A stretch of 64,000 nucleotides of DNA from a virus. A program made the position numbers and the translations under genes. The stretch covers positions 17,906 to 81,905 of the IMG/VR virus record IMGVR_UViG_3300032088_002153, one strand, 5' to 3'. The notes beneath the pieces are model-generated. The model was not told the DNA's origin, did no database searches, and saw nothing but the letters and a program-made list of their open reading frames with translations. Of this stretch, positions 1-64,000 are shown piece after piece; the first letter of the stretch is position 1; the number at the start of each line of letters is the position of its first letter.

Positions 1-1518
1 GAACTAGAGTTTACAAAGGCTAATATATACAAACACCATATTATGGCAGAGTTAGCTGAAGAGTTTGACGAAGTTATGTATGTAGATATGGATGTTGTTT
101 TCAATACGGAAAAGAACGTGTTTGATGAATTGGATTTGAGTAAAGGCATTCACATCCAAGTACAGACACACGAAGTTACAAGCAAGGACATTGAAGGTGT
201 TATGTTTGAAAATATCGGAAACCGTTCTCCTACATTGAAATACCACATCACAAAAGATTTATTAAATGGTAAAGATAACCACGTAATGAATACTGGTATT
301 ATGATCGCCAAGTCTGAGCATATCAAGAAAATTAAATACATTGAAAGACTTCCTAGCATCATAAAAAGAATACAAGATATGCGAGTTTCTGGAGTAAGCA
401 ATGATGAATACAAATTTCTTAGAATGTATTACTACCCAAACAACGAAAGCATTTTTTCGTATATCATGGAAAGTACAGACATTCCTTATGAGATTATGGA
501 TGAGAGATGGCACAAGATCATCAAAGATACCCCGCAACCATTGGATTGGGATAACATTGAGATTGCGCATTTCATAGGTAAAAAGTTTAGCACGTTCTTC
601 CAAGATAAGACAAAGTTAATATATTCTATTTACATTGAAATACCCGATGAACACTTAGATAATCCAAGAGGACCTAAAGACGATCCTGTAAACAAAAGCA
701 AGCGAACTAAAGAAAGGCTGGCTGCATATAAAGATAAGCTGTACGACAACCATCTTGAATATGCACATGCTCAAAAGGCAACTTATATTCACTTTGGCAG
801 AGATGATAGATACGAAAAGTTTCGTGCTAGGTTTCCCGATTTGTCAGAATATGATATAATCAATTTATATAAGGTATATCTTTTAGATTACATGACGCAC
901 TATTATGATTTAGTATTGTACGTGGACTTTGATGTTTGGTTTGATAAATTCGAAGTTAACACCTTTGATTGGTTAATGGGTGAGCATCTGCTTTGTTGTG
1001 ATGCAGCTAACGCTGAAAATTCTGGCGTAAAACTTTGGGATGCATTATATCTTAAAAACTATGATAAAGACTTTAGGTCACCAGAAGCCAAGTATTGGAA
1101 CTGCCATGCAATGTTATCTGAAGAAGATGTTGAGCCTGACAATTATGTTTTCAATACAGGTATTATGATGGCAAGTAAAAAGGTTATGGAACAGTTAGAT
1201 TACTTTTCTGATATAGATGAAACCCTTGCTATGATGAAAGAACTAAAGGAAGACTCCATATATCCACCACAAGTGCAAGAATCATTTGGGTACGACAATG
1301 AAACAATCATGGCGTACAAAGTTAAAATGAATAATGTGTTTGTGCAAAGATTATCTCAGACGTGGCATCTTAAACATATGAGCGAAAAAATTCAAGCGTT
1401 TGATAAAAATACAAATGAATATGAAATTAGTAAACAAAAACTAAAAGCAGAAATGGCTGAACACAATACAGTAATGGTTCACATGATTTCTAAGAACTTT
1501 GGATTACTGGTCGAGTAA
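1..1518 (+). CDS. Tandem-domain glycosyltransferase (5' end outside window)
   Basis: The frame is open from base 1, and the first in-frame Met at 43 lies inside a conserved helix-strand unit, so the true start is upstream of the window. Two GT-A-like units are visible: the first has YVDMDVV just after the Met and NTGIMIA about 85 residues later; the second has YVDFDVW near residue 292 and FNTGIMM near residue 369. The DxD pairs are the usual metal/nucleotide-sugar ligands of GT8-like enzymes. The repetition suggests internal duplication. The acceptor is unknown; phage glycosyltransferases modify DNA, virion proteins or surface glycan. Its last 29 bases overlap the end of the convergent gene on the other strand. 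Confidence 0.75.
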   Translation, partial: ELEFTKANIYKHHIMAELAEEFDEVMYVDMDVVFNTEKNVFDELDLSKGIHIQVQTHEVTSKDIEGVMFENIGNRSPTLKYHITKDLLNGKDNHVMNTGIMIAKSEHIKKIKYIERLPSIIKRIQDMRVSGVSNDEYKFLRMYYYPNNESIFSYIMESTDIPYEIMDERWHKIIKDTPQPLDWDNIEIAHFIGKKFSTFFQDKTKLIYSIYIEIPDEHLDNPRGPKDDPVNKSKRTKERLAAYKDKLYDNHLEYAHAQKATYIHFGRDDRYEKFRARFPDLSEYDIINLYKVYLLDYMTHYYDLVLYVDFDVWFDKFEVNTFDWLMGEHLLCCDAANAENSGVKLWDALYLKNYDKDFRSPEAKYWNCHAMLSEEDVEPDNYVFNTGIMMASKKVMEQLDYFSDIDETLAMMKELKEDSIYPPQVQESFGYDNETIMAYKVKMNNVFVQRLSQTWHLKHMSEKIQAFDKNTNEYEISKQKLKAEMAEHNTVMVHMISKNFGLLVE

Positions 1519-2362
1519 GTGGACTCCAAGGAGTATAATGTCCTTTTATACTATTCTTATAACTATCATCCTGCTTCATAAGATGTAATGTTAAACCAAT
1601 CTTAGAACCCTCAAATTCGGTTGGCGCATGCAGCACTGATGTATCTTGTACGATTGCATGGCAATGTTCCCACGGAAATATATTTTCAATACTTAACCCA
1701 TCGTATACAGATAAAGGAATATGTTTAGGCATGATTTCTTTCAACTTATGTACGTCTCTATTACCAACATCAATATTATCCACTCCATAATATGAGTAGT
1801 TCATATGCTTAATCACGTTATGGTAATTTGCAAAGGAAGCTATTTCCCTTCCCTTCATAAACATAGTTGCATGTCCACGATACCTTTGATGGAACGTTAC
1901 ATAAGTGCCGGGACCATTAATTTCTAGTGGTATAATAATATCTTTGTATGGTCTGTAACCATCTAAGTGCGTAACGGCGTCGGTATGTAAACCATATGGC
2001 TTTACAGCTTTAAACATTTGATCGCCAACACTCATAGGATCATCGCCAGCTATATCCGAATAGAATATTGTATCCTCACCAAACTCTTCATATATTTTTG
2101 GTCTGATAATATCTGATATTTCTTTGATAAGCATTGGATATACTATTCTATAAATATGTTCGTTAATTATTTCGCCATTTGTATTAAAGTGGTAATCCCA
2201 TGCACATAGTAATTGTTCTCTTTCCGTGTCTGTTATGAAATCATGAATTACATAGGAAGGCTCGTTTTGATCTTTGAACATCTTAACGTTTGGGTTATGT
2301 ATAATGTCCATAGTTCTGAGTTCATCATCAGAAAAAGGTCTATCAGTTCTGTATATATTCAT
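1490..2362 (-). CDS. 2OG-Fe(II) oxygenase-like protein (last gene of minus operon)
   Basis: This is a 290-residue protein with a double-stranded beta-helix signature: HTD at residues 126-128 (two iron ligands) and a distal His at 245 (VLHAPTEFEG). The usual 2OG-anchoring Arg about ten residues after the distal His is a Lys (254). It is longer than its neighbours. Its start overlaps the previous gene by 20 nt, so it is translated as part of the same operon. The substrate is unknown. The family call rests on motif spacing only. Confidence 0.6.
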   Translation of the reverse strand: MNIYRTDRPFSDDELRTMDIIHNPNVKMFKDQNEPSYVIHDFITDTEREQLLCAWDYHFNTNGEIINEHIYRIVYPMLIKEISDIIRPKIYEEFGEDTIFYSDIAGDDPMSVGDQMFKAVKPYGLHTDAVTHLDGYRPYKDIIIPLEINGPGTYVTFHQRYRGHATMFMKGREIASFANYHNVIKHMNYSYYGVDNIDVGNRDVHKLKEIMPKHIPLSVYDGLSIENIFPWEHCHAIVQDTSVLHAPTEFEGSKIGLTLHLMKQDDSYKNSIKGHYTPWSPLTRPVIQSS

Positions 2363-2822
2363 TAGGTATTGCCTCTATTACTTCTTGCCAAGTTTCTCTC
2401 ATTACAAATTTCATCTGCAGCCTTTCATACGGTACTGGGTCAACCCAATGTCTTATATCGCCATTGTTAATTGCCATTGCTTCGTAAGGTACGTTGCCTA
2501 CACCTTCAATACCTATAACTGGCGTTTGATCCATTAAGTTTATTTGTATAGATGTAACATGATCTTCATCATAGTGTATAGGTATGTCGTTATTAGTTTC
2601 TAACCAATAAAACCTTGGTCTATTATCAAACTGTTGAATATTCAAAGCCTCTGCTACTTCATTTATATTAGGGTCCTCACCTTGTTGCGGATAAGTCTGC
2701 CACCATTTATCTACTTGGTCAAACTGTTTCCACTGATACCAGCGTCCGGTATTTCGCCATGCCTCTGCTACTTCTCTAAAGCGCGGTTTATCTATTTTAA
2801 AGTTAAGATGTAGTAAATTCAT
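2343..2822 (-). CDS. 2OG-Fe(II) oxygenase-like protein
   Basis: This 159-residue protein has HYD at 83-85, a distal His at 125 (RHWVDP) and Arg 134, the H-x-D...H...R order of 2OG-Fe(II) dioxygenases. The N-terminal 70 residues are rich in Trp and Arg and are not recognised. It overlaps both neighbours by 20 nt. The substrate cannot be read from the sequence; aspartyl/asparaginyl-hydroxylase-like folds are the closest visual match. Confidence 0.6.
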   Translation of the reverse strand: MNLLHLNFKIDKPRFREVAEAWRNTGRWYQWKQFDQVDKWWQTYPQQGEDPNINEVAEALNIQQFDNRPRFYWLETNNDIPIHYDEDHVTSIQINLMDQTPVIGIEGVGNVPYEAMAINNGDIRHWVDPVPYERLQMKFVMRETWQEVIEAIPNEYIQN

Positions 2823-3246
2823 ATTCAGATAATTCGTTAAAAATTTCTATTGCTTCATTAATTGGTTCTTGGAATGATATATTGATACTATACCTAGTAT
2901 GTTCGTTATTAAATACAGCATGCCTAGATTGAGTATTCAACAACATTACACCACTAAACGTTTCATCCTCAAAAGAGCAGGGTGCATAATGGCCAGATAG
3001 CGGATAGCTTAGTGCAGCGTTTCGTTTACCATCAACATGCCAATCCATAACGTCGTGTGGTTCTAACTTTATGAGTGCAACATTACGATTTGCAAATTTT
3101 AATCCTGTTTGATAATAATACATTCCCATACGATTACCTGATACTGTGGATTGATATGGTGTCCACTCTTTAACACTTTCAGCCATGTTTAAAAAATCGT
3201 TGTGACGCTCTTCCGATAAAAACCGTGGCAATTCATAATAATTCAT
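2803..3246 (-). CDS. 2OG-Fe(II) oxygenase, Asp/Asn-hydroxylase-like
   Basis: This compact 147-residue protein shows a clear motif set: DWHVDG (His 70, Asp 72), distal His 109 (SRHAVFNN) and Arg 118 (TRYSINISF). The distance between the two His residues (39) is similar to that in its neighbours (about 40-50), consistent with one shared fold. It overlaps the upstream gene by 4 nt (ATGA type), showing translational coupling. The substrate is unknown. Confidence 0.7.
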   Translation of the reverse strand: MNYYELPRFLSEERHNDFLNMAESVKEWTPYQSTVSGNRMGMYYYQTGLKFANRNVALIKLEPHDVMDWHVDGKRNAALSYPLSGHYAPCSFEDETFSGVMLLNTQSRHAVFNNEHTRYSINISFQEPINEAIEIFNELSEYEFTTS

Positions 3247-3962
3247 TTGTAAAATCCTTTAAATATTCTAAATATTTCTTGGTGACCTTTTGCATTAGGG
3301 TGTCTATCTTGTTTGCTAATCATACAATCCCCTTGCATTAATTCTTCAAAACAACAACCGCCATATTGCCAGTGAAAAGGCCAACCAAACATATTGCCTT
3401 TTCTCTTGTGTATCATATTAAAGTAATTAGAGTCTAACATATCATATACATCTTTGTTTTCAACAAGTGGATATATCATTTGAAACACAATAAGTTCTAT
3501 ATTTTTGTGTGAACATAAATCCATTAATACATATAATTGAAATAGAGTTTCTTCTACAAGGCATTTTTTAGTATTATCATCAAATGGAATAATATTAAAA
3601 TAATCGTCGTGTCTATTTGTCCATTTTTGATGTTTGGCTTTTTGTTCTTCAGACACGTCATTATCCCATACAACATTTTTGTTTGTGTTTGGATTAAAAC
3701 GATTGTCACCGGGAGTAGAAAATCTATACCACTGAGATAAGGCTATAATACATCTAGTAGTATTACATGTATATATTTGTTTTATTGCTCTCTTTATTAT
3801 TTCTACATTACCGAGAGCATCTCCATAAACGTTAACAACGTCCCAGTCATAATAATCTTGTAATAACTCATCCCACTTTGGATATGATGTGTCGTAGCTG
3901 GGGTGGATCCTTGGAAAATAATTTCTGTTAGACCAACTGCAGCCAGACAGTATTGTTTTCAT
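3243..3962 (-). CDS. SGNH/GDSL-hydrolase-like protein, paralogue A
   Basis: The 239-residue protein begins with the block I-like motif SGCSWS and ends with HPNAKGHQEI, which resembles the catalytic Asp/His block of SGNH hydrolases. A second gene at 49854-50666 shares both blocks and the phrase YDTSYPKW, so the two are paralogues in distant operons. SGNH enzymes remove or transfer acyl groups on glycans or lipids. Here the first block has Cys-Ser-Trp in place of the usual GDS, so activity is uncertain. It lies inside the oxygenase operon with 4-nt overlaps on both sides. Confidence 0.6.
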   Translation of the reverse strand: MKTILSGCSWSNRNYFPRIHPSYDTSYPKWDELLQDYYDWDVVNVYGDALGNVEIIKRAIKQIYTCNTTRCIIALSQWYRFSTPGDNRFNPNTNKNVVWDNDVSEEQKAKHQKWTNRHDDYFNIIPFDDNTKKCLVEETLFQLYVLMDLCSHKNIELIVFQMIYPLVENKDVYDMLDSNYFNMIHKRKGNMFGWPFHWQYGGCCFEELMQGDCMISKQDRHPNAKGHQEIFRIFKGFYK

Positions 3963-4453
3963 AACATAGTGCCGACGATATGAGTTCGAGATGATGTAGA
4001 AGCATTAACAAATGTGTGAATGTTTGTTGTGTCTACCTCATAAACACTGCCATCTGCCGGCAGCCTAAAGATTTCATCGTTCATAACAAAGAAGTTATTA
4101 TCGTTGGTTTCAATTGGTATATGTATTCTTTTAGTAAAGTCTTTGTGATAAGTATAACATGTTTTACCATTCAATATCATAACCCTACTATATGCCAGAT
4201 TGTATTTTCCTAACAAAGAGTTGATATATGGCAATGCAAAATGAAACTCAACCAAGTCTTTGGCTGTTACTTTCGTTTGTCTTTCCCAAGCGTTAGTTTG
4301 GTTTGTTGCAGGTACTATATGTTTAAATACACTATCTTCAACACGTTCACCTTGAAGTGCGTAAGTCGTTTCATGGTGAATAAGAGATAACTCACTCTTA
4401 ATTTTTTCGAGATCAACTGTATCAATTACTCTATAATAAGATTGTCTATCCAT
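3959..4453 (-). CDS. 2OG-Fe(II) oxygenase, Asp/Asn-hydroxylase-like
   Basis: This 164-residue protein has TYHKDF (His 103, Asp 105) followed by RIHIPIETN, a distal His at 146 (NIHTFVN) and Arg 156 (SSRTHIVG). The phrase HIPI(E/T)T is shared with the oxygenase at 5389-6192, so these two are closer relatives. It sits in the same overlapping operon. The target is not known. Confidence 0.7.
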   Translation of the reverse strand: MDRQSYYRVIDTVDLEKIKSELSLIHHETTYALQGERVEDSVFKHIVPATNQTNAWERQTKVTAKDLVEFHFALPYINSLLGKYNLAYSRVMILNGKTCYTYHKDFTKRIHIPIETNDNNFFVMNDEIFRLPADGSVYEVDTTNIHTFVNASTSSRTHIVGTML

Positions 4454-4890
4454 GCTTGTTCGCTCACTGTAAAATCATTTGGATGGTTAATTGTTATAGC
4501 GGTTTGTGTACCCGTAATTCCAGAAACGGAATTTTTAACGTGCGAGTCAATAAGATACCATTCTCCTGCTACCGCTGTAATAGAAGACGTAACATTATCG
4601 TCAGCATCGTGAGCATGTAATATTGTGCCTACAGGATCAATAATATATAATATTCTCCAACGCGACTCCGTTGTAAAAATTCTACTATTTTTAGTCGAGT
4701 CTGACTCCTGATAACGAGTGTGTGAGTTATTTAAAATCTCTTCTAATATTTGTTCGTCTACTAAAGTTGATGTTGCGTCTGCAAGAGTCCAAGCAGTGTA
4801 ATTGATAATTGAACTATCGTATTCAATTTCTAGTGCGTTGTGGATTGGCGAAGGCATTGTCAACTGTGGTAAGTTTAGTTTTTTAATCAT
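4426..4890 (-). CDS. Possible degenerate 2OG-oxygenase-fold protein
   Basis: This 154-residue protein sits between two recognisable oxygenases. It contains HAHD at 92-95, an equivalent His at 117 (IDSHVKNS) and Gln 129 where the family has Arg. The spacing fits a beta-helix iron site but the conserved residues are weaker, so it may be inactive or bind something else. It overlaps the downstream gene by 28 nt and the upstream gene by 4 nt. The oxygenase relationship is inference from context and spacing. Confidence 0.4.
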   Translation of the reverse strand: MIKKLNLPQLTMPSPIHNALEIEYDSSIINYTAWTLADATSTLVDEQILEEILNNSHTRYQESDSTKNSRIFTTESRWRILYIIDPVGTILHAHDADDNVTSSITAVAGEWYLIDSHVKNSVSGITGTQTAITINHPNDFTVSEQAWIDNLIIE

Positions 4891-5396
4891 TTTAGTTCTC
4901 CGAATGGAATGTCGTGTATCCCCATATGAAAGACGATACGTTCCTTTGTTGGCGATTTTACACCATGTGGTTTTTTTGTATTAAGTACAGTCATAGTGTC
5001 ATATACTATGGAGTCTCTTGTATTCCCATCATCAACATATAATTCGCCAGTATTTTCAGTTACAGGTATCAGTACTGAGCAATGGCTCTTAACATCAACA
5101 TGAACTGGCAACTCTCCACCTTCTAATACTCTAAAAAAGTTGCAGCGGAATTCTTGTGGTCTTATTTCAAATGTATTCCATATTTTTTTAATCAACCTAA
5201 GAAGTGGTCTATTAAAATTGTGTATCTCTTGGACAAAGAACTTATTCATTTCTTTACCACCTGTTGCATCACTAACATATTCTGAATATAGTTTATTACT
5301 ATCAGTCCATTCGCCAGTTATATAATTTTCCCAAAAAATTGGGTCAACCTTATAATCAGTTTTTATAAACGAATCATTTATCCATGTTTTATCCAT
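4887..5396 (-). CDS. 2OG-Fe(II) oxygenase-like protein
   Basis: The start is placed at the ATG at 5396 because AGGAAGA lies just upstream; an in-frame ATG at 5414 would add six residues. From 5396 the motifs are PVHVDV (His 99, Asp 101), distal His 144 (KKPHGVKS) and Arg 153 (ERIVFHMG). These residues match the iron-ligand and 2OG-binding positions of the family. It is part of the minus-strand operon. Confidence 0.65.
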   Translation of the reverse strand: MDKTWINDSFIKTDYKVDPIFWENYITGEWTDSNKLYSEYVSDATGGKEMNKFFVQEIHNFNRPLLRLIKKIWNTFEIRPQEFRCNFFRVLEGGELPVHVDVKSHCSVLIPVTENTGELYVDDGNTRDSIVYDTMTVLNTKKPHGVKSPTKERIVFHMGIHDIPFGELK

Positions 5397-6192
5397 GTAA
5401 ATCTTCCTGACCATTAACTGATATAATAATATGTGACCGTGTAGTCGTACCTTTGTTCCAAGCCGAATGCCTCATGCCTTGATTTAAAAACCATAGTGAT
5501 CCCGGTTCCATAGTCTGATTTATTTTGCTCCCATCTTTATCTATACAATAAAATCCACAATCATCATTTGTTGTAATCGGAATATGAAACCGAATAGAAT
5601 AATCGGTATTGTAGTCGATATGCTCGGCAACGTAAGCACCCGGCTCCATAATAGCAATTCTTGCTCGTGTAACTTCGCCTTTAAATGTTTTAAGTATTTC
5701 TTCTAGGTAAGTACCCTTTACCCAGTCTTTCATTAAGTTATAGTGTCTTTCGTCAAGTCTGCTTTTAGGTATTTTCTTTTCATAGATCCGATCTTCTTCA
5801 TCTGGGTTATATTTAGTCAAAGCAATTTGTTTATATGGCGATCCATTAACTTCAAATTTGCCCTTGCCATCTTCTACAATATAATCTTCAAATGGCTTTA
5901 CATAGTTTCTAAAATCCCAAGCCATACGCTTGCCGCCTAAACCATTACGGAACTCAGACTCTTTTACATCGTTATCTTGTAAGAATTGATAAGCATCTTC
6001 AATCGTATCAAATTTTAAACCAAAAGCTTTTTGTAACTTTGCAGTTTTTCCACCAACCAAATCTCCATAGCCATCTTTTTCTTTTAGATCGTCATTTTCT
6101 GGTGGCATATTACGAACAACTTCAATGATTTTGTTTACATCAAAATGTGCGTCAAGTTTTTGAAACGGTGGCAGCTCATATCTGGTTTTCAT
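5389..6192 (-). CDS. 2OG-Fe(II) oxygenase, aspartyl/asparaginyl-hydroxylase-like
   Basis: This 267-residue protein has a C-terminal catalytic domain with AEHIDYN (His 191, Asp 193), RFHIPITTN, a distal His 242 (MRHSAWN) and Arg 252 (TRSHIIIS). This is the best textbook match in the cluster to the aspartyl/asparaginyl beta-hydroxylase type. The N-terminal 170 residues are charged and unassigned and may bind the substrate. It couples by 4 nt to the acetyltransferase-like gene upstream. Confidence 0.75.
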   Translation of the reverse strand: MKTRYELPPFQKLDAHFDVNKIIEVVRNMPPENDDLKEKDGYGDLVGGKTAKLQKAFGLKFDTIEDAYQFLQDNDVKESEFRNGLGGKRMAWDFRNYVKPFEDYIVEDGKGKFEVNGSPYKQIALTKYNPDEEDRIYEKKIPKSRLDERHYNLMKDWVKGTYLEEILKTFKGEVTRARIAIMEPGAYVAEHIDYNTDYSIRFHIPITTNDDCGFYCIDKDGSKINQTMEPGSLWFLNQGMRHSAWNKGTTTRSHIIISVNGQEDLHG

Positions 6193-6689
6193 AATTTTGT
6201 ATATCCTTTATATTGTAAACATCCATGACCGTCACAAACCGGTACTTTTTTGTCATGCATATTCCATATTGTATCTGTTGCCATTGCCACTTTATTTATA
6301 AACTCTCGCAGCATTCTGGGGTTCTTTTCTCTACTTATAAATGCTGAGGTATATCCGAGTTCTTTTGCAAACTTCAATTGGTCTTTGACGGTAGATATAA
6401 TATGGCTTCTTGCTAATTCTCTACCGATACGACGCAATTCTTGGTTTTCCCAATAACGATTTAATATTCTAACCTCACCCTTTTCATAATATTCAGGTCT
6501 ATGCCATATAGAACTAAATCCTACTATGTCGTCACCATTTTGTAATATAGAAACACAATCAAACTGAAACCAGTCTAAACCATCATAATTAACGTGGTCA
6601 TAAACTGTTTCTGATAATTGCTTTATAATGTCTGGCCTATCCTCTGGAAAAAAGCTAGTGACACTACATTCTGAGTTCAGCAATGTCAT
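6189..6689 (-). CDS. GNAT-like acyltransferase (putative)
   Basis: The middle of this roughly 166-residue protein (VSILQNGDDIVGFSSIW, then GEVRILNRYW, then GYTSAFISREKNPRML) reads like the strand-turn-helix core of a GNAT fold, but the classical acyl-CoA loop R/Q-x-x-G-x-G/A is not clear. The ATG at 6689 is preferred over one at 6716, which would overlap the upstream gene by 53 nt. It is the only enzyme of its type in the oxygenase operon and could acylate the same substrate. Confidence 0.45.
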   Translation of the reverse strand: MTLLNSECSVTSFFPEDRPDIIKQLSETVYDHVNYDGLDWFQFDCVSILQNGDDIVGFSSIWHRPEYYEKGEVRILNRYWENQELRRIGRELARSHIISTVKDQLKFAKELGYTSAFISREKNPRMLREFINKVAMATDTIWNMHDKKVPVCDGHGCLQYKGYTKL

Positions 6690-7242
6690 TCCAAAACTCT
6701 TTCTTTTTCTTACCATGAATTAATAAATGTAATCTGTCTTCGTCAGAATTATTTTCAACCATATGTGGGTAGTGAATGTTTAAAACAAACGATGAACCGG
6801 GATGATATGGTATTTCCTCGCCGTCCATAACAAACTTACTTCCCTTTGGATATGTAATAGATATATTAAGAGGATCCAGCCAGTTATGTTCTGGCACATC
6901 GATATGTTCAGCAATATAACCACCAGATTTTATAACAAGATATCTGACATCATCTATTCGAGCATATGGTAATGAATTAACAAAATCCATAGTTGCAGGA
7001 CATTGCTTTCCAATTTCAGTAATATCCTTTTTAACTTTACGTCCATATTCCCAATGACTATTTGTATTATCAGAAGCAGTGCCGTATAATGTCATAGCAA
7101 ACCAATCCTTATGACCATCCTCTGGTCTATGGATAACTAATGAGTCTTTGACTAATTTATATTCTTTTTCTATATCAGAGCAAGGAACATTAAAGTTCAT
7201 CTTTACCCAATGTGCGTCGCTACTTCTTTGCATGATGATCAC
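6664..7242 (-). CDS. 2OG-Fe(II) oxygenase, Asp/Asn-hydroxylase-like
   Basis: The start is taken as the GTG at 7242, six bases after an AAGGAA ribosome site; an ATG at 7233 is the alternative. The motifs are AEHIDVP (His 113, Asp 115 from the GTG), distal His 160 (YPHMVEN) and Arg 170. The phrase GGYIAEHID closely resembles GAYVAEHID in the gene at 5389-6192, indicating common descent. It is the second gene of the operon, after the desaturase. Confidence 0.7.
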   Translation of the reverse strand: MIIMQRSSDAHWVKMNFNVPCSDIEKEYKLVKDSLVIHRPEDGHKDWFAMTLYGTASDNTNSHWEYGRKVKKDITEIGKQCPATMDFVNSLPYARIDDVRYLVIKSGGYIAEHIDVPEHNWLDPLNISITYPKGSKFVMDGEEIPYHPGSSFVLNIHYPHMVENNSDEDRLHLLIHGKKKKEFWNDIAELRM

Positions 7243-7774
7243 TGTGGTTTCCTTCAAGTGGAGCAAAAAGATTTATCCACCATTTATTAGCAGCGCCGTC
7301 GTCGTCATGGGCTACCAAATTAAGTAATCCGTAAAACATAAATGATGTTGGTAATAATAACAATAAATGCGCAAGAAATATTGGATTTATATAAAATGCT
7401 ACAATATAAGTTATAACGAAAACATATAATTTGTTCTTGTGGAAAAACATAACTCTTGGATTATTATAAAGGTCCTTTACAAACTTTCTTGGTATATGCT
7501 TTACTTTATAAGCCGAAAACAATACTTCATACCATTTTTTATATTTTGGACTATGTGGGTCTAACTCAGTATCAGCATATGCGTGATGCATACGATGAAC
7601 GCCTGCCCAACTTAATGGCGAACATGCGCTAGCCATAGTACCTAAGTAAATTATTATTGTTTCTAATATTGGGTGCAGTTTTATTTGCTTATGTGATATG
7701 CATCTATGATACCCTATCGTCAACCCGACAGCAGCTACTACCCAATAAAATATATAAAAGTGGACTAAAAACAT
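7220..7774 (-). CDS. Fatty-acid desaturase (acyl-CoA/lipid delta-9 type)
   Basis: This integral membrane di-iron enzyme of 184 residues has the three histidine boxes of the family: HRCISH near the N terminus, HRMHH in the middle and HSDHH near the C terminus, with hydrophobic segments between. Such enzymes insert a double bond into acyl chains and use electrons from a ferredoxin or cytochrome. The ATG at 7774 follows GAGG; a TTG at 7786 would add four residues. It is shorter than cellular delta-9 desaturases. It is first in the minus-strand operon, just downstream of a late promoter. Desaturases also occur in marine cyanophages. Confidence 0.85.
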   Translation of the reverse strand: MFLVHFYIFYWVVAAVGLTIGYHRCISHKQIKLHPILETIIIYLGTMASACSPLSWAGVHRMHHAYADTELDPHSPKYKKWYEVLFSAYKVKHIPRKFVKDLYNNPRVMFFHKNKLYVFVITYIVAFYINPIFLAHLLLLLPTSFMFYGLLNLVAHDDDGAANKWWINLFAPLEGNHSDHHAKK

Positions 7775-7801
7775 AATTATCCTCAAAAACCTTCATGTAG
7801 T

Positions 7802-7809
7802 TATTTATA
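7802..7809 (-). promoter_or_regulatory. Late promoter TATAAATA for the minus-strand operon
   Basis: TATAAATA on the minus strand is a perfect match to the T4 late-promoter box recognised by the gp55 sigma factor. Initiation would fall near 7796, about 20 bases before the desaturase ATG. It is the only plausible promoter seen for the ten-gene block. Confidence 0.7.
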
Positions 7810-7813
7810 TCTA

Positions 7814-7841
7814 TTGACATTGTTTGAAAACCGTATATAAT
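7814..7841 (+). promoter_or_regulatory. Sigma70-type promoter P1 upstream of tmRNA
   Basis: TTGACA (7814-7819), a 16-nt spacer and TATAAT (7836-7841) make both boxes full consensus. It drives the tmRNA region from further upstream and lies back-to-back with the minus-strand late promoter. Confidence 0.75.
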
Positions 7842-7925
7842 AGATTTATCTACTAAACAATAATAATAGTTGTTATAATGGCTGTAACAAAATAGTAACA
7901 GTATTTTTATTAAAATGGAAATCTA

Positions 7926-7954
7926 TTGACATTTTAGCTCTACTGTATTATATA
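7926..7954 (+). promoter_or_regulatory. Sigma70-type promoter P2 at the tmRNA 5' end
   Basis: TTGACA (7926-7931), a 17-nt spacer and TATATA (7949-7954). Initiation near 7961 would put the CCA end of the acceptor piece about 60 nt into the transcript, a plausible length for the acceptor piece of a two-piece tmRNA. Confidence 0.7.
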
Positions 7955-7960
7955 TAACTA

Positions 7961-8245
7961 GTGAACGTTGAAATGACGTGAATACGGATCGGACCTCGGG
8001 GCAGTACCGAGCATCTCCACCAAATTTACTCTGTAGGGTAAAAACTGATAATTTACTTTGTAGAGTAAATTTGATGGGGATGAACAAGGATCGACGGACG
8101 GAATAGCTTAATGGAGTTCATCGGGTGATCGCGTATAGATCAATTAAACTAAATGCAAATGAAAATTTCGCACCATCTGGATTTGCTCTAGCAGCATAAT
8201 CACAGGGGGGTTGTCCACTTACCTAGCAACAGAAAAGTGGTACTT
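7961..8245 (+). ncRNA. ssrA: Circularly permuted (two-piece) tmRNA, ssrA
   Basis: The gene order is acceptor piece first, coding piece second, as in alphaproteobacteria. The acceptor 3' strand CATCTCC-ACCA (8012-8022) pairs fully with GGGGATG (8076-8082), with one G-U. T-stem CTCGG/CCGAG lies at 7995-7999/8007-8011. The 53-nt intervening segment carries a perfect 10-bp inverted repeat (8022-8031/8063-8072) that continues the acceptor stem and would present both ends for processing. GGATCGACGGACGG follows the 5' end, close to the usual GATTCGACGGG. The tag frame starts at GCA 8155 and reads ANENFAPSGFALAA-stop (TAA 8197-8199). GTTG/CAAC interleaved with CCACTT/AAGTGG (8210-8240) forms an H-type pseudoknot. 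Oddity: the T-loop GGCAGTA lacks the normal TTC. Outer ends are estimated. Confidence 0.9.
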
Positions 8246-8274
8246 AATAAAACTATTACAAGGAAAAAGGTAAC

Positions 8275-9063
8275 ATGGGTAAATTCTTATTAACAACGGC
8301 ACTAACTTTGGTAGCCGGTGCAGCGATTGCACAGGAAGTAACCGAAGCACCAGTAGGATTAACTGGTAAAATTGAAACAGTAATTGCTGAAGGTGCTGGT
8401 GGAGATTGGGGTGCAACGTCATCTTTTGATCTTGGCGTATCTGCAGGATCTGGCTTAGCATCAGGTTCTATGTCTTTCGTCGTTGACTCAAATAACGATT
8501 TGGCTTTAGACGAATATTCAATCGGTACATCAATCGGTGGAACTGAATTGTCATTTGGAGACCAAGGCAATATTTGGATTGACACAGAAAACGGTTCTTC
8601 TATTGAAGAAGCAAAGATTGCTGATGAAAGCATTCAAGCAACTATCGCAGGTGTATCAGTAGCAGCCGGCTTAAACATGGATGATTTAACTGACATTCAA
8701 AACGTACAAGCTGGTTACGGTATTCCATTAGGAATTGCTAACATCAACGCAGTAGGTGACTATAACCTAAACAGTGAATCATGGATTGTAGCAGGTCGCG
8801 CAGACACAGACGGTATGTTGGAAAATGTACGTATCGGTGGTGCAGTATCATACGGTTCAATTTCAGAAAAACTTGGCTTTGAAGCTGACGCTACAGTAGG
8901 ACCATTAACTGGTTATATTGGCGGTGACCAAGATGATCTAATGAAAGATGCAGGCGTTAATGGTGAAGTTGCTGTTGCAGGTATCGATGTAGAAACTAAA
9001 TTGAACTATAACTTTGACAGTGAAGAATTAACACCATCAGTTGGTTTAAGTTTCAACTTCTAA
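8275..9063 (+). CDS. Outer-membrane porin-like beta-barrel protein A
   Basis: This 262-residue protein has a signal peptide (basic MGK, hydrophobic core, cleavage near AIAQ), then alternating short hydrophobic/polar strands rich in Gly, and a final SFNF with C-terminal Phe, the signal for BAM-mediated outer-membrane insertion. It resembles small alphaproteobacterial porins in style. It lies directly after the tmRNA with AAGGAAAAAGG as ribosome site and ends before a strong terminator. A phage copy could change nutrient uptake or block receptors against other phages; neither is shown. Confidence 0.7.
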   Translation: MGKFLLTTALTLVAGAAIAQEVTEAPVGLTGKIETVIAEGAGGDWGATSSFDLGVSAGSGLASGSMSFVVDSNNDLALDEYSIGTSIGGTELSFGDQGNIWIDTENGSSIEEAKIADESIQATIAGVSVAAGLNMDDLTDIQNVQAGYGIPLGIANINAVGDYNLNSESWIVAGRADTDGMLENVRIGGAVSYGSISEKLGFEADATVGPLTGYIGGDQDDLMKDAGVNGEVAVAGIDVETKLNYNFDSEELTPSVGLSFNF

Positions 9064-9085
9064 GTTTATAAAAAATCAATACTTT

Positions 9086-9108
9086 AGAGGGGCTTCGGCT
9101 CCTCTTTT
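9086..9108 (+). terminator. Rho-independent terminator after the porin gene
   Basis: An 8-bp stem (9086-9093/9098-9105, one G-U) closes a UUCG tetraloop and is followed by a short T run. It ends the tmRNA-porin transcript; a late promoter starts a new unit 7 bases later. Confidence 0.9.
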
Positions 9109-9114
9109 AGTTTG

Positions 9115-9122
9115 TATAAATA
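9115..9122 (+). promoter_or_regulatory. Late promoter TATAAATA for heme oxygenase
   Basis: A perfect TATAAATA box lies immediately downstream of a terminator and 34 bases before the heme oxygenase ATG. The position between terminator and gene makes a functional role likely. Confidence 0.7.
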
Positions 9123-9155
9123 AAAGGTACACCATAAAATAGAGGGCATTATATT

Positions 9156-9698
9156 ATGACTAATAAATTGAAGCAACTCACATGGGCACATCACCAAGCA
9201 GCTGAACGTAGAAAATTTGCTAAGCAACTAATTAGTGGTGGCATAGACCCATTCGTATATTATAAGTTTTTAAATTGTCAGTACTTAGTATACAGACTAT
9301 TAGAAGACATTGTAATTATTCCACCAAACCTTACTGCAATTTATAGAGCTCCGCGTATTCTTCAGGATATGGATGAGTTATCAGAAATTTATGGATTTGA
9401 CGATATTGATAGTTATCCAGAATCAGTTGGCAGATGTATGACACACATGCAAGGATTGGCTGATGCAGACGATAACGATAGTCTATTAGCACATATGTAT
9501 GTAAGGCATTTTGGTGAACTTCATGGTGGACAAATCATTAAAGCTAAGACACCCGGAAAAGGGATTATGTATGAATTTGAAGGTGACACAAAAGTACTTA
9601 TCGAAGAATTTAGAAAACTATTGCACGATGGTATGGAAGTAGAAGCTAAGAAATGCTTTGATTTCGCATCAGAATTATTTGACGAATTATCCAAATAA
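9156..9698 (+). CDS. hemO: Heme oxygenase (biliverdin-forming)
   Basis: Heme oxygenases open heme to biliverdin, CO and Fe2+ using electrons from a reductant such as ferredoxin. This 180-residue all-helical protein is a normal bacterial length. His 13 in HHQAAE matches the proximal heme ligand motif H-x-x-A-E, and MYVRHFGELHGGQ matches the distal helix with its flexible glycines. It precedes a bilin reductase gene (9929), so biliverdin is the likely intermediate, not only iron release. It has its own late promoter, while the bilin reductase has a host-type promoter. It is clearly of the HO family; whether it belongs to the HemO or Ho1 subgroup is not resolved. Confidence 0.9.
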   Translation: MTNKLKQLTWAHHQAAERRKFAKQLISGGIDPFVYYKFLNCQYLVYRLLEDIVIIPPNLTAIYRAPRILQDMDELSEIYGFDDIDSYPESVGRCMTHMQGLADADDNDSLLAHMYVRHFGELHGGQIIKAKTPGKGIMYEFEGDTKVLIEEFRKLLHDGMEVEAKKCFDFASELFDELSK

Positions 9699-9701
9699 CT
9701 A

Positions 9702-9730
9702 TTGACATTCTTAGCTATTTGTTATAAAAT
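9702..9730 (+). promoter_or_regulatory. Sigma70-type promoter before the bilin reductase operon
   Basis: TTGACA (9702-9707), a 17-nt spacer and TAAAAT (9725-9730), starting 4 bases after the heme oxygenase stop. It shares the CTATTGACATT block with several other promoters in this window. Confidence 0.75.
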
Positions 9731-9764
9731 ACTAATATAAATCAAAACATATAAGGAGAGTAAA

Positions 9765-9932
9765 ATGCAAGATGACGCATTAGATACAGTTAACCTTAAA
9801 CCAAAACCGCGCGCTGAACGAATGCTTAAAAGTAACAGCGCACGTCGGCGGCGAAGTGTACTCAAATCAATTAGAGAAACACGTTTGTTAAATGAATTCG
9901 CAAAACTCCGAAGATTAAGAAAAAGCAAATGA
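9765..9932 (+). CDS. Small Arg/Lys-rich protein (55 aa)
   Basis: The ATG at 9765 follows AAGGAGAG. The 55-residue product is strongly basic (SARRRR, FAKLRRLRK) with no membrane segment. Its TGA overlaps the start of the bilin reductase in ATGA, so the two are translationally coupled. The function is not recognised; the composition suggests nucleic-acid binding. Confidence 0.7.
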   Translation: MQDDALDTVNLKPKPRAERMLKSNSARRRRSVLKSIRETRLLNEFAKLRRLRKSK

Positions 9933-10615
9933 CTCCATTATGGGATAAATTGAATGATTACGCTGCGCATATTCGTGGCAAGTTTCAAGACAACTTTACT
10001 GAATATGAAGAGCCTGCTATGAACGATCTTTATTTTAAAGATTGGGATGATAGGTTTTGGCATTCACCCATTGTTAATAAAGCACATTTAAAGACTATCG
10101 TACCAGCAGATGGTAAAGGTCTTTGGTTGATGCACGTTAATGTTTTCCCTAAGGCTGGTTTAGAATTGCCAATCTTAGGGTTTGACATCGTTGCTGGACC
10201 AAAGAAAATTACTGGTTCGTTTATGGATTTCTCTCCGCTGCATGGCTTTGAGCATCCATATAGTGATTACATGGCTAATAAGGTTAAAGACTTAGAATGG
10301 AATAAACCAAGAGAACTACCAGATTGGGCAAAAGAAATATTTTCAAAATCAATGATTGCAGTTGGAAATATTAATACTGATAAAGAATTAGACCAATTCA
10401 TTGCTGTAACATCAGATCTAGTTAATTATTATTTAGATAATTTAAAAGATATGACTTATGTATCAAATCGCGATACATCACCTTTATTAAACAAATATTG
10501 TGTTAACCAAAAGAAAAATCCGCACCTTCATCGGTCAATACTTGCTATGGGTATTACTGAAGAAGACAAAGACGATTATGTAAATAATGTTCTTTTTGCG
10601 GAGATTAACGGTTGA
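9929..10615 (+). CDS. pcyX: Ferredoxin-dependent bilin reductase (PcyX/PebS-like)
   Basis: FDBRs reduce biliverdin stepwise to phycobilins with ferredoxin electrons. The 228-residue protein shows the family landmarks: FPKAGLELPILGFDIV (73-88), then MDFSPL (99-104) whose Asp 100 aligns with the catalytic Asp 105 of PcyA, Asp 182 in NRDTSPLL, and YCVNQKKNPHLHRSIL followed by YVNNVLF at the C terminus. Four-electron viral enzymes of this kind (PebS in cyanophages, PcyX in marine phages assigned to alphaproteobacterial hosts) make phycoerythrobilin; the PcyX assignment here is inference from host signals. It lies close behind heme oxygenase. No ferredoxin gene is visible in the window. Confidence 0.85.
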   Translation: MTPLWDKLNDYAAHIRGKFQDNFTEYEEPAMNDLYFKDWDDRFWHSPIVNKAHLKTIVPADGKGLWLMHVNVFPKAGLELPILGFDIVAGPKKITGSFMDFSPLHGFEHPYSDYMANKVKDLEWNKPRELPDWAKEIFSKSMIAVGNINTDKELDQFIAVTSDLVNYYLDNLKDMTYVSNRDTSPLLNKYCVNQKKNPHLHRSILAMGITEEDKDDYVNNVLFAEING

Positions 10616-10640
10616 CACTTTACGGTTGTTGTGATACAGT
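10612..10640 (+). promoter_or_regulatory. Sigma70-type promoter overlapping the bilin reductase stop
   Basis: TTGACA (10612-10617), a 17-nt spacer and TACAGT (10635-10640) with an extended TG upstream of the -10. The UGA of the bilin reductase lies inside the -35 box. Confidence 0.6.
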
Positions 10641-10959
10641 AGATATAAATCAAGGTTATGAGTATATAGAAATTGGCGGTTATCATTTTAAGGTAACTGT
10701 CACGTACTGCTCTAACTGTGGGTCAATGAAATCAACTTCAAATATTAAGGAAAGTAAAATGGCAGGCGACACTATTATTATGGAAAAAGCAGGTAAAACA
10801 CTTAAGGCTGAATACTTCAGTACAACTGATGGCAGCGGATGCCGGTTTTTTATTAATGAAGAATTTATTCAAGAAGAACTATATGAAGGTAAGTCAATTC
10901 ATTGGGCAGAAAGCGCGGCTGAAAACTGGCTTAGTGGGGTTAAATCATTGAATGGATAA
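10612..10959 (+). CDS. Putative zinc-ribbon protein
   Basis: The frame from TTG 10612 gives 115 residues with a Cys pair at 6-7 and CSNC at 33-36, a possible four-Cys zinc site. If the overlapping promoter is used, this TTG lies inside its -35 box and cannot be transcribed from it; an internal ATG at 10759 with AAGGAAAG ahead would then give a 67-residue form lacking the zinc site. Two products from one frame are therefore possible. The family is not recognised. Confidence 0.55.
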   Translation: MTLYGCCDTVDINQGYEYIEIGGYHFKVTVTYCSNCGSMKSTSNIKESKMAGDTIIMEKAGKTLKAEYFSTTDGSGCRFFINEEFIQEELYEGKSIHWAESAAENWLSGVKSLNG

Positions 10960-11215
10960 AGGCAATTCCCAAGAAAAAGTTATTAACCCTCGTACGCCTG
11001 AAAAGGTACATCACGAGATTTCAAGCATGTTATCAAATGGAGTTAATTATATTGATGCGTTAGTTGAATACGCGCGACAAAATGGATTGGAAATAGAGGC
11101 AGTAGCCGATATAGTCAAAAAGTCTTCTATCCTAAAAGAAAAAGTTAGGACTGAAGCAGTGAAAATGAAAATGGTGATAAAAGATGATCAAGACATCACA
11201 GAGCTTTGCGAATGA
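10952..11215 (+). CDS. 33: Late-transcription coactivator gp33-like
   Basis: The 87-residue protein has the pattern typical of T4-like gp33: YIDALVEYARQNGLEIEAV followed by DIVKKSSILKEKVR and a closing EAVKMKM. gp33 bridges RNA polymerase, with the gp55 sigma factor, to the sliding clamp to activate TATAAATA promoters during replication. Its position directly before gp59 is typical of T4-like marine phages, and it fits the late promoters seen here. It overlaps gp59 by 32 nt. Confidence 0.75.
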   Translation: MDKGNSQEKVINPRTPEKVHHEISSMLSNGVNYIDALVEYARQNGLEIEAVADIVKKSSILKEKVRTEAVKMKMVIKDDQDITELCE

Positions 11216-11786
11216 GGAATCATTTAACTGTTACGTAAAATACCTTGCAATGAAAAAGCATTTTACTACAGATGGATATGATTATCATAAGTACAGAGGA
11301 AAAATTAGAGCATCGTTTGAGACATACCGTACTCGGAACGATGTTTTCTTTTTTCACAAACTCGCTCAAAAGGAAGACCCTGAAAAATTGTTAATGGCTA
11401 ACATGATAGTCAAACCAAACATATGGATTAGGGAAATCGTTGAGCAAGACGGAGAAGATCGTTATGTGGAATGGACCAAGAAACGGGATTCATTATCACG
11501 CGTCGTTAAAGACGATCTTAATAAACTTAGAGACGAATACCAAGATAACTTTGTGTCTGTTCAAGGACAGCATCCAGCTATTATGACTCTCTATATTCAA
11601 CGGCAAATAACACTTGAGACGTTTACTATTTTAACCCATTGCGCAAATATTTTTTCGTATTGGGACCAAAAAGTAGTTGACAAAATCGTAGCAAGTGATA
11701 TAATTAGATTATCTAAGAAGTACTATCCTTTCTTAGAAATCGAACAGAAAAAGTTTAAAAATATTATACGTGAACACTTTTTCTAA
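11184..11786 (+). CDS. 59: Replicative helicase loader gp59-like
   Basis: gp59 loads the gp41 helicase onto gp32-covered forked DNA. The 200-residue length and the N-terminal pattern (YVKYLAMKKHFTT, then YDYHKYRGKIRASF and TRNDVFFFHKLA) fit T4-like gp59 proteins. The downstream order 59-32-uvsX-41 confirms it. The start at 11184 overlaps gp33 and could be slightly downstream. Confidence 0.85.
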   Translation: MIKTSQSFANEESFNCYVKYLAMKKHFTTDGYDYHKYRGKIRASFETYRTRNDVFFFHKLAQKEDPEKLLMANMIVKPNIWIREIVEQDGEDRYVEWTKKRDSLSRVVKDDLNKLRDEYQDNFVSVQGQHPAIMTLYIQRQITLETFTILTHCANIFSYWDQKVVDKIVASDIIRLSKKYYPFLEIEQKKFKNIIREHFF

Positions 11787-11794
11787 TATAAATA
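11787..11794 (+). promoter_or_regulatory. Late-type promoter TATAAATA before gene 32
   Basis: A perfect TATAAATA box begins at the gp59 stop and leaves a leader of about 68 nt before the gene 32 ATG. T4 gene 32 is also transcribed late and has a regulated leader. Confidence 0.6.
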
Positions 11795-11867
11795 GATGGT
11801 CGGCTTAACGACAAATACATCGCAATATAAACAAACGCTATACACAGCAAAATTAGGAGATATAACC

Positions 11868-12806
11868 ATGTCAATGGATTTCAACGCACTTAAGAAGAAT
11901 CGTTCAGCTTCTCTAAACAAATTGAACTCACAGCTCGAGAAAATTCAAACTAAGAGCTATTCAGATCCCAACGAAGGTAAAATGTGGAAACCAACGCGCG
12001 ATAAAGCGGGTAACGGTTTTGCTATTATTCGATTCTTGCCAGCCGCGCAAGGTGAAGAAATGCCATTCGTTCGCATCTGGGACCACGGTTTTCAAGGACC
12101 AACAGGATTATGGTATATTGAAAACTCACTTACGACCGTTAACCAAGACGATCCAGTATCCGAGTACAACTCAAAGTTGTGGAACTCTGGTCTCGAGTCT
12201 GATAAAGAGTTAGCTCGTAAACAAAAGCGTCGACTAAAGTACGTGGCAAATATCCTCGTCGTAAAAGACGGTGCAAACCCTGAAAATGATGGTAAAGTCT
12301 TTATGTACCAATTTGGTAAAAAGATTTTTGACAAACTAAACGATCTGATGAACCCAACGTTCGAAGACGAGAGACCAGTCAATCCATTTGATTTCTGGGA
12401 AGGCGCTAACTTCCGTTTGAAAATTCGTAAGTTTGAAGGATATCCTAACTATGACAAATCTGAGTTTGACTCACCATCGGCTATTGCTGATGACGACTCA
12501 GTAATCGAAGGTATTTGGAACCAACAGCACAAGTTGCAAGAGTTGGTAGATCCAAAGAACTTCAAATCATACGCAGAGTTGAAAACAAAACTTTATCGTG
12601 TACTTGCTTTAGGTGAAGAAGCTGCAGTGCCAGCCACCGCTGAGGAAAATGATGATTTGGATTTGAGCAGCTTTGGTAATACTAGCAAGTCAGCTCCAGA
12701 ACCAACCTTGAAAGAAGCAATGCCTGAGGCAAGCACTTCGCAAGGAATGTCAATGGACGATGACGACGATGATCTATCTATTTTTAAGGAACTAGCAAAT
12801 GGCTAA
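11868..12806 (+). CDS. 32: Single-stranded DNA-binding protein gp32
   Basis: gp32 coats ssDNA in replication and recombination. The ATG at 11868 with AGGAGA seven bases upstream gives 312 residues; a frame extension to 11796 lies in the leader. The core HGFQGPTGLWYIENS and KVFMYQFGKKIFDKL are typical, and the acidic end (DDDDDDLSIFKELANG) is the protein-interaction tail. The Cys residues of the T4 zinc site are absent although the corresponding His is kept, as I recall for marine relatives. It precedes a coiled-coil gene and uvsX. Confidence 0.9.
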   Translation: MSMDFNALKKNRSASLNKLNSQLEKIQTKSYSDPNEGKMWKPTRDKAGNGFAIIRFLPAAQGEEMPFVRIWDHGFQGPTGLWYIENSLTTVNQDDPVSEYNSKLWNSGLESDKELARKQKRRLKYVANILVVKDGANPENDGKVFMYQFGKKIFDKLNDLMNPTFEDERPVNPFDFWEGANFRLKIRKFEGYPNYDKSEFDSPSAIADDDSVIEGIWNQQHKLQELVDPKNFKSYAELKTKLYRVLALGEEAAVPATAEENDDLDLSSFGNTSKSAPEPTLKEAMPEASTSQGMSMDDDDDDLSIFKELANG

Positions 12807-13125
12807 TAAAGTCTACGAAGAAGTTCTAGACTTTGACTTTGGTTTCAGCTTTATTGATGAAGAGCTTCAAGAAAAAGAAGCTGAAGCCAAGGACGCCATT
12901 CAAAAAGTCAGCAGCGAGAAGCAAACACTTGAGGATCAACTCACTGATGCTAAACTTGCGGCTGACGACCTTGAATATCGTTTAGAACTATTATTTAAAT
13001 CGGTAACACCGTTCTTGGATAACTTATGTAAGAATTCTGAGAAATCAACAATTTATTGGCCTGATCGCGTAAGTAAGATTGAGGCTTATAAGAGTAAACT
13101 TAAATCAATAGTAGAAGGTAGTTAA
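12799..13125 (+). CDS. Conserved coiled-coil protein between gp32 and UvsX
   Basis: This 108-residue protein has a central coiled coil (roughly residues 20-65) and a C-terminal motif STIYWPDRVSKIEAYKSKL. Its start overlaps the end of gene 32 by 8 nt. Similar small proteins sit at this position in marine T4-like phages; the role is unknown and may relate to recombination. Confidence 0.75.
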   Translation: MANKVYEEVLDFDFGFSFIDEELQEKEAEAKDAIQKVSSEKQTLEDQLTDAKLAADDLEYRLELLFKSVTPFLDNLCKNSEKSTIYWPDRVSKIEAYKSKLKSIVEGS

Positions 13126-13126
13126 T

Positions 13127-14209
13127 ATGAGTCTTTTAGACAAGTTAGTGAAAAACAGTACAATTAAAATGACAGCGCCATTAATGGAATCAAAGGTTTT
13201 TGGTAAAAAGGATATGGCGCCGACAGATGTTCCAATGGTAAACGTTGCTTTATCAGGAAGAATTGACGGTGGTTTATCACCGGGACTATTGGTATTAGCA
13301 GGACCATCAAAACACTTTAAATCGGCATTTGCTCTGTTAATGGCAGGTGCTTATATGAAGCGTAATAAAGATGCTATCTTATTGTTTTATGATGCAGAGT
13401 TTGGTACGCCACAAGCGTACTTTGAAAGCTTTGGTATTGATATGGATAGAGTTGTACATACACCAATCACAGATGTTGAGCAACTTAAATTTGATATTTC
13501 CCAACAGCTTGATAAAATTGAAAAGAAAGATAATGTAGTTATTGTTATTGACTCAGTCGGTAACTTGGCATCAAAGAAAGAAACACAGGATGCACTTGAC
13601 GGTAAATCAGTTGCTGATATGTCAAGGGCAAAAGCCTTGAAATCTCTATTCCGTATTGTAACACCGCATCTTAATCTTAAAGATATTCCACTGATTGCGG
13701 TTAACCATACTTACCAAGAGATTGGTTTGTTTCCAAAGGCTATCGTATCTGGCGGTACAGGGATTTATTACTCTGCTGATGCCATTTGGATTATCGGTCG
13801 ACGCCAAGAAAAGGTTGGTACTGAAATTACAGGTTATCATTTCGTTATCAATATTGAGAAATCTCGACATGTTAAAGAGAAATCAAAAATTCCAATCTCA
13901 GTATCTTGGGATGGCGGTATTGTTAAATGGTCAGGTTTAATGGAAGTTGCTGAAAAAGGTGGTTACCTCAACAAACCAAAAGTTGGTTGGTATGAAGCAA
14001 TCAATCCAGAAACAGGCGAAGTTATTTCTGATAAGTTAATGAGAGCTAAAGAAGTAAACGATAATAAAGAGTTTTGGCTAAAAATGTTTGAAGAAACAAA
14101 CTTTGGTCAATATATCAAAGATGCGTTTACTGTCGGAGGATCAGGTGCTATCATGCGTGATGATGATATCGCCGCGATTGACGAAGCGATTGCTGACGCA
14201 ACGGAGTAA
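13127..14209 (+). CDS. uvsX: UvsX RecA-like recombinase
   Basis: UvsX forms filaments on ssDNA and performs strand exchange in recombination-dependent replication. The 360-residue protein has the T4-type Walker A GPSKHFKS (59-66), Walker B VVIVIDSVGNL, and the GGTGIYYSADAIWII segment typical of phage RecA homologues. It follows gp32 and the coiled-coil gene with a 1-nt gap. Confidence 0.95.
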   Translation: MSLLDKLVKNSTIKMTAPLMESKVFGKKDMAPTDVPMVNVALSGRIDGGLSPGLLVLAGPSKHFKSAFALLMAGAYMKRNKDAILLFYDAEFGTPQAYFESFGIDMDRVVHTPITDVEQLKFDISQQLDKIEKKDNVVIVIDSVGNLASKKETQDALDGKSVADMSRAKALKSLFRIVTPHLNLKDIPLIAVNHTYQEIGLFPKAIVSGGTGIYYSADAIWIIGRRQEKVGTEITGYHFVINIEKSRHVKEKSKIPISVSWDGGIVKWSGLMEVAEKGGYLNKPKVGWYEAINPETGEVISDKLMRAKEVNDNKEFWLKMFEETNFGQYIKDAFTVGGSGAIMRDDDIAAIDEAIADATE

Positions 14210-14216
14210 TTTTTAG

Positions 14217-14245
14217 TTGACATTTGTAACAAAATGTATTATTAT
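14217..14245 (+). promoter_or_regulatory. Sigma70-type promoter for the gp41 helicase
   Basis: TTGACA (14217-14222), a 17-nt spacer and TATTAT (14240-14245), just after the uvsX stop. Initiation falls at about 14252, within the following hairpin region. Confidence 0.7.
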
Positions 14246-14249
14246 AAAA

Positions 14250-14280
14250 GTATGGCGGTTCAATTACAGAGCCGCCATAT
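14250..14280 (+). promoter_or_regulatory. 5' leader hairpin of the gp41 mRNA
   Basis: TATGGCGG (14251-14258) and CCGCCATA (14272-14279) pair perfectly over 8 bp around a 13-nt loop, plus a G-U closing pair. It has no T run, so it is more likely a 5' stabiliser or protein-binding site than a terminator. Confidence 0.6.
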
Positions 14281-14304
14281 TCAACTCAGCCACTGGAATT
14301 AACA

Positions 14305-15735
14305 ATGATAGAGAACACCGTATTATCTAACCTCGTATTTAACGAGGATTATTTTCGTAAAGTATATCCGTACATAAAAACAGATTACTTTGAAGATAAT
14401 AACCACAAGAAAATATTTGAAACGTATTCAAGTTACGTTGAAGAATATAGAGATCCTCCTTCAGTTGAGGTACTCAAACTAACACTTGACAAACGTAAAG
14501 ATATGAATGAAGAGTCTTACAAAAGTGTAATGGCTTCAGTTGATACTCTTAAGCGCGATGAAGATACGGACCAAGAATGGTTGGTCAAAGAAACTGAAAA
14601 GTTTTGTCAAGATCGCGATTTATATAACGCAATTCGTAAAGCAATCCTCGTAGTTGATGGATCAGAAGCCGAACTCGGTAAAGATGGACTGCCTGCCTTA
14701 TTACAAGACTCACTCAGTATTAGTTTTGATAGTTCGGTTGGTCATGATTACCTTGAAGATTATGAATCACGTTATGATTTTTACCACAAGAAAGAAGAGC
14801 GTATTCCTTTTGATATTGAATTGCTCAACAAGATTACCAAAGGTGGATTACCACGTAAATCCATGACAGTCTTATTGGCTACAACCGGTGGTGGTAAATC
14901 ATTAGTCAAATGTCATGCGGCTGCTTCGGCTTTACTTCAAGGTAAAAACGTATTATATATTACAATGGAAATGGCAGAGGAACGTATCTCTGAACGTATT
15001 GATGCTAATATGATGGGTGTTACTATTGATGAAGTATCGGAAATGCCACGTGATGTATATAATAAAAGAATGGAACGTATCAAAGGTAAAACCACGGGTA
15101 AACTAGTTGTTAAAGAATATCCGACAGGTTCTGCTCATACTGGTCACTTCCGACATTTATTAACAGAGTTGCGAATGAAACGTAACTTCAAACCAGATGT
15201 TATTATGATTGACTATTTGAACATTTGCGCATCATCTCGAGTTAAAGGTGCCGCGGCTGCTAATTCATATACATTAGTTAAATCAATCGCTGAAGAAATC
15301 CGTGGTCTTGCTATGGAATATAATTGTGCCGTGATTACATCATCCCAGTTCAATAGAGATGGTTATGGTAATACTGATGTTGATTTGACAAATACGTCTG
15401 AGTCAATGGGTATTACTCACACAGCTGATTGTATCCTTGGTTTGATTACATCTGAAGAACTTGATGGTCTTGGACAATTAATGATTAAGCAACTTAAAAA
15501 TCGTTGGGGTGACTTGAGCCATTATCGTCGGTTTGTTGTTGGTGTTGATAGAGCAAAGATGCAGATATATGATTTAGAAGATAGTGCTCAAAAAGGTATC
15601 ACGCAAGGACAAGCAGTTGCTAACTCTATGCCTAAACCTTCAGTATCATTTAGTGATGATAGTCCTGTATTTGATAAAGGTAATATTGGTAAAGTCAAAA
15701 AGAAAGATTTGTTTAGTGCTGGCGAATTGATGTAG
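14305..15735 (+). CDS. 41: Replicative DNA helicase gp41 (DnaB-like)
   Basis: This hexameric 5'-3' helicase of the phage replisome partners with the gp61 primase (34350) and the gp59 loader. The 476-residue protein has Walker A ATTGGGKSL near residue 193, Walker B VIMIDYLNICAS and the DnaB-type SSQFNRDGYGN motif. The C terminus is Lys-rich. A host-type promoter and hairpin precede it. Confidence 0.95.
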   Translation: MIENTVLSNLVFNEDYFRKVYPYIKTDYFEDNNHKKIFETYSSYVEEYRDPPSVEVLKLTLDKRKDMNEESYKSVMASVDTLKRDEDTDQEWLVKETEKFCQDRDLYNAIRKAILVVDGSEAELGKDGLPALLQDSLSISFDSSVGHDYLEDYESRYDFYHKKEERIPFDIELLNKITKGGLPRKSMTVLLATTGGGKSLVKCHAAASALLQGKNVLYITMEMAEERISERIDANMMGVTIDEVSEMPRDVYNKRMERIKGKTTGKLVVKEYPTGSAHTGHFRHLLTELRMKRNFKPDVIMIDYLNICASSRVKGAAAANSYTLVKSIAEEIRGLAMEYNCAVITSSQFNRDGYGNTDVDLTNTSESMGITHTADCILGLITSEELDGLGQLMIKQLKNRWGDLSHYRRFVVGVDRAKMQIYDLEDSAQKGITQGQAVANSMPKPSVSFSDDSPVFDKGNIGKVKKKDLFSAGELM

Positions 15736-15743
15736 TTAGATAT

Positions 15744-15751
15744 TATAAATA
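15744..15751 (+). promoter_or_regulatory. Late promoter TATAAATA before the 15781 gene
   Basis: A perfect TATAAATA; initiation is expected near 15757, which lies after the 5' arm of the hairpin at 15750-15777, so late transcripts would lack that arm. Confidence 0.75.
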
Positions 15752-15777
15752 ACTCTAAACGAAGCACTACGGAGTTA
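15750..15777 (+). promoter_or_regulatory. Hairpin masking the ribosome site, overlapping a late promoter
   Basis: TAACTC (15750-15755) pairs with GAGTTA (15772-15777), with an extra U-G pair inward, and the 3' arm contains the GGAG ribosome site (15771-15774) of the 15781 gene. Read-through RNA from gp41 would fold it; RNA from the late promoter would not. T4 gene e uses the same logic. Confidence 0.55.
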
Positions 15778-15780
15778 ACT

Positions 15781-17019
15781 ATGAAGCGTTTTCAGGAATT
15801 TGTCACAGAAGCGAAACGCGGTGGCGCAAAGAAAAACCAAGTAAGTGCCACTGATATGGAAGCGGTTATCGTTGTTGCTTTCAACGGTGGTTGGGACAAA
15901 GCCAAAGATACATACGGTTTAAAACAAAATACATATGAAATTGGCGCTCCAATTGCAGAAAAAATTGCTGATGATATTAGAAAAACAACCAAGGCTTCTG
16001 CGAACTCACTAATACATTTTGGTTCTGGCGCAGGTCAGTTAAATCCAAAATGGTTAGGTTCCAATGGTACTCCTAAAACTGATTTATATTCAACAGACGG
16101 TATAAACATATCACTTAAACAAAAAGGTGGTTCTCAAGTTATGTCTGGATATAAAGAAGAAACAATTTCTACATTCTATGCAGCGATGGATAGTATGGGA
16201 GATAAAGCTCCTAAAGAAATTAATAAATTAGTAGCACAATTGGATCCTGTTCTCAAAAAGATTACTGTACCCGGAAATGTTAATACAATTATTAACTCAA
16301 TCAAAGGTAAATCAATGCCTAAAGGTGTTAAAGCACAAGTAGGTAATAGTAAACGTGTAATGGACATTAAGTTTGATAAAAGAGAATATGCTGCCAAGCA
16401 AGCAGAAATTGTCGACTGGAAAAACTCAATGAAGGAACTCAACCCAGTGTTTAGAGAATTCTTTGAGGACAACCAAGAGTTTAGACGATACTTTGTATAT
16501 GAAGCAGCTACTGGTGATTTTAAATTTGCCCCGGATAAATATGCTAACTCAAATTGGATGGTAGAGTTTGACCCTGCGTCTGGTACTAATAATAACATTG
16601 TCCAACTATCATTAGGCAATAACATACCGGCACCTTTTATTGATAAGCTAGCTAAAAAAGTTCAAGTTAGAATATCTCCAAAAACACCAACAGGTTCAAA
16701 AGTATCTGCGCAAGGTACATCATCAACTGTTGGATCGTTTAGATTAACAGTGGCTGAAAACAAAGGCGGGTTTGATACATTTGAAACAATGATGATAAGA
16801 GAACAAGCAAAGTTTACTGAGTCATTATTAACTGAAGATGTGTTAACTGAAGCAGGATTGTTTAGTAAACTTAAAACATGGTTATCTAAATTATATTACA
16901 AAGTAATTAAAAAGATTAAACAAATTGCTAAACTAGGATACGAAGCGTTATTATCGTTTTTCCAATTTGAAGTAAGCAAAGTTGATACAAAAGGCCTACA
17001 ACAGTTTGGATTTAAATAA
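15781..17019 (+). CDS. Capsid-targeted internal protein, unknown function
   Basis: The N terminus MKRFQEFVTEA closely resembles the T4 internal-protein capsid-targeting sequence MKTYQEFIAEA, with Glu at position 10 and a hydrophobic residue at position 8, as required for gp21 prohead protease cleavage. The 412-residue body has a PKTDLYSTDGINISLKQ segment that vaguely resembles a PD-(D/E)xK nuclease core, which is not secure. The C-terminal 60 residues contain a basic amphipathic stretch. It is the first gene of a late unit and sits 1 nt before another protein with the same signal. Confidence 0.75.
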   Translation: MKRFQEFVTEAKRGGAKKNQVSATDMEAVIVVAFNGGWDKAKDTYGLKQNTYEIGAPIAEKIADDIRKTTKASANSLIHFGSGAGQLNPKWLGSNGTPKTDLYSTDGINISLKQKGGSQVMSGYKEETISTFYAAMDSMGDKAPKEINKLVAQLDPVLKKITVPGNVNTIINSIKGKSMPKGVKAQVGNSKRVMDIKFDKREYAAKQAEIVDWKNSMKELNPVFREFFEDNQEFRRYFVYEAATGDFKFAPDKYANSNWMVEFDPASGTNNNIVQLSLGNNIPAPFIDKLAKKVQVRISPKTPTGSKVSAQGTSSTVGSFRLTVAENKGGFDTFETMMIREQAKFTESLLTEDVLTEAGLFSKLKTWLSKLYYKVIKKIKQIAKLGYEALLSFFQFEVSKVDTKGLQQFGFK

Positions 17020-18249
17020 ATGTTAAGTTTTAAAAATTACCTCGCTGAGGAAAAGAATGTTCATATGGAGCATCTTGAAGACTCGATTTTAAACCTTGGT
17101 GTTGATGGTACACGTTCTGCTATTAATTTCCTTAGAGCATTAAGAGATATGCTACAAGGTAGTTCAAAATCTAAAGTTAACGTATCAGTTAAATGGGACG
17201 GAGCACCTGCTATATTTGCGGGCGTTGATCCAAGCGACAAAAAATTCTTTGTTGCTAAAAAGGGTATTTTTAATAAGAACCCTAAAGTATATAAAACCGC
17301 CGCTGATGTCGATGCAGACACCAAAGGCGATTTAGCAGTGAAATTAAAACTAGCCTTGGAAGAGTTTCCTAAACTTGGTATCAAAGGTGTAGTACAAGGT
17401 GACTTTCTATATGATAAAAAAGATCTCAAGATATTGGACATTAAGGGTGAACCGCATGTTACTTTCCATCCTAATACGATCGTATACGCGGTACCTTCGG
17501 CATCAGACCTCGGTAAACAAATACTCAAATCCAAAATCGGAGTGGTCTGGCATACGGTATACAGAGGACGTAGCTTTGAAGAAATGTCTGCAAGTTTTGG
17601 AGAGGAGATTGCATCAAGCCTCAAAACAACGAAAACGTGCTGGTCGGTAGACGCGGTATATAGAGACGTTTCAGGCACGGCAACGATGACGGCTGCAGAG
17701 ACTGAAAAGGTTAATAAAATATTATCGGCTGCAGGAACTTTATTTCAAAAAATAAAACCAGCAACTCTAAACGGCGTAGCAAACAATCCTGACACGCTAA
17801 TGCGGACAAAAACATTTGTTAATACTAAAATTAGAGCTGGTGAAAAGATACGTAACACTCGTATGTTTGTAAAAGATTTAGAAAAGTATATTGATGATAT
17901 ATACGAAAAAGAAGCTGGCAAACGAAAAACCGATAAAGGTAAAAGAGCACAACGAGTTAAAAAAGATGCTACATTAGAATACTTTAAGAAAACATCAACA
18001 AAAGAATTAGTTGCTATGTTTGATTTGTATAACTTGCTCATAGATGCCAAACTTTTAATCATAAAGAAACTCGACAAAGCTGGTGGTTTAACAACGTTCC
18101 TTAAAACAGCTGACGGGCTTCAAGTAACAGGGCAAGAAGGCTTTGTTGCTATTGACCACATGGGTAAAACCGCAGTTAAGCTTGTTGACAGACTTGACTT
18201 TAGTAATGCTAATTTTAACGACAAGTATATTAAAGGGTGGGACAAATAA
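17020..18249 (+). CDS. Capsid-targeted protein with KWDG nucleotidyltransferase-like motif
   Basis: MLSFKNYLAEE fits the capsid-targeting signal (Glu at 10). Residues 58-61 are KWDG followed by APAIFAG, which resembles motif I (K-x-D-G) of ATP-grasp-unrelated nucleic-acid ligases and capping enzymes; GVVQGDFLYD and GVVWHTVYRG could be later motifs. The family is one I associate with T4-like marine phages, without known function. If the ligase reading is right, a packaged RNA/DNA end-joining or nucleotidyl-transfer enzyme would enter the cell with the genome. The length is 409 residues. Confidence 0.7.
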   Translation: MLSFKNYLAEEKNVHMEHLEDSILNLGVDGTRSAINFLRALRDMLQGSSKSKVNVSVKWDGAPAIFAGVDPSDKKFFVAKKGIFNKNPKVYKTAADVDADTKGDLAVKLKLALEEFPKLGIKGVVQGDFLYDKKDLKILDIKGEPHVTFHPNTIVYAVPSASDLGKQILKSKIGVVWHTVYRGRSFEEMSASFGEEIASSLKTTKTCWSVDAVYRDVSGTATMTAAETEKVNKILSAAGTLFQKIKPATLNGVANNPDTLMRTKTFVNTKIRAGEKIRNTRMFVKDLEKYIDDIYEKEAGKRKTDKGKRAQRVKKDATLEYFKKTSTKELVAMFDLYNLLIDAKLLIIKKLDKAGGLTTFLKTADGLQVTGQEGFVAIDHMGKTAVKLVDRLDFSNANFNDKYIKGWDK

Positions 18250-18584
18250 TGGCATGGGTTGACGTACCAGGATCACCAACAGTTTTAGTGGGTGGAACAC
18301 CTACTGCGATTTGGCAATATGATAATGCTCCTGTTTTAGGCACATTGGTAAACGCGAATGCAAAGGTCCAAGACGATCCTAATGTTGGCCCTACTGACCA
18401 ATATTACCGCGCTAACGGAACCGTAACTGCAGGGATTAGATCCTTTACACCAACAGGTGGTCCTATACAAGAAACATATGTAAAATGTAAAAAGGTTCAA
18501 CCAACTGGAAAAATTTATACTGATTCCAACACAAACGGTCCTTGGTCTGAATTAAACAAAAACTATTATGACGGAAAAATTTAA
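18249..18584 (+). CDS. Conserved virion-associated protein
   Basis: The ATG at 18249 overlaps the upstream stop (TAATG). The 111-residue product starts MAWVDVPGSPTVLVGG and has a Thr/Gly/Pro-rich beta composition. It is placed between a capsid-targeted protein and a larger structural protein. The structural role is inferred from context. Confidence 0.65.
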   Translation: MAWVDVPGSPTVLVGGTPTAIWQYDNAPVLGTLVNANAKVQDDPNVGPTDQYYRANGTVTAGIRSFTPTGGPIQETYVKCKKVQPTGKIYTDSNTNGPWSELNKNYYDGKI

Positions 18585-18600
18585 GAGGTAGGCAAGAGCA

Positions 18601-19386
18601 ATGGCTATTTGGAACAAATTAACTCAAGCATATTTACAAGGTAATAAAACTTTATTTGAAGCGTTTATGCTGGCAGATAAAGATGGTAATATCATCAATA
18701 CATTTGGTTCGGCGTCTAATATTCCAATTGCTGCAGGGCAAGTAGAAGGCTATTCACATATTAATAAGTTCGGTCATACAGGTGCCGATATTAATGGTAC
18801 GACTACTATTTGGGATGGTTCAAATGGTGTATATACTTGGCCAACCGCAGCGGGCGTAGTTACAGTTGCTTCTTCATCTCAATCTGGTGAAACAGTTGTG
18901 GTTGAAGGTCTTGATGTAAATTATAATATCATATCAGAAGAAACAACAATTGGTGGAACAACTACCGCAGAGTTTTATCGTATCTATCGTGCATATATGA
19001 CAGGCGACCAAAATGAGAATGATGTTACCTTCTCAATTGGTGGAACATCATACGCTATTATCCTAGCAGATAACGGTCAAACTTTGATGACGACCTATAC
19101 AGTTCCTGCTGGTAAAACGGCTTACCTAATGCAATTAACTTGCACAATGGATAAAGCAAATGCTCCAACATACTTTAGATTAATGTCACGCCCAGTTGAT
19201 AATGGAACTTCGTTTAATATCAAATCACAGCTTGGATCACAAGGTGGTAATCCAGTAAACTTTGAATATGCTGTACCCCTTAGGTTTCCAGAAAAAACTG
19301 ACATTAAAGTTGATGTTATTACTCAAGGTGCAGTTGGTGTTGGTGCAACTTACGATCTTATATTAGTGGATAATCCTACTCCATAA
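18601..19386 (+). CDS. Virion structural protein (beta-rich, head or fibre decoration)
   Basis: The 261-residue Thr/Gly-rich protein has no signal peptide and repeated beta-strand stretches; EGYSHINKFGHTG, TTIWDGSNGVYTWP and TYTVPAGKTAYL recall structural proteins common in marine myoviruses and pelagiphages. It probably decorates the capsid or forms a fibre. It ends just before a palindrome and a weak hairpin. Confidence 0.7.
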   Translation: MAIWNKLTQAYLQGNKTLFEAFMLADKDGNIINTFGSASNIPIAAGQVEGYSHINKFGHTGADINGTTTIWDGSNGVYTWPTAAGVVTVASSSQSGETVVVEGLDVNYNIISEETTIGGTTTAEFYRIYRAYMTGDQNENDVTFSIGGTSYAIILADNGQTLMTTYTVPAGKTAYLMQLTCTMDKANAPTYFRLMSRPVDNGTSFNIKSQLGSQGGNPVNFEYAVPLRFPEKTDIKVDVITQGAVGVGATYDLILVDNPTP

Positions 19387-19390
19387 CACC

Positions 19391-19403
19391 TGACATAATG
19401 TCA
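19391..19403. promoter_or_regulatory. 13-bp palindrome (operator-like)
   Basis: TGACAT-A-ATGTCA is a perfect palindrome 5 bases after the preceding stop. The loop is too short for a hairpin, so a dimeric DNA-binding protein is the more natural reading. Chance is possible. Confidence 0.35.
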
Positions 19404-19425
19404 CATTTGCATATAGTGAATACCG

Positions 19426-19441
19426 GCTAGTAAAAACTAGC
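19426..19441 (+). terminator. Weak hairpin after the structural gene
   Basis: GCTAGT-AAAA-ACTAGC is a perfect 6-bp stem with a 4-nt loop, followed within 10 nt by AATTTTA but not by a strong T run. It is a possible terminator of the upstream unit. Confidence 0.45.
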
Positions 19442-19462
19442 AAGCCTAATTTTACCTTTTTA

Positions 19463-19502
19463 CTAATAAATAAATTTGTTAAAACAAAGAAACATTTATT
19501 AG
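19463..19502 (+). promoter_or_regulatory. Leader hairpin of the small bioenergetic cassette
   Basis: CTAATAAAT (19463-19471) and ATTTATTAG (19494-19502) form a perfect 9-bp stem; a nested TTTGTT/AACAAA repeat lies inside. The 3' arm ends 2 bases before the AAAGGA ribosome site at 19504. The 5' arm contains TAATAAATA, a one-mismatch late-promoter box. Confidence 0.5.
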
Positions 19503-19515
19503 AAAAGGATTAATT

Positions 19516-19791
19516 ATGGCACACACGATTAATAGTAATTCATCTATTGCTTCAGTATTTGCATACAAAGTAGTAACATTCTTCGAAAGAATTGGCACGG
19601 CGATGGCTAAACGAGCAGAGCGTCGCGAAACATTCAAAACACTCCATAGATTAACAGATAGAGAATTAAACGACATTGGCATTAGCCGTGGCGATATTCG
19701 TTCTATTGCTAATGACACTTGGGAAGATACTCGTAAACGCGATTCATTACCATATGTATCAGTTAACCCAAATTTAAGAGGATCAGTATAA
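19516..19791 (+). CDS. DUF1127 (YjiS-like) small protein
   Basis: The 91-residue protein has a C-terminal segment ETFKTLHRLTDRELNDIGI followed by SRGDIRSIA, the DUF1127 signature common in alphaproteobacteria, where such Arg-rich proteins bind RNA and influence RNA turnover or phosphate and carbon responses. The N-terminal half has a short helix and a basic region. It heads the cassette; a second mini-copy is at 20443. It supports an alphaproteobacterial host. Confidence 0.8.
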   Translation: MAHTINSNSSIASVFAYKVVTFFERIGTAMAKRAERRETFKTLHRLTDRELNDIGISRGDIRSIANDTWEDTRKRDSLPYVSVNPNLRGSV

Positions 19792-19979
19792 TGGAAATCA
19801 CAGGTGAACAACCAGTAAGAATGCCAAAAATATTTAAACTATTAGCAAAAGGCTTAGTTGCTGTAGGAATGTTCTTATGGGCATTTGGCGAGTCAGCAGG
19901 CAGAGCAAGAGCAGCGAGTGAATTGTTTCGTCAAGGATATGTAGAAGAAGCAAGAAGATTAATGTTGGAGAGTAAATAA
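19791..19979 (+). CDS. Small membrane protein (62 aa)
   Basis: A single hydrophobic helix (about residues 17-35, [17 protein letters not shown]) is followed by an Arg/Glu-rich amphipathic tail ([20 protein letters not shown]). It shares one base with each neighbour, giving tight translational coupling with DUF1127 and the c-subunit gene. The function is unknown; the position suggests it works with the c subunit. Confidence 0.7.
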
Positions 19980-20206
19980 TGACTGGTGATATAGCAACAA
20001 TGGGCGCATTAATTGGCGCAGGATTGGCAACTTTAGGAATGGGTGGAGCGGCTATTGCCGTAGGAATTATAGTCGGAAGTGTGTTAAAAGTAATGCCTAA
20101 AAAGGGTGAAGGCGATCAGGGAACAATGTTTGTAGGTATCGCATTTGCAGAAGCGTTGGGTATCTTTGCATTCTTGGTAGCGTTGCTACTAATGTTTGCT
20201 GTATAA
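19979..20206 (+). CDS. atpE: F0F1 ATP synthase subunit c homologue
   Basis: Subunit c forms the proton-driven rotor ring of F0. This 75-residue hairpin has the normal bacterial length. Helix 1 carries the small-residue pattern [17 protein letters not shown] (13-29), a polar loop around [10 protein letters not shown], and helix 2 reads [20 protein letters not shown] with Glu 58 as the essential carboxylate in the family context A-x-A-E-A-L-G-I-F. The usual loop R-Q/N-P is altered to V-M-P. It overlaps both neighbours by 1 nt. No other ATP synthase subunit is in the window, so the product would have to mix into or replace the host ring, or act as a decoy. Confidence 0.8.
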
Positions 20207-20427
20207 TGGTTGGTGATCAGCATATAGAAATATCAGCACAGGTAGTGCAGAAGTTAGGTTTTTATATGTTCGTCGTTATGACTTCATTAATATTAATATG
20301 TATAGCGTTTGGATTTTACGCCGTGATTGACAAATACAAACAACCAAATTGGAAAGAAGTATGTATCGCAAAAGGCGGTGTACCAGTACAGTTAGAGAAA
20401 TCATTCTTTGACTGCAAAAAGATGTAA
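20206..20427 (+). CDS. Small membrane protein with C-terminal Cys pair
   Basis: The 73-residue protein has one transmembrane helix (about 18-41, FYMFVVMTSLILICIAFGF) and a short outer domain containing VCIAKGGVPV and FFDCKKM. The two Cys of this domain could form a disulfide if periplasmic. It is in the same 1-nt-overlap chain as the c subunit. The family is not recognised. Confidence 0.65.
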   Translation: MVGDQHIEISAQVVQKLGFYMFVVMTSLILICIAFGFYAVIDKYKQPNWKEVCIAKGGVPVQLEKSFFDCKKM

Positions 20428-20442
20428 GAAAGAGGAAACGGA

Positions 20443-20577
20443 ATGTTTAGACGATTTATGAAACTAATGGAATATAGAAGTTACTGCATGAGTATTAAGC
20501 AGTTGAGAGAGATGGGCATGTATGACAAAGCTAACGAAATCTCAGAGTTCAAACACAACATGTATAAAACAAGTTAG
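20443..20577 (+). CDS. Mini DUF1127-like protein (44 aa)
   Basis: The ATG at 20443 follows AGAGGAAACGG. The 44-residue product (FRRFMKLMEYRSYCMSIKQ, then LREMGMYDKANEISEF) resembles the basic helix-turn-helix part of DUF1127 and echoes the longer protein at 19516. It was too short for a standard ORF cutoff, but its spacing and ribosome site support it. Confidence 0.6.
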   Translation: MFRRFMKLMEYRSYCMSIKQLREMGMYDKANEISEFKHNMYKTS

Positions 20578-20585
20578 GATATAAT

Positions 20586-21008
20586 ATGAAAACACTTTAT
20601 TTTTATTTGGCACTATTCGCTGCAATTTTTACAGTGTCAGCAGCATCAGCAGACGTAACAATCGAAATGTTAAATAAGCGCGACGATGGCGCTAAGATGG
20701 TCTACTCACAAGATATTACACGTATCGAAGTAGGTGAGATTATCACATGGGTACCAACATCAAAAGGTCATAACGTAGAATTTATTGCAGGGCCAGACGG
20801 TTGGAAGAAACCAAAGAAATCAAAATTAAATAAAGTAGTTGAAATCCAGTTTAACACACCGGGTGTATATCTATATCAATGTTCACCACATAAGAGCATG
20901 GGTATGATTGCTATTGTAGTTGTAGGTGATGGAGATAATGATATTTCAAAAGCCAAAGTAAAGGGCAAATCAAAGAAAAAGCTTAAGGCTTTGTTAGGAG
21001 AACTATGA
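20586..21008 (+). CDS. Pseudoazurin-like periplasmic cupredoxin
   Basis: Pseudoazurins are small blue-copper electron carriers of the periplasm that feed nitrite and nitrous-oxide reductases or other terminal acceptors. The protein has a signal peptide (cleavage after SAASA, residue 22) and the copper site His 62 (KGHNVEF), Cys 99, His 102 and Met 107 (CSPHKSMGM); the Cys-to-Met spacing equals that of pseudoazurin and VPTSKGHNVE is almost its consensus. A Lys-rich C-terminal tail of about 20 residues is unusual. It lies 8 bases after the mini-DUF1127 gene in the membrane-protein cassette. Confidence 0.88.
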   Translation: MKTLYFYLALFAAIFTVSAASADVTIEMLNKRDDGAKMVYSQDITRIEVGEIITWVPTSKGHNVEFIAGPDGWKKPKKSKLNKVVEIQFNTPGVYLYQCSPHKSMGMIAIVVVGDGDNDISKAKVKGKSKKKLKALLGEL

Positions 21009-21067
21009 TAGATCCAGATCACACATTCATCAAACCTAAAGGTGAAAAGAAAAAAGGCGGCAAGTAA
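21005..21067 (+). CDS. Possible 20-aa basic peptide
   Basis: An ATGA overlap with the pseudoazurin stop starts a 20-residue frame ending KKKGGK, whose TAA overlaps the next ATG. The double overlap is the only support; it could be a translational bridge. Confidence 0.3.
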   Translation: MIDPDHTFIKPKGEKKKGGK

Positions 21068-21174
21068 TGCACGGTGATAGAGGTAACATTAAAATTGTTT
21101 GGTTAATGTTATTCTTGTGCGTATTCTTACACGTTGGATTAATACCAGTTTGGATGTGGTATTTAGGTTTATAA
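21067..21174 (+). CDS. Single-span membrane microprotein (35 aa)
   Basis: The ATG overlaps the preceding TAA. After MHGDRGNIK comes one hydrophobic helix (IVWLMLFLCVFLHVGLIPVW) ending YLGL. It resembles the size and style of small subunits that stabilise respiratory complexes, but no family is recognised. It is the last gene of the cassette before a terminator. Confidence 0.55.
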   Translation: MHGDRGNIKIVWLMLFLCVFLHVGLIPVWMWYLGL

Positions 21175-21190
21175 TAACTTCAAAAAAACT

Positions 21191-21198
21191 TATAAATA
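21191..21198 (+). promoter_or_regulatory. Late promoter TATAAATA for the methyltransferase/GT unit
   Basis: A perfect TATAAATA whose expected start (about 21204) falls inside the 5' arm of the terminator at 21202-21229, so late RNA would carry a broken terminator stem. Confidence 0.7.
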
Positions 21199-21201
21199 AA
21201 G

Positions 21202-21229
21202 GGTAGGCATTAAGTTGTCTACCTTTTTT
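21202..21229 (+). terminator. Rho-independent terminator ending the bioenergetic cassette
   Basis: GGTAGGCA (21202-21209) pairs with TGTCTACC (21216-21223), 8 bp with one G-U and a 6-nt loop, followed by six T. It overlaps the initiation point of the late promoter just upstream. Confidence 0.85.
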
Positions 21230-21248
21230 GATTCAACGGAGATATACT

Positions 21249-21812
21249 ATGGGAAGAATACGTGATAGAGGTAATGACGGCGGAAACGTCTATAGGTGGC
21301 AAACATTAGCCAACTTTGTTAACACTAATGGCTGGACAAAAGGCGCAGAGCTTGGTATCCACGATGGTGTTAATTTTAAATTTCTAATTAACAATTGTCC
21401 AAAACTACACATGATTGGTGTGGATTTGTATGAAGCGCAGCCAGATAATAATGGACCAGAAAAATGGACACCCGGAGAACATGGGCACGCTTGGGATCAT
21501 AATAGATACTATAACGATTTAAGAGAGTTTGAAGAATATAATCCAGACAGAGTTGATATTATAAAAGACTATACTACTGAAGCTGCTAAAACAGTTGACG
21601 ATAAAAGTTTAGATTTTGTTTTTGTTGATGCTGACCACGGATACGAAGGTTGCCTAAGAGATATTAAAGCTTGGGATAGTAAAGTAAGAGATGGTGGTAT
21701 TATGTTTGGACATGATATACATTTCCCTACTGTCAAACAGGCAGTAACAGAGTTTTATGGAGAGAACTCTTGGCACGTAGAAGACGATTTTATTTGGTGG
21801 GTACAGAAGTGA
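21249..21812 (+). CDS. Class I SAM-dependent methyltransferase
   Basis: The ATG at 21249 follows CGGAGAT; the frame extends in-frame to 21228 without a ribosome site. The protein has GAELGIHDG (SAM-binding loop), FVFVDADHGYEGC and GGIMFGHDIHF, the pattern of small-molecule or sugar methyltransferases (MT24-type). It is coupled to two glycosyltransferases and a sulfotransferase, suggesting that it methylates a glycan. Confidence 0.75.
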   Translation: MGRIRDRGNDGGNVYRWQTLANFVNTNGWTKGAELGIHDGVNFKFLINNCPKLHMIGVDLYEAQPDNNGPEKWTPGEHGHAWDHNRYYNDLREFEEYNPDRVDIIKDYTTEAAKTVDDKSLDFVFVDADHGYEGCLRDIKAWDSKVRDGGIMFGHDIHFPTVKQAVTEFYGENSWHVEDDFIWWVQK

Positions 21813-22459
21813 ACATTCCAAAAAGACTAAGCCAAATATGGGTTGGACCACGCCCTGCTCCACTCCAATGGCTTCACACTTGGAGAGACAAACATCCTGA
21901 GTGGGAATACTCTATATTTACTGATGAAATGTTACGATCGCGTAAATGGCATAATAGTCATTTGATTGAACACTATTATAACACAGGTAAATTCCCAGGA
22001 GTATCCGATCTTATCCGATACGAACTGCTATACGAACATGGTGGATTTTGGCCTGAGGCTGATATGACTTGTTTAGAAAATACTGATGAGTTATTTACAT
22101 CACCAGAGAATTACGCTTATTCTTGTTACGAAAATGAAAAACTACCAACACCAAACATTCAACCTATTATGGCATGTAATCCTGAGAATGTATTCGTCAA
22201 ACATGTTATTAATACACTCCATAAATTAAAACCAACTGATTTAAGCCCAGAGCCATTTAGATCCACGGGTAATCTATTTCTATCTAAACACCACCCAAAT
22301 TTTAAACATATGATAACTATATGGCCAAGTCATTATTTTATTCCGTTGTTTTATATTGGTGGCGCAAAAAGATATAATGGACCAGATAAAGTTTATGCAG
22401 ACCATAAATGGGGATCTACTGGACATGCAAATAGTATAACATATGATAAGGGTATATAA
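21809..22459 (+). CDS. GT32-like glycosyltransferase
   Basis: The start GTG 21809 overlaps the methyltransferase stop in GTGA. The 216-residue protein begins NIPKRLSQIWVGP and has GVSDLIRYELLYEHGGFWPEAD, where family GT32 has R-Y-x-x-L-Y-x-x-G-G-x-Y-x-D-x-D; the metal-binding DxD is reduced to E-A-D. It is probably an alpha-glycosyltransferase of surface glycan synthesis; the acceptor is unknown. Confidence 0.7.
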   Translation: MNIPKRLSQIWVGPRPAPLQWLHTWRDKHPEWEYSIFTDEMLRSRKWHNSHLIEHYYNTGKFPGVSDLIRYELLYEHGGFWPEADMTCLENTDELFTSPENYAYSCYENEKLPTPNIQPIMACNPENVFVKHVINTLHKLKPTDLSPEPFRSTGNLFLSKHHPNFKHMITIWPSHYFIPLFYIGGAKRYNGPDKVYADHKWGSTGHANSITYDKGI

Positions 22460-23130
22460 TGTACATATCTCACAAATATAAATTAATATTTTTACGAACA
22501 CCAAAAACTGCGAGCAGCAGCTTATCTGAGTTCTTTATTAAAAACATTCCTGATCCTAACGCAATTTATACACCGGTTGAAGATTCTAATATACCAGCCA
22601 CGTTAAGCCAAGATATAATTAATAAGTATAAATTAAACTTTAAATATTATCATTTTACATTACAGGATTTAGTTGAAAATCGTATTATAACTCCAATGGC
22701 TGCTATTGAATATAAATCTATTGCGGTCGTAAGAGATCCTGTTGATAGACAAAAAAGCTTTTACTATTTCTATAAGAGGTGGACTAATAATCATATACCG
22801 CCGTCAATAGAAGAATATAATTCTTGGACACCAAAAGGTCCTTTTATTGGCGAACCAAACTCTGGTATATTACAATCCGATATATTAAAATATAATAACG
22901 AAATACACGGTGAGTATTGGCTATACGAAAACATAAGCAACGACTTAAGTGCTCTTATGCGCGAATTAAATATACAAGTAAAGCATATGTTACCTAACCA
23001 TAAAAACGATTTTAGAAAAAACCGAAATAACGAAATAACTTTTGATAATAGAGCGATGGATGTTATGTTAGAATACTTTGCAAACGATATAACTTTATAT
23101 AACGAACTTGCTGAGGAAACATACGTATGA
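22459..23130 (+). CDS. Sulfotransferase-family protein
   Basis: The PAPS-binding sites are visible: FLRTPKTASSSL (5'-phosphosulfate loop) near residue 11 and AVVRDPVDRQKSFYYF (3'-phosphate site) near residue 90. Sulfotransferase-2-type enzymes place sulfate on carbohydrates. It overlaps GT32 by 1 nt and GT25 by 4 nt. A second sulfotransferase-like domain is fused to a GT at 43664, so sulfated glycan seems a theme of this phage. Confidence 0.75.
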   Translation: MYISHKYKLIFLRTPKTASSSLSEFFIKNIPDPNAIYTPVEDSNIPATLSQDIINKYKLNFKYYHFTLQDLVENRIITPMAAIEYKSIAVVRDPVDRQKSFYYFYKRWTNNHIPPSIEEYNSWTPKGPFIGEPNSGILQSDILKYNNEIHGEYWLYENISNDLSALMRELNIQVKHMLPNHKNDFRKNRNNEITFDNRAMDVMLEYFANDITLYNELAEETYV

Positions 23131-23816
23131 AGGCGTATATTTTAAAAATTGATAATAAGTTATCGCACGATTATGCAAAAGTTGCTGCTGACTCTTGTGA
23201 TAAGATTGGTTTACCTTGGACATATCATTTAGGATATAGTAATCAGTCAGGTAAAGCAGCATTTAAAGATTTAGGTATACCTAGATTACCAACTGAAAAT
23301 TATGAATATATTGCGGAACCAACTAATGGTCAAAAAGCAATGTGTTGTACCGCTGGTCATTTTGCTATATGGAAAAGGATTGCTGAAGGTACTGACAATA
23401 TAGGGATTGTACTTGAACACGATGCAATAATGCTCCAACGCCCTTGCAAATTTATAACTATACCAGAAAATACTATTGTTGTGTTAGGATATAAAATATC
23501 AGATCCAGAAAATTATAAACATGAAGAGGCTGGTCCACCAACTGATTTGATACCAATTATTGGTCATGAAGGAGCTCATGCATACGCTATGACTAGACGA
23601 ACTGCACAGTTTTTAATTAACGAAATATCCCAAAAAGGTATAAGAAGCGCAGTTGATAATGATTACTTTATTCGTGGTCAGCGTAGAACAGCCATGCCAT
23701 TACACATAGCCTCGCCAACTCCTGCACTTGGATGGATTAGGGAGTCGACTATTTGGGCAAAATCGGCTTCTAATAACTATGAATTCATACCCTCTTTTCA
23801 AAAATATTATAAATAG
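23127..23816 (+). CDS. GT25-like glycosyltransferase
   Basis: CCTAGHFAIWKRI and GIVLEHDAIML correspond to the GT25 motifs C-x-x-S-H-x-x-x-W and LEDDA, here with the DxD core as E-H-D. The family adds galactose or glucose in LPS or glycoprotein synthesis. It is the last gene of the four-gene glycan unit; its end overlaps the next late promoter. Confidence 0.65.
   Translation: MKAYILKIDNKLSHDYAKVAADSCDKIGLPWTYHLGYSNQSGKAAFKDLGIPRLPTENYEYIAEPTNGQKAMCCTAGHFAIWKRIAEGTDNIGIVLEHDAIMLQRPCKFITIPENTIVVLGYKISDPENYKHEEAGPPTDLIPIIGHEGAHAYAMTRRTAQFLINEISQKGIRSAVDNDYFIRGQRRTAMPLHIASPTPALGWIRESTIWAKSASNNYEFIPSFQKYYK
23808..23815 (+). promoter_or_regulatory. Late promoter TATAAATA before the cytidylyltransferase fusion
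   Basis: A perfect TATAAATA inside the last codons of the GT25 gene; the expected start near 23821 supports the ATG at 23848 as the next gene start. Confidence 0.65.
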
Positions 23817-23847
23817 AATTAAATCTAATATACTAGGATCTACAATT

Positions 23848-26199
23848 ATGGTTGACGAACCGCAAGACATTAATGACCCGAAGAATAACGATGAAGACGA
23901 AGTCAAACCTAAGCCAAAGGCGAAGGATAAAGATGGCAAGCGAAAACTTCAAAGCTTTAAAGGATTTGATGCAAACAAATATGTTGATGTTGAACCAACA
24001 TTAGCTGAGGCAGCTGGCGACGATAAACCAGCAGTCGTAACATTTGGCAGAATGAATCCAATTACAGTAGGTCATGAAAAATTAGCAGCCGCTGTTATTT
24101 CAAACGCGAAGCAACGTGGTGGTACCCCTTATATTTACCTTTCGCAATCACAAGATAAAAACAAAAATCCATTAAGTTATAATGATAAAATCAAATACGC
24201 GCAAAAGGCGTTTGGGCCAGCAGTCATTAAATCAAAAGCTCGTACTATCATTGAAGTGATGGTTGAGTTAAGTGGCAAACATAAAGATGTTATAGTAGTT
24301 GTTGGTTCTGACAGGGTAAAAGAATTTGATAGACTATTAAACAAATATAATAAATCCTCTGCTGGCTATGTATTCAATAATATAAAAGTTGTATCAGCAG
24401 GCCAACGCGATCCTGATGCCGAAGGCGTTAAAGGAATGTCTGGAACTAAAATGCGTGGCTACGCCGCGGATAACGATGTTAAGAAATTCGCAACCGGATT
24501 ACCAAGTAAACTAAAAACAAGCGCAGCCGCGATATTAGCCGACGTGCGAAAGGGAATGAACATGTCAGAAGATAACGATAACGAATTTGAAAACATTGAG
24601 GAAATTGTAGAAGATACACAAGATCTCGATGAAGTATTAGACCGTATGCAGCGCCGAGCTATTGGTATTAGAATGCGTAAAAACAGACATAAAATGAAAC
24701 GTGGTAGAGAAAAAGCGGCTCGACGAACTGCAACTATGGAAGTACTTAAGAAACGTGCTCGCAAACAGGCAATCATAAATCTTAAAAACCGTTTTGCAAA
24801 AAATAAACGATATGCTGATATGTCGTCTGGTGAAAAGATTGTAATTGATAAGCGTGTTGCTAAATTCTCTAAACAAAGATTAGATGCAATGGCGCGTAAG
24901 TTATTACCAAAAGTTAAAATTAAAGAACGCGATCGTAAAAGAGCTAAGAATAAAAATGAAAATTTGGATATGAATACGCAGTTCCAAAACTTTATGACAG
25001 AAAAAACTGGACCATATTATAAAGGTGTAGCTCAGGATAAAAAAGACGATCGTGAAGATCACTTTGAGCGTAATGCCAAAAAGGCTGATAACGATGCCTC
25101 TGCATATAAGCCGGCTCCCGGAGATAAAGAAGCAAAGACTAAAGAGTCAAAGCATACTAAAAAAGCTCGTGCAATGGGTTATACTGAAGAGTTGGAAGAA
25201 AGCCATATCTGGGGACAACGTCAAGGTAAACGCCCTCATATGCTTTTAGACAAAAATGGCAAGACAAAGTTTGATAAGCGTTTCAAAATGTATAAGCCAA
25301 AACTTCAAGAAAACGTTGATGAGTTTAACATTGAAGATATTACAGATTTAATGGAATCAACAGAGTCATATATTAAAGAAGATGCTGCTGATAAATCTTT
25401 GGCTAAAAAAGCTGACAAATCTGGTATGCCACAAGGTGTTTTAAAACAAGTATATAACCGTGGTGTAGCTGCGTGGAAAACTGGTCATAGACCGGGAACT
25501 ACACCAGAACAATGGGGACATGCTCGAGTAAACTCTTTTATTACTAAATCTTCTGGTACATGGGGCAAAGCTGATAAAGACTTGGCTGCTAAAGTACGTA
25601 AAGAAGAAGTAGAACTTGAAGAAACATATAAGATTACTAAAGTATATAATCCAACTACGAAAAAATCTCGTGCAGCTGGAAAAAGTACAGCAACGTTTGC
25701 GGTACATACACATGATCGTAAATACTTTAAAGAGTTTCCAAATCAAAAAGATGCTGAAAACCATATGAAATCTCTCGGTAAAAAAGAAGAAACCAACCTC
25801 GACGAAATGGATTTTTCTATTAAATCAGTAAAGAAATCTGGTTTAGCCAATGTTAAAAAGGCAAATAACTTTGATAAATTAAAAGCTGATATTGCTAAAA
25901 TGAGAAAAAATCTCAATAAAGGTAAACCACTTCAAGCTGAAGCAGAAATTAATGAGTTAGATAAAGATACGCTTGCTAACTATGCCAATAAGGCTATTAA
26001 AGATAAAGAGCAAGCTCAATATAACAAAAGCCGTGCTCAAAATTCTAGAGCAGCTAATGTTGTTCGTGGTAACTCAGACGGCATCAAAAAAGATGTTAAA
26101 GATATTGACAAAGCTGATGCGAGAATTAAACGTCGCGAACGTGGCGCAGCAAACTTCACTCGTAAAATATTAAAGGGTGATAAGGAAAACGAAGAATGA
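23848..26199 (+). CDS. Cytidylyltransferase-like protein fused to long Lys-rich virion segment
   Basis: The late promoter at 23808 argues for the ATG at 23848 (783 residues) over the frame opening at 23728. The N-terminal domain has VTFGRMNPITVGHEKL (HxGH-like nucleotide site), an IYLSQSQDK strand and GMSGTKMR (the S-S/T-x-x-R site), as in nucleotidyltransferases of the NMN-adenylyl or cytidylyl type. After about residue 240 the protein is Lys/Arg/Glu-rich. An internal MNTQFQNFMTE at 24969 copies the capsid-targeting/protease motif, so gp21-type cleavage or an internal start may split the chain. It precedes the payload run. Confidence 0.75.
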   Translation: MVDEPQDINDPKNNDEDEVKPKPKAKDKDGKRKLQSFKGFDANKYVDVEPTLAEAAGDDKPAVVTFGRMNPITVGHEKLAAAVISNAKQRGGTPYIYLSQSQDKNKNPLSYNDKIKYAQKAFGPAVIKSKARTIIEVMVELSGKHKDVIVVVGSDRVKEFDRLLNKYNKSSAGYVFNNIKVVSAGQRDPDAEGVKGMSGTKMRGYAADNDVKKFATGLPSKLKTSAAAILADVRKGMNMSEDNDNEFENIEEIVEDTQDLDEVLDRMQRRAIGIRMRKNRHKMKRGREKAARRTATMEVLKKRARKQAIINLKNRFAKNKRYADMSSGEKIVIDKRVAKFSKQRLDAMARKLLPKVKIKERDRKRAKNKNENLDMNTQFQNFMTEKTGPYYKGVAQDKKDDREDHFERNAKKADNDASAYKPAPGDKEAKTKESKHTKKARAMGYTEELEESHIWGQRQGKRPHMLLDKNGKTKFDKRFKMYKPKLQENVDEFNIEDITDLMESTESYIKEDAADKSLAKKADKSGMPQGVLKQVYNRGVAAWKTGHRPGTTPEQWGHARVNSFITKSSGTWGKADKDLAAKVRKEEVELEETYKITKVYNPTTKKSRAAGKSTATFAVHTHDRKYFKEFPNQKDAENHMKSLGKKEETNLDEMDFSIKSVKKSGLANVKKANNFDKLKADIAKMRKNLNKGKPLQAEAEINELDKDTLANYANKAIKDKEQAQYNKSRAQNSRAANVVRGNSDGIKKDVKDIDKADARIKRRERGAANFTRKILKGDKENEE

Positions 26200-26771
26200 A
26201 AAAATTTAAACAACACGTTCAATCAAAAGCTGGTGCCGGTGATATTGGTACTGATGAATTAGTCAAAACTCTTAAGTCTGATACTCCAATGGAAGAAGCT
26301 TGTTGGAGTACTCACAAACAAGTTGGTATGAAGAAAAAAGGGGACAAGATGGTTCCTAACTGTGTACCTAAAAATGAAGATGCTGAATACGATAACGAAG
26401 GTGGCATGTCAAAAAATCAATTAAAGACTATGATTGATGCTGCACAAGAGTTACATAGTATGCTTGACGACGACGAGAATATGCCTGAGTGGGTACAATC
26501 AAAAATTACAAAAGCAACTGATTACATTGATACTGTTAGAGATTATATGAAATCAAACGATGTAAGTGAAGGTTCTGAAACTTGGGAAGCTGGTTATAAA
26601 CGTCGTGTAGTTAAAACAACTAGTCCTGAACATAAAGAGGCTGGTCACAAATGGCGCATCAAAGGTAAAGATAAAGCAAACCTTTCTATTAAATTATATA
26701 AAGAAAAACCATCTCAACAAGAGTTTAATAAGCAAATGAAAAGAGTTGCTGGCCACGAGTTTGGCGGTTAA
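26196..26771 (+). CDS. Capsid-targeted internal protein with CW...PNCVPK motif
   Basis: The N terminus MKKFKQHVQSK fits the targeting pattern but has Ser, not Glu, at position 10. It contains ACWSTHKQVGMKKKGDKM directly followed by VPNCVPK, a two-Cys motif repeated in virion proteins of many marine T4-like phages, then a helical block (LKTMIDAAQELHSMLDDD) and a basic end. It overlaps the previous stop by 4 nt. Confidence 0.7.
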   Translation: MKKFKQHVQSKAGAGDIGTDELVKTLKSDTPMEEACWSTHKQVGMKKKGDKMVPNCVPKNEDAEYDNEGGMSKNQLKTMIDAAQELHSMLDDDENMPEWVQSKITKATDYIDTVRDYMKSNDVSEGSETWEAGYKRRVVKTTSPEHKEAGHKWRIKGKDKANLSIKLYKEKPSQQEFNKQMKRVAGHEFGG

Positions 26772-26772
26772 T

Positions 26773-27219
26773 GTGTTACGGTTTAAACAATATATGACTG
26801 AATATACTGTTAAGTCAATGGCAAAATACCATGAAATAACAGGCACAGAATTTATTAAGCCTAAGGTTAAATTATTAAAGTTACCAACAAAAAACGTAAC
26901 TGATAATGATTTAATATATGCTCATTTAATGTATGGTCACCTAGAAAGCTATCAGTATGCGGAACTTGCATTTCCGGGTTCTACCAGAAAGACTAATGCG
27001 TGGTTTAGTAAATATTCTAAAATGGCTAAAGTATATGGCGAAGAAAACGACGCAGGCGACCATTTATCTGTTATGAGAAAAGCTGCTGAAATGACTAGTG
27101 AACGTAGTAAAAACTTTAAATTAAATGGTAGAGAATGGAAATCTAGTAAACAAGGTAAAGCTTGGAATGCATGGGAAACTGAGCAAAGAAAAATTTATCC
27201 GGAGCAATGGAATGATTAG
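26773..27219 (+). CDS. Capsid-targeted internal protein
   Basis: The start is taken as GTG 26773, because it gives MLRFKQYMTEY, a full match to the targeting signal (Glu 10, hydrophobic 8). A TTG at 26746 would bury the signal and overlap the upstream gene by 26 nt. The remaining 138 residues are basic and helical; no family is recognised. Confidence 0.7.
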   Translation: MLRFKQYMTEYTVKSMAKYHEITGTEFIKPKVKLLKLPTKNVTDNDLIYAHLMYGHLESYQYAELAFPGSTRKTNAWFSKYSKMAKVYGEENDAGDHLSVMRKAAEMTSERSKNFKLNGREWKSSKQGKAWNAWETEQRKIYPEQWND

Positions 27220-27976
27220 GTTTAAACGTTATATAACAGAAAGTGCTAACTCTTCGCACGATCACCATCATACAAGTTCTAGTAAAATTGATACTGATAA
27301 GCACAATGCAGGTAAGGGTAAAAACCCAGAGCATCCTATGTGGTTATCTCATAATGCTCACCAAGCTGCGGGTTGGCATAAAAATCATGAACAAGAAAAT
27401 GGTTCAGCGCATACCTATAAGGTAAAAGTAAAGAACGTTGCTCATCATACAGACCCAAAGGTTAAAGCCTTATTTAAAAAGCATGGTCATAGTATGAAAG
27501 ATTATCACTCTGAGCTTGTTAGCAATCCAAGCCATAAAGAAGTACATAACCACCCAGCAACAAAAATGCTCAAGAAGGCTGGTTATCATGGGCATACTCA
27601 CTCAGATTATCATTCACATGACTTTTCTAAGGACCATGACTCAACTGTAGTATTTCACAGAAAACATGCGACAATGCACGACGCAAATAAAGAACCAGCT
27701 CATAAGCATGCTGATACTAAACACACCGTTGGAAATCATAGTGTTACACATAAAACTCATCAGGAATATATGGACGGAAGTCACCGACCACTAGACCATG
27801 GTGGTACAGAGTCTAGGCTATCAACATCACACGATCATGCCAAAACTCTTAAAGCAAAACTTAAAGGTACTGGTAATAAAATTAATATAACTAAAAATAA
27901 ATCTGGATCTAGGATAAAGGTTACGCATTCTGATAGTGCTGCTCGAGACACGTTCCATAAACACTTAAAAGGGTGA
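27212..27976 (+). CDS. Capsid-targeted His-rich protein
   Basis: The ATG at 27212 gives MIRFKRYITES (Glu 10, Ile 8), the targeting signal. The 254-residue body is exceptionally rich in His (for example SSHDHHHTSSS, HGHTHSDYHSH), a composition suited to binding Zn, Ni or Cu, or to buffering. The frame overlaps the previous gene by 8 nt. No catalytic fold is recognised. Confidence 0.7.
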   Translation: MIRFKRYITESANSSHDHHHTSSSKIDTDKHNAGKGKNPEHPMWLSHNAHQAAGWHKNHEQENGSAHTYKVKVKNVAHHTDPKVKALFKKHGHSMKDYHSELVSNPSHKEVHNHPATKMLKKAGYHGHTHSDYHSHDFSKDHDSTVVFHRKHATMHDANKEPAHKHADTKHTVGNHSVTHKTHQEYMDGSHRPLDHGGTESRLSTSHDHAKTLKAKLKGTGNKINITKNKSGSRIKVTHSDSAARDTFHKHLKG

Positions 27977-27980
27977 AAGT

Positions 27981-28337
27981 ATGAAAAGTTTTAAGGTGCA
28001 TTTAAACGAGGCGGTAGATAGACCACCTAGATGGAAAAAAGATACTTCTATGGGAGAGGGCGGCGCTCAAACTATTGAATTTCCAAAGACTAAGGGTAAG
28101 TACAGAGTTTCAAAGTTCCTTGATCATAATGAACGCCATAAAGGTGAATGGAATTTAGAAGTTTGGGACCCTCGGCGTAGAGAGTTCGTATGGTCTGAGA
28201 CTCTTGCTCCAAAGGCTTGGGTAAAAGAACTTTGCATATACAGAGGTCAGTTCAAACACGATGCGCGTGGGGATTTTGATAAAAAACAACAAGTAGCAGA
28301 TTATAGTAAAACATTTAAATTTGACGGGCATTACTAA
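27981..28337 (+). CDS. Capsid-targeted internal protein (118 aa)
   Basis: The N terminus MKSFKVHLNEA has Leu 8 and Glu 10 of the targeting signal. The rest (KYRVSKFLDHNERHKGEWN, WDPRRREFVW) is charged and Trp-rich with no recognised fold. It is 4 nt after the His-rich gene and overlaps the next start by 1 nt. Confidence 0.65.
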   Translation: MKSFKVHLNEAVDRPPRWKKDTSMGEGGAQTIEFPKTKGKYRVSKFLDHNERHKGEWNLEVWDPRRREFVWSETLAPKAWVKELCIYRGQFKHDARGDFDKKQQVADYSKTFKFDGHY

Positions 28338-28894
28338 TGAAAAGATTTAAAGAATTCACATCACACGATCTTAATGAAAGCGCCCTAACGGCACTTAGGG
28401 TCGCGACAAAGGCCCATTCTGGTCAAACACGTAAAAGCGGCGGTCAATATATTGAACATCCAAAAGAAGTTGCGCGATTTGTAAAAAAGTTTAAAAAATC
28501 TAATAACCTTTCTGCATTAGTACAAGCGGCGTACTTGCACGATACTATTGAAGATACTGATACTACATATGCAGATTTAGTTAAACAGTTTGGTGCTCTC
28601 GTGGCTGACATGGTTAAAGAATTAACTACTGACAAAGCTGCATCTGATGCTATCGGTAAAGGCGAGTACATTGCTAATAAAATGGCTAAGATGTCAAGTT
28701 GGTCTTTAGTTATTAAACTTGCTGATAGATTAGCAAACGTACAGGATATTGATACACGACCAGCAGCTTTCCAGAAAAAATATGCTGCAGACACTACATT
28801 AGCAATAAAACGTTTAAGATCTGATAGATATTTAAGTAAGACTCACAATAAAATCATTTCAGCTATCGAAAAGAAAATTAAGGAATACGTATAA
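28337..28894 (+). CDS. HD-domain (p)ppGpp hydrolase-like protein, possibly packaged
   Basis: The 185-residue protein matches small alarmone hydrolases (RelA/SpoT-type HD, MESH1 size). Metal-site residues are His 27 (HSGQTRKSGG), His 68-Asp 69 (LHDTIEDTDTT) and Asp 129 (LADRLANV), and YIEHP at 38-42 is typical. Such enzymes cleave the 3'-pyrophosphate of (p)ppGpp and so lower the stringent response; some act on other pyrophosphorylated nucleotides. No synthetase domain is present. The first residues MKRFKEFTSHD resemble the capsid-targeting signal of neighbours but have His at 10, so cleavage is uncertain. It is coupled by 1 nt to flanking targeted genes. Confidence 0.8.
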   Translation: MKRFKEFTSHDLNESALTALRVATKAHSGQTRKSGGQYIEHPKEVARFVKKFKKSNNLSALVQAAYLHDTIEDTDTTYADLVKQFGALVADMVKELTTDKAASDAIGKGEYIANKMAKMSSWSLVIKLADRLANVQDIDTRPAAFQKKYAADTTLAIKRLRSDRYLSKTHNKIISAIEKKIKEYV

Positions 28895-29538
28895 TGAAAA
28901 GTTTTAAAACACATATTAGTGAATTATATACTATCGGACATACGAGATCCTATGATGCTGTCGCCAATCGAGCAAAGCAAAATGTAAAACATGGTTCAAC
29001 TGATCCAAAGGATAAAAGATTTGGTACTAAACTTGGTGGTCAAAAAGGTGAGCATGGAGGTGCAGCGTATAAAACTCCGGAAGATGCTACAAAAGGTGCT
29101 AAGGCGTTAAAGAAAGAGTTTCCGGGCAGAAAATACAGTGTATATAAAATGAAAGGTGATTTTGATAAAGACACTTATCATAGCAATAAAACTGGTATGA
29201 ACCATGTAAAAAAAGATACTGAAATTACTCATAAAGTAGCTCATAATGTATCAGAAGAAAAAGATCCACGTTTAGCTCGAGCTGGCGTAAAAGGTTTTAA
29301 CAAAGCCAAAGGTACTCCCTCGCATCCTACTAAAAGTCATATTGTTGTTGCTAAAGACGGCGACAAAATAAAGACTATTCGTTTTGGTGAGCAAGGTGCT
29401 TCGACTGCAGGCGATCCTAAAAAGGGTGAGTCTGATAAAATGAAAGCGAAACGTAAATCATTTAAGGCACGCCACGGTAAAAACATTGCTAAAGGCAAAA
29501 TGTCAGCTGCATACTGGGCTGACAAGGTCAAATGGTAA
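28894..29538 (+). CDS. Capsid-targeted basic protein with KSFKARHGKNI motif
   Basis: The targeting signal is MKSFKTHISEL (Ile 8, Glu 10). The C-terminal part (IRFGEQGASTAG, KRKSFKARHGKNIAKGKMS, AYWADKVKW) is a module shared widely by phage virion and internal proteins. It is highly basic and probably binds DNA inside the head. Confidence 0.75.
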   Translation: MKSFKTHISELYTIGHTRSYDAVANRAKQNVKHGSTDPKDKRFGTKLGGQKGEHGGAAYKTPEDATKGAKALKKEFPGRKYSVYKMKGDFDKDTYHSNKTGMNHVKKDTEITHKVAHNVSEEKDPRLARAGVKGFNKAKGTPSHPTKSHIVVAKDGDKIKTIRFGEQGASTAGDPKKGESDKMKAKRKSFKARHGKNIAKGKMSAAYWADKVKW

Positions 29539-29544
29539 TTATTT

Positions 29545-29552
29545 TATAAATA
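29545..29552 (+). promoter_or_regulatory. Late promoter TATAAATA before the Cys-rich core protein
   Basis: A perfect TATAAATA 29 bases before the ATG at 29581, in a short non-coding gap. Confidence 0.7.
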
Positions 29553-29580
29553 GACAGTAATATATCTAAAGGAAATCACA

Positions 29581-30240
29581 ATGAAACGGTTTAAGACACA
29601 TTTTAACGAAGCTAAAGACACACATTGTTCAGACAAGTGTTGTGGCGCTGATGTAAAAGCAGAAGATTGTGATTGCCCTGCTGATTGCGCTCACTGTAAT
29701 TGTAATGCCAAGAATGAAGCGTTTGACCCTAAACATCCAAAGGTTGTAGCTGCTCGTAAAGCTGTTAAAAACGGTACTTATAATGGTAATATGGATACGA
29801 ATGGTAATGCTATTGTACACATTGATGGTAAACCTCATACAGTAACTAAAGGCGATCCTGCTGCAAAGAATGAAGCAACTAACGAAGACATTATTGCTAT
29901 TATTAACGAACATAATATTACTCTAGAACAATTAGAGAATATGACCGAAGAAGAACTTAACGAATTACTAGGAAAAGCAATTGGTGGCGTGGCTAAGGTT
30001 ATTGGTGGGGTTGCCAAAGGCGCCGGAAGATTGGCGGGCGCAGGTATTAAACGAGCAGTAATGACAAAGCAAGGTAGTATTCGTGGTACTAAGGCTGCAA
30101 AACAAGATAAAGCAGGCGATAGAGCAGAAAAAATGGCTAGAGAAAGAGAAAAAGAATTCAAGCGCAAAAAGCGGATTTCTGACATGAAGCAAAGAGCTAG
30201 TGACTTGGATCAAAAAATCTCTGACTTAAATAATAAATAA
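29581..30240 (+). CDS. Capsid-targeted protein with Cys-rich cluster
   Basis: The N terminus MKRFKTHFNEA has Phe 8 and Glu 10. Residues 17-41 hold eight Cys (HCSDKCCG, EDCDCPADCAHCNC), which resembles a metallothionein or two zinc knuckles. A Gly/Ala-rich hydrophobic segment (GKAIGGVAKVIGGVAKGAG) and a basic coiled coil follow. It could be a prohead core or packaged protein; the metal binding is inferred from composition. Confidence 0.7.
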   Translation: MKRFKTHFNEAKDTHCSDKCCGADVKAEDCDCPADCAHCNCNAKNEAFDPKHPKVVAARKAVKNGTYNGNMDTNGNAIVHIDGKPHTVTKGDPAAKNEATNEDIIAIINEHNITLEQLENMTEEELNELLGKAIGGVAKVIGGVAKGAGRLAGAGIKRAVMTKQGSIRGTKAAKQDKAGDRAEKMAREREKEFKRKKRISDMKQRASDLDQKISDLNNK

Positions 30241-30277
30241 ATACAACTATAACTAAACCTCATTAAGGAGAACTACA

Positions 30278-30586
30278 ATGGGATCATGGGCAAAATTGGA
30301 TAACGCAGCATCGGCACCGAAATGGCTTTCTGCTGACGCTAATAATCCAAATAAATCAAACGATAAAGATAACGCAATCTTTGTTTCTGATGAAGAAGCA
30401 GCTGTTGCATCAAACCGTGCCAAAGGTATTACAGGACCGGGTTGGTGGTTGTATCATACAGATGGTGGAAGACACCACGCTGAATGCTTAGTGCCAATGA
30501 AAGGCGGAACAGTGGATCAAGCTACTGTCGGCGATGATGGTGTTACTGGTACAGGCGACGATACAATCGTAGCAGATCCTGCATAA
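30278..30586 (+). CDS. Small conserved virion protein
   Basis: This 102-residue acidic protein begins MGSWAKLDNAASAPKWL and has GPGWWLYHTDGGRHHAE. The ribosome site TTAAGGAG is strong. Comparable Trp/Gly-rich small proteins occur near structural genes of marine T4-like phages; the exact role is not known. Confidence 0.6.
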   Translation: MGSWAKLDNAASAPKWLSADANNPNKSNDKDNAIFVSDEEAAVASNRAKGITGPGWWLYHTDGGRHHAECLVPMKGGTVDQATVGDDGVTGTGDDTIVADPA

Positions 30587-30604
30587 TAGAATAGAAGATA
30601 AATT

Positions 30605-30979
30605 ATGAAATTGACAGAATCAACCTTTCTGTTGTTTGCTTCGAAATATTACGACAATCCTAATTGTACTGATATAGTCGAATTTGATGAGGACTTGAAA
30701 AGATTTCAGTATTTACGCAAACTATTTGGTAGATACAAACAAGATAATGATTTGAAAGAAAGGTTGATCCTGAACCACTTGATCGTTATATACAATATCT
30801 TTGGGCCTGAAGCAACTAACATGCTTTTTATGAAACTCCATGAATACCATGGGTTTTTAAAACCATTCGTGGAATATTTAAATTTCATGCCACAGGTCGT
30901 TATGTACGACGAATTTGTAATACATAGAGATAGTATAGAATCAGATAAATACATTAGCGATAAGCTAAAAGGAATATAA
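30605..30979 (+). CDS. Conserved T4-like marine phage protein
   Basis: This 124-residue helical protein (KRFQYLRKLFGRYKQDNDL, FGPEATNMLFMKL) has no catalytic motif. It sits between virion genes, 2 nt before the next gene. The function is unknown; the regular position in the structural region suggests an assembly role. Confidence 0.6.
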   Translation: MKLTESTFLLFASKYYDNPNCTDIVEFDEDLKRFQYLRKLFGRYKQDNDLKERLILNHLIVIYNIFGPEATNMLFMKLHEYHGFLKPFVEYLNFMPQVVMYDEFVIHRDSIESDKYISDKLKGI

Positions 30980-30981
30980 AC

Positions 30982-31701
30982 ATGGTAGTAGATCTATTTT
31001 TAGTATACCAATTTATCCGTCGTCTAGCAACTCCATTTGAAAAATGGGATGCATACAAAGAAGGCATTATTGATAAAAATGGTAAGGTACTAATTAAATC
31101 AAAGAATTTTACAACGAAAAAGCAACGTGCTGCTTGGCGTATTTTTGATCGTATGATTGCTAACCTGAAAAAATTATTGGCTAAAGTACCGGGTGGTAGT
31201 TCAAAACTAGCATCATATGCGGCTGCCTTATTTTTAATTAAAGAATATAAAGCGTTTACCGACGAGTCAATGTTAAATGAAGATATCACTGATGAAAAAC
31301 TAGATGAATCAATACAATTATTTTCTAGTAGATATAATCATTATACCACACTTGCAGAAAATGTCAATAGAAAAAATGAAGCGTTTGGCAGAGCAAGGTT
31401 TAGACAACAATTGGCAAAACGTGGAATGGACGTTGATAAACTCCATACTCAAAATGTTAAAGACGCTGATGCTGCAAAGAAAAGACAGCAAGCCGCGTCA
31501 GCTGATTTAAAATCGTTTAGAAAAAAATATAAAATCAATACAAAACCAGAGATCCAAGAAGAACCTACAAATAGCGTTAGTAGTGGAAACATTGCTGGCA
31601 TGGATGGCGGTCATATGTCTAAAGAAGGACAAAAGAAATGGACGTCAAGTAATAAAAGTTCAAAGAAAAAGAGACTAAGAGACATAATGGGAGACAAATA
31701 A
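30982..31701 (+). CDS. Conserved virion-region protein
   Basis: The 239-residue protein begins VVDLFLVYQFIRRLATPF, has a central helical part (LAKVPGGSSKLASYAAALFL) and a basic C terminus with NSVSSGNIAGMDGG, a phrase recurrent in phage structural proteins. No enzyme motif is seen. It lies directly before the endolysin. Confidence 0.65.
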   Translation: MVVDLFLVYQFIRRLATPFEKWDAYKEGIIDKNGKVLIKSKNFTTKKQRAAWRIFDRMIANLKKLLAKVPGGSSKLASYAAALFLIKEYKAFTDESMLNEDITDEKLDESIQLFSSRYNHYTTLAENVNRKNEAFGRARFRQQLAKRGMDVDKLHTQNVKDADAAKKRQQAASADLKSFRKKYKINTKPEIQEEPTNSVSSGNIAGMDGGHMSKEGQKKWTSSNKSSKKKRLRDIMGDK

Positions 31702-32550
31702 GTGATTACTTTAGAACAATTTAGTGCAATGATTCCTTCAAATAAAGATCCCGAGGCTTGGTACGAAGCAGCGGTTCCGATGTTTGAAAAATATGAAATC
31801 AATACAAATAATCGTATCGCTGGCTTTATGGCACAATGTGCACATGAGTCATTAGACTTTACCCGCTTAGTAGAAAATCTTAATTATTCAGAAAAAGCAT
31901 TGAACTCAGTGTTTGGTCGTTATTTTGGAAAAGGAAAACGTGATGCAAAGGAATATGCAAGAGACCAAGAAAAAATCGCAAACTATGTCTACCAAGATGA
32001 GTTTAGATCCAAACGAGGAGCCTTGGGAAACGTTAATCCCGGCGATGGCTGGCTCTTTAGGGGTAGAGGTATCAAGCAGCTTACAGGAAGAAATAATTAC
32101 GCACAATTTGGAAGTTCAATCGACATAAGTGCTGAGGAAGCTGCTGAATATGTATCAACACCAAAAGGCGCTCTCGAGTCTGCTTGTTGGTTTTGGTCTA
32201 CTAATAAATTAGAAAAGTGGGCTGACAAAGGTGACAATAAAGGTTTAACCAAAAAGATTAATGGTGGTACAATTGGATTAGAAGATCGTAATCGCCGTTG
32301 GGACGAAGCGTTAGCAATCCTTGGTGGTAAAGTACCAGCTCCTAAGAAAACAACAAAAGGCGCAGTACGTACTCTACGTAAAGGTATGCAAGGCGATGAC
32401 GTTAAGAAAATGCAAAAAGCAATTGGCGTAGCAGCTGACGGCGATTTTGGATTTGGAACTCTTACCGCCGTAAAGAAATGGCAAAATGTAAATGGATTAG
32501 TTGCTGATGGCATTGTAGGTCCTGCTACCCAGACTAAAATGTTTAAATAG
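31702..32550 (+). CDS. Endolysin: GH19-like muramidase/chitinase with peptidoglycan-binding domain
   Basis: The GTG start gives 282 residues. The N-terminal domain (about 1-210) follows the GH19 lysozyme-like fold: NNRIAGFMAQCAHESLDFT with catalytic Glu 49, and GDGWLFRGRGIKQLTGRNNY. After a Lys/Thr linker, residues 215-282 form a PG_binding_1 domain (LRKGMQGDDVKKMQKAIGV, ADGIVGPATQTKM). There is no signal peptide, so it needs a holin or membrane damage for release; the spanins lie 0.4 kb downstream. Confidence 0.9.
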   Translation: MITLEQFSAMIPSNKDPEAWYEAAVPMFEKYEINTNNRIAGFMAQCAHESLDFTRLVENLNYSEKALNSVFGRYFGKGKRDAKEYARDQEKIANYVYQDEFRSKRGALGNVNPGDGWLFRGRGIKQLTGRNNYAQFGSSIDISAEEAAEYVSTPKGALESACWFWSTNKLEKWADKGDNKGLTKKINGGTIGLEDRNRRWDEALAILGGKVPAPKKTTKGAVRTLRKGMQGDDVKKMQKAIGVAADGDFGFGTLTAVKKWQNVNGLVADGIVGPATQTKMFK

Positions 32551-32588
32551 ATAAATAGAATATAGAAATCAACCAAAAGGAGATAGAA

Positions 32589-32957
32589 ATGTCTTTAGAA
32601 AAAATTATCAAAGAAGCGTTGGATAAAAATCCATTGGAAATGAAAGACGCATTCGCAGAAGAAATGGCAACACGTATTGCCGCTGCTTTAGAAGAAAAAT
32701 ATAAATCAGCTTTAAAAGAAGATTTAGAAGAAGCAAAAGACGACGATGATGAAGACGAAGATGATGATGATGACGATGACGACGACGACGATTCTGACGA
32801 CGACGATGACTCGGACGACGACGCTAAAATCGGCGCTGACATGAAAAAATTAAATGCATCTTGCACAAAAACAGAAATGTATGGTAAGATGAAAGAAAAG
32901 TATGGCTGTTCAAAAGGAAAATTTGAAGGTCTATACGCATCATATTGCTCAAAGTAA
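32589..32957 (+). CDS. 67: Prohead core scaffold protein gp67-like, poly-Asp
   Basis: The 122-residue acidic protein starts MSLEKIIKEALDKNPLEMKD and ends KEKYGCSKGKFEGLYASYC, the pattern I associate with gp67-like core proteins of marine T4-like phages. The centre is an almost pure Asp run of about 30 residues encoded by GAY repeats. Core proteins are cleaved by the gp21 protease during maturation. Its location among lysis genes is unusual relative to T4. Confidence 0.6.
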   Translation: MSLEKIIKEALDKNPLEMKDAFAEEMATRIAAALEEKYKSALKEDLEEAKDDDDEDEDDDDDDDDDDDSDDDDDSDDDAKIGADMKKLNASCTKTEMYGKMKEKYGCSKGKFEGLYASYCSK

Positions 32958-32969
32958 TAAGGTGTCAGG

Positions 32970-33413
32970 ATGGCTAAACTATATCTATTAATTATTGTCT
33001 GTGGTTTATTTGCAGGTGTAGGATATGGTGCCAAACAGTATTACGATTGGTCTGAGGAAACGATAAGCGTTCTTCGGACCAATAACGTTAAACTAGTAGC
33101 GGCTACTGAAACATTACAAAATACTGTGGACACAATGGTTGCCGATGCCCAGAGAAACGAAAAATTAAACCAAAATCTTACAAAACAATTAGCAGAGTCG
33201 CGTGAGTATTTAAATACATTGCGTAACAAATTTGCTCGCATTGATTTAGACATGGAAGCGTTAACTGACCCTGTTGATCTAGAAGAAAGAGTACAGAATG
33301 CAGTTAACAAACTTATTGACGAAATCGCCGAAGATACTACTCCTCCTTCCGATGTTGATGATACTGACGGGGTGTCTGAGCCAACCGGAACCAGTAGTGG
33401 TAACTCAGACTGA
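32970..33413 (+). CDS. Inner-membrane spanin (Rz-like)
   Basis: A type II membrane protein: an N-terminal helix (LYLLIIVCGLFAGVGYG) is followed by a long periplasmic coiled coil (about 30-90) and an acidic, Ser/Thr-rich tail. The outer-membrane partner gene starts inside it in another frame. Spanins fuse inner and outer membrane in the last lysis step. Confidence 0.75.
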   Translation: MAKLYLLIIVCGLFAGVGYGAKQYYDWSEETISVLRTNNVKLVAATETLQNTVDTMVADAQRNEKLNQNLTKQLAESREYLNTLRNKFARIDLDMEALTDPVDLEERVQNAVNKLIDEIAEDTTPPSDVDDTDGVSEPTGTSSGNSD

Positions 33414-33672
33414 ATATCAAAAACAAAATATCCCAATACAAGAGAGACCGCCTTTAGTTGACTTCCCTCCTATGGAGTGGATGGTTATTACTGAGGATAA
33501 CCTTGACGAAAAAGTAAATGAGCTCAAAGGTAAAAATGGAAATTTTGTAGTATTTGCTATTAGCTCAAAAGGTTATGAAAACCTTGCTATTGGTATTGGA
33601 GAATTGCGAAGATATATAAACGAACAAAAAGCAATAATTGTCTATTATGAAGAGGCGTTGCGTGATAAATAG
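33298..33672 (+). CDS. Outer-membrane spanin lipoprotein (Rz1-like)
   Basis: The signal peptide ends in the lipobox LTGC (Cys 26), predicting a lipoprotein. The mature part carries the Pro-rich QERPPLVDFPPMEW typical of o-spanins, then a globular end longer than usual (total 124 residues). The first 116 nt overlap the i-spanin gene in the +1 frame, the classic embedded arrangement, with the rest extending beyond it. Confidence 0.75.
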   Translation: MQLTNLLTKSPKILLLLPMLMILTGCLSQPEPVVVTQTEYQKQNIPIQERPPLVDFPPMEWMVITEDNLDEKVNELKGKNGNFVVFAISSKGYENLAIGIGELRRYINEQKAIIVYYEEALRDK

Positions 33673-33700
33673 TAGCGTATACAAATTATATTATTTTAAG

Positions 33701-33715
33701 TGATTAAGTTAATCA
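33701..33715. promoter_or_regulatory. 15-bp palindrome in the gap after the spanins
   Basis: TGATTAA-G-TTAATCA is a perfect palindrome in a 94-nt gap between the o-spanin and the 33767 gene. It is operator-like; no other feature explains it. Confidence 0.4.
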
Positions 33716-33766
33716 TGGAGTTCGCCACTAGCCTCCGTTATCAAAAGGCATTAAAGGAATAATATT

Positions 33767-34258
33767 TTGGCTACAGAAAAAAATTGGGAAACCGATATAC
33801 GGTTAATCCAAAGTGATATTAAACAAATTCAAAAGTTCTTTAACAAGGTTGAAACATCAATGGATGTTATGGTTGACCTTAGCAAGAACGTAGCTGTTCA
33901 ATCAGAAGTAATTGCTTTTACTAAAGAAAAGCTTGAAGAAATTGAAAGAACAGTAGACGAAACGCGAAAAACTGAAGATTTACGTTTGCAAGTATTGAGC
34001 GATAGGCTCGAAGAATATAGGCGATCGTCACGTGGTGACCATGAAAAACTTGCTCAGCACAACGCTGAAAAACGAGCTATGAGTAATAAAGAAATACTCG
34101 AAAAGCTTGAAATCATGGAGCGTGGTTTGCATTCTCGTATTAACGATCAAACAAAAAAGATTTCAACATTGGAAAACTGGCGTTACTATATCATGGGTGT
34201 AAGTGCTGTTATTATGTTTTTCTTTGCTAAATGGTCTTGGCCTGATCTATTTGGTTGA
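33767..34258 (+). CDS. Coiled-coil protein with C-terminal membrane anchor
   Basis: The TTG start follows AAAGGAAT. The 163-residue protein is an extended charged coiled coil with one C-terminal helix (YYIMGVSAVIMFFFAKW), a tail-anchored layout. The position after the spanins suggests a lysis or membrane role (holin partner or antiholin), which is only inference. Its UGA lies inside the -35 box of the next promoter. Confidence 0.65.
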   Translation: MATEKNWETDIRLIQSDIKQIQKFFNKVETSMDVMVDLSKNVAVQSEVIAFTKEKLEEIERTVDETRKTEDLRLQVLSDRLEEYRRSSRGDHEKLAQHNAEKRAMSNKEILEKLEIMERGLHSRINDQTKKISTLENWRYYIMGVSAVIMFFFAKWSWPDLFG

Positions 34259-34283
34259 CATACAATTAAATCTGTGATATACT
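34255..34283 (+). promoter_or_regulatory. Sigma70-type promoter P1 for the primase
   Basis: TTGACA (34255-34260), a 17-nt spacer and TATACT (34278-34283). The -35 box contains the stop codon of the preceding gene. Confidence 0.75.
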
Positions 34284-34293
34284 AAATTAACGG

Positions 34294-34322
34294 TTGACAT
34301 TATAGCGCTCTATTGTTATAAT
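34294..34322 (+). promoter_or_regulatory. Sigma70-type promoter P2 for the primase (perfect consensus)
   Basis: TTGACA (34294-34299), exactly 17 nt, TATAAT (34317-34322). It is a tandem partner of P1, 39 bp apart, 28 bases before the primase ATG. Confidence 0.85.
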
Positions 34323-34349
34323 GTTTATATTCAATATGGAAAGTATATA

Positions 34350-35369
34350 ATGGTAGATTTTGTCGACATTCAGTATGCTCAGATGTTATCTGGCAGACTT
34401 GATAACTTTAAAATACGTAACACAAATCCCTATAAAATTAACTTCCGCTGCCCTATTTGTGGTGACTCTCAAAAGTCCCGCTCAAAGGCACGTGGTTGGT
34501 TATTGGAGCGGGATAATAAGTTCTCTTTTTACTGTCACAACTGTGGTACATCTCAGGGCTTCTCGTACTTCCTTAAAGGACAAGACCAGCAACTATATAA
34601 TGACTATGTGGCTGATAAGTTTGTAGGTAAAGCCAATAATACTATCAAGGATACTAAAGATAAAGAAGTTGACGATAGTAAGTTTAAAACAAAAGCACCT
34701 ACGTTTAAAAAACAAAATCCCCTTTCTAAAATCAAAAAAGTTAGTCAATTAAAACATGACCACCCAGTCAAGTATTATATTGAACAACGCAAAATCCCTA
34801 CAAGTCACCATTATCGTTTATACTATGCTCCTAAGTTTAAGACATGGATCAATAGTATTATACCAAATAAATTTCCAAATTTTAAAAAAGACGAACCGCG
34901 TTTAATCATACCATTTCTTGATGAACGTGGCAATTGCTTTGGTGTATCCGCTCGTGGTTTTGATCCAGACGGAATTAGATATATAACTATATTGTTTGAA
35001 GAAAGACCAAAGATTTTTGGTTTGGACAAAGTCGATTTCAGCCAACCTTATTATATTGTTGAAGGCGCCATAGACAGTATGTTCCTCGAGAATGCTATCT
35101 CTATGAATGGCGCAGAAGGCAATGGCAACTCTGCAAGTGATAATGCGATATATGTATTTGATGCTGAGCCACGTAATAAGGAAATTTGCGATCGTATGGA
35201 AAAAGTAATCAAAGCTGGATATAAAGTATGTATTTGGCCTGAGAACGTTCCCGCGAAAGACATAAACGATATCTATATGAAAGGGTATGATCCTGAAAAA
35301 ATGATAGAAGAAAATATCTACCAAGGTTTGGTAGCTGAATTAAAATTTGCTAATTGGAGGAAATCTTGA
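34350..35369 (+). CDS. 61: DNA primase gp61-like
   Basis: The primase makes RNA primers for lagging strands and associates with gp41. The 339-residue protein has an N-terminal zinc ribbon (FRCPICGDS and FYCHNCG; Cys 34, 37, 62, 65) and a TOPRIM-like core with YYIVEGAIDSMFLEN and AIYVFDAEPRN. It has two strong promoters. Confidence 0.92.
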   Translation: MVDFVDIQYAQMLSGRLDNFKIRNTNPYKINFRCPICGDSQKSRSKARGWLLERDNKFSFYCHNCGTSQGFSYFLKGQDQQLYNDYVADKFVGKANNTIKDTKDKEVDDSKFKTKAPTFKKQNPLSKIKKVSQLKHDHPVKYYIEQRKIPTSHHYRLYYAPKFKTWINSIIPNKFPNFKKDEPRLIIPFLDERGNCFGVSARGFDPDGIRYITILFEERPKIFGLDKVDFSQPYYIVEGAIDSMFLENAISMNGAEGNGNSASDNAIYVFDAEPRNKEICDRMEKVIKAGYKVCIWPENVPAKDINDIYMKGYDPEKMIEENIYQGLVAELKFANWRKS

Positions 35370-35521
35370 ACTTACTTAATTTAAAACCAGAATTAATAGA
35401 AACTATAATTAAAACACTTGAACCATCAAAAGATAAAGAGTGGCTTGAGCTGCAATTTAAAGAACAACAAAATGGCGGCGCATGGAAGGCCCGCATCCGC
35501 GAACAAGGATACGTAATATGA
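35366..35521 (+). CDS. Small coupled protein (51 aa)
   Basis: The TTG at 35366 overlaps the primase UGA (TTGA) and has a perfect GGAGG six bases upstream. The product (LLNLKPELIETIIKTLEP, FKEQQNGGAWKARIREQGY) ends in a TGA overlapping the ThyX ATG, so it bridges primase and ThyX. The function is unknown. Confidence 0.65.
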   Translation: MNLLNLKPELIETIIKTLEPSKDKEWLELQFKEQQNGGAWKARIREQGYVI

Positions 35522-36186
35522 AAGCTAGACTAATTGCATACTCACAACCAGTTAAAGATGAAATCATTGGCTTAGATGATGTACAAGATTTGATTGCATA
35601 TTGTGCTAGAGTATCAAATCCATCCAATCAGTTAAACCAAGAGACTGCGCCTAAACTGCTCAACTATCTATCAAAACATTCTCATTGGTCTCCATTTGAA
35701 ATGGCTAATGCAACATTGGAAATTGAAACAACTCGTGATATCGCTCGCCAAATGTTACGCCACCGTTCATTTGCATTCCAAGAGTTTAGTCAACGCTATG
35801 CCGATATTCGTGACTTAGATAGTAAAATGGTTGTTCGTAAGGCTCGATTGCAAGATCCAAAGAACCGTCAAAATAGTGTTATGACTGATGATGTTTCTCT
35901 GCATATGGCTTGGGAAGTTCATCAACGAAAGGTTTGGAACGAAGCTATGAAATCATATGCTTGGGCTATTGAAAACGGTATCGCAAAAGAACAAGCTCGT
36001 GCCCTTTTACCTGAAGGTAATACACCAAGCCGTTTATATATGCAAGGTTCTATTCGTTCATGGATCCATTATGTTGAACTGCGTTCGTCTAATGGAACAC
36101 AACAAGAACATATGGAAATTGCTATAGCTTGTGCCGAAGCGATTACAAAAATCTTCCCGTCAATGGATAAGTTTATTGAAAAATAA
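35518..36186 (+). CDS. thyX: Flavin-dependent thymidylate synthase ThyX
   Basis: ThyX converts dUMP to dTMP with FAD, NADPH and methylene-THF. The ThyX signature RHRSFAFQEFSQRY (R-H-R-x7-S-x-R-Y) is intact, and the C terminus has the SRLYMQGSIRSWIHY substrate-site region. The ATG at 35518 is chosen over an in-frame upstream codon at 35482 because it overlaps the preceding stop. The product is 222 residues. Confidence 0.95.
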   Translation: MKARLIAYSQPVKDEIIGLDDVQDLIAYCARVSNPSNQLNQETAPKLLNYLSKHSHWSPFEMANATLEIETTRDIARQMLRHRSFAFQEFSQRYADIRDLDSKMVVRKARLQDPKNRQNSVMTDDVSLHMAWEVHQRKVWNEAMKSYAWAIENGIAKEQARALLPEGNTPSRLYMQGSIRSWIHYVELRSSNGTQQEHMEIAIACAEAITKIFPSMDKFIEK

Positions 36187-36211
36187 TGTTTCCAAAATAA
36201 ATTTATTTTTA

Positions 36212-36240
36212 TTGACATTTAGGGATATATGTAGTATAGT
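36212..36240 (+). promoter_or_regulatory. Sigma70-type promoter for nrdB-nrdA-hemA
   Basis: TTGACA (36212-36217), a 17-nt spacer and TATAGT (36235-36240). It starts a leader of about 115 nt before nrdB. Confidence 0.75.
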
Positions 36241-36244
36241 AACT

Positions 36245-36252
36245 TATAAATA
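36245..36252 (+). promoter_or_regulatory. Possible late promoter TATAAATA in the nrd leader
   Basis: A perfect box overlapping the initiation region of the sigma70-type promoter. It could prolong nrd expression late; chance occurrence cannot be excluded in this AT-rich leader. Confidence 0.4.
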
Positions 36253-36262
36253 TAGCTACCAG

Positions 36263-36279
36263 TTGACTGTAGAAGTCAA
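36263..36279 (+). promoter_or_regulatory. Leader hairpin of the nrdB mRNA
   Basis: TTGACT-GTAGA-AGTCAA is a perfect 6-bp stem near the expected 5' end of the nrdB transcript. The role is unknown; the remaining roughly 80 nt of leader hold nothing that I recognise. Confidence 0.4.
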
Positions 36280-36362
36280 TGAATATCCAATTAGAATAAA
36301 CAATATAGTGCCTTATGGGTGCCGTGTTGTTTATACACATTAACATATAAGAGGCGCCAAGG

Positions 36363-37655
36363 ATGTTAGAAAACACTCAATCAATTTCAAATGTAATAGA
36401 ATTACCTAGACTAGTTAATTATGTAACTAAACGTGACGGGACCACTAAGGACTTCGATAAAAATAAGATTACATATGCAGTAGAAAAGGCAATGAAAGGA
36501 ATTGGTATTCGAAGTAAAAACTTATCAAGTGAAATTACTTCAGAGGTGGTTGAAACCATCAACAACGAATCAACTGACGTTATTGTGAGTGTTGATACTA
36601 TTCACAAAACAGTTGAAAACGTTATTATGGATATGGGATTACACGACTTGGCGAGAGAGTATATCCTATTCCGTTTTAACAATAAGCCTGACATCTTTCG
36701 TAAACGTACGAGTCTTAAACCATACGAATATCCTCAGCTGGTAGAATTTACTGATGCTATTCGCCATTCATATTGGGTACATACAGAGTTTAATTACTCG
36801 TCAGATATCCAAGATATGAAAGTTAAAATGACAGAGCCAGAAGTTGAAATCGTAAAGAAAGCTATGTTGGCTATCTCTCAGATTGAAGTTGCGGTTAAAA
36901 CATTTTGGGCTAAGATTGGCGACCGTTTCCCTAAACCAGAAGTAGCAGCGGTAGGCATTACGTTTGGCGAATCAGAAGTACGTCATGCTGATGCGTATTC
37001 AAATCTAATTGAAATCATGGGTCTTAACGAAGAGTTTGAAAAGGTAGTCGAAGTACCGGCTATGAAAAAGCGTATCGCTTACCTTGAGCAATCAATCGGT
37101 GCCCCCGCAGATGATAAAGACTATTTCCACAAAATTATTCTATTCTCTATGTTTGTGGAAAACGTTTCATTGTTTAGTCAATTCCTTATTATGATGGCTT
37201 TCAATAAACATAAGAATGTTCTCAAAGGTATTTCAAATGCTGTTGAAGCAACATCAAAAGAAGAAGATATTCACGCTCGTTTTGGTTTTGAACTAGTGAA
37301 TATTATTAGAGAAGAAAACCCAGATTGGTTCGACAAAGATAGTAACAATGAAGTTAATCGTCTTTGCCGTGACGCATTCAAAGCAGAGTCTGCTATCGTT
37401 GATTGGATTTATGCCGACCACGATTTAGACTTTTTACCTAAAGCAACAGTGAAAGAATTCTTAAAGCATCGTTTCAATCAATCATTGAAAGCAATTGATA
37501 TGAAGCCTTTATATGAGGTAGACGAAGAGGCAGTCGCAAGTACTGACTGGTTTGTAGAAGAAATCCTAAGTACTAAAAATGTTGACTTTTTCGTCAAGCG
37601 TTCAACCGCTTATTCAAAGAAAACAAAAGCCTTCACCGAAGACGACCTCTTTTAG
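36363..37655 (+). CDS. nrdB: Class I ribonucleotide reductase small subunit with N-terminal ATP cone
   Basis: The 430-residue protein has an ATP-cone domain at about 18-105 (VTKRDGTTKDFDKNKI, then LAREYILFRF) before the ferritin-like radical subunit. Metal/radical residues are visible in GESEVRHADAYSNLI (His followed by Tyr four residues later), FVENVSLFSQF and EEDIHARFGFEL. ATP cones normally sit in NrdA and sense dATP/ATP; in this operon NrdA lacks one. A few bacterial NrdBs with this architecture are controlled through NrdB oligomerisation. It lies 11 nt before nrdA. Confidence 0.92.
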   Translation: MLENTQSISNVIELPRLVNYVTKRDGTTKDFDKNKITYAVEKAMKGIGIRSKNLSSEITSEVVETINNESTDVIVSVDTIHKTVENVIMDMGLHDLAREYILFRFNNKPDIFRKRTSLKPYEYPQLVEFTDAIRHSYWVHTEFNYSSDIQDMKVKMTEPEVEIVKKAMLAISQIEVAVKTFWAKIGDRFPKPEVAAVGITFGESEVRHADAYSNLIEIMGLNEEFEKVVEVPAMKKRIAYLEQSIGAPADDKDYFHKIILFSMFVENVSLFSQFLIMMAFNKHKNVLKGISNAVEATSKEEDIHARFGFELVNIIREENPDWFDKDSNNEVNRLCRDAFKAESAIVDWIYADHDLDFLPKATVKEFLKHRFNQSLKAIDMKPLYEVDEEAVASTDWFVEEILSTKNVDFFVKRSTAYSKKTKAFTEDDLF

Positions 37656-37666
37656 AAAGATATATT

Positions 37667-39364
37667 ATGAGAAAATACAAGAAATTTTATTGGCTAAACG
37701 ATGATGCGCGTACATTTTTGTCGCGCGGTTATCTAGAAGAAAAAGAAAAGCCACAAGACCGCATCCGTGTCATTGCTGATAAAGCTGAATGGTACCTAAA
37801 GGATATGGCAAAAACAAAAGCAAGTAAAGCCAAATACGATGGCTTTGCTGATAAATTTTATGACTATATGAGTCGTGGATTTTATTCATTAGCATCACCT
37901 ATATGGGCTAACTATGGTAAAGAACGAGGTTTACCAGTATCATGTTTTGGCTCATTCATTGATGATAGTATGCAAGCTATTTTATTTGGTCATGCCGAGA
38001 ATGGTATGTTAATGAAAAACGGTGGTGGTACATCGGGTTACTTTGGTGCAATTCGTCATCGTGGTGCTCCTATTAGAGACTCAGGTGAATCTTCAGGTTC
38101 AGTACACTTTATGCAAATGTATGATACGTTGGCGTCAGTTGTATCGCAGGGTTCAGTACGTCGAGGCTTCTTCGCTGCCTACCAAGATATTGAACACCCA
38201 GATGCTGATGAGTTTTTAGATATTGGTACAGAAGGTAATCCTATCCAAGGCTTAACGACTGGTATTAATGTTAGTAACAAATTCATTGACGAAATGAAAG
38301 CTGGCGATCCAGAAAAACGTCGTCTATGGGCAAAGGTATTACAACGTCGTTCTGAAATTGGTTTCCCTTATATTCTATTCTCAGATAACGTAAACGATGG
38401 TAGACCACAAGTATATAAAGATAAAGATATGCGAGTACATGCTTCAAATATGTGTGCTGAAATCGCATTGCCATCTTCGCACGAAGAAACGTTTACATGC
38501 GTATTATCATCTCTTAATGTTTTACATTGGGATGAAATTAAAGAAACAGACGCGATTGAAACATTGACTATGTTCCTTGATACAGTATGCGAAGAGTTTG
38601 TTCGTAAGACTGCTGGTCAAATATATATGAAACGTGCTCGTGATTTTGCTATGAAACACCGTGCCCTTGGTGCTGGTATTTTAGGTTGGCATTCGCATTT
38701 ACAATCTAAAATGATTTCTTTTGAGTCAAAAGAAGCAGCTCAGTTAAACCTCGAGATTGCCAAAACGATGCAGGAAAAATCATATGAAGCTTCTCGTCAA
38801 ATGGCAAAAACATTAGGTGAACCAGAGTTGCTTGAAGGTTATGGAATGCGTAATACCACAACAATGGCTATTGCTCCAACAAAATCATCAAGCTTTATTC
38901 TTGGTCAAGTATCACAGTCTATTGAGCCAGAATTCTCTAACGCGTATGTTAAAGATTTGGCGAAAATGAAAGTTACTATTCGTAATCCATACCTAAAAGA
39001 ATTATTAATTGAAAAAGAACAAGATACACCAGATGTATGGGAATCAATTAAAAATCGCGACGGTTCAGTTCAGCACCTTGAGTTTTTAACTGAAGACGAA
39101 CGCGCAGTATTTAAAACATTCTCAGAAATTAGTCCAAATACTATTATTGACCAAGCTGCTATTCGTCAAGAATACATTGACCAATCTCAAAGTTTAAATC
39201 TTATGCTTGATCCAGATATGACAGTTAAAGATATTAACGCGTTATATCTATATGCAAATGAAATGGGTGTGAAAAGTTTATATTACGCTTACTCAATGTC
39301 AGCGGCTCAATCATTAACAAGAAAACGCGTTATGAGCGCAGATTGTGCGGCATGTGAAGCATAG
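37667..39364 (+). CDS. nrdA: Class I ribonucleotide reductase large subunit
   Basis: This catalytic subunit makes dNDPs. The 565-residue chain is short because it has no N-terminal ATP cone. SNMCAEIALPSS contains the N-x-C-x-E active-site motif, and the C terminus SADCAACEA carries the CxxC that exchanges electrons with glutaredoxin or thioredoxin; a phage glutaredoxin is at 51691. The hemA start follows after 3 nt. Confidence 0.93.
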   Translation: MRKYKKFYWLNDDARTFLSRGYLEEKEKPQDRIRVIADKAEWYLKDMAKTKASKAKYDGFADKFYDYMSRGFYSLASPIWANYGKERGLPVSCFGSFIDDSMQAILFGHAENGMLMKNGGGTSGYFGAIRHRGAPIRDSGESSGSVHFMQMYDTLASVVSQGSVRRGFFAAYQDIEHPDADEFLDIGTEGNPIQGLTTGINVSNKFIDEMKAGDPEKRRLWAKVLQRRSEIGFPYILFSDNVNDGRPQVYKDKDMRVHASNMCAEIALPSSHEETFTCVLSSLNVLHWDEIKETDAIETLTMFLDTVCEEFVRKTAGQIYMKRARDFAMKHRALGAGILGWHSHLQSKMISFESKEAAQLNLEIAKTMQEKSYEASRQMAKTLGEPELLEGYGMRNTTTMAIAPTKSSSFILGQVSQSIEPEFSNAYVKDLAKMKVTIRNPYLKELLIEKEQDTPDVWESIKNRDGSVQHLEFLTEDERAVFKTFSEISPNTIIDQAAIRQEYIDQSQSLNLMLDPDMTVKDINALYLYANEMGVKSLYYAYSMSAAQSLTRKRVMSADCAACEA

Positions 39365-39367
39365 ATT

Positions 39368-40564
39368 ATGAACTATCTGAAATACTTTGAAAAAACAGTT
39401 AAAGAATTTAAAGCCGATGGCAGATATAGAGTCTTTAACGATATACTTAGAGAGCGAGGGTCTTTCCCTCGTTCAATATGGTATGGTAAGTATGCTCCAA
39501 AAAATATAGTGAACTGGTGTTCTAATGATTATTTAGGTATGGGTCAAAATCCATATGTTATTGATTCAATGCATACAGCTTTGGATCAGACAGGTGCTGG
39601 ATCAGGCGGTACTCGTAATATAGGTGGAACATCACATTACCATGTTACATTAGAGCGAGAGATAGCATCTTTACATAAAACTCAATCGGCATTAATATTT
39701 ACAAGCGCATATGTTGCTAATGAATGGTCACTTATAGCCTTATCTAAAATTATACCAAATATATGTTTTGTTTCTGATAGCAAAAACCATGCTTCAATTA
39801 TTATGGGTATGGTAAATAGTAGAGCAGAAAAACTAATATTTGAACATAACGATATGTCTGATTTGGAAACAAAACTCAAACTGGCGCTTAAACGTAAACT
39901 AAACCCCGTAATTGTATTTGAGTCAATATACTCGATGGACGGAGATGTATCACCTATAAAATCAATAGTTGATCTGGCATATAAATATAAGGCAATGACT
40001 TATATAGACGAGGTCCATGCAGTAGGTCTTTATGGTAAAACAGGCGCTGGGTATTGTGAAGAGCTAAACTTATATTCTGATAGTATCGACATTGTGAACG
40101 GTACATTGGGAAAAGCTTACGGCGTCCAAGGAGGTTACATTGCAGGTAATCAAACTATTATTGACGCTATTAGGTCGACGGCAAGTGGTTTCATATTCAC
40201 TACCAGTATGTCACCAGTTATATGCGCTGGGGCACTCGCCAGTATAAATTATCTAAAGGATCACAACTCCCTTAGAGAAAAACATCAAGAACGTGTTGCC
40301 AAACTCAAAGGCATGCTTATTGATGCAGGAATAAATATCCATCCAAACGCTTGTACTCACATTATACCAGTGATGGTCAATGATGCGTTTAAATGTAAAG
40401 AAGCTTCGGATAGATTAATAAACGAATTCGGTATATACATACAACCAATTAATTCTCCAACAGTGGAACAAGGGACCGAGCGATTACGTATCGCACCTAC
40501 TCCATACCATACCGATATAATGATGGTAGAATTAGTTGAAGCGCTGAAAGAAGTATTGAAATGA
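39368..40564 (+). CDS. hemA: 5-aminolevulinate synthase (Shemin pathway)
   Basis: This PLP enzyme condenses glycine and succinyl-CoA to 5-aminolevulinate, the first step of tetrapyrrole synthesis. The 398-residue protein has [19 protein letters not shown] (79-97), [10 protein letters not shown], the PLP-contact [12 protein letters not shown] (Asp 214) and the Schiff-base Lys 249 in NGTLGKAYG, all matching ALAS more closely than other alpha-oxoamine synthases. ALAS in bacteria is characteristic of alphaproteobacteria. It is 3 nt behind nrdA, so it is made in the early/middle phase, and it overlaps the DUF454 frame. With hemO and the bilin reductase it forms an open tetrapyrrole route completed by host enzymes. 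Confidence 0.92.
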
Positions 40565-40605
40565 ATCAATTAGAAAATGCATTCTTCAGTAAAAAGGAAA
40601 ATAAC

Positions 40606-41025
40606 ATGACTAGAATTAAAAAAGCTTTTTGGTTTACACTTGGAATTCTATTAGTCGGCGTAGCTTACCTCGGTGTAATACTACCCGGACTACCTTGGAG
40701 TACACCAATCTTAGGCGCAACATTTTGTTTTGCAAAGTCAAGTGATAGGCTACACGGTTGGATTATGAATCATCCAAAGTTTGGTCCGTTTGTTAAAAAC
40801 TGGTCAACATACAGAGTTTATCCAACCTTAGCAAAATGGGCAATGGTTGGCGTTATGTCAACATCATTAGCATTTATGTACTTTGGTACAGGTAATGAAA
40901 AAGCAACATTATATATGTTTATTACTTTTGCACTTATAGTTTTTTGGGCATGGCGTTACCCAGGATCGCAAGCTGAAGCTGAACGTCGTATTGAAGCCGG
41001 TGAAAAAATCGGTTGGTTGAAATAA
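40606..41025 (+). CDS. DUF454 (YbaN-like) inner-membrane protein
   Basis: The ATG at 40606 follows AAAAAGGAAA; an ATGA-coupled start at 40561 is possible. The 139-residue protein has GVAYLGVILPGLPWSTPI, FAKSSDRLHGWI and two further hydrophobic segments, the DUF454 layout. The family function is unsettled. Its place between ALA synthase and a porin suggests a link to tetrapyrrole or metal handling, which is inference. Confidence 0.75.
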   Translation: MTRIKKAFWFTLGILLVGVAYLGVILPGLPWSTPILGATFCFAKSSDRLHGWIMNHPKFGPFVKNWSTYRVYPTLAKWAMVGVMSTSLAFMYFGTGNEKATLYMFITFALIVFWAWRYPGSQAEAERRIEAGEKIGWLK

Positions 41026-41036
41026 AGGATTAAGAT

Positions 41037-41981
41037 ATGAAAACACTTACAAGTACTATTATTGCATCACTTATGGCATCAGGTGCCATAGCTGGTGGAC
41101 ATGACCATGCAGAAGCAAAGGATGGTCCTTTCATTAATGGTACATTTGAAATCTATATTGATGATACGAATACTGAAGGTCATGTAGACACTCGATTTGA
41201 AGCAGTGGGAGGTTATGAAACAGAACTTGACCATCCATTAGCAAATTGGGCAGGATTTTCAGCCAAGTTTGATACAAATTATGCGTTAGATCGTAACCTT
41301 GATAATACCATTACTGAAAAGCAAATGGGTTTAGGTGTCGGTAATAACGCAAGAATTTGGTTTGGTGAAACTGACATTCAGCGTTTAGGATTTGCCAAGA
41401 CATCAAAAATTGGTGCACCAGTGATTATCACAAAACAAAATTCGCGTATTGACCACCAAGAAAAGATTGCGCTTACATTTGGTGGATGGGGATATAATGA
41501 TGAGTTTGCATTTAATAACTATCGTTTACAAAGAGATATGCCATATGCTGGTGTAGTCGCTTGGGATCCGGAAACAAAAGCAATGTATTACGGCGTAACT
41601 GCTCGTGCAAAAATTGTTGATGTATCATATATGCAAATTGATACAGATGGTGAAACACAAACAGGTTATTCAGTAGGTACCTCGTTGCATCGTATGGGTA
41701 TACCAATTGGTATAGGATATGAACAATGGGAAGATGCCGAAAATACTCGTAAAGATATTGGTGTAATGTATAACTATAGCAAAGAATTAATGTTTACTGC
41801 GCACAACGTAACGGACGATGATTTAGGATTTACATATAATTACCTAGCAGCCATCCATACAAAAGGTCCAGTAGAGTTAGGTCTATATTACCATAATGAT
41901 AAGGTACAAGTTAGTCCATGGACAGGCCAAACATCAAACATTGATGATAGTGTGAAGGCAACAATCAAATATAAATTCTGA
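41037..41981 (+). CDS. Outer-membrane porin-like beta-barrel protein B
   Basis: The signal peptide (MKTLTSTIIASLMASGAIAGG) is followed by HDHAEAKDG, a possible metal-binding start, then about a dozen alternating beta strands and a C-terminal YKF. The 314-residue length fits a small trimeric porin. It is unrelated by eye to porin A except in architecture. It is the last gene of the nrd-hem unit, directly before a late promoter and hairpin. Confidence 0.7.
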   Translation: MKTLTSTIIASLMASGAIAGGHDHAEAKDGPFINGTFEIYIDDTNTEGHVDTRFEAVGGYETELDHPLANWAGFSAKFDTNYALDRNLDNTITEKQMGLGVGNNARIWFGETDIQRLGFAKTSKIGAPVIITKQNSRIDHQEKIALTFGGWGYNDEFAFNNYRLQRDMPYAGVVAWDPETKAMYYGVTARAKIVDVSYMQIDTDGETQTGYSVGTSLHRMGIPIGIGYEQWEDAENTRKDIGVMYNYSKELMFTAHNVTDDDLGFTYNYLAAIHTKGPVELGLYYHNDKVQVSPWTGQTSNIDDSVKATIKYKF

Positions 41982-41982
41982 T

Positions 41983-41990
41983 TATAAATA
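41983..41990 (+). promoter_or_regulatory. Late promoter TATAAATA for the glycan cluster
   Basis: A perfect box right after the porin stop; initiation near 41996 places the following hairpin at the very 5' end of late RNA. Confidence 0.7.
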
Positions 41991-42001
41991 CAATTAATAT
42001 G

Positions 42002-42035
42002 ACAACCACCTCTGATTATCACGTGGTTGTTCTTT
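42002..42035 (+). terminator. Terminator-like hairpin after porin B, 5' of the glycan operon
   Basis: ACAACCAC (42002-42009) and GTGGTTGT (42023-42030) form a perfect 8-bp stem with a 13-nt loop, followed by TCTTT. It can terminate the nrd-hem-porin transcript, and it is also the 5' hairpin of the late transcript starting at about 41996. Confidence 0.75.
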
Positions 42036-42063
42036 ACACTATGATTTTGATGAAGGAGATATT

Positions 42064-43089
42064 ATGTCAAAAAGAATTCTGATTACCGGCGGTGGTGGTT
42101 TTATCGCACACCATTTAATTAACCGAGTACTTAAACAAACTGACTGGGAAATTATTACAGTCGATCGTTTAGACTATAGCGGTAATTTAAACAGATTACA
42201 TGATCTCTTACAAGAACGTACTGCAGAAGAACGCAAACGTCTTCGTACAATTTTCCACGATTTAAAAGCTGAATTTAATCCAATGCTTATTGCTGACATT
42301 GGACCAATTGATATTGTAGCACACTTGGCTGCAGGTTCACACGTAGATCGTTCTATTGATTTTCCAATGGAATTTGTTATGGATAATGTTGTCGGTACAT
42401 GTAACATTTTAGAGTTTGCACGTAAACAAGAAAACCTTGAGCGTTTCCTATATTTCTCAACTGATGAAGTATTTGGACCAGCGCCAGAAGGTGTTAATTA
42501 TGATGAATATGATCGTTACAATTCAACTAATCCGTACTCGGCTTCAAAGGCTGGTGCTGAAGAGCTTTGTGTAGCATATCAGAATTCTTATAACATGCCA
42601 ATTTATATTACACATACTATGAATGTATTTGGCGAAAGACAACATCCCGAGAAATTTATTCCTATGACTATTCGTAATGTACGAGATGGTGGTAAGGTAA
42701 CAATTCATAGTGATGCGTCAAAAACAATCCCAGGATCTCGTCATTATATCCATGCTGAAGATGTGGCAGATGCAACTCTGTTTTTATTAGAACATGAGGG
42801 TACTCTTAATATTACTAATAACTCTGGCGTCAAATGTCCAAAGTTTAATATCTGTGGTGCAACTGAATTGAATAATTTAGAATTGGCTCAAATGATTGCT
42901 GACGCTCAAGGTAAGCCACTCAATTATGAGTTTATGGATTTCCATAGTTCTCGACCTGGGCATGATTTGCGTTATGCATTAAGTGGTAATAGAATGAAAG
43001 AAATGGGATGGGAACCAAAGCCAGTACAAGAACGTATTGCTGAGGTAGTTAACTGGACATTAAACAATACAAGGTGGTTAGACATATGA
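42064..43089 (+). CDS. NDP-sugar 4,6-dehydratase/epimerase (RmlB-like)
   Basis: An extended short-chain dehydrogenase with LITGGGGFIAHHL (NAD-binding Rossmann loop), YFSTDEVFGPAP, the catalytic YSASK near residue 157 and FGERQHPEKFIP. The STDEVFG motif favours dTDP-glucose 4,6-dehydratase-like chemistry over simple epimerases. The 341-residue length is normal. It is the first gene of the glycan operon. Confidence 0.82.
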   Translation: MSKRILITGGGGFIAHHLINRVLKQTDWEIITVDRLDYSGNLNRLHDLLQERTAEERKRLRTIFHDLKAEFNPMLIADIGPIDIVAHLAAGSHVDRSIDFPMEFVMDNVVGTCNILEFARKQENLERFLYFSTDEVFGPAPEGVNYDEYDRYNSTNPYSASKAGAEELCVAYQNSYNMPIYITHTMNVFGERQHPEKFIPMTIRNVRDGGKVTIHSDASKTIPGSRHYIHAEDVADATLFLLEHEGTLNITNNSGVKCPKFNICGATELNNLELAQMIADAQGKPLNYEFMDFHSSRPGHDLRYALSGNRMKEMGWEPKPVQERIAEVVNWTLNNTRWLDI

Positions 43090-43664
43090 GTTTCGTACAA
43101 TTTATAGAAGGCGAATATAATAACGCCAAGAATACATTTTCTGATATTAATGAGCATCTCGAGCTGCTATTTAATTTAGGAATGGAATGTGAACATATTA
43201 CAGAAATGGGAGTGCGTGATGGTCAAAGTACTAAAGCATTCCTTAATACAAATGCAGCTTTAAGATCATACGATATTGAATTGAACTGGGAAGTAAGCGA
43301 GTTATTTAAACGAGCTAAAACCGTAGGTAAAGATGTTGTATACGAAAAAGCAAACGTATTGAATATTGATATAGAACAAACTGATTTACTCTTTATTGAT
43401 ACATGGCATTCTGGTTCCCAACTAAAACGTGAGCTAGCAATGCATGGTAATAAAGCAAATAAGTATTTGGTTTTCCACGATACTCAAACATATGGCTGCA
43501 GAGACGAAAAAGAAAACTGGAGAGATTTCGCTGATAAACGACCAATGCCTAATGAAGGTTTAATTGGACCAATCGTTAACTTTGTTATCAACAATCCTGA
43601 GTGGAAATTTAAAGAATTCCGAACTAACAATAACGGACTTACTGTACTTGAAAGGACTAAGTAA
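43086..43664 (+). CDS. Class I methyltransferase-like protein
   Basis: The ATG at 43086 overlaps the preceding stop (ATGA). ITEMGVRDGQSTKAFL looks like a SAM-binding loop, and LLFIDTWHSGSQLKRELAMH with KYLVFHDTQTYG gives the acidic and metal-like sites of MT24-type enzymes; it resembles the protein at 21249 in outline. It is probably a sugar O-methyltransferase or a related hydrolase fold. Confidence 0.6.
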   Translation: MSFVQFIEGEYNNAKNTFSDINEHLELLFNLGMECEHITEMGVRDGQSTKAFLNTNAALRSYDIELNWEVSELFKRAKTVGKDVVYEKANVLNIDIEQTDLLFIDTWHSGSQLKRELAMHGNKANKYLVFHDTQTYGCRDEKENWRDFADKRPMPNEGLIGPIVNFVINNPEWKFKEFRTNNNGLTVLERTK

Positions 43665-45202
43665 TGATTGTTGATTGCTTTCCATTTTTTGCTCCTACTG
43701 GAGTTGAACTCTTAAAACTTAGAGTTAATCTTTTAAAAGATGTAGTGGATAAGTTTATTATTGTTGAGTCTAATAAAACACACAGCGGTAAACCAGTTGA
43801 ACGTAAATTTTTAGAGATTGCACGCCAGCAAGGTTTACCAATGGAAAAAATCCATTATGTTGAACACGATATTGCTGAACAAGAAGACTTAGTAATTGAA
43901 AAGGTTGATAGGATTAATGCTGGTGCAAATAGAGACAGTGAAAACTCTTTATATGCTAGGGTACGTGAGCGTTTACAAAAAGACGCTGTTATGCAAGCCA
44001 TGGATAACTTTAATGACAACGACGTATTCATATATGGTGATGCAGATGAAATCATTAAACCAGAAAATGTTAAATGGGTTGCTCAGATGTGCAGGAATAA
44101 TCCAGAAATTATTCTTAAAATACCATTAGCATATTTGCAAGGTCGCGCAGATTTACGAGCATTTAATACTGATGGCAGCCACGTAGTTTGGTGGAAAGCC
44201 ATGTTCTTTGCAACTAAGTTTCAGATTATGAAAACGTCTGTAAACAGAATACGTTGTGGGTCAATGCATTATCCTGTTCGTTGGCCTACTCATCAAAACA
44301 AAATCATTCAAGATATGGGTTGGCATTTCGCATGGATGGGTGGAGCTGAAACGCGAAAAGTTAAAGCCGACTCTTTTGCTCATGCCTTTGACTCTTTTAA
44401 ATGGATGGAAGATATTAGAGGTTATAGTGAATACTCTAAACTTGACGAGAGTCTAATGGAAGAAGGTCCTGCGCCAGATGGTAATAACACACATATCTTA
44501 AAAAGATTTCCAATTGATAAATTACCAGCATTGGCACTTGAAGATCCTGAGATTAGAGAATTCTTATTGCCTACAACCAAATTAGACAAAGACTTTCAAT
44601 TTAATAAATGTAATTGTTTTTGGTGTCAAAAGCTTAAGTTCCCATTAATGTATAACCTTGATGGTAAACGAAATTGGTTTGAAATACCAAGAAGCTGCAG
44701 TGTAACAGTTAAAGAAACATTCCCAGATCGTAAACAGGTATTTAGAGATACTGATGAATACGATGATGCACGAGGCAGACCTCTTGTTGTATATTCAGAT
44801 CCTGTTGAAAGGTTCGTTTCATGTATTAATGCATATGTTACTGAAAAGCAAAGATATTATCATTATGGTGAAGATATATTTTCTACCTTTGGAGTTGAAC
44901 TAAGTAAATGTACTAAACAGGAAAAGATTGACTACTTCTTTGCTAATTTACATAAAATTGGTTCAGCACATCAATTACATCATTTCCACCCACAGGCATG
45001 GTTTATTGATATTGATAAATTCGTTGGATTTACGGTAATTAAAAAGCATGACGTTTGCAGCCACTTTGGAATAACACAGAAGCTAAATCAAACTAAAAAA
45101 GAAATCACTGCTGATGATTTTAGTGAAGAGCAAATCGCGTTTATTAAAAAGGTTTACCAAATAGACTACGATTTTTACGAGAAATACGGTAATGAAAGTT
45201 AA
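43664..45202 (+). CDS. GT17-like glycosyltransferase fused to sulfotransferase-like domain
   Basis: Residues 1-300 follow family GT17: MIVDCFPFFAPTGVELLKLR, FIIVESNKTHSGKP, FIYGDADEIIKPENV and GWHFAWMGG. Residues about 310-510 contain VVYSDPVERFVSCINAYV, the 3'-phosphate motif of sulfotransferase-2 enzymes, and HFHPQAWFIDIDKF. A single chain would add and sulfate a sugar; the 5'-phosphosulfate loop is not obvious, so the second domain may be inactive. Confidence 0.65.
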   Translation: MIVDCFPFFAPTGVELLKLRVNLLKDVVDKFIIVESNKTHSGKPVERKFLEIARQQGLPMEKIHYVEHDIAEQEDLVIEKVDRINAGANRDSENSLYARVRERLQKDAVMQAMDNFNDNDVFIYGDADEIIKPENVKWVAQMCRNNPEIILKIPLAYLQGRADLRAFNTDGSHVVWWKAMFFATKFQIMKTSVNRIRCGSMHYPVRWPTHQNKIIQDMGWHFAWMGGAETRKVKADSFAHAFDSFKWMEDIRGYSEYSKLDESLMEEGPAPDGNNTHILKRFPIDKLPALALEDPEIREFLLPTTKLDKDFQFNKCNCFWCQKLKFPLMYNLDGKRNWFEIPRSCSVTVKETFPDRKQVFRDTDEYDDARGRPLVVYSDPVERFVSCINAYVTEKQRYYHYGEDIFSTFGVELSKCTKQEKIDYFFANLHKIGSAHQLHHFHPQAWFIDIDKFVGFTVIKKHDVCSHFGITQKLNQTKKEITADDFSEEQIAFIKKVYQIDYDFYEKYGNES

Positions 45203-45440
45203 GGCAGGCAGTGCTAGTATAGACATATTAAGACTTGAAATTAAAGATTTAAATAGAGAAATTAATGAGTTATACAAAGAACATGATATAATAAAGAATC
45301 AAAATATGATGTTACTTGAAGTACTATCGGATCTGACTGGCGACGAGAGTTATTGGTCAGATGAAGCCAAAAAGTCAGGCTTGATATTTAAACTAACAAA
45401 CGTTTTAACTCAAATAAAAAGTAACTTTGGACACAATTAA
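45192..45440 (+). CDS. Small coiled-coil protein (82 aa)
   Basis: A leucine-rich coiled coil covers residues 10-50 (LEIKDLNREINELYKEHD), followed by a short polar end. It overlaps the GT17 fusion by 11 nt. The function is not recognised. Confidence 0.55.
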   Translation: MKVKAGSASIDILRLEIKDLNREINELYKEHDIIKNQNMMLLEVLSDLTGDESYWSDEAKKSGLIFKLTNVLTQIKSNFGHN

Positions 45441-45443
45441 CTA

Positions 45444-45472
45444 TTGACATAGCGTATAGAATCAGTTATATT
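45444..45472 (+). promoter_or_regulatory. Sigma70-type promoter for the SleB-like gene
   Basis: TTGACA (45444-45449), a 17-nt spacer and TATATT (45467-45472), followed by AGAATCAACAAATA, the same tail as in the promoters at 51975 and 52606. Confidence 0.75.
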
Positions 45473-45506
45473 AGAATCAACAAATATAAAAACTGAGGCA
45501 AAAACT

Positions 45507-46022
45507 ATGAAACTTAAAACAGCAATTTGTGCACTTCTTATTAATACCACTGCGTTTGCAGGATTTATTCAATTGGGCTCCGAATTAAAGGCTCAGGAGG
45601 TTGATGCAGCATTAGCTGAGTTCCACGCAGATGAACTTGAGTGTATGGCTCTAAACATCTATTATGAGACCAGAGCGTCTTCACTTATTGACGCAGTATC
45701 AGTATCTGATGTGGTATTAAACCGTGTTGAAAGTTCACGTTATCCAAATACAGTTTGTGGTGTAGTACAAGACGGTTATAAACCTAATCGTGTGACATGC
45801 CAGTTTTCTTGGTACTGTGATGGTAAGTCAGATGTACCACAGGATGATGAGTCTTGGGAAAAGTCACGTAAACATGCTCGTGATATGTATGTACACCAAA
45901 CACATCGTGGCATTACAGAAAGCGCAACACACTACCACGCTACATACGTATCGCCATACTGGGCACCTTCTATGCATAGAGTAGCACGTATGGGTTCACA
46001 TATTTTTTATAGAGAAGACTAA
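45507..46022 (+). CDS. Secreted SleB/CwlJ-type cell-wall hydrolase
   Basis: A signal peptide (cleavage near AFAG) precedes the Hydrolase_2 domain: CMALNIYYETRASS with the catalytic Glu, then NRVESSRYPNTVCGVVQ and CQFSWYCDGK, and a SATHYHATYVSPYW end. These enzymes are lytic transglycosylases or amidases of peptidoglycan. Its early-type promoter and Sec signal distinguish it from the late cytosolic endolysin at 31702; it may remodel the wall early or serve in superinfection control. Confidence 0.85.
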   Translation: MKLKTAICALLINTTAFAGFIQLGSELKAQEVDAALAEFHADELECMALNIYYETRASSLIDAVSVSDVVLNRVESSRYPNTVCGVVQDGYKPNRVTCQFSWYCDGKSDVPQDDESWEKSRKHARDMYVHQTHRGITESATHYHATYVSPYWAPSMHRVARMGSHIFYRED

Positions 46023-46023
46023 T

Positions 46024-46152
46024 ATGGTACAAATTAAAGCATATTATGGGAATGTAAAAGTTAATAAATACTTCGCGTGCCAAATTGACGCGCAAGAATA
46101 TCGAGAATGGCTTGACGCAAGATATGCTAAAGTCATTTGGATAAATCACTAA
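46024..46152 (+). CDS. Small protein (42 aa)
   Basis: The ATG is 1 nt after the SleB-like stop; the product (MVQIKAYYGNVKVNKYFAC, then WLDARYAKVIWINH) has no known motif. The tight spacing supports it. Confidence 0.5.
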   Translation: MVQIKAYYGNVKVNKYFACQIDAQEYREWLDARYAKVIWINH

Positions 46153-46163
46153 GGAGAATACAA

Positions 46164-46493
46164 ATGTCAGAAGATAACGACGAACGTTATGTCGTGACTA
46201 CTGTGGTGTCTACACATCGCATGCGTTACCTCGTACCTATGAGTGCGTTGGAAGAAGACGGAAAAGTTCCATCAATCGCAGAAGCTATTGAATGGACAAA
46301 CGACTCAGTAACTATGGAAGAAGTTAAAGAATTTTCGCAACACTGGTTAGGTGAGCAAATTCTAGACACGTTTATTTTAGATGAAGAACGTGTATTACAA
46401 TTATGGGACAGAGATAATCCCCACATGGTAGAAGGTGTTTCAAAAGAAGAAAAGCTTAAACTAATTCATAATTGGAAAGAGGTTCGTGAATAA
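46164..46493 (+). CDS. Hypothetical acidic protein
   Basis: The ATG at 46164 follows AAGGAGAATAC. The 109-residue product contains RYLVPMSALEEDGKVPSIAEAI and EEVKEFSQHWLGEQILDT, features I associate with marine phage early proteins without known role. It overlaps the next gene by 8 nt. Confidence 0.65.
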   Translation: MSEDNDERYVVTTVVSTHRMRYLVPMSALEEDGKVPSIAEAIEWTNDSVTMEEVKEFSQHWLGEQILDTFILDEERVLQLWDRDNPHMVEGVSKEEKLKLIHNWKEVRE

Positions 46494-46824
46494 TCACGAA
46501 TATTTGCCAGATTGTTGGGTTCTGATAAAGGTTACGAAGGAACAAGGATCCCACTACAGAGTACTCGCAGGGTTTAACGAAAAACCTAGAAATAGCGACG
46601 ATTGGAGAATAAGCAACGATATTACGTCAATAGATTGTATAGATAATGTATATCATTTTAATTGTTCATCAGGATCATTATACATGTGTCGTAAATCGGA
46701 ATATAATTTAACAAAGAAGATTGACCACGTTTGGAAAGCATTACAAAATCAAAAACCAAACGAGGTAGAATTAATGAAGAGCCATCCTAATTGGCTAAAA
46801 TATGAATGGACTTATATGGAATGA
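46486..46824 (+). CDS. Hypothetical protein (112 aa)
   Basis: The GTG start lies in the end of the previous gene. The protein has WVLIKVTKEQGSHYRVLAG, LYMCRKSEYNLT and KYEWTYME. Two Cys pairs are scattered without a zinc pattern. The function is unknown; similar proteins occur in marine T4-like phages. Confidence 0.6.
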   Translation: MNNHEYLPDCWVLIKVTKEQGSHYRVLAGFNEKPRNSDDWRISNDITSIDCIDNVYHFNCSSGSLYMCRKSEYNLTKKIDHVWKALQNQKPNEVELMKSHPNWLKYEWTYME

Positions 46825-47570
46825 AAATTGTAATATGTGGTCATGGTTTTGTTGGTAAGGCTCACGGGCTATTTTTATCAACAGACCATGATATTAAAGT
46901 TTGGGATCCGCAATTAGGTTATAAAGATAAATCAGTATTTAAAAATGCTGATGCCGTGATTATTGCAGTGTCAACGCCAGAAGGCGAAGATGGCATGTGT
47001 GATATGAATAACGTATATAAATGTTTAGAATTGTGTAACGATGTTCCCATATTAATAAAATCAACTATCAGCATAGAAGGCTGGAGATTACTCAACCGTG
47101 GATATGGTAATAGACAAATAACGTTTTCACCAGAATACTTACGAGCAGCTCATGCCTTTGAAGATTTCAGAAAGCACTCGTCAATTTCTATTGGCGGTGG
47201 CGATACTGGTTTTTGGCTTGAGGTATTATCCAATTCGTTAAATGTACGTGTTGATGTTAAAGATCCTGAAGTTTTAATTTTGACTAAATATTTTAGAAAC
47301 GCGTTCTTAGCAACAAAGGTGGCGTTTTTCAATCAGATATATGATATGGCAAAAAATGCTGGTGTTGAACCAAATGAACTATTAATGAATGTTAGTGACG
47401 ATCCACGTATCGGTAAAAGCCATACATACGTTAATGAAGATGATCGTGGATTTGGAGGGCACTGTTTCCCTAAGGATACAAATGCCATTGTGTATAGCGC
47501 AAATAAATCTGGTTATGATTTAAGCATTATACGCAAAGCAATAAGTTATAATAAAGGAATACGTGAATGA
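46821..47570 (+). CDS. UDP-glucose/GDP-mannose dehydrogenase-like, C-terminally short
   Basis: An NAD-binding start (VICGHGFVGKAHG) is followed by KSTISIEGW, FSPEYLRAAHAF and the catalytic Cys region GFGGHCFPKDTNAI. Enzymes of this family oxidise nucleotide sugars to uronic acids. At 249 residues it lacks most of the C-terminal nucleotide-sugar domain, so the substrate may differ. The ATG at 46821 overlaps the previous stop. Confidence 0.8.
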   Translation: MKIVICGHGFVGKAHGLFLSTDHDIKVWDPQLGYKDKSVFKNADAVIIAVSTPEGEDGMCDMNNVYKCLELCNDVPILIKSTISIEGWRLLNRGYGNRQITFSPEYLRAAHAFEDFRKHSSISIGGGDTGFWLEVLSNSLNVRVDVKDPEVLILTKYFRNAFLATKVAFFNQIYDMAKNAGVEPNELLMNVSDDPRIGKSHTYVNEDDRGFGGHCFPKDTNAIVYSANKSGYDLSIIRKAISYNKGIRE

Positions 47571-47974
47571 TTGTTGGTTTCACGGCATCAGCATTTGATT
47601 TGCTCCACGCTGGGCATGTTCAAATGTTGAGAGAAGCGAAAGAGCAATGCGACTATTTACTATGTGGTTTACAAATGGATCCTGCAACGGATCGTTCTCA
47701 CAAGAATGCTCCTATCCAAAGTATTGTTGAAAGATACACGCAATTAAAAGCTGTAAGTTATGTTGACGAAATCATTCCGTATTTGACAGAATCAGATTTA
47801 TGTGATATATTATCAATGTACCATATAGATATACGAATTCTTGGCGAAGAATATAAAACGCAAGATTTTACCGGTAAAGACATTTGTAGGTCTCGTGGTA
47901 TAGAATTATATTTTAATAAAAGAGATCATCGGTTTAGTACGAGTGATCTAAGAAAGAGAGTATGTAATGACTGA
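47567..47974 (+). CDS. Glycerol-3-phosphate cytidylyltransferase-like (TagD-type)
   Basis: The HxGH motif DLLHAGHVQML and the end motif RFSTSDLRKR are those of small cytidylyltransferases (135 residues). These activate glycerol-3-phosphate or similar alcohols as CDP derivatives. It overlaps the dehydrogenase by 4 nt and belongs to the nucleotide-sugar cluster. Confidence 0.82.
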   Translation: MIVGFTASAFDLLHAGHVQMLREAKEQCDYLLCGLQMDPATDRSHKNAPIQSIVERYTQLKAVSYVDEIIPYLTESDLCDILSMYHIDIRILGEEYKTQDFTGKDICRSRGIELYFNKRDHRFSTSDLRKRVCND

Positions 47975-48146
47975 AGGACCATTTAAAAGTGCGTTTGACG
48001 CAGATACTAACGGTGTTATTCGTAGAGAAATTGTAACCTATCGTGTTAAGAATGGAATTATGACTAAAGAAAGCGCAACCCGCGATTACTATGGTGATAA
48101 CGATTATAACGACAGCATATCGTCACAACCTCTGGTGCAAAGATGA
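47967..48146 (+). CDS. Small protein (59 aa)
   Basis: The ATG lies within the end of the cytidylyltransferase, and the TGA overlaps the next ATG (ATGA). The product (VIRREIVTYRVKNGIMTKE, then RDYYGDNDYNDSISS) is recognisable as a recurrent small phage protein pattern without known function. Confidence 0.6.
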   Translation: MTEGPFKSAFDADTNGVIRREIVTYRVKNGIMTKESATRDYYGDNDYNDSISSQPLVQR

Positions 48147-48337
48147 TTGAAAAACGCGAACCATATGATGTCAACAAAGTAATGCAAGAAGACTTAAAAT
48201 TAATTGATGTTATGCAAGTATTGGCTAATGAAGAAACAAATCCAATTGCGAAAAAGACATTGAAAAAAGTAATCGGCAGACTTATTGATTTAACTAGCAA
48301 AGCACATACTCGTGGTCATTGGACTGGTAGCGAATAG
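48143..48337 (+). CDS. Small helical protein (64 aa)
   Basis: An ATGA-coupled start. The product (EDLKLIDVMQVLANEETNP, then KKTLKKVIGRLIDLT) is helical and basic at the end. No family is recognised. Confidence 0.6.
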   Translation: MIEKREPYDVNKVMQEDLKLIDVMQVLANEETNPIAKKTLKKVIGRLIDLTSKAHTRGHWTGSE

Positions 48338-48516
48338 TGAGTTTTATTTGGGCACTTACGGTTATCACTACGGTTTCTGCTGAAGTAAATAACTATTCTT
48401 ATATCAAAGAATATGACGATCGTACTAAATGCGAAATAAATAAAGCTGTGTTTATTGTTAATTATAGACCATTTAATAATAACGAACAAGTAAAGTGTGT
48501 AATTGTTTATGAGTAA
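48337..48516 (+). CDS. Small secreted or membrane protein (59 aa)
   Basis: The GTG shares a base with the preceding TAG. A short hydrophobic start (SFIWALTVITTVSAEV) looks like a signal peptide; two Cys follow, possibly one disulfide. It overlaps the carbamoyltransferase start by 8 nt. The function is unknown. Confidence 0.5.
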   Translation: MSFIWALTVITTVSAEVNNYSYIKEYDDRTKCEINKAVFIVNYRPFNNNEQVKCVIVYE

Positions 48517-49870
48517 AATATTGGGTTTAAGCGAAGGATTTCACGACGCTGGCGCAACATTGATACAAGATGGAAATATACTATCAGCCACCCATGCTGA
48601 AAGAATAAGTCGTGTTAAAAACGATAGATGGTTACACTACACTCAAATAGATGATGCCGATACCACTGCCTTTTATGAAAAGGATTGGTTGAAAAGAACA
48701 CGACAAATATATGCTGGTCAACCTTATGCAAAGCCACGTATTAAAACTGATGTTTCTTTTTACCATCATCAATCGCATGCCGCTGCAGGTTTCTATACTT
48801 CAAAGTTTGACGAATGCAACATATTGGTTGTTGATGCCATTGGCGAATGGGACACTGTTTCTGTTTGGAAAGGTTGGACTAAAAACGATAAACCTCAAAT
48901 GAAAAAGATTAAATCATTTAAATATCCGTACTCAATTGGATTGTTTTATTCAGCAATTACAAAGTACTTAGGTTTAAGACCGATGGAAGATGAATATATA
49001 ACAATGGGTATGGCAGCCTTTGGTTTTCCAACTGAAACGTTATTAATGGAAAATATATTAGAAAATGTTAATTGTCATAAAGGTTTGCCTGATATTCCAG
49101 AGTTACGTTATATAAGTAAAGAGAATTTGGCGTCCTCTGCTCAGAGTGTGGTCGAAGCCAAACTTACTAATTTAGTATTAAAACACTGCCCTTCTCGTAA
49201 TCTCGTTATGATGGGTGGCGTGGCTCTTAATTGTGTTGCTAATAGTAAAATAGCAGGACTAGGTAAAAATATTTGGATTATGCCAAACCCAGGTGATTGT
49301 GGATCGTCTCTTGGTGCTGCAGCGTTAGCATATGGTAAAAAGTTAAATTGGGTTGATCCATACCTTGGAACGGATATAAAAAATGATATTAAAATTAAAG
49401 AAGTTGTTAGCCATCTTATTGACCATAGTTATTGTGGTATTGCAAATGGTCGTAGTGAGTTTGGCCCTCGTGCCCTTGGCAATCGTAGCCTTATCGCTGA
49501 CCCTAGACGAGATATTAAGGACACTATTAATCAAGTTAAACGGCGCCAACAGTTTCGACCCTTTGGACCTGCGATCTTGGAAGAATACGCTTATGAATAT
49601 TTCAAAGGACCAATGAACGAGTATATGCAATTCGTGGCAAAGGCAAAGCATGATTATAAATCAGTAACACATGTTGATGGCACTGCACGAGTTCAAATAG
49701 TTAAACCAAATTGTAAATCTATAATAAGACCAATCCTTGAAGAATGGTATGAGCAAACTAAATGCCCAATGTTATTAAACACAAGCTTAAATATTAAAGG
49801 TCAGCCAATGGTTGATACGTGGAAAGATGCTCTAAAATTTCAAAAGGAATATAATGTCAAAGTCTTCTAA
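48509..49870 (+). CDS. Carbamoyltransferase (NodU/CmcH/TobZ family)
   Basis: The N-terminal Kae1-like part (ILGLSEGFHDAGATLIQDG, ATHAERISRVKND, FYHHQSHAAAGFYTS) and the C-terminal GRSEFGPRALGNRSLIADPR are the signatures of O-carbamoyltransferases acting on sugars or antibiotics. At 453 residues it is shorter than NodU (about 560). It probably carbamoylates the sugar made by neighbouring genes. Confidence 0.85.
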   Translation: MSKILGLSEGFHDAGATLIQDGNILSATHAERISRVKNDRWLHYTQIDDADTTAFYEKDWLKRTRQIYAGQPYAKPRIKTDVSFYHHQSHAAAGFYTSKFDECNILVVDAIGEWDTVSVWKGWTKNDKPQMKKIKSFKYPYSIGLFYSAITKYLGLRPMEDEYITMGMAAFGFPTETLLMENILENVNCHKGLPDIPELRYISKENLASSAQSVVEAKLTNLVLKHCPSRNLVMMGGVALNCVANSKIAGLGKNIWIMPNPGDCGSSLGAAALAYGKKLNWVDPYLGTDIKNDIKIKEVVSHLIDHSYCGIANGRSEFGPRALGNRSLIADPRRDIKDTINQVKRRQQFRPFGPAILEEYAYEYFKGPMNEYMQFVAKAKHDYKSVTHVDGTARVQIVKPNCKSIIRPILEEWYEQTKCPMLLNTSLNIKGQPMVDTWKDALKFQKEYNVKVF

Positions 49871-50666
49871 GTACATTTTAGCTGCTGGGTGTAGTTTTAC
49901 CGATAAAGACTTTAAGTCTACAATACACAAAGACTATGACACATCGTATCCAAAATGGCCTGAGATATTTGGCGAATACCAAGGCATGGATGTAGTTAAT
50001 CTTGGTAAATCTGGTGTTGGTAATGATTACATTTGTAACGTATTAACTAAGCGTATTCTTGAAGATCAAAAAAATATAGACACTGTTGTCGTAGGTTGGT
50101 CAGAAGTGTATAGGTATGGAATGTTTGGTGGTAACTACCGATTAAATCCAATAACCGCGTTATACAGACCTGACCGCAAACAAGATCCATGGCAAGAAGC
50201 ATCACGCCCTATGTTTGAGCTTATGTTTGATGGAGATTTGCTAAAGAAATCACATAATGTTAATGATATGAATAATCTAGCAGTATGGATGTTAAGTAGT
50301 TGGTTGGAATCCATGTGGCAAATCCAAGAACTTTGTAAGGTGTTAAATATAAAATATATTCAAACTAAGCTTTGTGGCAGTATTACGCTTGCTAAATTCA
50401 GACAAATAGAAAATTCTTTTTCTGAACCGCTTGGGTTTACAGAAAAGGAATGGCACGTTCAATTTGGTAGGATTAAAACTCTTTTTGAACTTGACAGAAG
50501 CCACTACATAGGGTATCCATTTCTAAACACATTTAATGGTTTTTGTCTTCAAGATAAACTTATTAGTGAGTTAACTATAAGTAATGGAGACGCGCATCCA
50601 AACGCTGAAGGTCATGAATTTATAGGAAGGAAGTTCTATGAACACTATACAAAAATTTATCCTTAA
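49854..50666 (+). CDS. SGNH/GDSL-hydrolase-like protein, paralogue B
   Basis: Block I is AAGCSFTD, a Gly/Asn block GKSGVGNDYI is present, and the end block NGDAHPNAEGHEFIG carries the Asp-x-x-His-type dyad. It shares YDTSYPKW and the end block with the gene at 3243-3962. This copy keeps more SGNH features. It overlaps the carbamoyltransferase by 17 nt, so it may esterify or de-esterify the same glycan. Confidence 0.65.
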   Translation: MSKSSKYILAAGCSFTDKDFKSTIHKDYDTSYPKWPEIFGEYQGMDVVNLGKSGVGNDYICNVLTKRILEDQKNIDTVVVGWSEVYRYGMFGGNYRLNPITALYRPDRKQDPWQEASRPMFELMFDGDLLKKSHNVNDMNNLAVWMLSSWLESMWQIQELCKVLNIKYIQTKLCGSITLAKFRQIENSFSEPLGFTEKEWHVQFGRIKTLFELDRSHYIGYPFLNTFNGFCLQDKLISELTISNGDAHPNAEGHEFIGRKFYEHYTKIYP

Positions 50667-50766
50667 GTTAAAGTTTAAATTTATTATTTTTAAAATGAGA
50701 TTTACAAAGCACGAAACAGAGGCTGATAAGAGTGAGGGGTTTATATATGAAAGAGACGAAGATTAG
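50638..50766 (+). CDS. Possible small basic protein (42 aa)
   Basis: The ATG lies inside the end of the SGNH gene after AGGAAGGAAG; the product starts MNTIQKFILKLKFKFIIFK and is amphipathic-basic. Its end overlaps the phosphomannomutase start by 20 nt. It could be a gene or a coupling leader. Confidence 0.4.
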   Translation: MNTIQKFILKLKFKFIIFKMRFTKHETEADKSEGFIYERDED

Positions 50767-51463
50767 ATATATTTTTGATGTTGATGGTACACTTACGCCA
50801 AGCCGACAAAAGATGGATCCTAAATTTAAACATTTCTTTTTAAAGTTTATAGAAACGAATAAGGTATGGTTGGTAACAGGATCTGACTATGCCAAAACAA
50901 AAGAGCAGCTTGGCGCAGACATTACTGAAAACGTAGTTACTTGCTACAATTGCAGTGGATCCGAAACAAGGCATCGTGGTAAAATTGTCAATGCTTCAAG
51001 TTGGACATTACCTGACGGAGCGAGATCTTGGCTTGATACACAGCTTTTATTATCAGATTTTAAATTACGTACAGGCAATCATATTGAAGAACGTCGTGGT
51101 TGTGTTAATTACAGTATCGTTGGTAGAAACGCTACGTTTAAGGAACGCAATGAATATATTGAATATGATAAGAAATACAAAGAAAGAAGTAATATCGCCA
51201 ATACATTTAATTATATTTTTGGTAAAGAATCACTAGGTTTGCATGCAGCGATTGGCGGCGAGACTGGTTTGGATATATATCCTATAGGTAAAGATAAATC
51301 GCAAATACTTGACGACTTCGACGAAGATGATAACATTCATTTCTTTGGAGACAAAATGGATATGAGCGGTAACGATTATCCACTAGCACGAGCAAATAAA
51401 GCAGGAACCAATCACCACGTAAAAGATTGGCAACACACATTTAAAATATTGAGGAGTTTATAA
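50747..51463 (+). CDS. Phosphomannomutase, eukaryotic PMM/HAD type
   Basis: HAD-fold motifs are present: FDVDGTLTPSRQ (catalytic Asp pair), GGETGLDIYPIGKDKSQ and HFFGDKMDMSGNDYPLA. These match the PMM2-type phosphomannomutase rather than bacterial ManB. The 238-residue product converts mannose-6-phosphate to mannose-1-phosphate for GDP-mannose. The ATG at 50747 follows GAGGGG. Confidence 0.82.
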   Translation: MKETKIRYIFDVDGTLTPSRQKMDPKFKHFFLKFIETNKVWLVTGSDYAKTKEQLGADITENVVTCYNCSGSETRHRGKIVNASSWTLPDGARSWLDTQLLLSDFKLRTGNHIEERRGCVNYSIVGRNATFKERNEYIEYDKKYKERSNIANTFNYIFGKESLGLHAAIGGETGLDIYPIGKDKSQILDDFDEDDNIHFFGDKMDMSGNDYPLARANKAGTNHHVKDWQHTFKILRSL

Positions 51464-51694
51464 ATGTTTACAATAGAAATGGATTGGGATGAAACAGCAA
51501 TCACCGTATTAGACCAAACAGGCGAAAATGAAGATGTACAATTTTTGATATATGATGACATAGCATATATACGTCAATTTGATAACGACACAAATAGGTT
51601 TAGTATAATCACAATGTCACCAGACCAAATTGGAGAAATCATAGCTTCAATGAACTTGCCAGAAGGCGCATATTTAATGGGAGAAACGCGATGA
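51464..51694 (+). CDS. Conserved small acidic protein (76 aa)
   Basis: The product (VQFLIYDDIAYIRQFDND, MSPDQIGEIIASMNLPEGA) resembles a recurrent small protein of T4-like marine phages. It immediately follows phosphomannomutase and overlaps glutaredoxin by 4 nt. The function is unknown. Confidence 0.65.
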   Translation: MFTIEMDWDETAITVLDQTGENEDVQFLIYDDIAYIRQFDNDTNRFSIITMSPDQIGEIIASMNLPEGAYLMGETR

Positions 51695-51945
51695 TTTTGA
51701 TATATGGGACACCAACCTGTGGATATTGTTTAAGGGCTAAAAAGTTAGCAGCGCGGTACGACTTACTACATGAATATAAAGATATTACATACTCTGCTAA
51801 TAGAGATGAAATGATTAACCGCCTTGGTAAAAATGCTAAAACAGTTCCTCAAATTTTTTGGTATGGAAAACATATTGGTGGTTATAATGAGTTTGCTAGT
51901 GAAGTAGAAAATACACGCAATTATGGTGATGGTGATTTAAGCTAA
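51691..51945 (+). CDS. grx: Glutaredoxin
   Basis: The 84-residue thioredoxin-fold protein has active site CGYC (residues 10-13) and the cis-Pro segment TVPQIFW followed by GGYNEF. It can supply electrons to the phage NrdA through its C-terminal CxxC. Confidence 0.9.
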   Translation: MILIYGTPTCGYCLRAKKLAARYDLLHEYKDITYSANRDEMINRLGKNAKTVPQIFWYGKHIGGYNEFASEVENTRNYGDGDLS

Positions 51946-51959
51946 ATTAATTTCGTATG

Positions 51960-51983
51960 AAATGAAATTAACTATTGACATTC
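51960..51983 (+). repeat. 24-bp promoter-module repeat, copy 1
   Basis: This 24-base sequence, ending in TTGACATTC, occurs identically at 52591-52614 and 59206-59229. Each copy places the -35 box of an early promoter. Confidence 0.8.
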
Positions 51984-52003
51984 CTACATTTAGTTGGTAT
52001 ATT
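51975..52003 (+). promoter_or_regulatory. Sigma70-type promoter, repeated module
   Basis: TTGACA (51975-51980), a 17-nt spacer and TATATT (51998-52003), followed by AGAATCAACAAATAAAGGA. An AT-rich 8-bp inverted repeat (51947-51954/51964-51971) lies just upstream. Confidence 0.8.
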
Positions 52004-52030
52004 AGAATCAACAAATAAAGGAATACTAAA

Positions 52031-52219
52031 ATGCATAAAACGTTATCAAATAAAATCGAATTAATTGCTGAAATTTTACTTTTCAACTGTGAGTCAACAT
52101 GGAATGAAGTAAAACCATCGCTTGAAAAAATGTCAATCGTAGCTTTACAAGATCACTTGTTTTATGACCTTACTGAAGGTACTATGTACACTTATACATA
52201 CACAGGAGAATTAGCATAA
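52031..52219 (+). CDS. Small early protein (62 aa)
   Basis: The first gene after a repeated early promoter, with AAAGGA as ribosome site. The product (NKIELIAEILLFNCESTWN, LTEGTMYTYTYTGEL) has no known motif. Its last base is shared with the next start. Confidence 0.65.
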   Translation: MHKTLSNKIELIAEILLFNCESTWNEVKPSLEKMSIVALQDHLFYDLTEGTMYTYTYTGELA

Positions 52220-52596
52220 TGTCTTATACATTTTCTACTGAAATCTTTTCAGACCTTCATAAAGATGCTTTTGGTTACCGTCCAAGTAGTGTCCACCCTT
52301 TTTACTCTTCAGATGATGCCAGCAAACAAGAATGCTGGGATTACACTATCGAGCGATTAGAAGCTCGTGAGCTTGAAGAAAAAGAAGCTGAAGCTGAAGC
52401 CGTTAAACAATTTAAGATAGATATGTTTAGTATCAACTCAATGGATACAAATGAGCAAGCCTTAGCTCGAATGGTAAATGTTGATACTTTAGAGCATGAC
52501 CAAGCTATTGAGCATTGGGTATGGTCTTTTGGAATTCTATTCACACCATTCGGTAAAGAAATTGTTGAAACTTTAAAAAATATGAAATTAAAATGA
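52219..52596 (+). CDS. Early hypothetical protein (125 aa)
   Basis: The protein has a Glu/Ala-rich helix in the centre (RLEARELEEKEAEAEAVKQ) and a C-terminal IEHWVWSFGILFTPFGKEI. No function is recognised. The following repeated promoter begins at its stop. Confidence 0.6.
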   Translation: MSYTFSTEIFSDLHKDAFGYRPSSVHPFYSSDDASKQECWDYTIERLEARELEEKEAEAEAVKQFKIDMFSINSMDTNEQALARMVNVDTLEHDQAIEHWVWSFGILFTPFGKEIVETLKNMKLK

Positions 52597-52614
52597 AATT
52601 AACTATTGACATTC
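52591..52614 (+). repeat. 24-bp promoter-module repeat, copy 2
   Basis: Identical to copies at 51960 and 59206; it overlaps the stop codon of the preceding gene. Confidence 0.8.
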
Positions 52615-52634
52615 CTGTTTATATTTGGTATATT
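52606..52634 (+). promoter_or_regulatory. Sigma70-type promoter, repeated module
   Basis: TTGACA (52606-52611), a 17-nt spacer and TATATT (52629-52634), followed by the same AGAATCAACAAATAAAGGA tail as at 51975. Confidence 0.8.
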
Positions 52635-52662
52635 AGAATCAACAAATAAAGGAATATATAAT

Positions 52663-52875
52663 ATGTCAAATTTTAACGTATATCAAGTAGATGGTTCTCA
52701 CGATGGTCCATTAGGAATTTATTCATCTAAGAAAAAAGCATTAGCAGCGGCTATTGCATATGTTCAGTCAAATGGTGATGATAACTACGATATTGATGAT
52801 GTTAGTTGGAATACTATAACAACAATTTCAAATGATGATAACTCAGCTGACGTAATTCAGTGGGGAGTAAAATAA
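52663..52875 (+). CDS. Small early protein (70 aa)
   Basis: The ATG at 52663 is used; an upstream TTG at 52606 falls in the -35 box. The product (FNVYQVDGSHDGPLGIYSS, KKKALAAAIAYVQSN) is a small alpha/beta protein of unknown role. Confidence 0.6.
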   Translation: MSNFNVYQVDGSHDGPLGIYSSKKKALAAAIAYVQSNGDDNYDIDDVSWNTITTISNDDNSADVIQWGVK

Positions 52876-53126
52876 TGTCTTATCAAATGACTAATTTAAA
52901 TACGATGCAATTTATTACTGAGGACGTTGTGTTCTCTTTCCAAAAAGCAATCGCAAATAAAAATAACTTAGAACAAAAATTTGGTTCAACAAACTTTTGG
53001 AACTTTGTTTCAGCTGATATGCATATGGATCTAAAAAAGAGATATGATACAAAGTACATTGATGAGTCTTTTGACTTTTTGACTGAGTGTGAAATAGAAG
53101 ACCGTAGGGTTGAAGCCTACTGGTAG
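52875..53126 (+). CDS. Small early protein (83 aa)
   Basis: The ATG overlaps the preceding TAA (TAATG). The product (FSFQKAIANKNNLEQKFGS, then FWNFVSADMHMDLKK) is helical; no family is recognised. Confidence 0.6.
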   Translation: MSYQMTNLNTMQFITEDVVFSFQKAIANKNNLEQKFGSTNFWNFVSADMHMDLKKRYDTKYIDESFDFLTECEIEDRRVEAYW

Positions 53127-53137
53127 TAGGATATAAA

Positions 53138-53347
53138 ATGGTTAGAGTTGTACACTACGTTGGTATGACTGAAGAAAAGTATCAACGCGCACGTAGGGTC
53201 TTTGGAGGTCCTGCGTATTTCCACCGTAGAATGGACGACAGAGTATTTTCTGAAGTTGGTCCAGAAGACATGGTGGTTTTTGATGATGAGAGACGTTGTC
53301 CTTATGTGTGGGATGCGTCTGCAGTTCCGAGGAGATATACAGAATGA
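53138..53347 (+). CDS. Small basic protein (69 aa)
   Basis: The product (VRVVHYVGMTEEKYQRARR, VFGGPAYFHRRMDDRVF) has many Arg and His and lies in an ATGA-coupled chain with the next gene. The function is unknown. Confidence 0.6.
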   Translation: MVRVVHYVGMTEEKYQRARRVFGGPAYFHRRMDDRVFSEVGPEDMVVFDDERRCPYVWDASAVPRRYTE

Positions 53348-53676
53348 GTATGCATATGATACGTGGAGTTCAAGTCCACGGCAAGATGAAAAAGAAACTA
53401 ACACCAAAGGATCGTTTGGCTGCAATCGAGCACGAGAAGTTCCTTAAGAAAATGGGTGTTGGTAAAACTAAAGCTCGGAATACAAATACAATTCCAGACT
53501 ATTCATCTAATAATAAAGTCGAGCTCAGCAATAAAATTGCTGGGAACGGCACTGCTAAAGAAAGCACTCAATATACTGGTGATTATATCATTGGTATTGG
53601 TCAGATGCATAAAAGTAATGGTGTTCCTATTACACGTAAAGAAGATGCCGTTGCCATCGCAAACATGAGGAGATGA
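53344..53676 (+). CDS. Conserved early protein (110 aa)
   Basis: The ATG at 53344 forms an ATGA overlap. The motif LTPKDRLAAIEHEKFLKKMGV is recurrent in T4-like marine phages, and YIIGIGQMHKSNGVPITRKEDA closes the protein. The role is unknown. Confidence 0.7.
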   Translation: MSMHMIRGVQVHGKMKKKLTPKDRLAAIEHEKFLKKMGVGKTKARNTNTIPDYSSNNKVELSNKIAGNGTAKESTQYTGDYIIGIGQMHKSNGVPITRKEDAVAIANMRR

Positions 53677-53677
53677 T

Positions 53678-53875
53678 ATGAAAACAACATGGGTAGATCC
53701 ACCTAAAGGATGGAAATATGGTTTTCCAAAATCATTACCAAATCCGTTACCAGAACCTTGGAGTTTAAATCTATGGCTAATGTCAGAGGGTTATCCAATG
53801 GCAGAGTTTGCTAACTTTGGTGATAACTTCAATGATTACGTGAGAGTGTGGTATACATATGACTGGCAAGATTGA
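53678..53875 (+). CDS. Small Trp/Pro-rich protein (65 aa)
   Basis: The product is rich in Trp and Pro (WVDPPKGWKYGFPKSLPNP). It is coupled to neighbours by short spacing. The function is not recognised. Confidence 0.55.
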   Translation: MKTTWVDPPKGWKYGFPKSLPNPLPEPWSLNLWLMSEGYPMAEFANFGDNFNDYVRVWYTYDWQD

Positions 53876-54032
53876 TTTAGACAAAGTTACTCGAGTTGAA
53901 GTAATTGATAATAAAGGAAGGTCATATGCCAAACATAATGTTGAACGCGTATGGCTTTCCTTGCAAGATGATAACCAAACCTTAAAGGTAATGGTCACAT
54001 ATGAAGACGAAGAGGAAATCTGTATAGATTGA
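53859..54032 (+). CDS. Conserved small protein (57 aa)
   Basis: The ATG lies 17 nt before the end of the previous gene. VTRVEVIDNKGRSYAKHNVE and VWLSLQDDNQTLKVMVTYED match a small beta-rich protein family seen in T4-like marine phages. The acidic end precedes a GATAAATAG sequence. Confidence 0.65.
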   Translation: MTGKIDLDKVTRVEVIDNKGRSYAKHNVERVWLSLQDDNQTLKVMVTYEDEEEICID

Positions 54033-54062
54033 TAAATAGCTCTATTACTATGGAGTTATTAC

Positions 54063-54497
54063 ATGTGGCACTACAAGGGTGAGGAATTCACCTCTGAAAT
54101 GATTGGTGATTATATTGGATTTGTTTATATAATCACTGATGGTTCAAACGATAAAAAATATATCGGTAAAAAGATTTTCAAATCAAAAAGAAAACTTAAA
54201 CCTTTGAAGGGTAAGACTCGACGAAGGACCAAGATAGTTGAGTCAGATTGGCAAAAGTACTATGGTTCATCAGAAGAAGTCAAACTTATGGTTGAAGAAA
54301 AAGGTACAGACAACTTTTACCGAGAGATAATCCACCTTTGTGATAAAAAAGGCGAAATGGGTTACCTTGAACTTTATGAGCAAATTACACGACATGCTTT
54401 ACTTGACGATTCATTTTATAATGGTATATGTCAAGCCAAAATCCACAGAAGCCACGTTAAAGGATTAAAATGGCTTATGGACAAAAATAATAGTTGA
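54063..54497 (+). CDS. GIY-YIG-like endonuclease
   Basis: GFVYIITDGSNDKKYIGKK (18-36) matches the G-x-VY...YIG core of GIY-YIG nucleases, followed by DWQKYYGSS and a Glu-containing helix. It may be a free-standing homing-type (Seg-like) or repair nuclease; no nearby intron is seen. Its UGA lies inside the next -35 box. Confidence 0.65.
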   Translation: MWHYKGEEFTSEMIGDYIGFVYIITDGSNDKKYIGKKIFKSKRKLKPLKGKTRRRTKIVESDWQKYYGSSEEVKLMVEEKGTDNFYREIIHLCDKKGEMGYLELYEQITRHALLDDSFYNGICQAKIHRSHVKGLKWLMDKNNS

Positions 54498-54522
54498 CAT
54501 TTCATAATACTTGGTTTATATT
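54494..54522 (+). promoter_or_regulatory. Sigma70-type promoter overlapping a stop codon
   Basis: TTGACA (54494-54499), a 17-nt spacer and TATATT (54517-54522); the preceding gene's UGA is within the -35 box. Confidence 0.75.
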
Positions 54523-54557
54523 GGTAGTATACTAAGAATCATTCCATGGAGCATATT

Positions 54558-54785
54558 ATGATCATCAAACGTTCATCAGCATATAGCGGCAAAGTTCGCC
54601 AAAAGAATATACCTGTAGATCCTCAAGACTGGGCAATGTACCAAGGCGGTTACGCATCTATCCACGAGGTTATGCCTTATCTTACAAATGAAGACCGCGA
54701 GTTTATTTTGTCAGGTATGGTACCTTCTGAATGGAAAGAAGCATGTGCTGAAATTAACGCAATCGTGGAAGACACATTCGCATGA
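54558..54785 (+). CDS. Small early protein (75 aa)
   Basis: The ATG at 54558 with GGAG upstream. The product (IIKRSSAYSGKVRQKNIPVD, YLTNEDREFILSGMVPSEW) has features of small phage regulatory proteins but no assignable family. It overlaps the kinase by 4 nt. Confidence 0.6.
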   Translation: MIIKRSSAYSGKVRQKNIPVDPQDWAMYQGGYASIHEVMPYLTNEDREFILSGMVPSEWKEACAEINAIVEDTFA

Positions 54786-55423
54786 TAGTTTTATTTAATG
54801 GTCCTCCTCAGTCAGGTAAAGATGCTGCAGCCGACTACTTTAAAGCAAAAGGTTGGAAACATCTTTCGTTTAAATACCAATTATATAAAGAAACATGCAA
54901 ATACTTTGGATGTGATTACGAATGGTTTATGGAAAGATATGATGATCGTTCCGTTAAAGAAGTTCCTCATATGGATCTTGGTCATATGTCTTGCCGTGAA
55001 GCAATGATATACGTATCGGAAAAAATTGTAAAGCCTAAACGTGGTTTAGATTACTTTGGAAAACAAGTTGCTAATGAAATTGATTTGAATAAAAATTACG
55101 CAATTTCTGATGGTGGTTTTGTTGATGAACTTATACCTATTATAAATAAAATTGGAGATAACAATTTCGTACTTGTTCAACTTACACGAGATGGCTGTGA
55201 TTATTCTACTGACTCTCGAAGATATTTTGATGGCGATGTCCAACAGGAATACATAAATTCCCATCGTACAGAAATAAACAAAAAGTATGTGTTACCTCAT
55301 AAGTTTAATGTAAAGACTTACAGGATTCACAACAACTCTACTATTGAATCATTTCATTCAGTGTTAGAACAGATACATAAGAAGGAATTTTATGGAAGAG
55401 GAGCGAAATGCGAAGCAGCCTAA
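54782..55423 (+). CDS. 1: Deoxynucleoside monophosphate kinase gp1-like
   Basis: The P-loop FNGPPQSGKDAAADYF is near the N terminus, and the 213-residue length and HLSFKYQLYKETCKYFG pattern fit T4 gp1, which phosphorylates dNMPs including modified ones. It complements the phage RNR and ThyX in dNTP supply. Confidence 0.8.
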   Translation: MIVLFNGPPQSGKDAAADYFKAKGWKHLSFKYQLYKETCKYFGCDYEWFMERYDDRSVKEVPHMDLGHMSCREAMIYVSEKIVKPKRGLDYFGKQVANEIDLNKNYAISDGGFVDELIPIINKIGDNNFVLVQLTRDGCDYSTDSRRYFDGDVQQEYINSHRTEINKKYVLPHKFNVKTYRIHNNSTIESFHSVLEQIHKKEFYGRGAKCEAA

Positions 55424-55637
55424 ACCAAAGCCAACTCTTAAGCCGATATTTTACGAAAACCCTTACGACATAGAAACGTTTTTTGAAGGTATGAATATCG
55501 CAATAGAGCATGGAAAAGAGTTTCAATATGTTGATAGATTTATTACTCATATGAGAATAGATCCGATGCAAGACACTGCAGATATATCTTTTAAGGTTTT
55601 AAACCACGATTTAAAATTATTAGATTTCTCTGACTAA
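55392..55637 (+). CDS. Small protein (81 aa)
   Basis: It starts inside the end of the dNMP kinase gene. The product has a Lys/Pro-rich start (KQPKPKPTLKPIFY) and FEGMNIAIEHGKEFQYVDR. No family is recognised. Confidence 0.55.
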   Translation: MEEERNAKQPKPKPTLKPIFYENPYDIETFFEGMNIAIEHGKEFQYVDRFITHMRIDPMQDTADISFKVLNHDLKLLDFSD

Positions 55638-55638
55638 G

Positions 55639-55646
55639 TATAAATA
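55639..55646 (+). promoter_or_regulatory. Late promoter TATAAATA before the SH3-like protein gene
   Basis: A perfect box in the 38-nt gap between genes, 30 bases before the ATG at 55676. Confidence 0.6.
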
Positions 55647-55675
55647 AAATAGTTGACAATGAAAAGGAATACATT

Positions 55676-55933
55676 ATGGAAATCAACAAAGAACAAGCAA
55701 TCGCACAATTAGTCGCAGGACCATGTGATATTGTATTTACAAAAAAGAATGGTGACAAGCGCGAAATGCGTTGTACACTCGAAGCTTCAATGCTTCCTCC
55801 TCAGCTTCCACTTGAAGAAGGTCAGGAAAAACAAAAACGTACAGTTAACCCAGATGTCCTAGCAGTGTTTGATCTTGAAGCACAAGGCTGGCGTTCATTC
55901 CGATGGGATAGCCTACAATCAATCAATACATAA
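55676..55933 (+). CDS. Sm/SH3-barrel-like DUF2693 (WYL_2) protein
   Basis: The 85-residue protein has CDIVFTKKNGDKREMRCTL and VFDLEAQGWRSFRWDSLQS, the pattern of the small WYL_2/DUF2693 beta-barrel found in many T4-like phages. Its role is unknown; a nucleic-acid or protein-binding barrel is likely. Confidence 0.75.
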   Translation: MEINKEQAIAQLVAGPCDIVFTKKNGDKREMRCTLEASMLPPQLPLEEGQEKQKRTVNPDVLAVFDLEAQGWRSFRWDSLQSINT

Positions 55934-55947
55934 TTTGGAGCTAACAT

Positions 55948-56904
55948 ATGAGTATGATTCATAAAGGTCATATCGTCGAGTCAGAACTATCTAAAAACTC
56001 AAAAGGCGGTACTGAAATGATGCGCAAACGCGTACTCGATAACGTTAATTCTGAATTGCTATCAAACGTAGCAATTCATTTTTCACGTCCACGGGAAATC
56101 CCTACAGATGTAAAAAACATCATGTATTGCCACGATCTTGCTGAAGATCCAGAAAACAATATTTTAAAAGATGGCGGTTGGAAAACATTCGACCATTTTG
56201 TTTTCGTATCACAATGGCAGCGAGATCAATACATTACATATTATGGATTACCATACTCAAAATGTACAGTAATTCCAAATGCGGTAGAGAAAGAATTTTC
56301 TGCTCCAGAGAATATGAGTCACGAAGGTAAAGTACGATTTATTTACCATACAACACCACATCGTGGATTGGAATTACTATATCCAATCTTTGATGAACTC
56401 AGTAAACACCATAAAAATATCCATCTTGATGTTTATTCATCATTTGCAATTTATGGTTGGGCACAACGTGATGATCCGTATGTTGGATTATTTACAGAAA
56501 TTCATAACCACCCAAATATGACATACCATGGATCAGTTCCAAACTCGGATATCATATCAGCATTAGAACAAGCTGATGTATTCTTATATCCAAACATTTG
56601 GAAAGAAACATCGTGTATTGCTCTTATTGAAGCAATTAAATGTGGTGTGTTATGTATCCATCCAAACTATGGTGCTTTAACAGAAGTATCAGGCGGTCAG
56701 ACATTAATGTATGATTATAGTGAGGATAACAATGCGAATGCAAACGCTGCTTATAGTATTGCTGACCAAGTGTTAAACACACAAAAGGAAGATAACGAAT
56801 TCCTTAAACGGTTTACTACAACAGATAGAGCATTCTTATCTAAGAATAGTATTCCTATTTTCGCGAATAACTGGAATAAACTATTGAAAGAACTAAATGG
56901 CTGA
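55948..56904 (+). CDS. GT4-family glycosyltransferase
   Basis: The 318-residue protein carries the GT-B C-terminal pattern: TVIPNAVEKEF, RFIYHTTPHRGLELL, YHGSVPNSDIISALEQADVF and KETSCIALIEAIKCGVL with the donor-binding Glu. The N-terminal domain is short. It follows a late promoter unit and overlaps the next gene by 8 nt. Confidence 0.82.
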   Translation: MSMIHKGHIVESELSKNSKGGTEMMRKRVLDNVNSELLSNVAIHFSRPREIPTDVKNIMYCHDLAEDPENNILKDGGWKTFDHFVFVSQWQRDQYITYYGLPYSKCTVIPNAVEKEFSAPENMSHEGKVRFIYHTTPHRGLELLYPIFDELSKHHKNIHLDVYSSFAIYGWAQRDDPYVGLFTEIHNHPNMTYHGSVPNSDIISALEQADVFLYPNIWKETSCIALIEAIKCGVLCIHPNYGALTEVSGGQTLMYDYSEDNNANANAAYSIADQVLNTQKEDNEFLKRFTTTDRAFLSKNSIPIFANNWNKLLKELNG

Positions 56905-57259
56905 TATTATAGAATTTCCAAAGGACAAGCAAAATAGTCCGCCGCAGTCCCAAGAAGAAGTTGCTGAAAAGCTGCTTGAATTTAAATTAGGACACGCGGA
57001 CCAAATTTCAGAAGCACTTTGGCAATATGTATTAACAGAGCTCATTAGAGCTGGATGTATCTTTACCTCAGAAGGACCTGCAGAGACAAATAAACATTTT
57101 CCTGCAATGGTTTTAGTATTAGAGGCAATTAAATCACTTCACCTGTCAACGTACGGGATACATCACCCTTTACAAGACTTCGCTGGAGATTCAATTAATA
57201 TTGATGATTATAGGGAAGAACAAGAAATAACCGTTGACATTGATGAAGATATAGATTAG
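56897..57259 (+). CDS. Conserved hypothetical protein (120 aa)
   Basis: This acidic helical protein (EEVAEKLLEFKLGHADQIS, LVLEAIKSLHLSTYGIHHP) has a very acidic end that also encodes the promoter at 57234. Similar genes precede RNase H in marine T4-like phages. Confidence 0.65.
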   Translation: MADIIEFPKDKQNSPPQSQEEVAEKLLEFKLGHADQISEALWQYVLTELIRAGCIFTSEGPAETNKHFPAMVLVLEAIKSLHLSTYGIHHPLQDFAGDSINIDDYREEQEITVDIDEDID

Positions 57260-57262
57260 AAT
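57234..57262 (+). promoter_or_regulatory. Sigma70-type promoter for RNase H, inside coding sequence
   Basis: TTGACA (57234-57239), a 17-nt spacer and TAGAAT (57257-57262), located in the last codons of the previous gene. The next ATG is 37 bases downstream. Confidence 0.65.
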
Positions 57263-57298
57263 GGATCTATAAATTAAACTATAACATGAGAAAACAAA

Positions 57299-58159
57299 AT
57301 GGCTATACTAGTAGACTATAATCAGGTTATCTTAGCCTCGCTGTTCGCGAGTATCGGTAACCACCACAACATTGACATTGACGAGAATATCATTCGTCAT
57401 ATGTTTTTAAATTCAATACGACACAACCGTAAAAAGTTCCATAAAGACTTTGGTGAAATCGTAATTTGTGCTGATGGTAAAAATACATGGCGCAGAGAAG
57501 CATATCCTTATTATAAAGGTAACCGTAAAAAATCACGCGATGAGTCTGATTTAGATTGGAATAACCTTTTTAGTATTATGAATACTATTCGTGATGAACT
57601 CAAAGAATACTTTCCTTATAAAGTAATTCATATTGACCATTGTGAAGCCGATGATATTATCGGTACTATTATTCATGACAATGGAACAGAATTGAATATG
57701 GGGTCAGAACCTTACTTGGTTCTATCAGCTGATAAAGATTTCATTCAGCTTCAGACATACGCCAATGTTCAGCAATTTGATCCAATTCGCAAACGTTGGA
57801 TTAAAAACGATAACCCATCTATGTACCTTGAAGAACATATTCTAAAAGGCGATACTGGTGATGGTGTACCAAATATCTTATCACCAGATAACTGTTTGGC
57901 AATTGGTCAACGGCAAAAGCCAATGACTCAAAAACGTCTTGCTCAATATAGAGGTGGCACAGAAGAAATGGATGAGGAAACTCTACGTCGTTTTCATAGA
58001 AATAAAATGATGATTGACCTTACTCAAATTCCTCAGAAACTCCAAGAGCAAATTCGTGCAGAATATAACCAAGAGAAAGATGTTGGACGGTCTCAACTGT
58101 TTAACTTCTTTGTTCAGAAAAAACTTAAAAACTTAGTTTCAGATATACAGGATTTCTAA
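57299..58159 (+). CDS. rnh: RNase H / 5'-3' exonuclease (T4 rnh-like)
   Basis: This FEN1/5'-nuclease-family protein of 286 residues removes RNA primers. Visible metal-site segments are ILVDYNQVI, VICADGKNTWRREAYPYYKG, HCEADDIIG and VLSADKDFIQL, followed by GDTGDGVPNI of the H3TH region. The length and order fit T4 RNase H. Confidence 0.9.
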   Translation: MAILVDYNQVILASLFASIGNHHNIDIDENIIRHMFLNSIRHNRKKFHKDFGEIVICADGKNTWRREAYPYYKGNRKKSRDESDLDWNNLFSIMNTIRDELKEYFPYKVIHIDHCEADDIIGTIIHDNGTELNMGSEPYLVLSADKDFIQLQTYANVQQFDPIRKRWIKNDNPSMYLEEHILKGDTGDGVPNILSPDNCLAIGQRQKPMTQKRLAQYRGGTEEMDEETLRRFHRNKMMIDLTQIPQKLQEQIRAEYNQEKDVGRSQLFNFFVQKKLKNLVSDIQDF

Positions 58160-58587
58160 TGGCAATACGTAGATCAATTTCAGAAATAATTAACCACTGC
58201 TCTACTATTAAAAGTAAGAGTGACAAAGTTGCGTGGCTGCAGGAAAACACCTCCCAACCATTGCAAGTTGTGTTAAAAAATATATATGATAGTAGAGTTG
58301 AATTTTTAATACCTGATACAGCCCCTCCTTGGACTCCTAATGAGTTTGAGGATGAGGCAAAATCATTACTATTCAGAGAAGCTCGAAGACTCAATATTTT
58401 TATTAAAGGTGGAGGATATGATAATTTAAACAAAATTAAACGAGAGACACTGTTCATTAGTTTACTTGAGGATTTAGACAATGATGATGCTAAATTATTA
58501 GCTAACCATATGATTTCTCAAAAACCAGTTAAAGGTTTGACTAAAGCAGTCGTTAACGAAGCATTTCCAAATTTAATAGAAGAATAA
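58159..58587 (+). CDS. DUF6433-like phage protein
   Basis: The 142-residue helical protein begins RRSISEIINHCSTIKSKSDK and has the phrase NIFIKGGGYDNLNKIKRE. A family of this kind follows RNase H in marine T4-like phages; the family name is from memory. It shares 1 nt with the RNase H stop. Confidence 0.65.
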   Translation: MAIRRSISEIINHCSTIKSKSDKVAWLQENTSQPLQVVLKNIYDSRVEFLIPDTAPPWTPNEFEDEAKSLLFREARRLNIFIKGGGYDNLNKIKRETLFISLLEDLDNDDAKLLANHMISQKPVKGLTKAVVNEAFPNLIEE

Positions 58588-58592
58588 GATTT

Positions 58593-58766
58593 ATGGCCAA
58601 AACATTTAGAAAATTCCGTGAAGATTACGATGATTGGGACGAGGTAGGCGATGACGATGTATCGTTGAAAGAACAACGCCTTAAAAATCGCAGAGATCGT
58701 AAGCGAAACAAAAGAGAAGAAAAGAATAAAACTTTTGATGAAAAAGTTGATATGAAACGAAAATAA
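58593..58766 (+). CDS. Small highly charged protein (57 aa)
   Basis: The acidic N-terminal half (EDYDDWDEVGDDDVS) and the basic C-terminal half (RLKNRRDRKRNKREEK) make a bipolar protein that could bind DNA or polymerase. It ends 3 nt before a sigma70-type promoter. Confidence 0.6.
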   Translation: MAKTFRKFREDYDDWDEVGDDDVSLKEQRLKNRRDRKRNKREEKNKTFDEKVDMKRK

Positions 58767-58769
58767 CTA

Positions 58770-58798
58770 TTGACATTTGAGTTCTAATAGTGTATATT
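58770..58798 (+). promoter_or_regulatory. Sigma70-type promoter
   Basis: TTGACA (58770-58775), a 17-nt spacer and TATATT (58793-58798), with the shared CTATTGACATT start. Confidence 0.78.
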
Positions 58799-58832
58799 GA
58801 TTCTATAAGGTAAACAAAAAGGAATCAATACT

Positions 58833-59207
58833 ATGGGTACTTCATCAATGATCGGTTATATTAAAGAAGACGGTACAGTTGCTACTACATATTGTCACTA
58901 TGATGGTTATGTAGAGTATAATGGCCGTCTTCTTTTAGATTCATTTAACACTCCAGAAAAAGCAAAAGAAGTTGCCGAAACAGGTTACCTTTCTGGTCTA
59001 AAAGCTGACTTAGAAATGTCTAAATCAGAGTCTGTTCACAAAGAAGAACCTTCAGTATATCTTACACCAAAATTGTTCATAGATAATGGCGACATAACAC
59101 ATGGCGCTCAGTATCTTTACCTTTACGATGGTGAAGATTGGTTGATTACTTCAACTGAAAATCTTGAAAACCGTAAGTGGTCATTAGTAGAAGATAAATT
59201 AAATTAA
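58833..59207 (+). CDS. Early hypothetical protein (124 aa)
   Basis: The single gene of a short transcription unit with its own promoter. The product (MIGYIKEDGTVATTYCHYDG, then YVEYNGRLLLDSF) resembles small phage proteins that read like a beta-sheet sensor fold. The function is unknown. Confidence 0.6.
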   Translation: MGTSSMIGYIKEDGTVATTYCHYDGYVEYNGRLLLDSFNTPEKAKEVAETGYLSGLKADLEMSKSESVHKEEPSVYLTPKLFIDNGDITHGAQYLYLYDGEDWLITSTENLENRKWSLVEDKLN

Positions 59208-59229
59208 ATGAAATTAACTATTGACATTC
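59206..59229 (+). repeat. 24-bp promoter-module repeat, copy 3
   Basis: Identical to the copies at 51960 and 52591; again directly at the end of a gene. Confidence 0.8.
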
Positions 59230-59249
59230 TCAATAGAATCAGTTATATT
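59221..59249 (+). promoter_or_regulatory. Sigma70-type promoter, repeated module
   Basis: TTGACA (59221-59226), a 17-nt spacer and TATATT (59244-59249). The 15 bases ending in the -10 box (AGAATCAGTTATATT) are the same as in the promoter at 45444. Confidence 0.8.
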
Positions 59250-59284
59250 GTATATATCAAATGAAAACAAATAGGAAAAATAAA

Positions 59285-59644
59285 ATGACAAAGACAATCA
59301 CAAAATTCGACAAACCAACACTTCGCAATCTTCGTGTTGAAATGCAAGCATTGCTTGAGGCATATGGAGTTGAAACTAATTTGGAGATTTCTGTAGGAAA
59401 CATGAGTTACTCAGATGCTGAAGTCAATATTAAAATCCAAGCAAAAGTAAAAGGTGCAGTTACTATGACTGACCGAATTCTTCAAATGGAAGTTGATCGT
59501 CTTGGTCTAAAAATGGTAAACTTTGCAGGTGATAAACTTGTATCGTATAAAACACGAGCTCAAAAATACTCATTTGTATATGAGTCTCACGGAAAATTGT
59601 ATAAGACTGATGAGCGTGGTGTAAAAGCACGTTTCGCAGCTTAA
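59285..59644 (+). CDS. Hypothetical protein (119 aa)
   Basis: The ATG at 59285 follows AGGAAAAA; an ATG at 59261 would add eight basic residues. The product (VEMQALLEAYGVETNLEIS, TRAQKYSFVYESHGKLYK) is similar in style to small conserved T4-like marine phage proteins. The function is unknown. Confidence 0.6.
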   Translation: MTKTITKFDKPTLRNLRVEMQALLEAYGVETNLEISVGNMSYSDAEVNIKIQAKVKGAVTMTDRILQMEVDRLGLKMVNFAGDKLVSYKTRAQKYSFVYESHGKLYKTDERGVKARFAA

Positions 59645-59662
59645 GTTAAGAAAGAATATAAT

Positions 59663-60241
59663 ATGAAATTAAACGAAAAACTAATACTCGTTGATTGTGA
59701 TGGGGTACTGCTTGATTGGCAGTACTCCTTCTATAAATGGATGGCTGAACGTGGTCATAATCCAGTTGCCGATGGTGTTTATGACATGGGTAAAGTCTTT
59801 GATATGTCATATGACGAAGCCAAAAAAATGTGTGAATATTTTAATTGTTCGGCTGCCATTGGTTGGTTAACACCTTTCCGAGATGCAGTGAAATATGTAC
59901 GAAAGTTACATGAAGATCATGGCTTCGTATTTCATTGTATTACATCTCTGTCTACAGATAAATATGCTGGTAAACTACGGACTAAAAACCTTGAAGCAAT
60001 CTTTGGTAAAAAGGTTTTTGAAGAAGTGATTTGCTTAGAATGTGGCGGTGACAAAGATGAAGCTTTAGAACCATACCGTGATAGCGGATGTTTCTGGGTA
60101 GAAGATAAGGAAGAGAATGCAGACCTTGGTCTAAAACTCGGCTTAAACTCTCTATTAATCCAACACGAACATAATAAAGATTATCGTGGAAATGCAATTA
60201 AAGTTGCAAATTGGCGTGAAATTTACGAACTGATATTATAA
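59663..60241 (+). CDS. HAD-superfamily phosphatase / 5'(3')-nucleotidase-like
   Basis: The HAD motif LVDCDGVLLDW (catalytic Asp pair) is at the start, VFHCITSLSTD supplies motif II, and the late FWVEDKEENADLG motif IV. It is 192 residues. T4-like phages carry such enzymes for nucleotide dephosphorylation. Confidence 0.78.
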   Translation: MKLNEKLILVDCDGVLLDWQYSFYKWMAERGHNPVADGVYDMGKVFDMSYDEAKKMCEYFNCSAAIGWLTPFRDAVKYVRKLHEDHGFVFHCITSLSTDKYAGKLRTKNLEAIFGKKVFEEVICLECGGDKDEALEPYRDSGCFWVEDKEENADLGLKLGLNSLLIQHEHNKDYRGNAIKVANWREIYELIL

Positions 60242-60244
60242 ATA
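60237..60244 (+). promoter_or_regulatory. Late promoter TATAAATA
   Basis: A perfect box overlapping the stop of the HAD gene, 22 bases before the next start. Confidence 0.6.
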
Positions 60245-60265
60245 GAACCATGGAAGGAAGTTTAA

Positions 60266-60502
60266 TTGCCCAGTTACACTTTTAAGAATATTGAAACAGA
60301 TGAAATTTTTGACTCGATCATGTCAATGGCCGAGAGGGAAACTTTCCTTACAGACAATCCAAACATAACACAATTAGTTGGAAGGCCACCGTCAATCGGT
60401 GACCCTATTCGTTTAGGCATTAAAAAGCCAGATGACGGATTTCGTGATGTACTAAGAAATGTTCAACATCATCACAAAAAGGATAACATCAATACTTGGT
60501 AG
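60266..60502 (+). CDS. Small conserved protein before PhoH (78 aa)
   Basis: The TTG start follows GGAAGGAAG. The product PSYTFKNIETDEIFDSIMSM, then GDPIRLGIKKPDDGFRDVL is a pattern that I associate with the gene next to phoH in marine T4-like phages. It resembles the start of FmdB-type zinc ribbons but lacks the Cys residues. Confidence 0.65.
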   Translation: MPSYTFKNIETDEIFDSIMSMAERETFLTDNPNITQLVGRPPSIGDPIRLGIKKPDDGFRDVLRNVQHHHKKDNINTW

Positions 60503-60520
60503 TATCCACAAGGAGGTTTC

Positions 60521-61273
60521 ATGGCAAAACAGCGAAGACTATCCCGCAAGGAAAAACGCAGAATAGAAAGAGATCAAGATCATATGATGGGTATTTTAAA
60601 CACTAAGTTTTCAATGCGCAAAATAAGACCACTCACGCCCTCACAGGCAGATTTATTCGAGTCGTACAACGAAGGATATAATTTAGCAGCCATCGGAACA
60701 GCAGGTACAGGAAAAACAATGTGTGCTACATACTTAGCACTCAATGATGTACTACAGAAAGGAGAGTATGAAAAAGTCGTCATAATTAGATCTGCAGTTC
60801 AGACTAGGGAGCAAGGTTTTATGCCGGGCACTCAGGCACAAAAAGAAGCGGTATTTGAAGCACCATATTTAGATATCGTAAACGATCTATTCGATAGAAA
60901 AGATGCATATAATCTAATGAAGTCAAAAGGAATGATTGAGTTTAAAACTTCATCATTTGTCAGAGGATTAACTTTTGATAACGCAATCATAATCGTAGAC
61001 GAATGTCAGTCAATGACTTATCACGAACTTGATAGTATTATCACAAGGGTCGGAGAATCATCAAAAATTGTATTTTGTGGAGACACAAAGCAGGATGATC
61101 TGGCAACATCTAGAAATCGCGCAGACATTACAGGACTACACGATTTCCTAAAAGTCTTATACGCAATACCATCGTTTGACGTAGTAAGATTTGGGATTAA
61201 TGACATTGTTCGCTCCGGATTAGTAAAGGAGTACATTATGGCGAAAGAACAAATACTCGAAGATGTGGCATAA
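60521..61273 (+). CDS. phoH: PhoH-like ATPase
   Basis: The P-loop GTAGTGKTMCATYLA and Walker B IIIVDECQSMTYHELD are present in a 250-residue protein with RSAVQTREQGFMPGTQAQK. PhoH-like proteins are RNA-helicase-related ATPases very common in marine phages. AGGAGG is the ribosome site. A terminator follows. Confidence 0.92.
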   Translation: MAKQRRLSRKEKRRIERDQDHMMGILNTKFSMRKIRPLTPSQADLFESYNEGYNLAAIGTAGTGKTMCATYLALNDVLQKGEYEKVVIIRSAVQTREQGFMPGTQAQKEAVFEAPYLDIVNDLFDRKDAYNLMKSKGMIEFKTSSFVRGLTFDNAIIIVDECQSMTYHELDSIITRVGESSKIVFCGDTKQDDLATSRNRADITGLHDFLKVLYAIPSFDVVRFGINDIVRSGLVKEYIMAKEQILEDVA

Positions 61274-61278
61274 GTATG

Positions 61279-61286
61279 TATAAATA
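61279..61286 (+). promoter_or_regulatory. Late promoter TATAAATA for the PAAR-fibre unit
   Basis: A perfect box between phoH and the terminator-like hairpin; initiation near 61292 puts the hairpin at the RNA 5' end. Confidence 0.7.
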
Positions 61287-61296
61287 AACTAAATAG

Positions 61297-61326
61297 AATG
61301 CCTTGGATTAGTTCTGAGGCATTTTT
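61297..61326 (+). terminator. Rho-independent terminator after phoH
   Basis: AATGCCT (61297-61303) pairs with AGGCATT (61317-61323), followed by T residues. It overlaps the 5' leader of the late PAAR transcript. Confidence 0.75.
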
Positions 61327-61343
61327 AGTAAAAGGATAACATA

Positions 61344-61652
61344 ATGCCATTAGTCACAACAGATGCTTATACGCATATTGGACATGCTTGTAACGGTCCA
61401 CCTCCGGGCCACCCAAAACCTTTTCATAAAACAAATTATGTCGCTTCACAAAATAAAGCTACTTGTGGAGGAAGACCGGTAATACGTCAAGGTGATGCAA
61501 CACGATGTGGAGATCCTGTAGCTTCCTTTTCAAGCAAAGTTAAAGTTGCTGGCAAAGGTGTACATCGTTTAGGTGATGCAACTTCTGGACATGCATGTCA
61601 TTTCGTGGCTAACGCATCGGCAGGTGGACACCCTAAAGTAAACGCGGGATAA
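61344..61652 (+). CDS. PAAR-motif tail-spike tip protein (gp5.4-like)
   Basis: PAAR proteins cap the puncturing spike of contractile tails with a metal-stabilised beta point. The 102-residue protein has Gly/His/Cys-rich repeats (PPPGHPKPFH, IRQGDATRCGDPVASFSS, HRLGDATSGHACHFV) with the His and Cys ligands of the tip. It is first in the late unit that leads into the fibre genes. Confidence 0.85.
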   Translation: MPLVTTDAYTHIGHACNGPPPGHPKPFHKTNYVASQNKATCGGRPVIRQGDATRCGDPVASFSSKVKVAGKGVHRLGDATSGHACHFVANASAGGHPKVNAG

Positions 61653-61656
61653 GGAT

Positions 61657-62085
61657 ATGATTAACGGTAAAGTATCTGGATTCGTAAATTTTACGAGATC
61701 AAATCCGGATTACTTCGCATTATTAACGGCATTAGCTGCCGAAACTGATCCTATACTTAGGGCAGAAATTGAAGCTAAAATTGTATTTACATCTCCTTTA
61801 TCCAGAGATGAACAAGAATTATTTGAATATGCGCATTTTGATTATATAGAAGATAACCCAGGGTACGTAAGCGCAGAAGCAGCTTTACCTTATGTTGCAG
61901 TGAATTATGTGGCAAATGGATATATTAGTAGTACAGCCTTGGCTGCGGCAGTGCCATATGTTTTAGAAAATTACGTGATAGATGGTTATATAAATATAGA
62001 GAACAACGGAGTTAGTATCAGCAATGAAAGCGGTTGGACTGCTTACGTAGGTGAATACTACAGTCAAGACGGGGAAATAACATAA
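61657..62085 (+). CDS. Tail-associated hypothetical protein
   Basis: The 142-residue acidic protein has two approximate repeats (ALPYVAVNYVANGYISSTA and AVPYVLENYVIDGYIN). It stands between PAAR and the collagen-like fibre and shares 1 nt with the fibre start. It is likely a structural tail or fibre-attachment protein. Confidence 0.65.
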   Translation: MINGKVSGFVNFTRSNPDYFALLTALAAETDPILRAEIEAKIVFTSPLSRDEQELFEYAHFDYIEDNPGYVSAEAALPYVAVNYVANGYISSTALAAAVPYVLENYVIDGYINIENNGVSISNESGWTAYVGEYYSQDGEIT

Positions 62086-64000
62086 TGGCAATTACTAAAC
62101 GCAGCGATAAGGGTAGTGCTTTAACATATAACGAAATGGACGATAACTTTGATGCTATCGCTCCACGTACAAGCGAAACTGGTGCAATTCAAATTCCCGC
62201 TGGTACAACCGGTGAAAGACCAACAGGTCAAGAAGGTCATTTACGTTTTAATACCGCATCTAAACAATTTGAAGGATTTCAAGGAACAACTTGGTCAAGC
62301 ATTGGCGGTGCTGGTGGCGGTGGCGGTGGAAGCCCAGGGATCCAAGGTGTACAAGGTACTGACGGAAACGCTGGTCCTGCAGGTAATCCCGGTTTGCAAG
62401 GTTCAACTGGAGACCCAGGGCTTGAAGGAGATCCGGGTCCGCAGGGTATTACTGGTTCAACAGGTGACGAAGGACAACAAGGTGACCCAGGGATCCAAGG
62501 TCCAGCTGGTTCTGTCCAAGGTTTACAAGGTACTTCCGGATTTCAAGGTACTACTGGTTTAGGTATTCAAGGTACTACCGGTTCAGGCTCTGATGGAGAC
62601 CCAGGTGCTCAAGGTATTCAGGGTGCTGCTGGATCTACACAAGGTGTTCAAGGTTTAAGAGGTCCAGACGGTTCTGATGGATTTGGTAACCAAGGTACGA
62701 CTGGTGCTCAGGGACCAGCAGGATCTATTCAAGGTTTACAAGGTACGATTGGTCCAGCAGGATTTGGCGCACAAGGTATTCAGGGTATCCAAGGTATTGA
62801 AGGTGAAGTAGGCGAAGATGGTCCTGCAGGTTTGCAAGGTGCTGATGGAGCAGGTGCTCAAGGTACTGATGGCTTCCAAGGTTTTCAAGGTACTGATGGC
62901 TTTCAAGGTAACGATGGTTTTGGGCTGCAAGGTTTACAAGGTCAACTCGGTAACGATGGACCACAAGGTGTACAAGGCGATTTAGGTTTACAAGGTCAAA
63001 CAGGTACAGGCGCCGATGGTGTTCAAGGTCCTATTGGTGTGCAAGGTTTTGCTGGAGATGTTCAAGGTGTGCAAGGTTCAACTGGTGCAGGTCAACAAGG
63101 TACACAAGGTATTCTTGGTCCTATTGGTATTCAAGGAAACTTTGGTCCATCGCTTCAAGGTATTCAAGGTCAAGCTGGTTCAACACAAGGTTTTACAGGA
63201 ACAATAGGTCCTGATGGTATTCAAGGTATTCAAGGTACACAAGGTTTATCATTACAAGGTGAGCAAGGTTTGCAGGGTCAACCCGGAACTGATGCAGCTG
63301 GTTTCCAAGGTACTCAAGGTCTATTAGGTAATCAAGGTACACAAGGTTCTCAAGGACCAACTGCATTCCAAGGTATTCAAGGATTTGGTGGACCGGGTGC
63401 GGTTGGTGTACAAGGTGTCCAAGGTAACCAAGGTTTTGTTGGTGAACAAGGTGACGACGGCGGAGCAGGACCTATAGGCCCACAAGGTGTCCAAGGTGTA
63501 AGAGGACCAATCGGTGATACTGGTGATGCAGGTTCAGACGGTGCAGGTGGTTTACAAGGTCTCCAAGGTACAGACGGAACTCTTAGTAATATAGTAGATG
63601 ATACATCACCACAGCTTGGTGGTAACTTAGATATTAACTCAAAGAAATTCCTTAATGTAAACCCAATTAGTTTTGTTGAAGATGTTGCTAACCCATTAGA
63701 TATTTCTACTGATGCAAATATTCAAATTAACCTTGAAGCTACAGATGGTTCTGCATATCAAACTAGGGCAACTATGTATTCTCAAAACAACTTACTGAGA
63801 ATTACATCGCACGATAGAACTAATAACCCTGCACAAAATTATCAGCAATTAGCAATCAGACCAATTCTTAATAGTAGCACTTTACAATTATCAAGTGTTG
63901 TGGCTGGTGCAGCAACAAACTATGAAGTTACTACTGAATATAACGCAATGACTCATATTGCGCAAAACATGGAATACCTAAGTAATCCAGTAAGATTTAA
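62085..64000 (+). CDS. Collagen-like tail fibre protein (3' end outside window)
   Basis: The ATG at 62085 overlaps the previous stop (TAATG) and the frame stays open to the window end (at least 638 residues). The N terminus (KRSDKGSALTYNEMDDNFDA) is the attachment pattern of phage fibre proteins. From about residue 80 to 500 it is G-x-y collagen repeat with very frequent G-I/V/F/L-Q, expected to form a trimeric rod. A beta-rich distal domain starts near DDTSPQLGGNLDINS. It probably binds the host receptor. Confidence 0.9.
   Translation, partial: MAITKRSDKGSALTYNEMDDNFDAIAPRTSETGAIQIPAGTTGERPTGQEGHLRFNTASKQFEGFQGTTWSSIGGAGGGGGGSPGIQGVQGTDGNAGPAGNPGLQGSTGDPGLEGDPGPQGITGSTGDEGQQGDPGIQGPAGSVQGLQGTSGFQGTTGLGIQGTTGSGSDGDPGAQGIQGAAGSTQGVQGLRGPDGSDGFGNQGTTGAQGPAGSIQGLQGTIGPAGFGAQGIQGIQGIEGEVGEDGPAGLQGADGAGAQGTDGFQGFQGTDGFQGNDGFGLQGLQGQLGNDGPQGVQGDLGLQGQTGTGADGVQGPIGVQGFAGDVQGVQGSTGAGQQGTQGILGPIGIQGNFGPSLQGIQGQAGSTQGFTGTIGPDGIQGIQGTQGLSLQGEQGLQGQPGTDAAGFQGTQGLLGNQGTQGSQGPTAFQGIQGFGGPGAVGVQGVQGNQGFVGEQGDDGGAGPIGPQGVQGVRGPIGDTGDAGSDGAGGLQGLQGTDGTLSNIVDDTSPQLGGNLDINSKKFLNVNPISFVEDVANPLDISTDANIQINLEATDGSAYQTRATMYSQNNLLRITSHDRTNNPAQNYQQLAIRPILNSSTLQLSSVVAGAATNYEVTTEYNAMTHIAQNMEYLSNPVRF
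62328..63580 (+). repeat. Collagen-like G-x-y coding repeat
   Basis: A degenerate 9-18-bp repeat dominated by GGTxxxCAAGGT units codes for G-x-Q-G triplets. It is a natural site for slippage and recombination, so fibre length may vary between relatives. Confidence 0.85.

Follow-up and report, generated by a model that had tools for sequence, protein, structure and literature searches.

We propose that the gene at 28337..28894 of the window analysed here (the whole stretch of 64,000 nucleotides, taken from a virus record 81,905 bases long; all window features named below lie on the + strand) encodes the precursor of an HD-type alarmone hydrolase that is made late in infection, cut by the gp21 prohead protease, packaged and injected, and that would act on (p)ppGpp or a close relative in the next cell; we give this reading a probability of roughly 0.6. 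We infer the following course: the small alarmone hydrolase, synthesised late as a precursor, would be carried into the prohead core by its first 14 residues (a T4-type capsid-targeting sequence), gp21 would cleave after E14 and leave a folded 171-residue HD enzyme in the head, and the mature enzyme would pass into the next cell with the DNA, where it would remove the 3'-pyrophosphate ahead of phage gene expression and so render a starved or alarmed host able to support infection. The features that point in this direction, as read from the sequence, are the fold and residues of the enzyme, the targeting motif, the conserved position of the predicted cut site, a late-type operon, and synteny and homology with virion-detected proteins; the predicted packaging and processing of the hydrolase are well supported.

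The open reading frame (185 aa, ATG start) overlaps each of its flanking genes by a single base and is a real gene under strongly purifying selection (dN/dS 0.01-0.05 in comparison to close relatives for which dS was estimable, dS being largely saturated). In profile searches it passed the curated Pfam cut-offs for HD_4 (E=3.1e-16) and HD (2.3e-6), fell into the phage family phrog_990 and gave a partial match to TIGR00691 (RelA/SpoT; 2.2e-25) confined to model positions 1-138 of 687, with a score under the whole-protein cut-off, as is expected of a lone hydrolase domain that has no synthetase domain beside it. Its best sequence matches among solved structures were MESH1 and the Rel hydrolase domains (E 1e-24, versus 2e-12 for the solved (p)ppApp hydrolase). 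In an alignment of 39 relatives R32, H41 (28457-28459), H68-D69 (28538-28543), E72-D73 (28550-28555), D130 (28724-28726) and N134 were invariant, and we take these, from the alignment plus general family knowledge, to be the metal ligands and the catalytic/substrate-binding residues of MESH1/Rel. The AlphaFold model built on this alignment (mean pLDDT 92, pTM 0.86) retrieved from the PDB a top 50 composed entirely of alarmone-hydrolase or Rel/SpoT-family entries, headed by MESH1 (TM 0.80; its NADPH complex being second in the list) and followed by P. aeruginosa SAH, C. glutamicum RelH, Rel and SpoT; the RelA entry at rank 49 belongs to the same family, although RelA has an inactive hydrolase domain. 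An earlier note on this DNA had likened the HD residues to those of small alarmone hydrolases and had suggested an HMM search as a check: the likeness is borne out by the HD_4 match, the invariant residues and the fold matches, and the search, now run, placed HD_4 past its cut-off and MESH1 among the best profile matches. By sequence and predicted structure, the protein belongs to the MESH1/Rel-type HD hydrolases, and none of the catalytic residues is missing. Since the MESH1/Rel metal, catalytic and substrate-binding residues are invariant, the predicted enzyme likely hydrolyses a 3'-pyrophosphate; its candidate substrates are (p)ppGpp, (p)ppApp, tRNA-PP and NADPH.

The precursor begins with MKRFKEFTSHDLNE/SAL (here and below, a slash marks the predicted cut), of which the putative capsid-targeting leader MKRFKEFTSHDLNE spans 28337..28378 and has F4 and F7 where T4 leaders carry their targeting residues. 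In T4, targeting depends chiefly on leader residues 4 and 7 and processing on residues 8 and 10, gp21 cleaving after the E of L/I-x-E (PMC9026906). Positions 8-10 of the hydrolase leader read TSH and form no site; L12-N13-E14 (28370..28378) is a canonical L-x-E and the likely prohead-protease site, cleavage of which after E14 would yield the predicted mature hydrolase (171 aa, 28379..28891), the part that comprises the invariant residues, the modelled fold and its matches. The model leaves residues 1-12 disordered; its first helix runs from residue 14, and the fold starts at the LNE site. The His that had earlier been pointed out at position 10 is indeed there; the view that it makes cleavage less certain does not hold, since the conserved L12-N13-E14 lies just downstream.

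Two kinds of collection yielded well over 100 relatives. The place of the site was defined by its distance from the A-H-x-G motif, 15-13 residues upstream of the motif's His. Hydrophobic-x-E (a pattern widened from T4's L/I-x-E after the data were seen) stood at the exact position in 66/71 distinct viral contexts, 53 of them with strict L/I-x-E, and within a few residues of it in three further ones, against a background of 1.7% per position in the same ORFs. It was present in 16 of 18 groups defined by shared upstream words (tail 9e-27), a grouping that serves as a rough guard against shared descent and is no formal test. The variants (LNE, INE, LDE, IKE, LRE, VDE, VAE, ITE) keep the E, and the sequence upstream of them varies as well: mostly it is a short leader, and many domains reside inside longer frames (L004 276 aa, L064 590, L181 801, L136 810, L187 1002, L063 1200, L179 1385), with polyproteins of up to 1922 aa (L139, whose T-D-E is one of the exceptions). 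In the long frames a second hydrophobic-x-E motif often occurs past the domain end, and in one contig (L047, 374 aa) a single frame joins the hydrolase with a homologue of the protein encoded next door at 28894. A still longer open frame (L143 1-8433, 2811 aa) includes the hydrolase domain, its remainder being without a Pfam match. The aromatic leader motif is kept in 42 of the 51 short-leader contexts; several short leaders (L140, L144, L188) have the site and lack the aromatics at 4 and 7, and L010 and similar relatives match T4 exactly at positions 4, 7, 8 and 10. Leader motif and site are retained in relatives down to ~50% identity, even where the upstream protein changes. The site was not found in six scored cellular relatives, in Vibrio phage pv27 or in LR745206. 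Near-identical hydrolases with leaders (92% and 87%) were observed in a Rhodobacteraceae bin (L211) and a Bacteroidetes bin (L212); both come from the genome collection and are probably phage contigs that ended up in bacterial bins, so neither entered the cellular count.

The full T4-type motif (M..[FY]..[FYH][ILVMF].E, scored at gene starts versus internal positions) was found at the start of 7 of the 88 window genes and at 4 of 18,030 internal positions (binomial tail 1.7e-16), which places above chance the MK-x-F-K start that the earlier note had seen as common to the hydrolase and its neighbours; a relaxed motif took in 10 window genes, the hydrolase among them. Five of the seven full-motif genes are close neighbours of the hydrolase gene, and its assignment to a capsid-targeted protein set was likewise upheld, the members being apparently protease-processed. 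The case for packaging is in fact stronger than the note could make it, given the conserved place of the cut site, the embedding in polyproteins, gp21 in relatives, the late-type promoter, and the synteny and homology with proteins that mass spectrometry detected in virions. A predicted T4-type late promoter (TATAAATA, 23808..23815, its last base 33 bases from the start codon at 23848) heads an operon that ends with the hydrolase gene and 28894..29538. The first gene (23848..26199) encodes a predicted NMNAT/cytidylyltransferase polyprotein with many L/I-x-E sites, homologous to gene 91 of phage S-SCSM1, whose product mass spectrometry detected in virions. This polyprotein (784 aa) has its NMNAT-like domain directly after LAE/A and contains DUF5824; each of its pieces may be a separate packaged protein. 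It is followed by a neighbour with the relaxed motif MKKFKQH and no L/I-x-E at 8-10 (26196..26771), and by predicted targeted proteins with the leader motif at 26773..27219 (MLRFKQYMTE/Y, GTG start), 27212..27976 (MIRFKRYITE/S, start corrected from 27125), 27981..28337 (MKSFKVHLNE/A) and, past the hydrolase, 28894..29538 (MKSFKTHISE/L, homologous to the fusion partner of the hydrolase in L047). A late-type promoter (TATAAATA, 29545..29552) precedes the next gene for a predicted targeted protein with the leader motif (29581..30240, MKRFKTHFNE/A). Two of these products have no family match: the 27212-27976 protein (254 aa) is very His-rich behind a perfect T4-type leader, and the 29581-30240 protein is rich in Cys at its head and in Gly/Ala further on. 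Two further leader proteins, MKRFQEFVTE/A and MLSFKNYLAE/E (DUF6267), lie beside gp41 at 15781-18249.

In the window TATAAATA stands ~30 bases upstream of the start codons at 23848, 15781 and 29581, and in related loci it is enriched ahead of targeted genes (15/107 versus 27/709, p=1e-4). As its enrichment in the whole window is only mild (17 versus 10.5 expected; ATAAATA showed no enrichment there), what counts for the promoter argument is its placement ahead of targeted genes. A late promoter fits delivery, because a late-made hydrolase can act early only if it is delivered. The related marine loci (L001-L080) hold 107 distinct ORFs with the full T4-type leader motif, an extensive and uncharted pool of candidates for packaging.

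The paper behind the S-SCSM1 record reports mass spectrometry, and NMNAT-like proteins have been detected in virions of the cyanophages S-SCSM1, S-CREM2 and S-CBWM1 (PMC9602691, PMC10665884); the authors of the cyanophage proteomes warned that carry-over could account for such proteins. The annotated virion proteins of S-SCSM1 include genes 89-93, 95 and 97, located between gp41/mazG and primase/nrdA-nrdB, and it is in the syntenic interval of the window that the hydrolase lies, together with the targeted genes. Gene 91 of S-SCSM1 is an NMNAT that begins with an exact T4-type leader (MKSFLQFLKE/A), and the NMNAT part of the 23848-26199 polyprotein is 41% identical to it (E 4.5e-32). Furthermore, NMNAT and hydrolase share one frame in six contigs (L063, L179, L181, L187, L192, L199). 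Such polyproteins also contain other modules: the hydrolase is followed by an ART-PolyVal domain (L136 5395-7824; a weak match, below cut-off) or accompanied by an NT5C-type nucleotidase (L199 4234-7008). The hydrolase was sought and not found in Melnitz, S-MS29 and AG-345-L05; as the targeted block occurs without it in the cultured Melnitz and S-MS29, the hydrolase would be an accessory cargo.

The record comes from a T4-like phage that encodes gp32, UvsX, gp41, a primase and ribonucleotide reductase, and the sole near nucleotide match in the phage collection (to part of the window) was a Kyanoviridae record. Relatives' contigs encode capsid proteins with LTE/AA near the position at which T4 gp23 is cleaved. 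Peptidase S77 (gp21) was present in 11 of 26 records searched, including each of the six that reach 150 kb or more (G001, G002, G003, G016, G020, G022), the remaining records being shorter and possibly incomplete; the hydrolase of G002 is 91% identical to the one studied here; gp21 and gp23 were not found in the window's own ~82-kb record, which is a fragment. PADLOC gave no match.

The evidence for delivery has to be weighed against two readings without it. The conserved LNE could be merely a part of the HD fold, capping helix 1 at its N terminus, as the model's first helix begins at residue 14 and adjoins it; given the free variation within hydrophobic-x-E around a constant E, and the absence of the motif from cellular and leaderless phage relatives, we rejected this as exceedingly unlikely. 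The protein could also be an ordinary intracellular alarmone hydrolase with an incidental leader, acting in the cell that produces it, in the manner of the leaderless alarmone hydrolases of other phages (e.g. Vibrio phage pv27 and Pakpunavirus Adele); the retention of leader and site to ~50% identity despite changes of the upstream protein, the late-type promoter of the operon and its position within a virion-protein block make this very improbable.

Two other explanations keep the delivery and differ in the target. In one, the enzyme would be a virion-borne counter-defence that strips pyrophosphate from tRNA ends or destroys the (p)ppApp of toxSAS/CapRel immunity, as for the enzyme of phage SSU5, and would not be aimed at the housekeeping stringent response; the sequence is nearer to MESH1/Rel than to the (p)ppApp hydrolase (1e-24 versus 2e-12), a difference that does not settle the substrate, and we regard this explanation as unlikely. 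In the other, which we hold to be distinctly improbable, the enzyme would be a MESH1-like NADPH phosphatase in an NAD-centred kit with NMNAT and ADP-ribosyltransferase modules: MESH1 comes first among the fold and profile matches (with its NADPH complex second in the fold list), many loci have NMNAT upstream of the hydrolase or fused with it, and ART-PolyVal follows in L136, yet Rel, SpoT and the bacterial SAH enzymes match nearly as well, and MESH1 itself also hydrolyses ppGpp (title of 3nr1).

The T4 proteins delivered by the leader route include Alt and the restriction inhibitor IPI. If the main reading is true, an alarmone hydrolase borne with the DNA would let the phage reset the host's starvation state at once, which matters for the infection of starving bacteria in the ocean and for immune systems based on nucleotide signals. 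More broadly, and as a tentative proposal to which we attach somewhat less than even odds, the heads of aquatic T4-like phages may carry an interchangeable set of enzymes that act on nucleotide signals (NMNAT, alarmone hydrolase, ADP-ribosyltransferase, nucleotidase). These would be synthesised as polyproteins or as precursors with a targeting peptide, be separated by the prohead protease, and erase the nucleotide signals of starvation and immunity as soon as they enter the cell, ahead of all phage gene expression. Thanks to the conserved cut site and the natural fusions, the main reading can be tested with a single purified protease and a single enzyme; they also open a route, by sequence, to the cargo lists of uncultured phages.

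Among known systems, the closest parallel is provided by the internal head proteins of T4 (IPI, IPII, IPIII and Alt), whose capsid-targeting sequences are cleaved by gp21 (PMC9026906). The hydrolase resembles them in the aromatics at 4 and 7, the predicted L/I-x-E site, the gp21 of its relatives and the predicted late-type promoter; it differs in its cargo (an alarmone hydrolase, in relatives also inside polyproteins) and in the loss of the 8-10 site, for which the site at 12-14 would substitute. With the NMNAT-like virion proteins of S-SCSM1, S-CREM2 and S-CBWM1 it shares the genome block, an NMNAT homologue heading the hydrolase operon, whereas the hydrolase is absent from those phages; the cultured Kyanoviridae tested lack it too. 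MESH1, P. aeruginosa SAH, RelH and the PaSpo of phage SSU5 are like the predicted hydrolase in fold, catalytic residues and single-domain make-up, but they have neither a targeting leader nor a protease site, and none of them is known as a packaged protein. The HD-alarmone phosphodiesterases of jumbo phages (PMC7824862) and the SAH of Pakpunavirus (PMC12846349) are likewise phage-encoded alarmone hydrolases, and have not been described as virion proteins. Polyvalent proteins are also multi-domain and thought to be injected with the DNA (PMC5512222), and an ART-PolyVal domain adjoins the hydrolase in L136; their alarmone domain, however, is a RelA/SpoT synthetase, of opposite activity (PMC5512222), and the modules of the hydrolase polyproteins are, in contrast to theirs, separated by likely prohead-protease sites. 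A literature search covering mainly open-access journal papers found no description of a packaged alarmone hydrolase. Taken together, phage alarmone hydrolases, alarmone synthetases proposed to be injected and NMNAT in virions were already known; what would be new is an alarmone hydrolase as cargo on a known delivery route.
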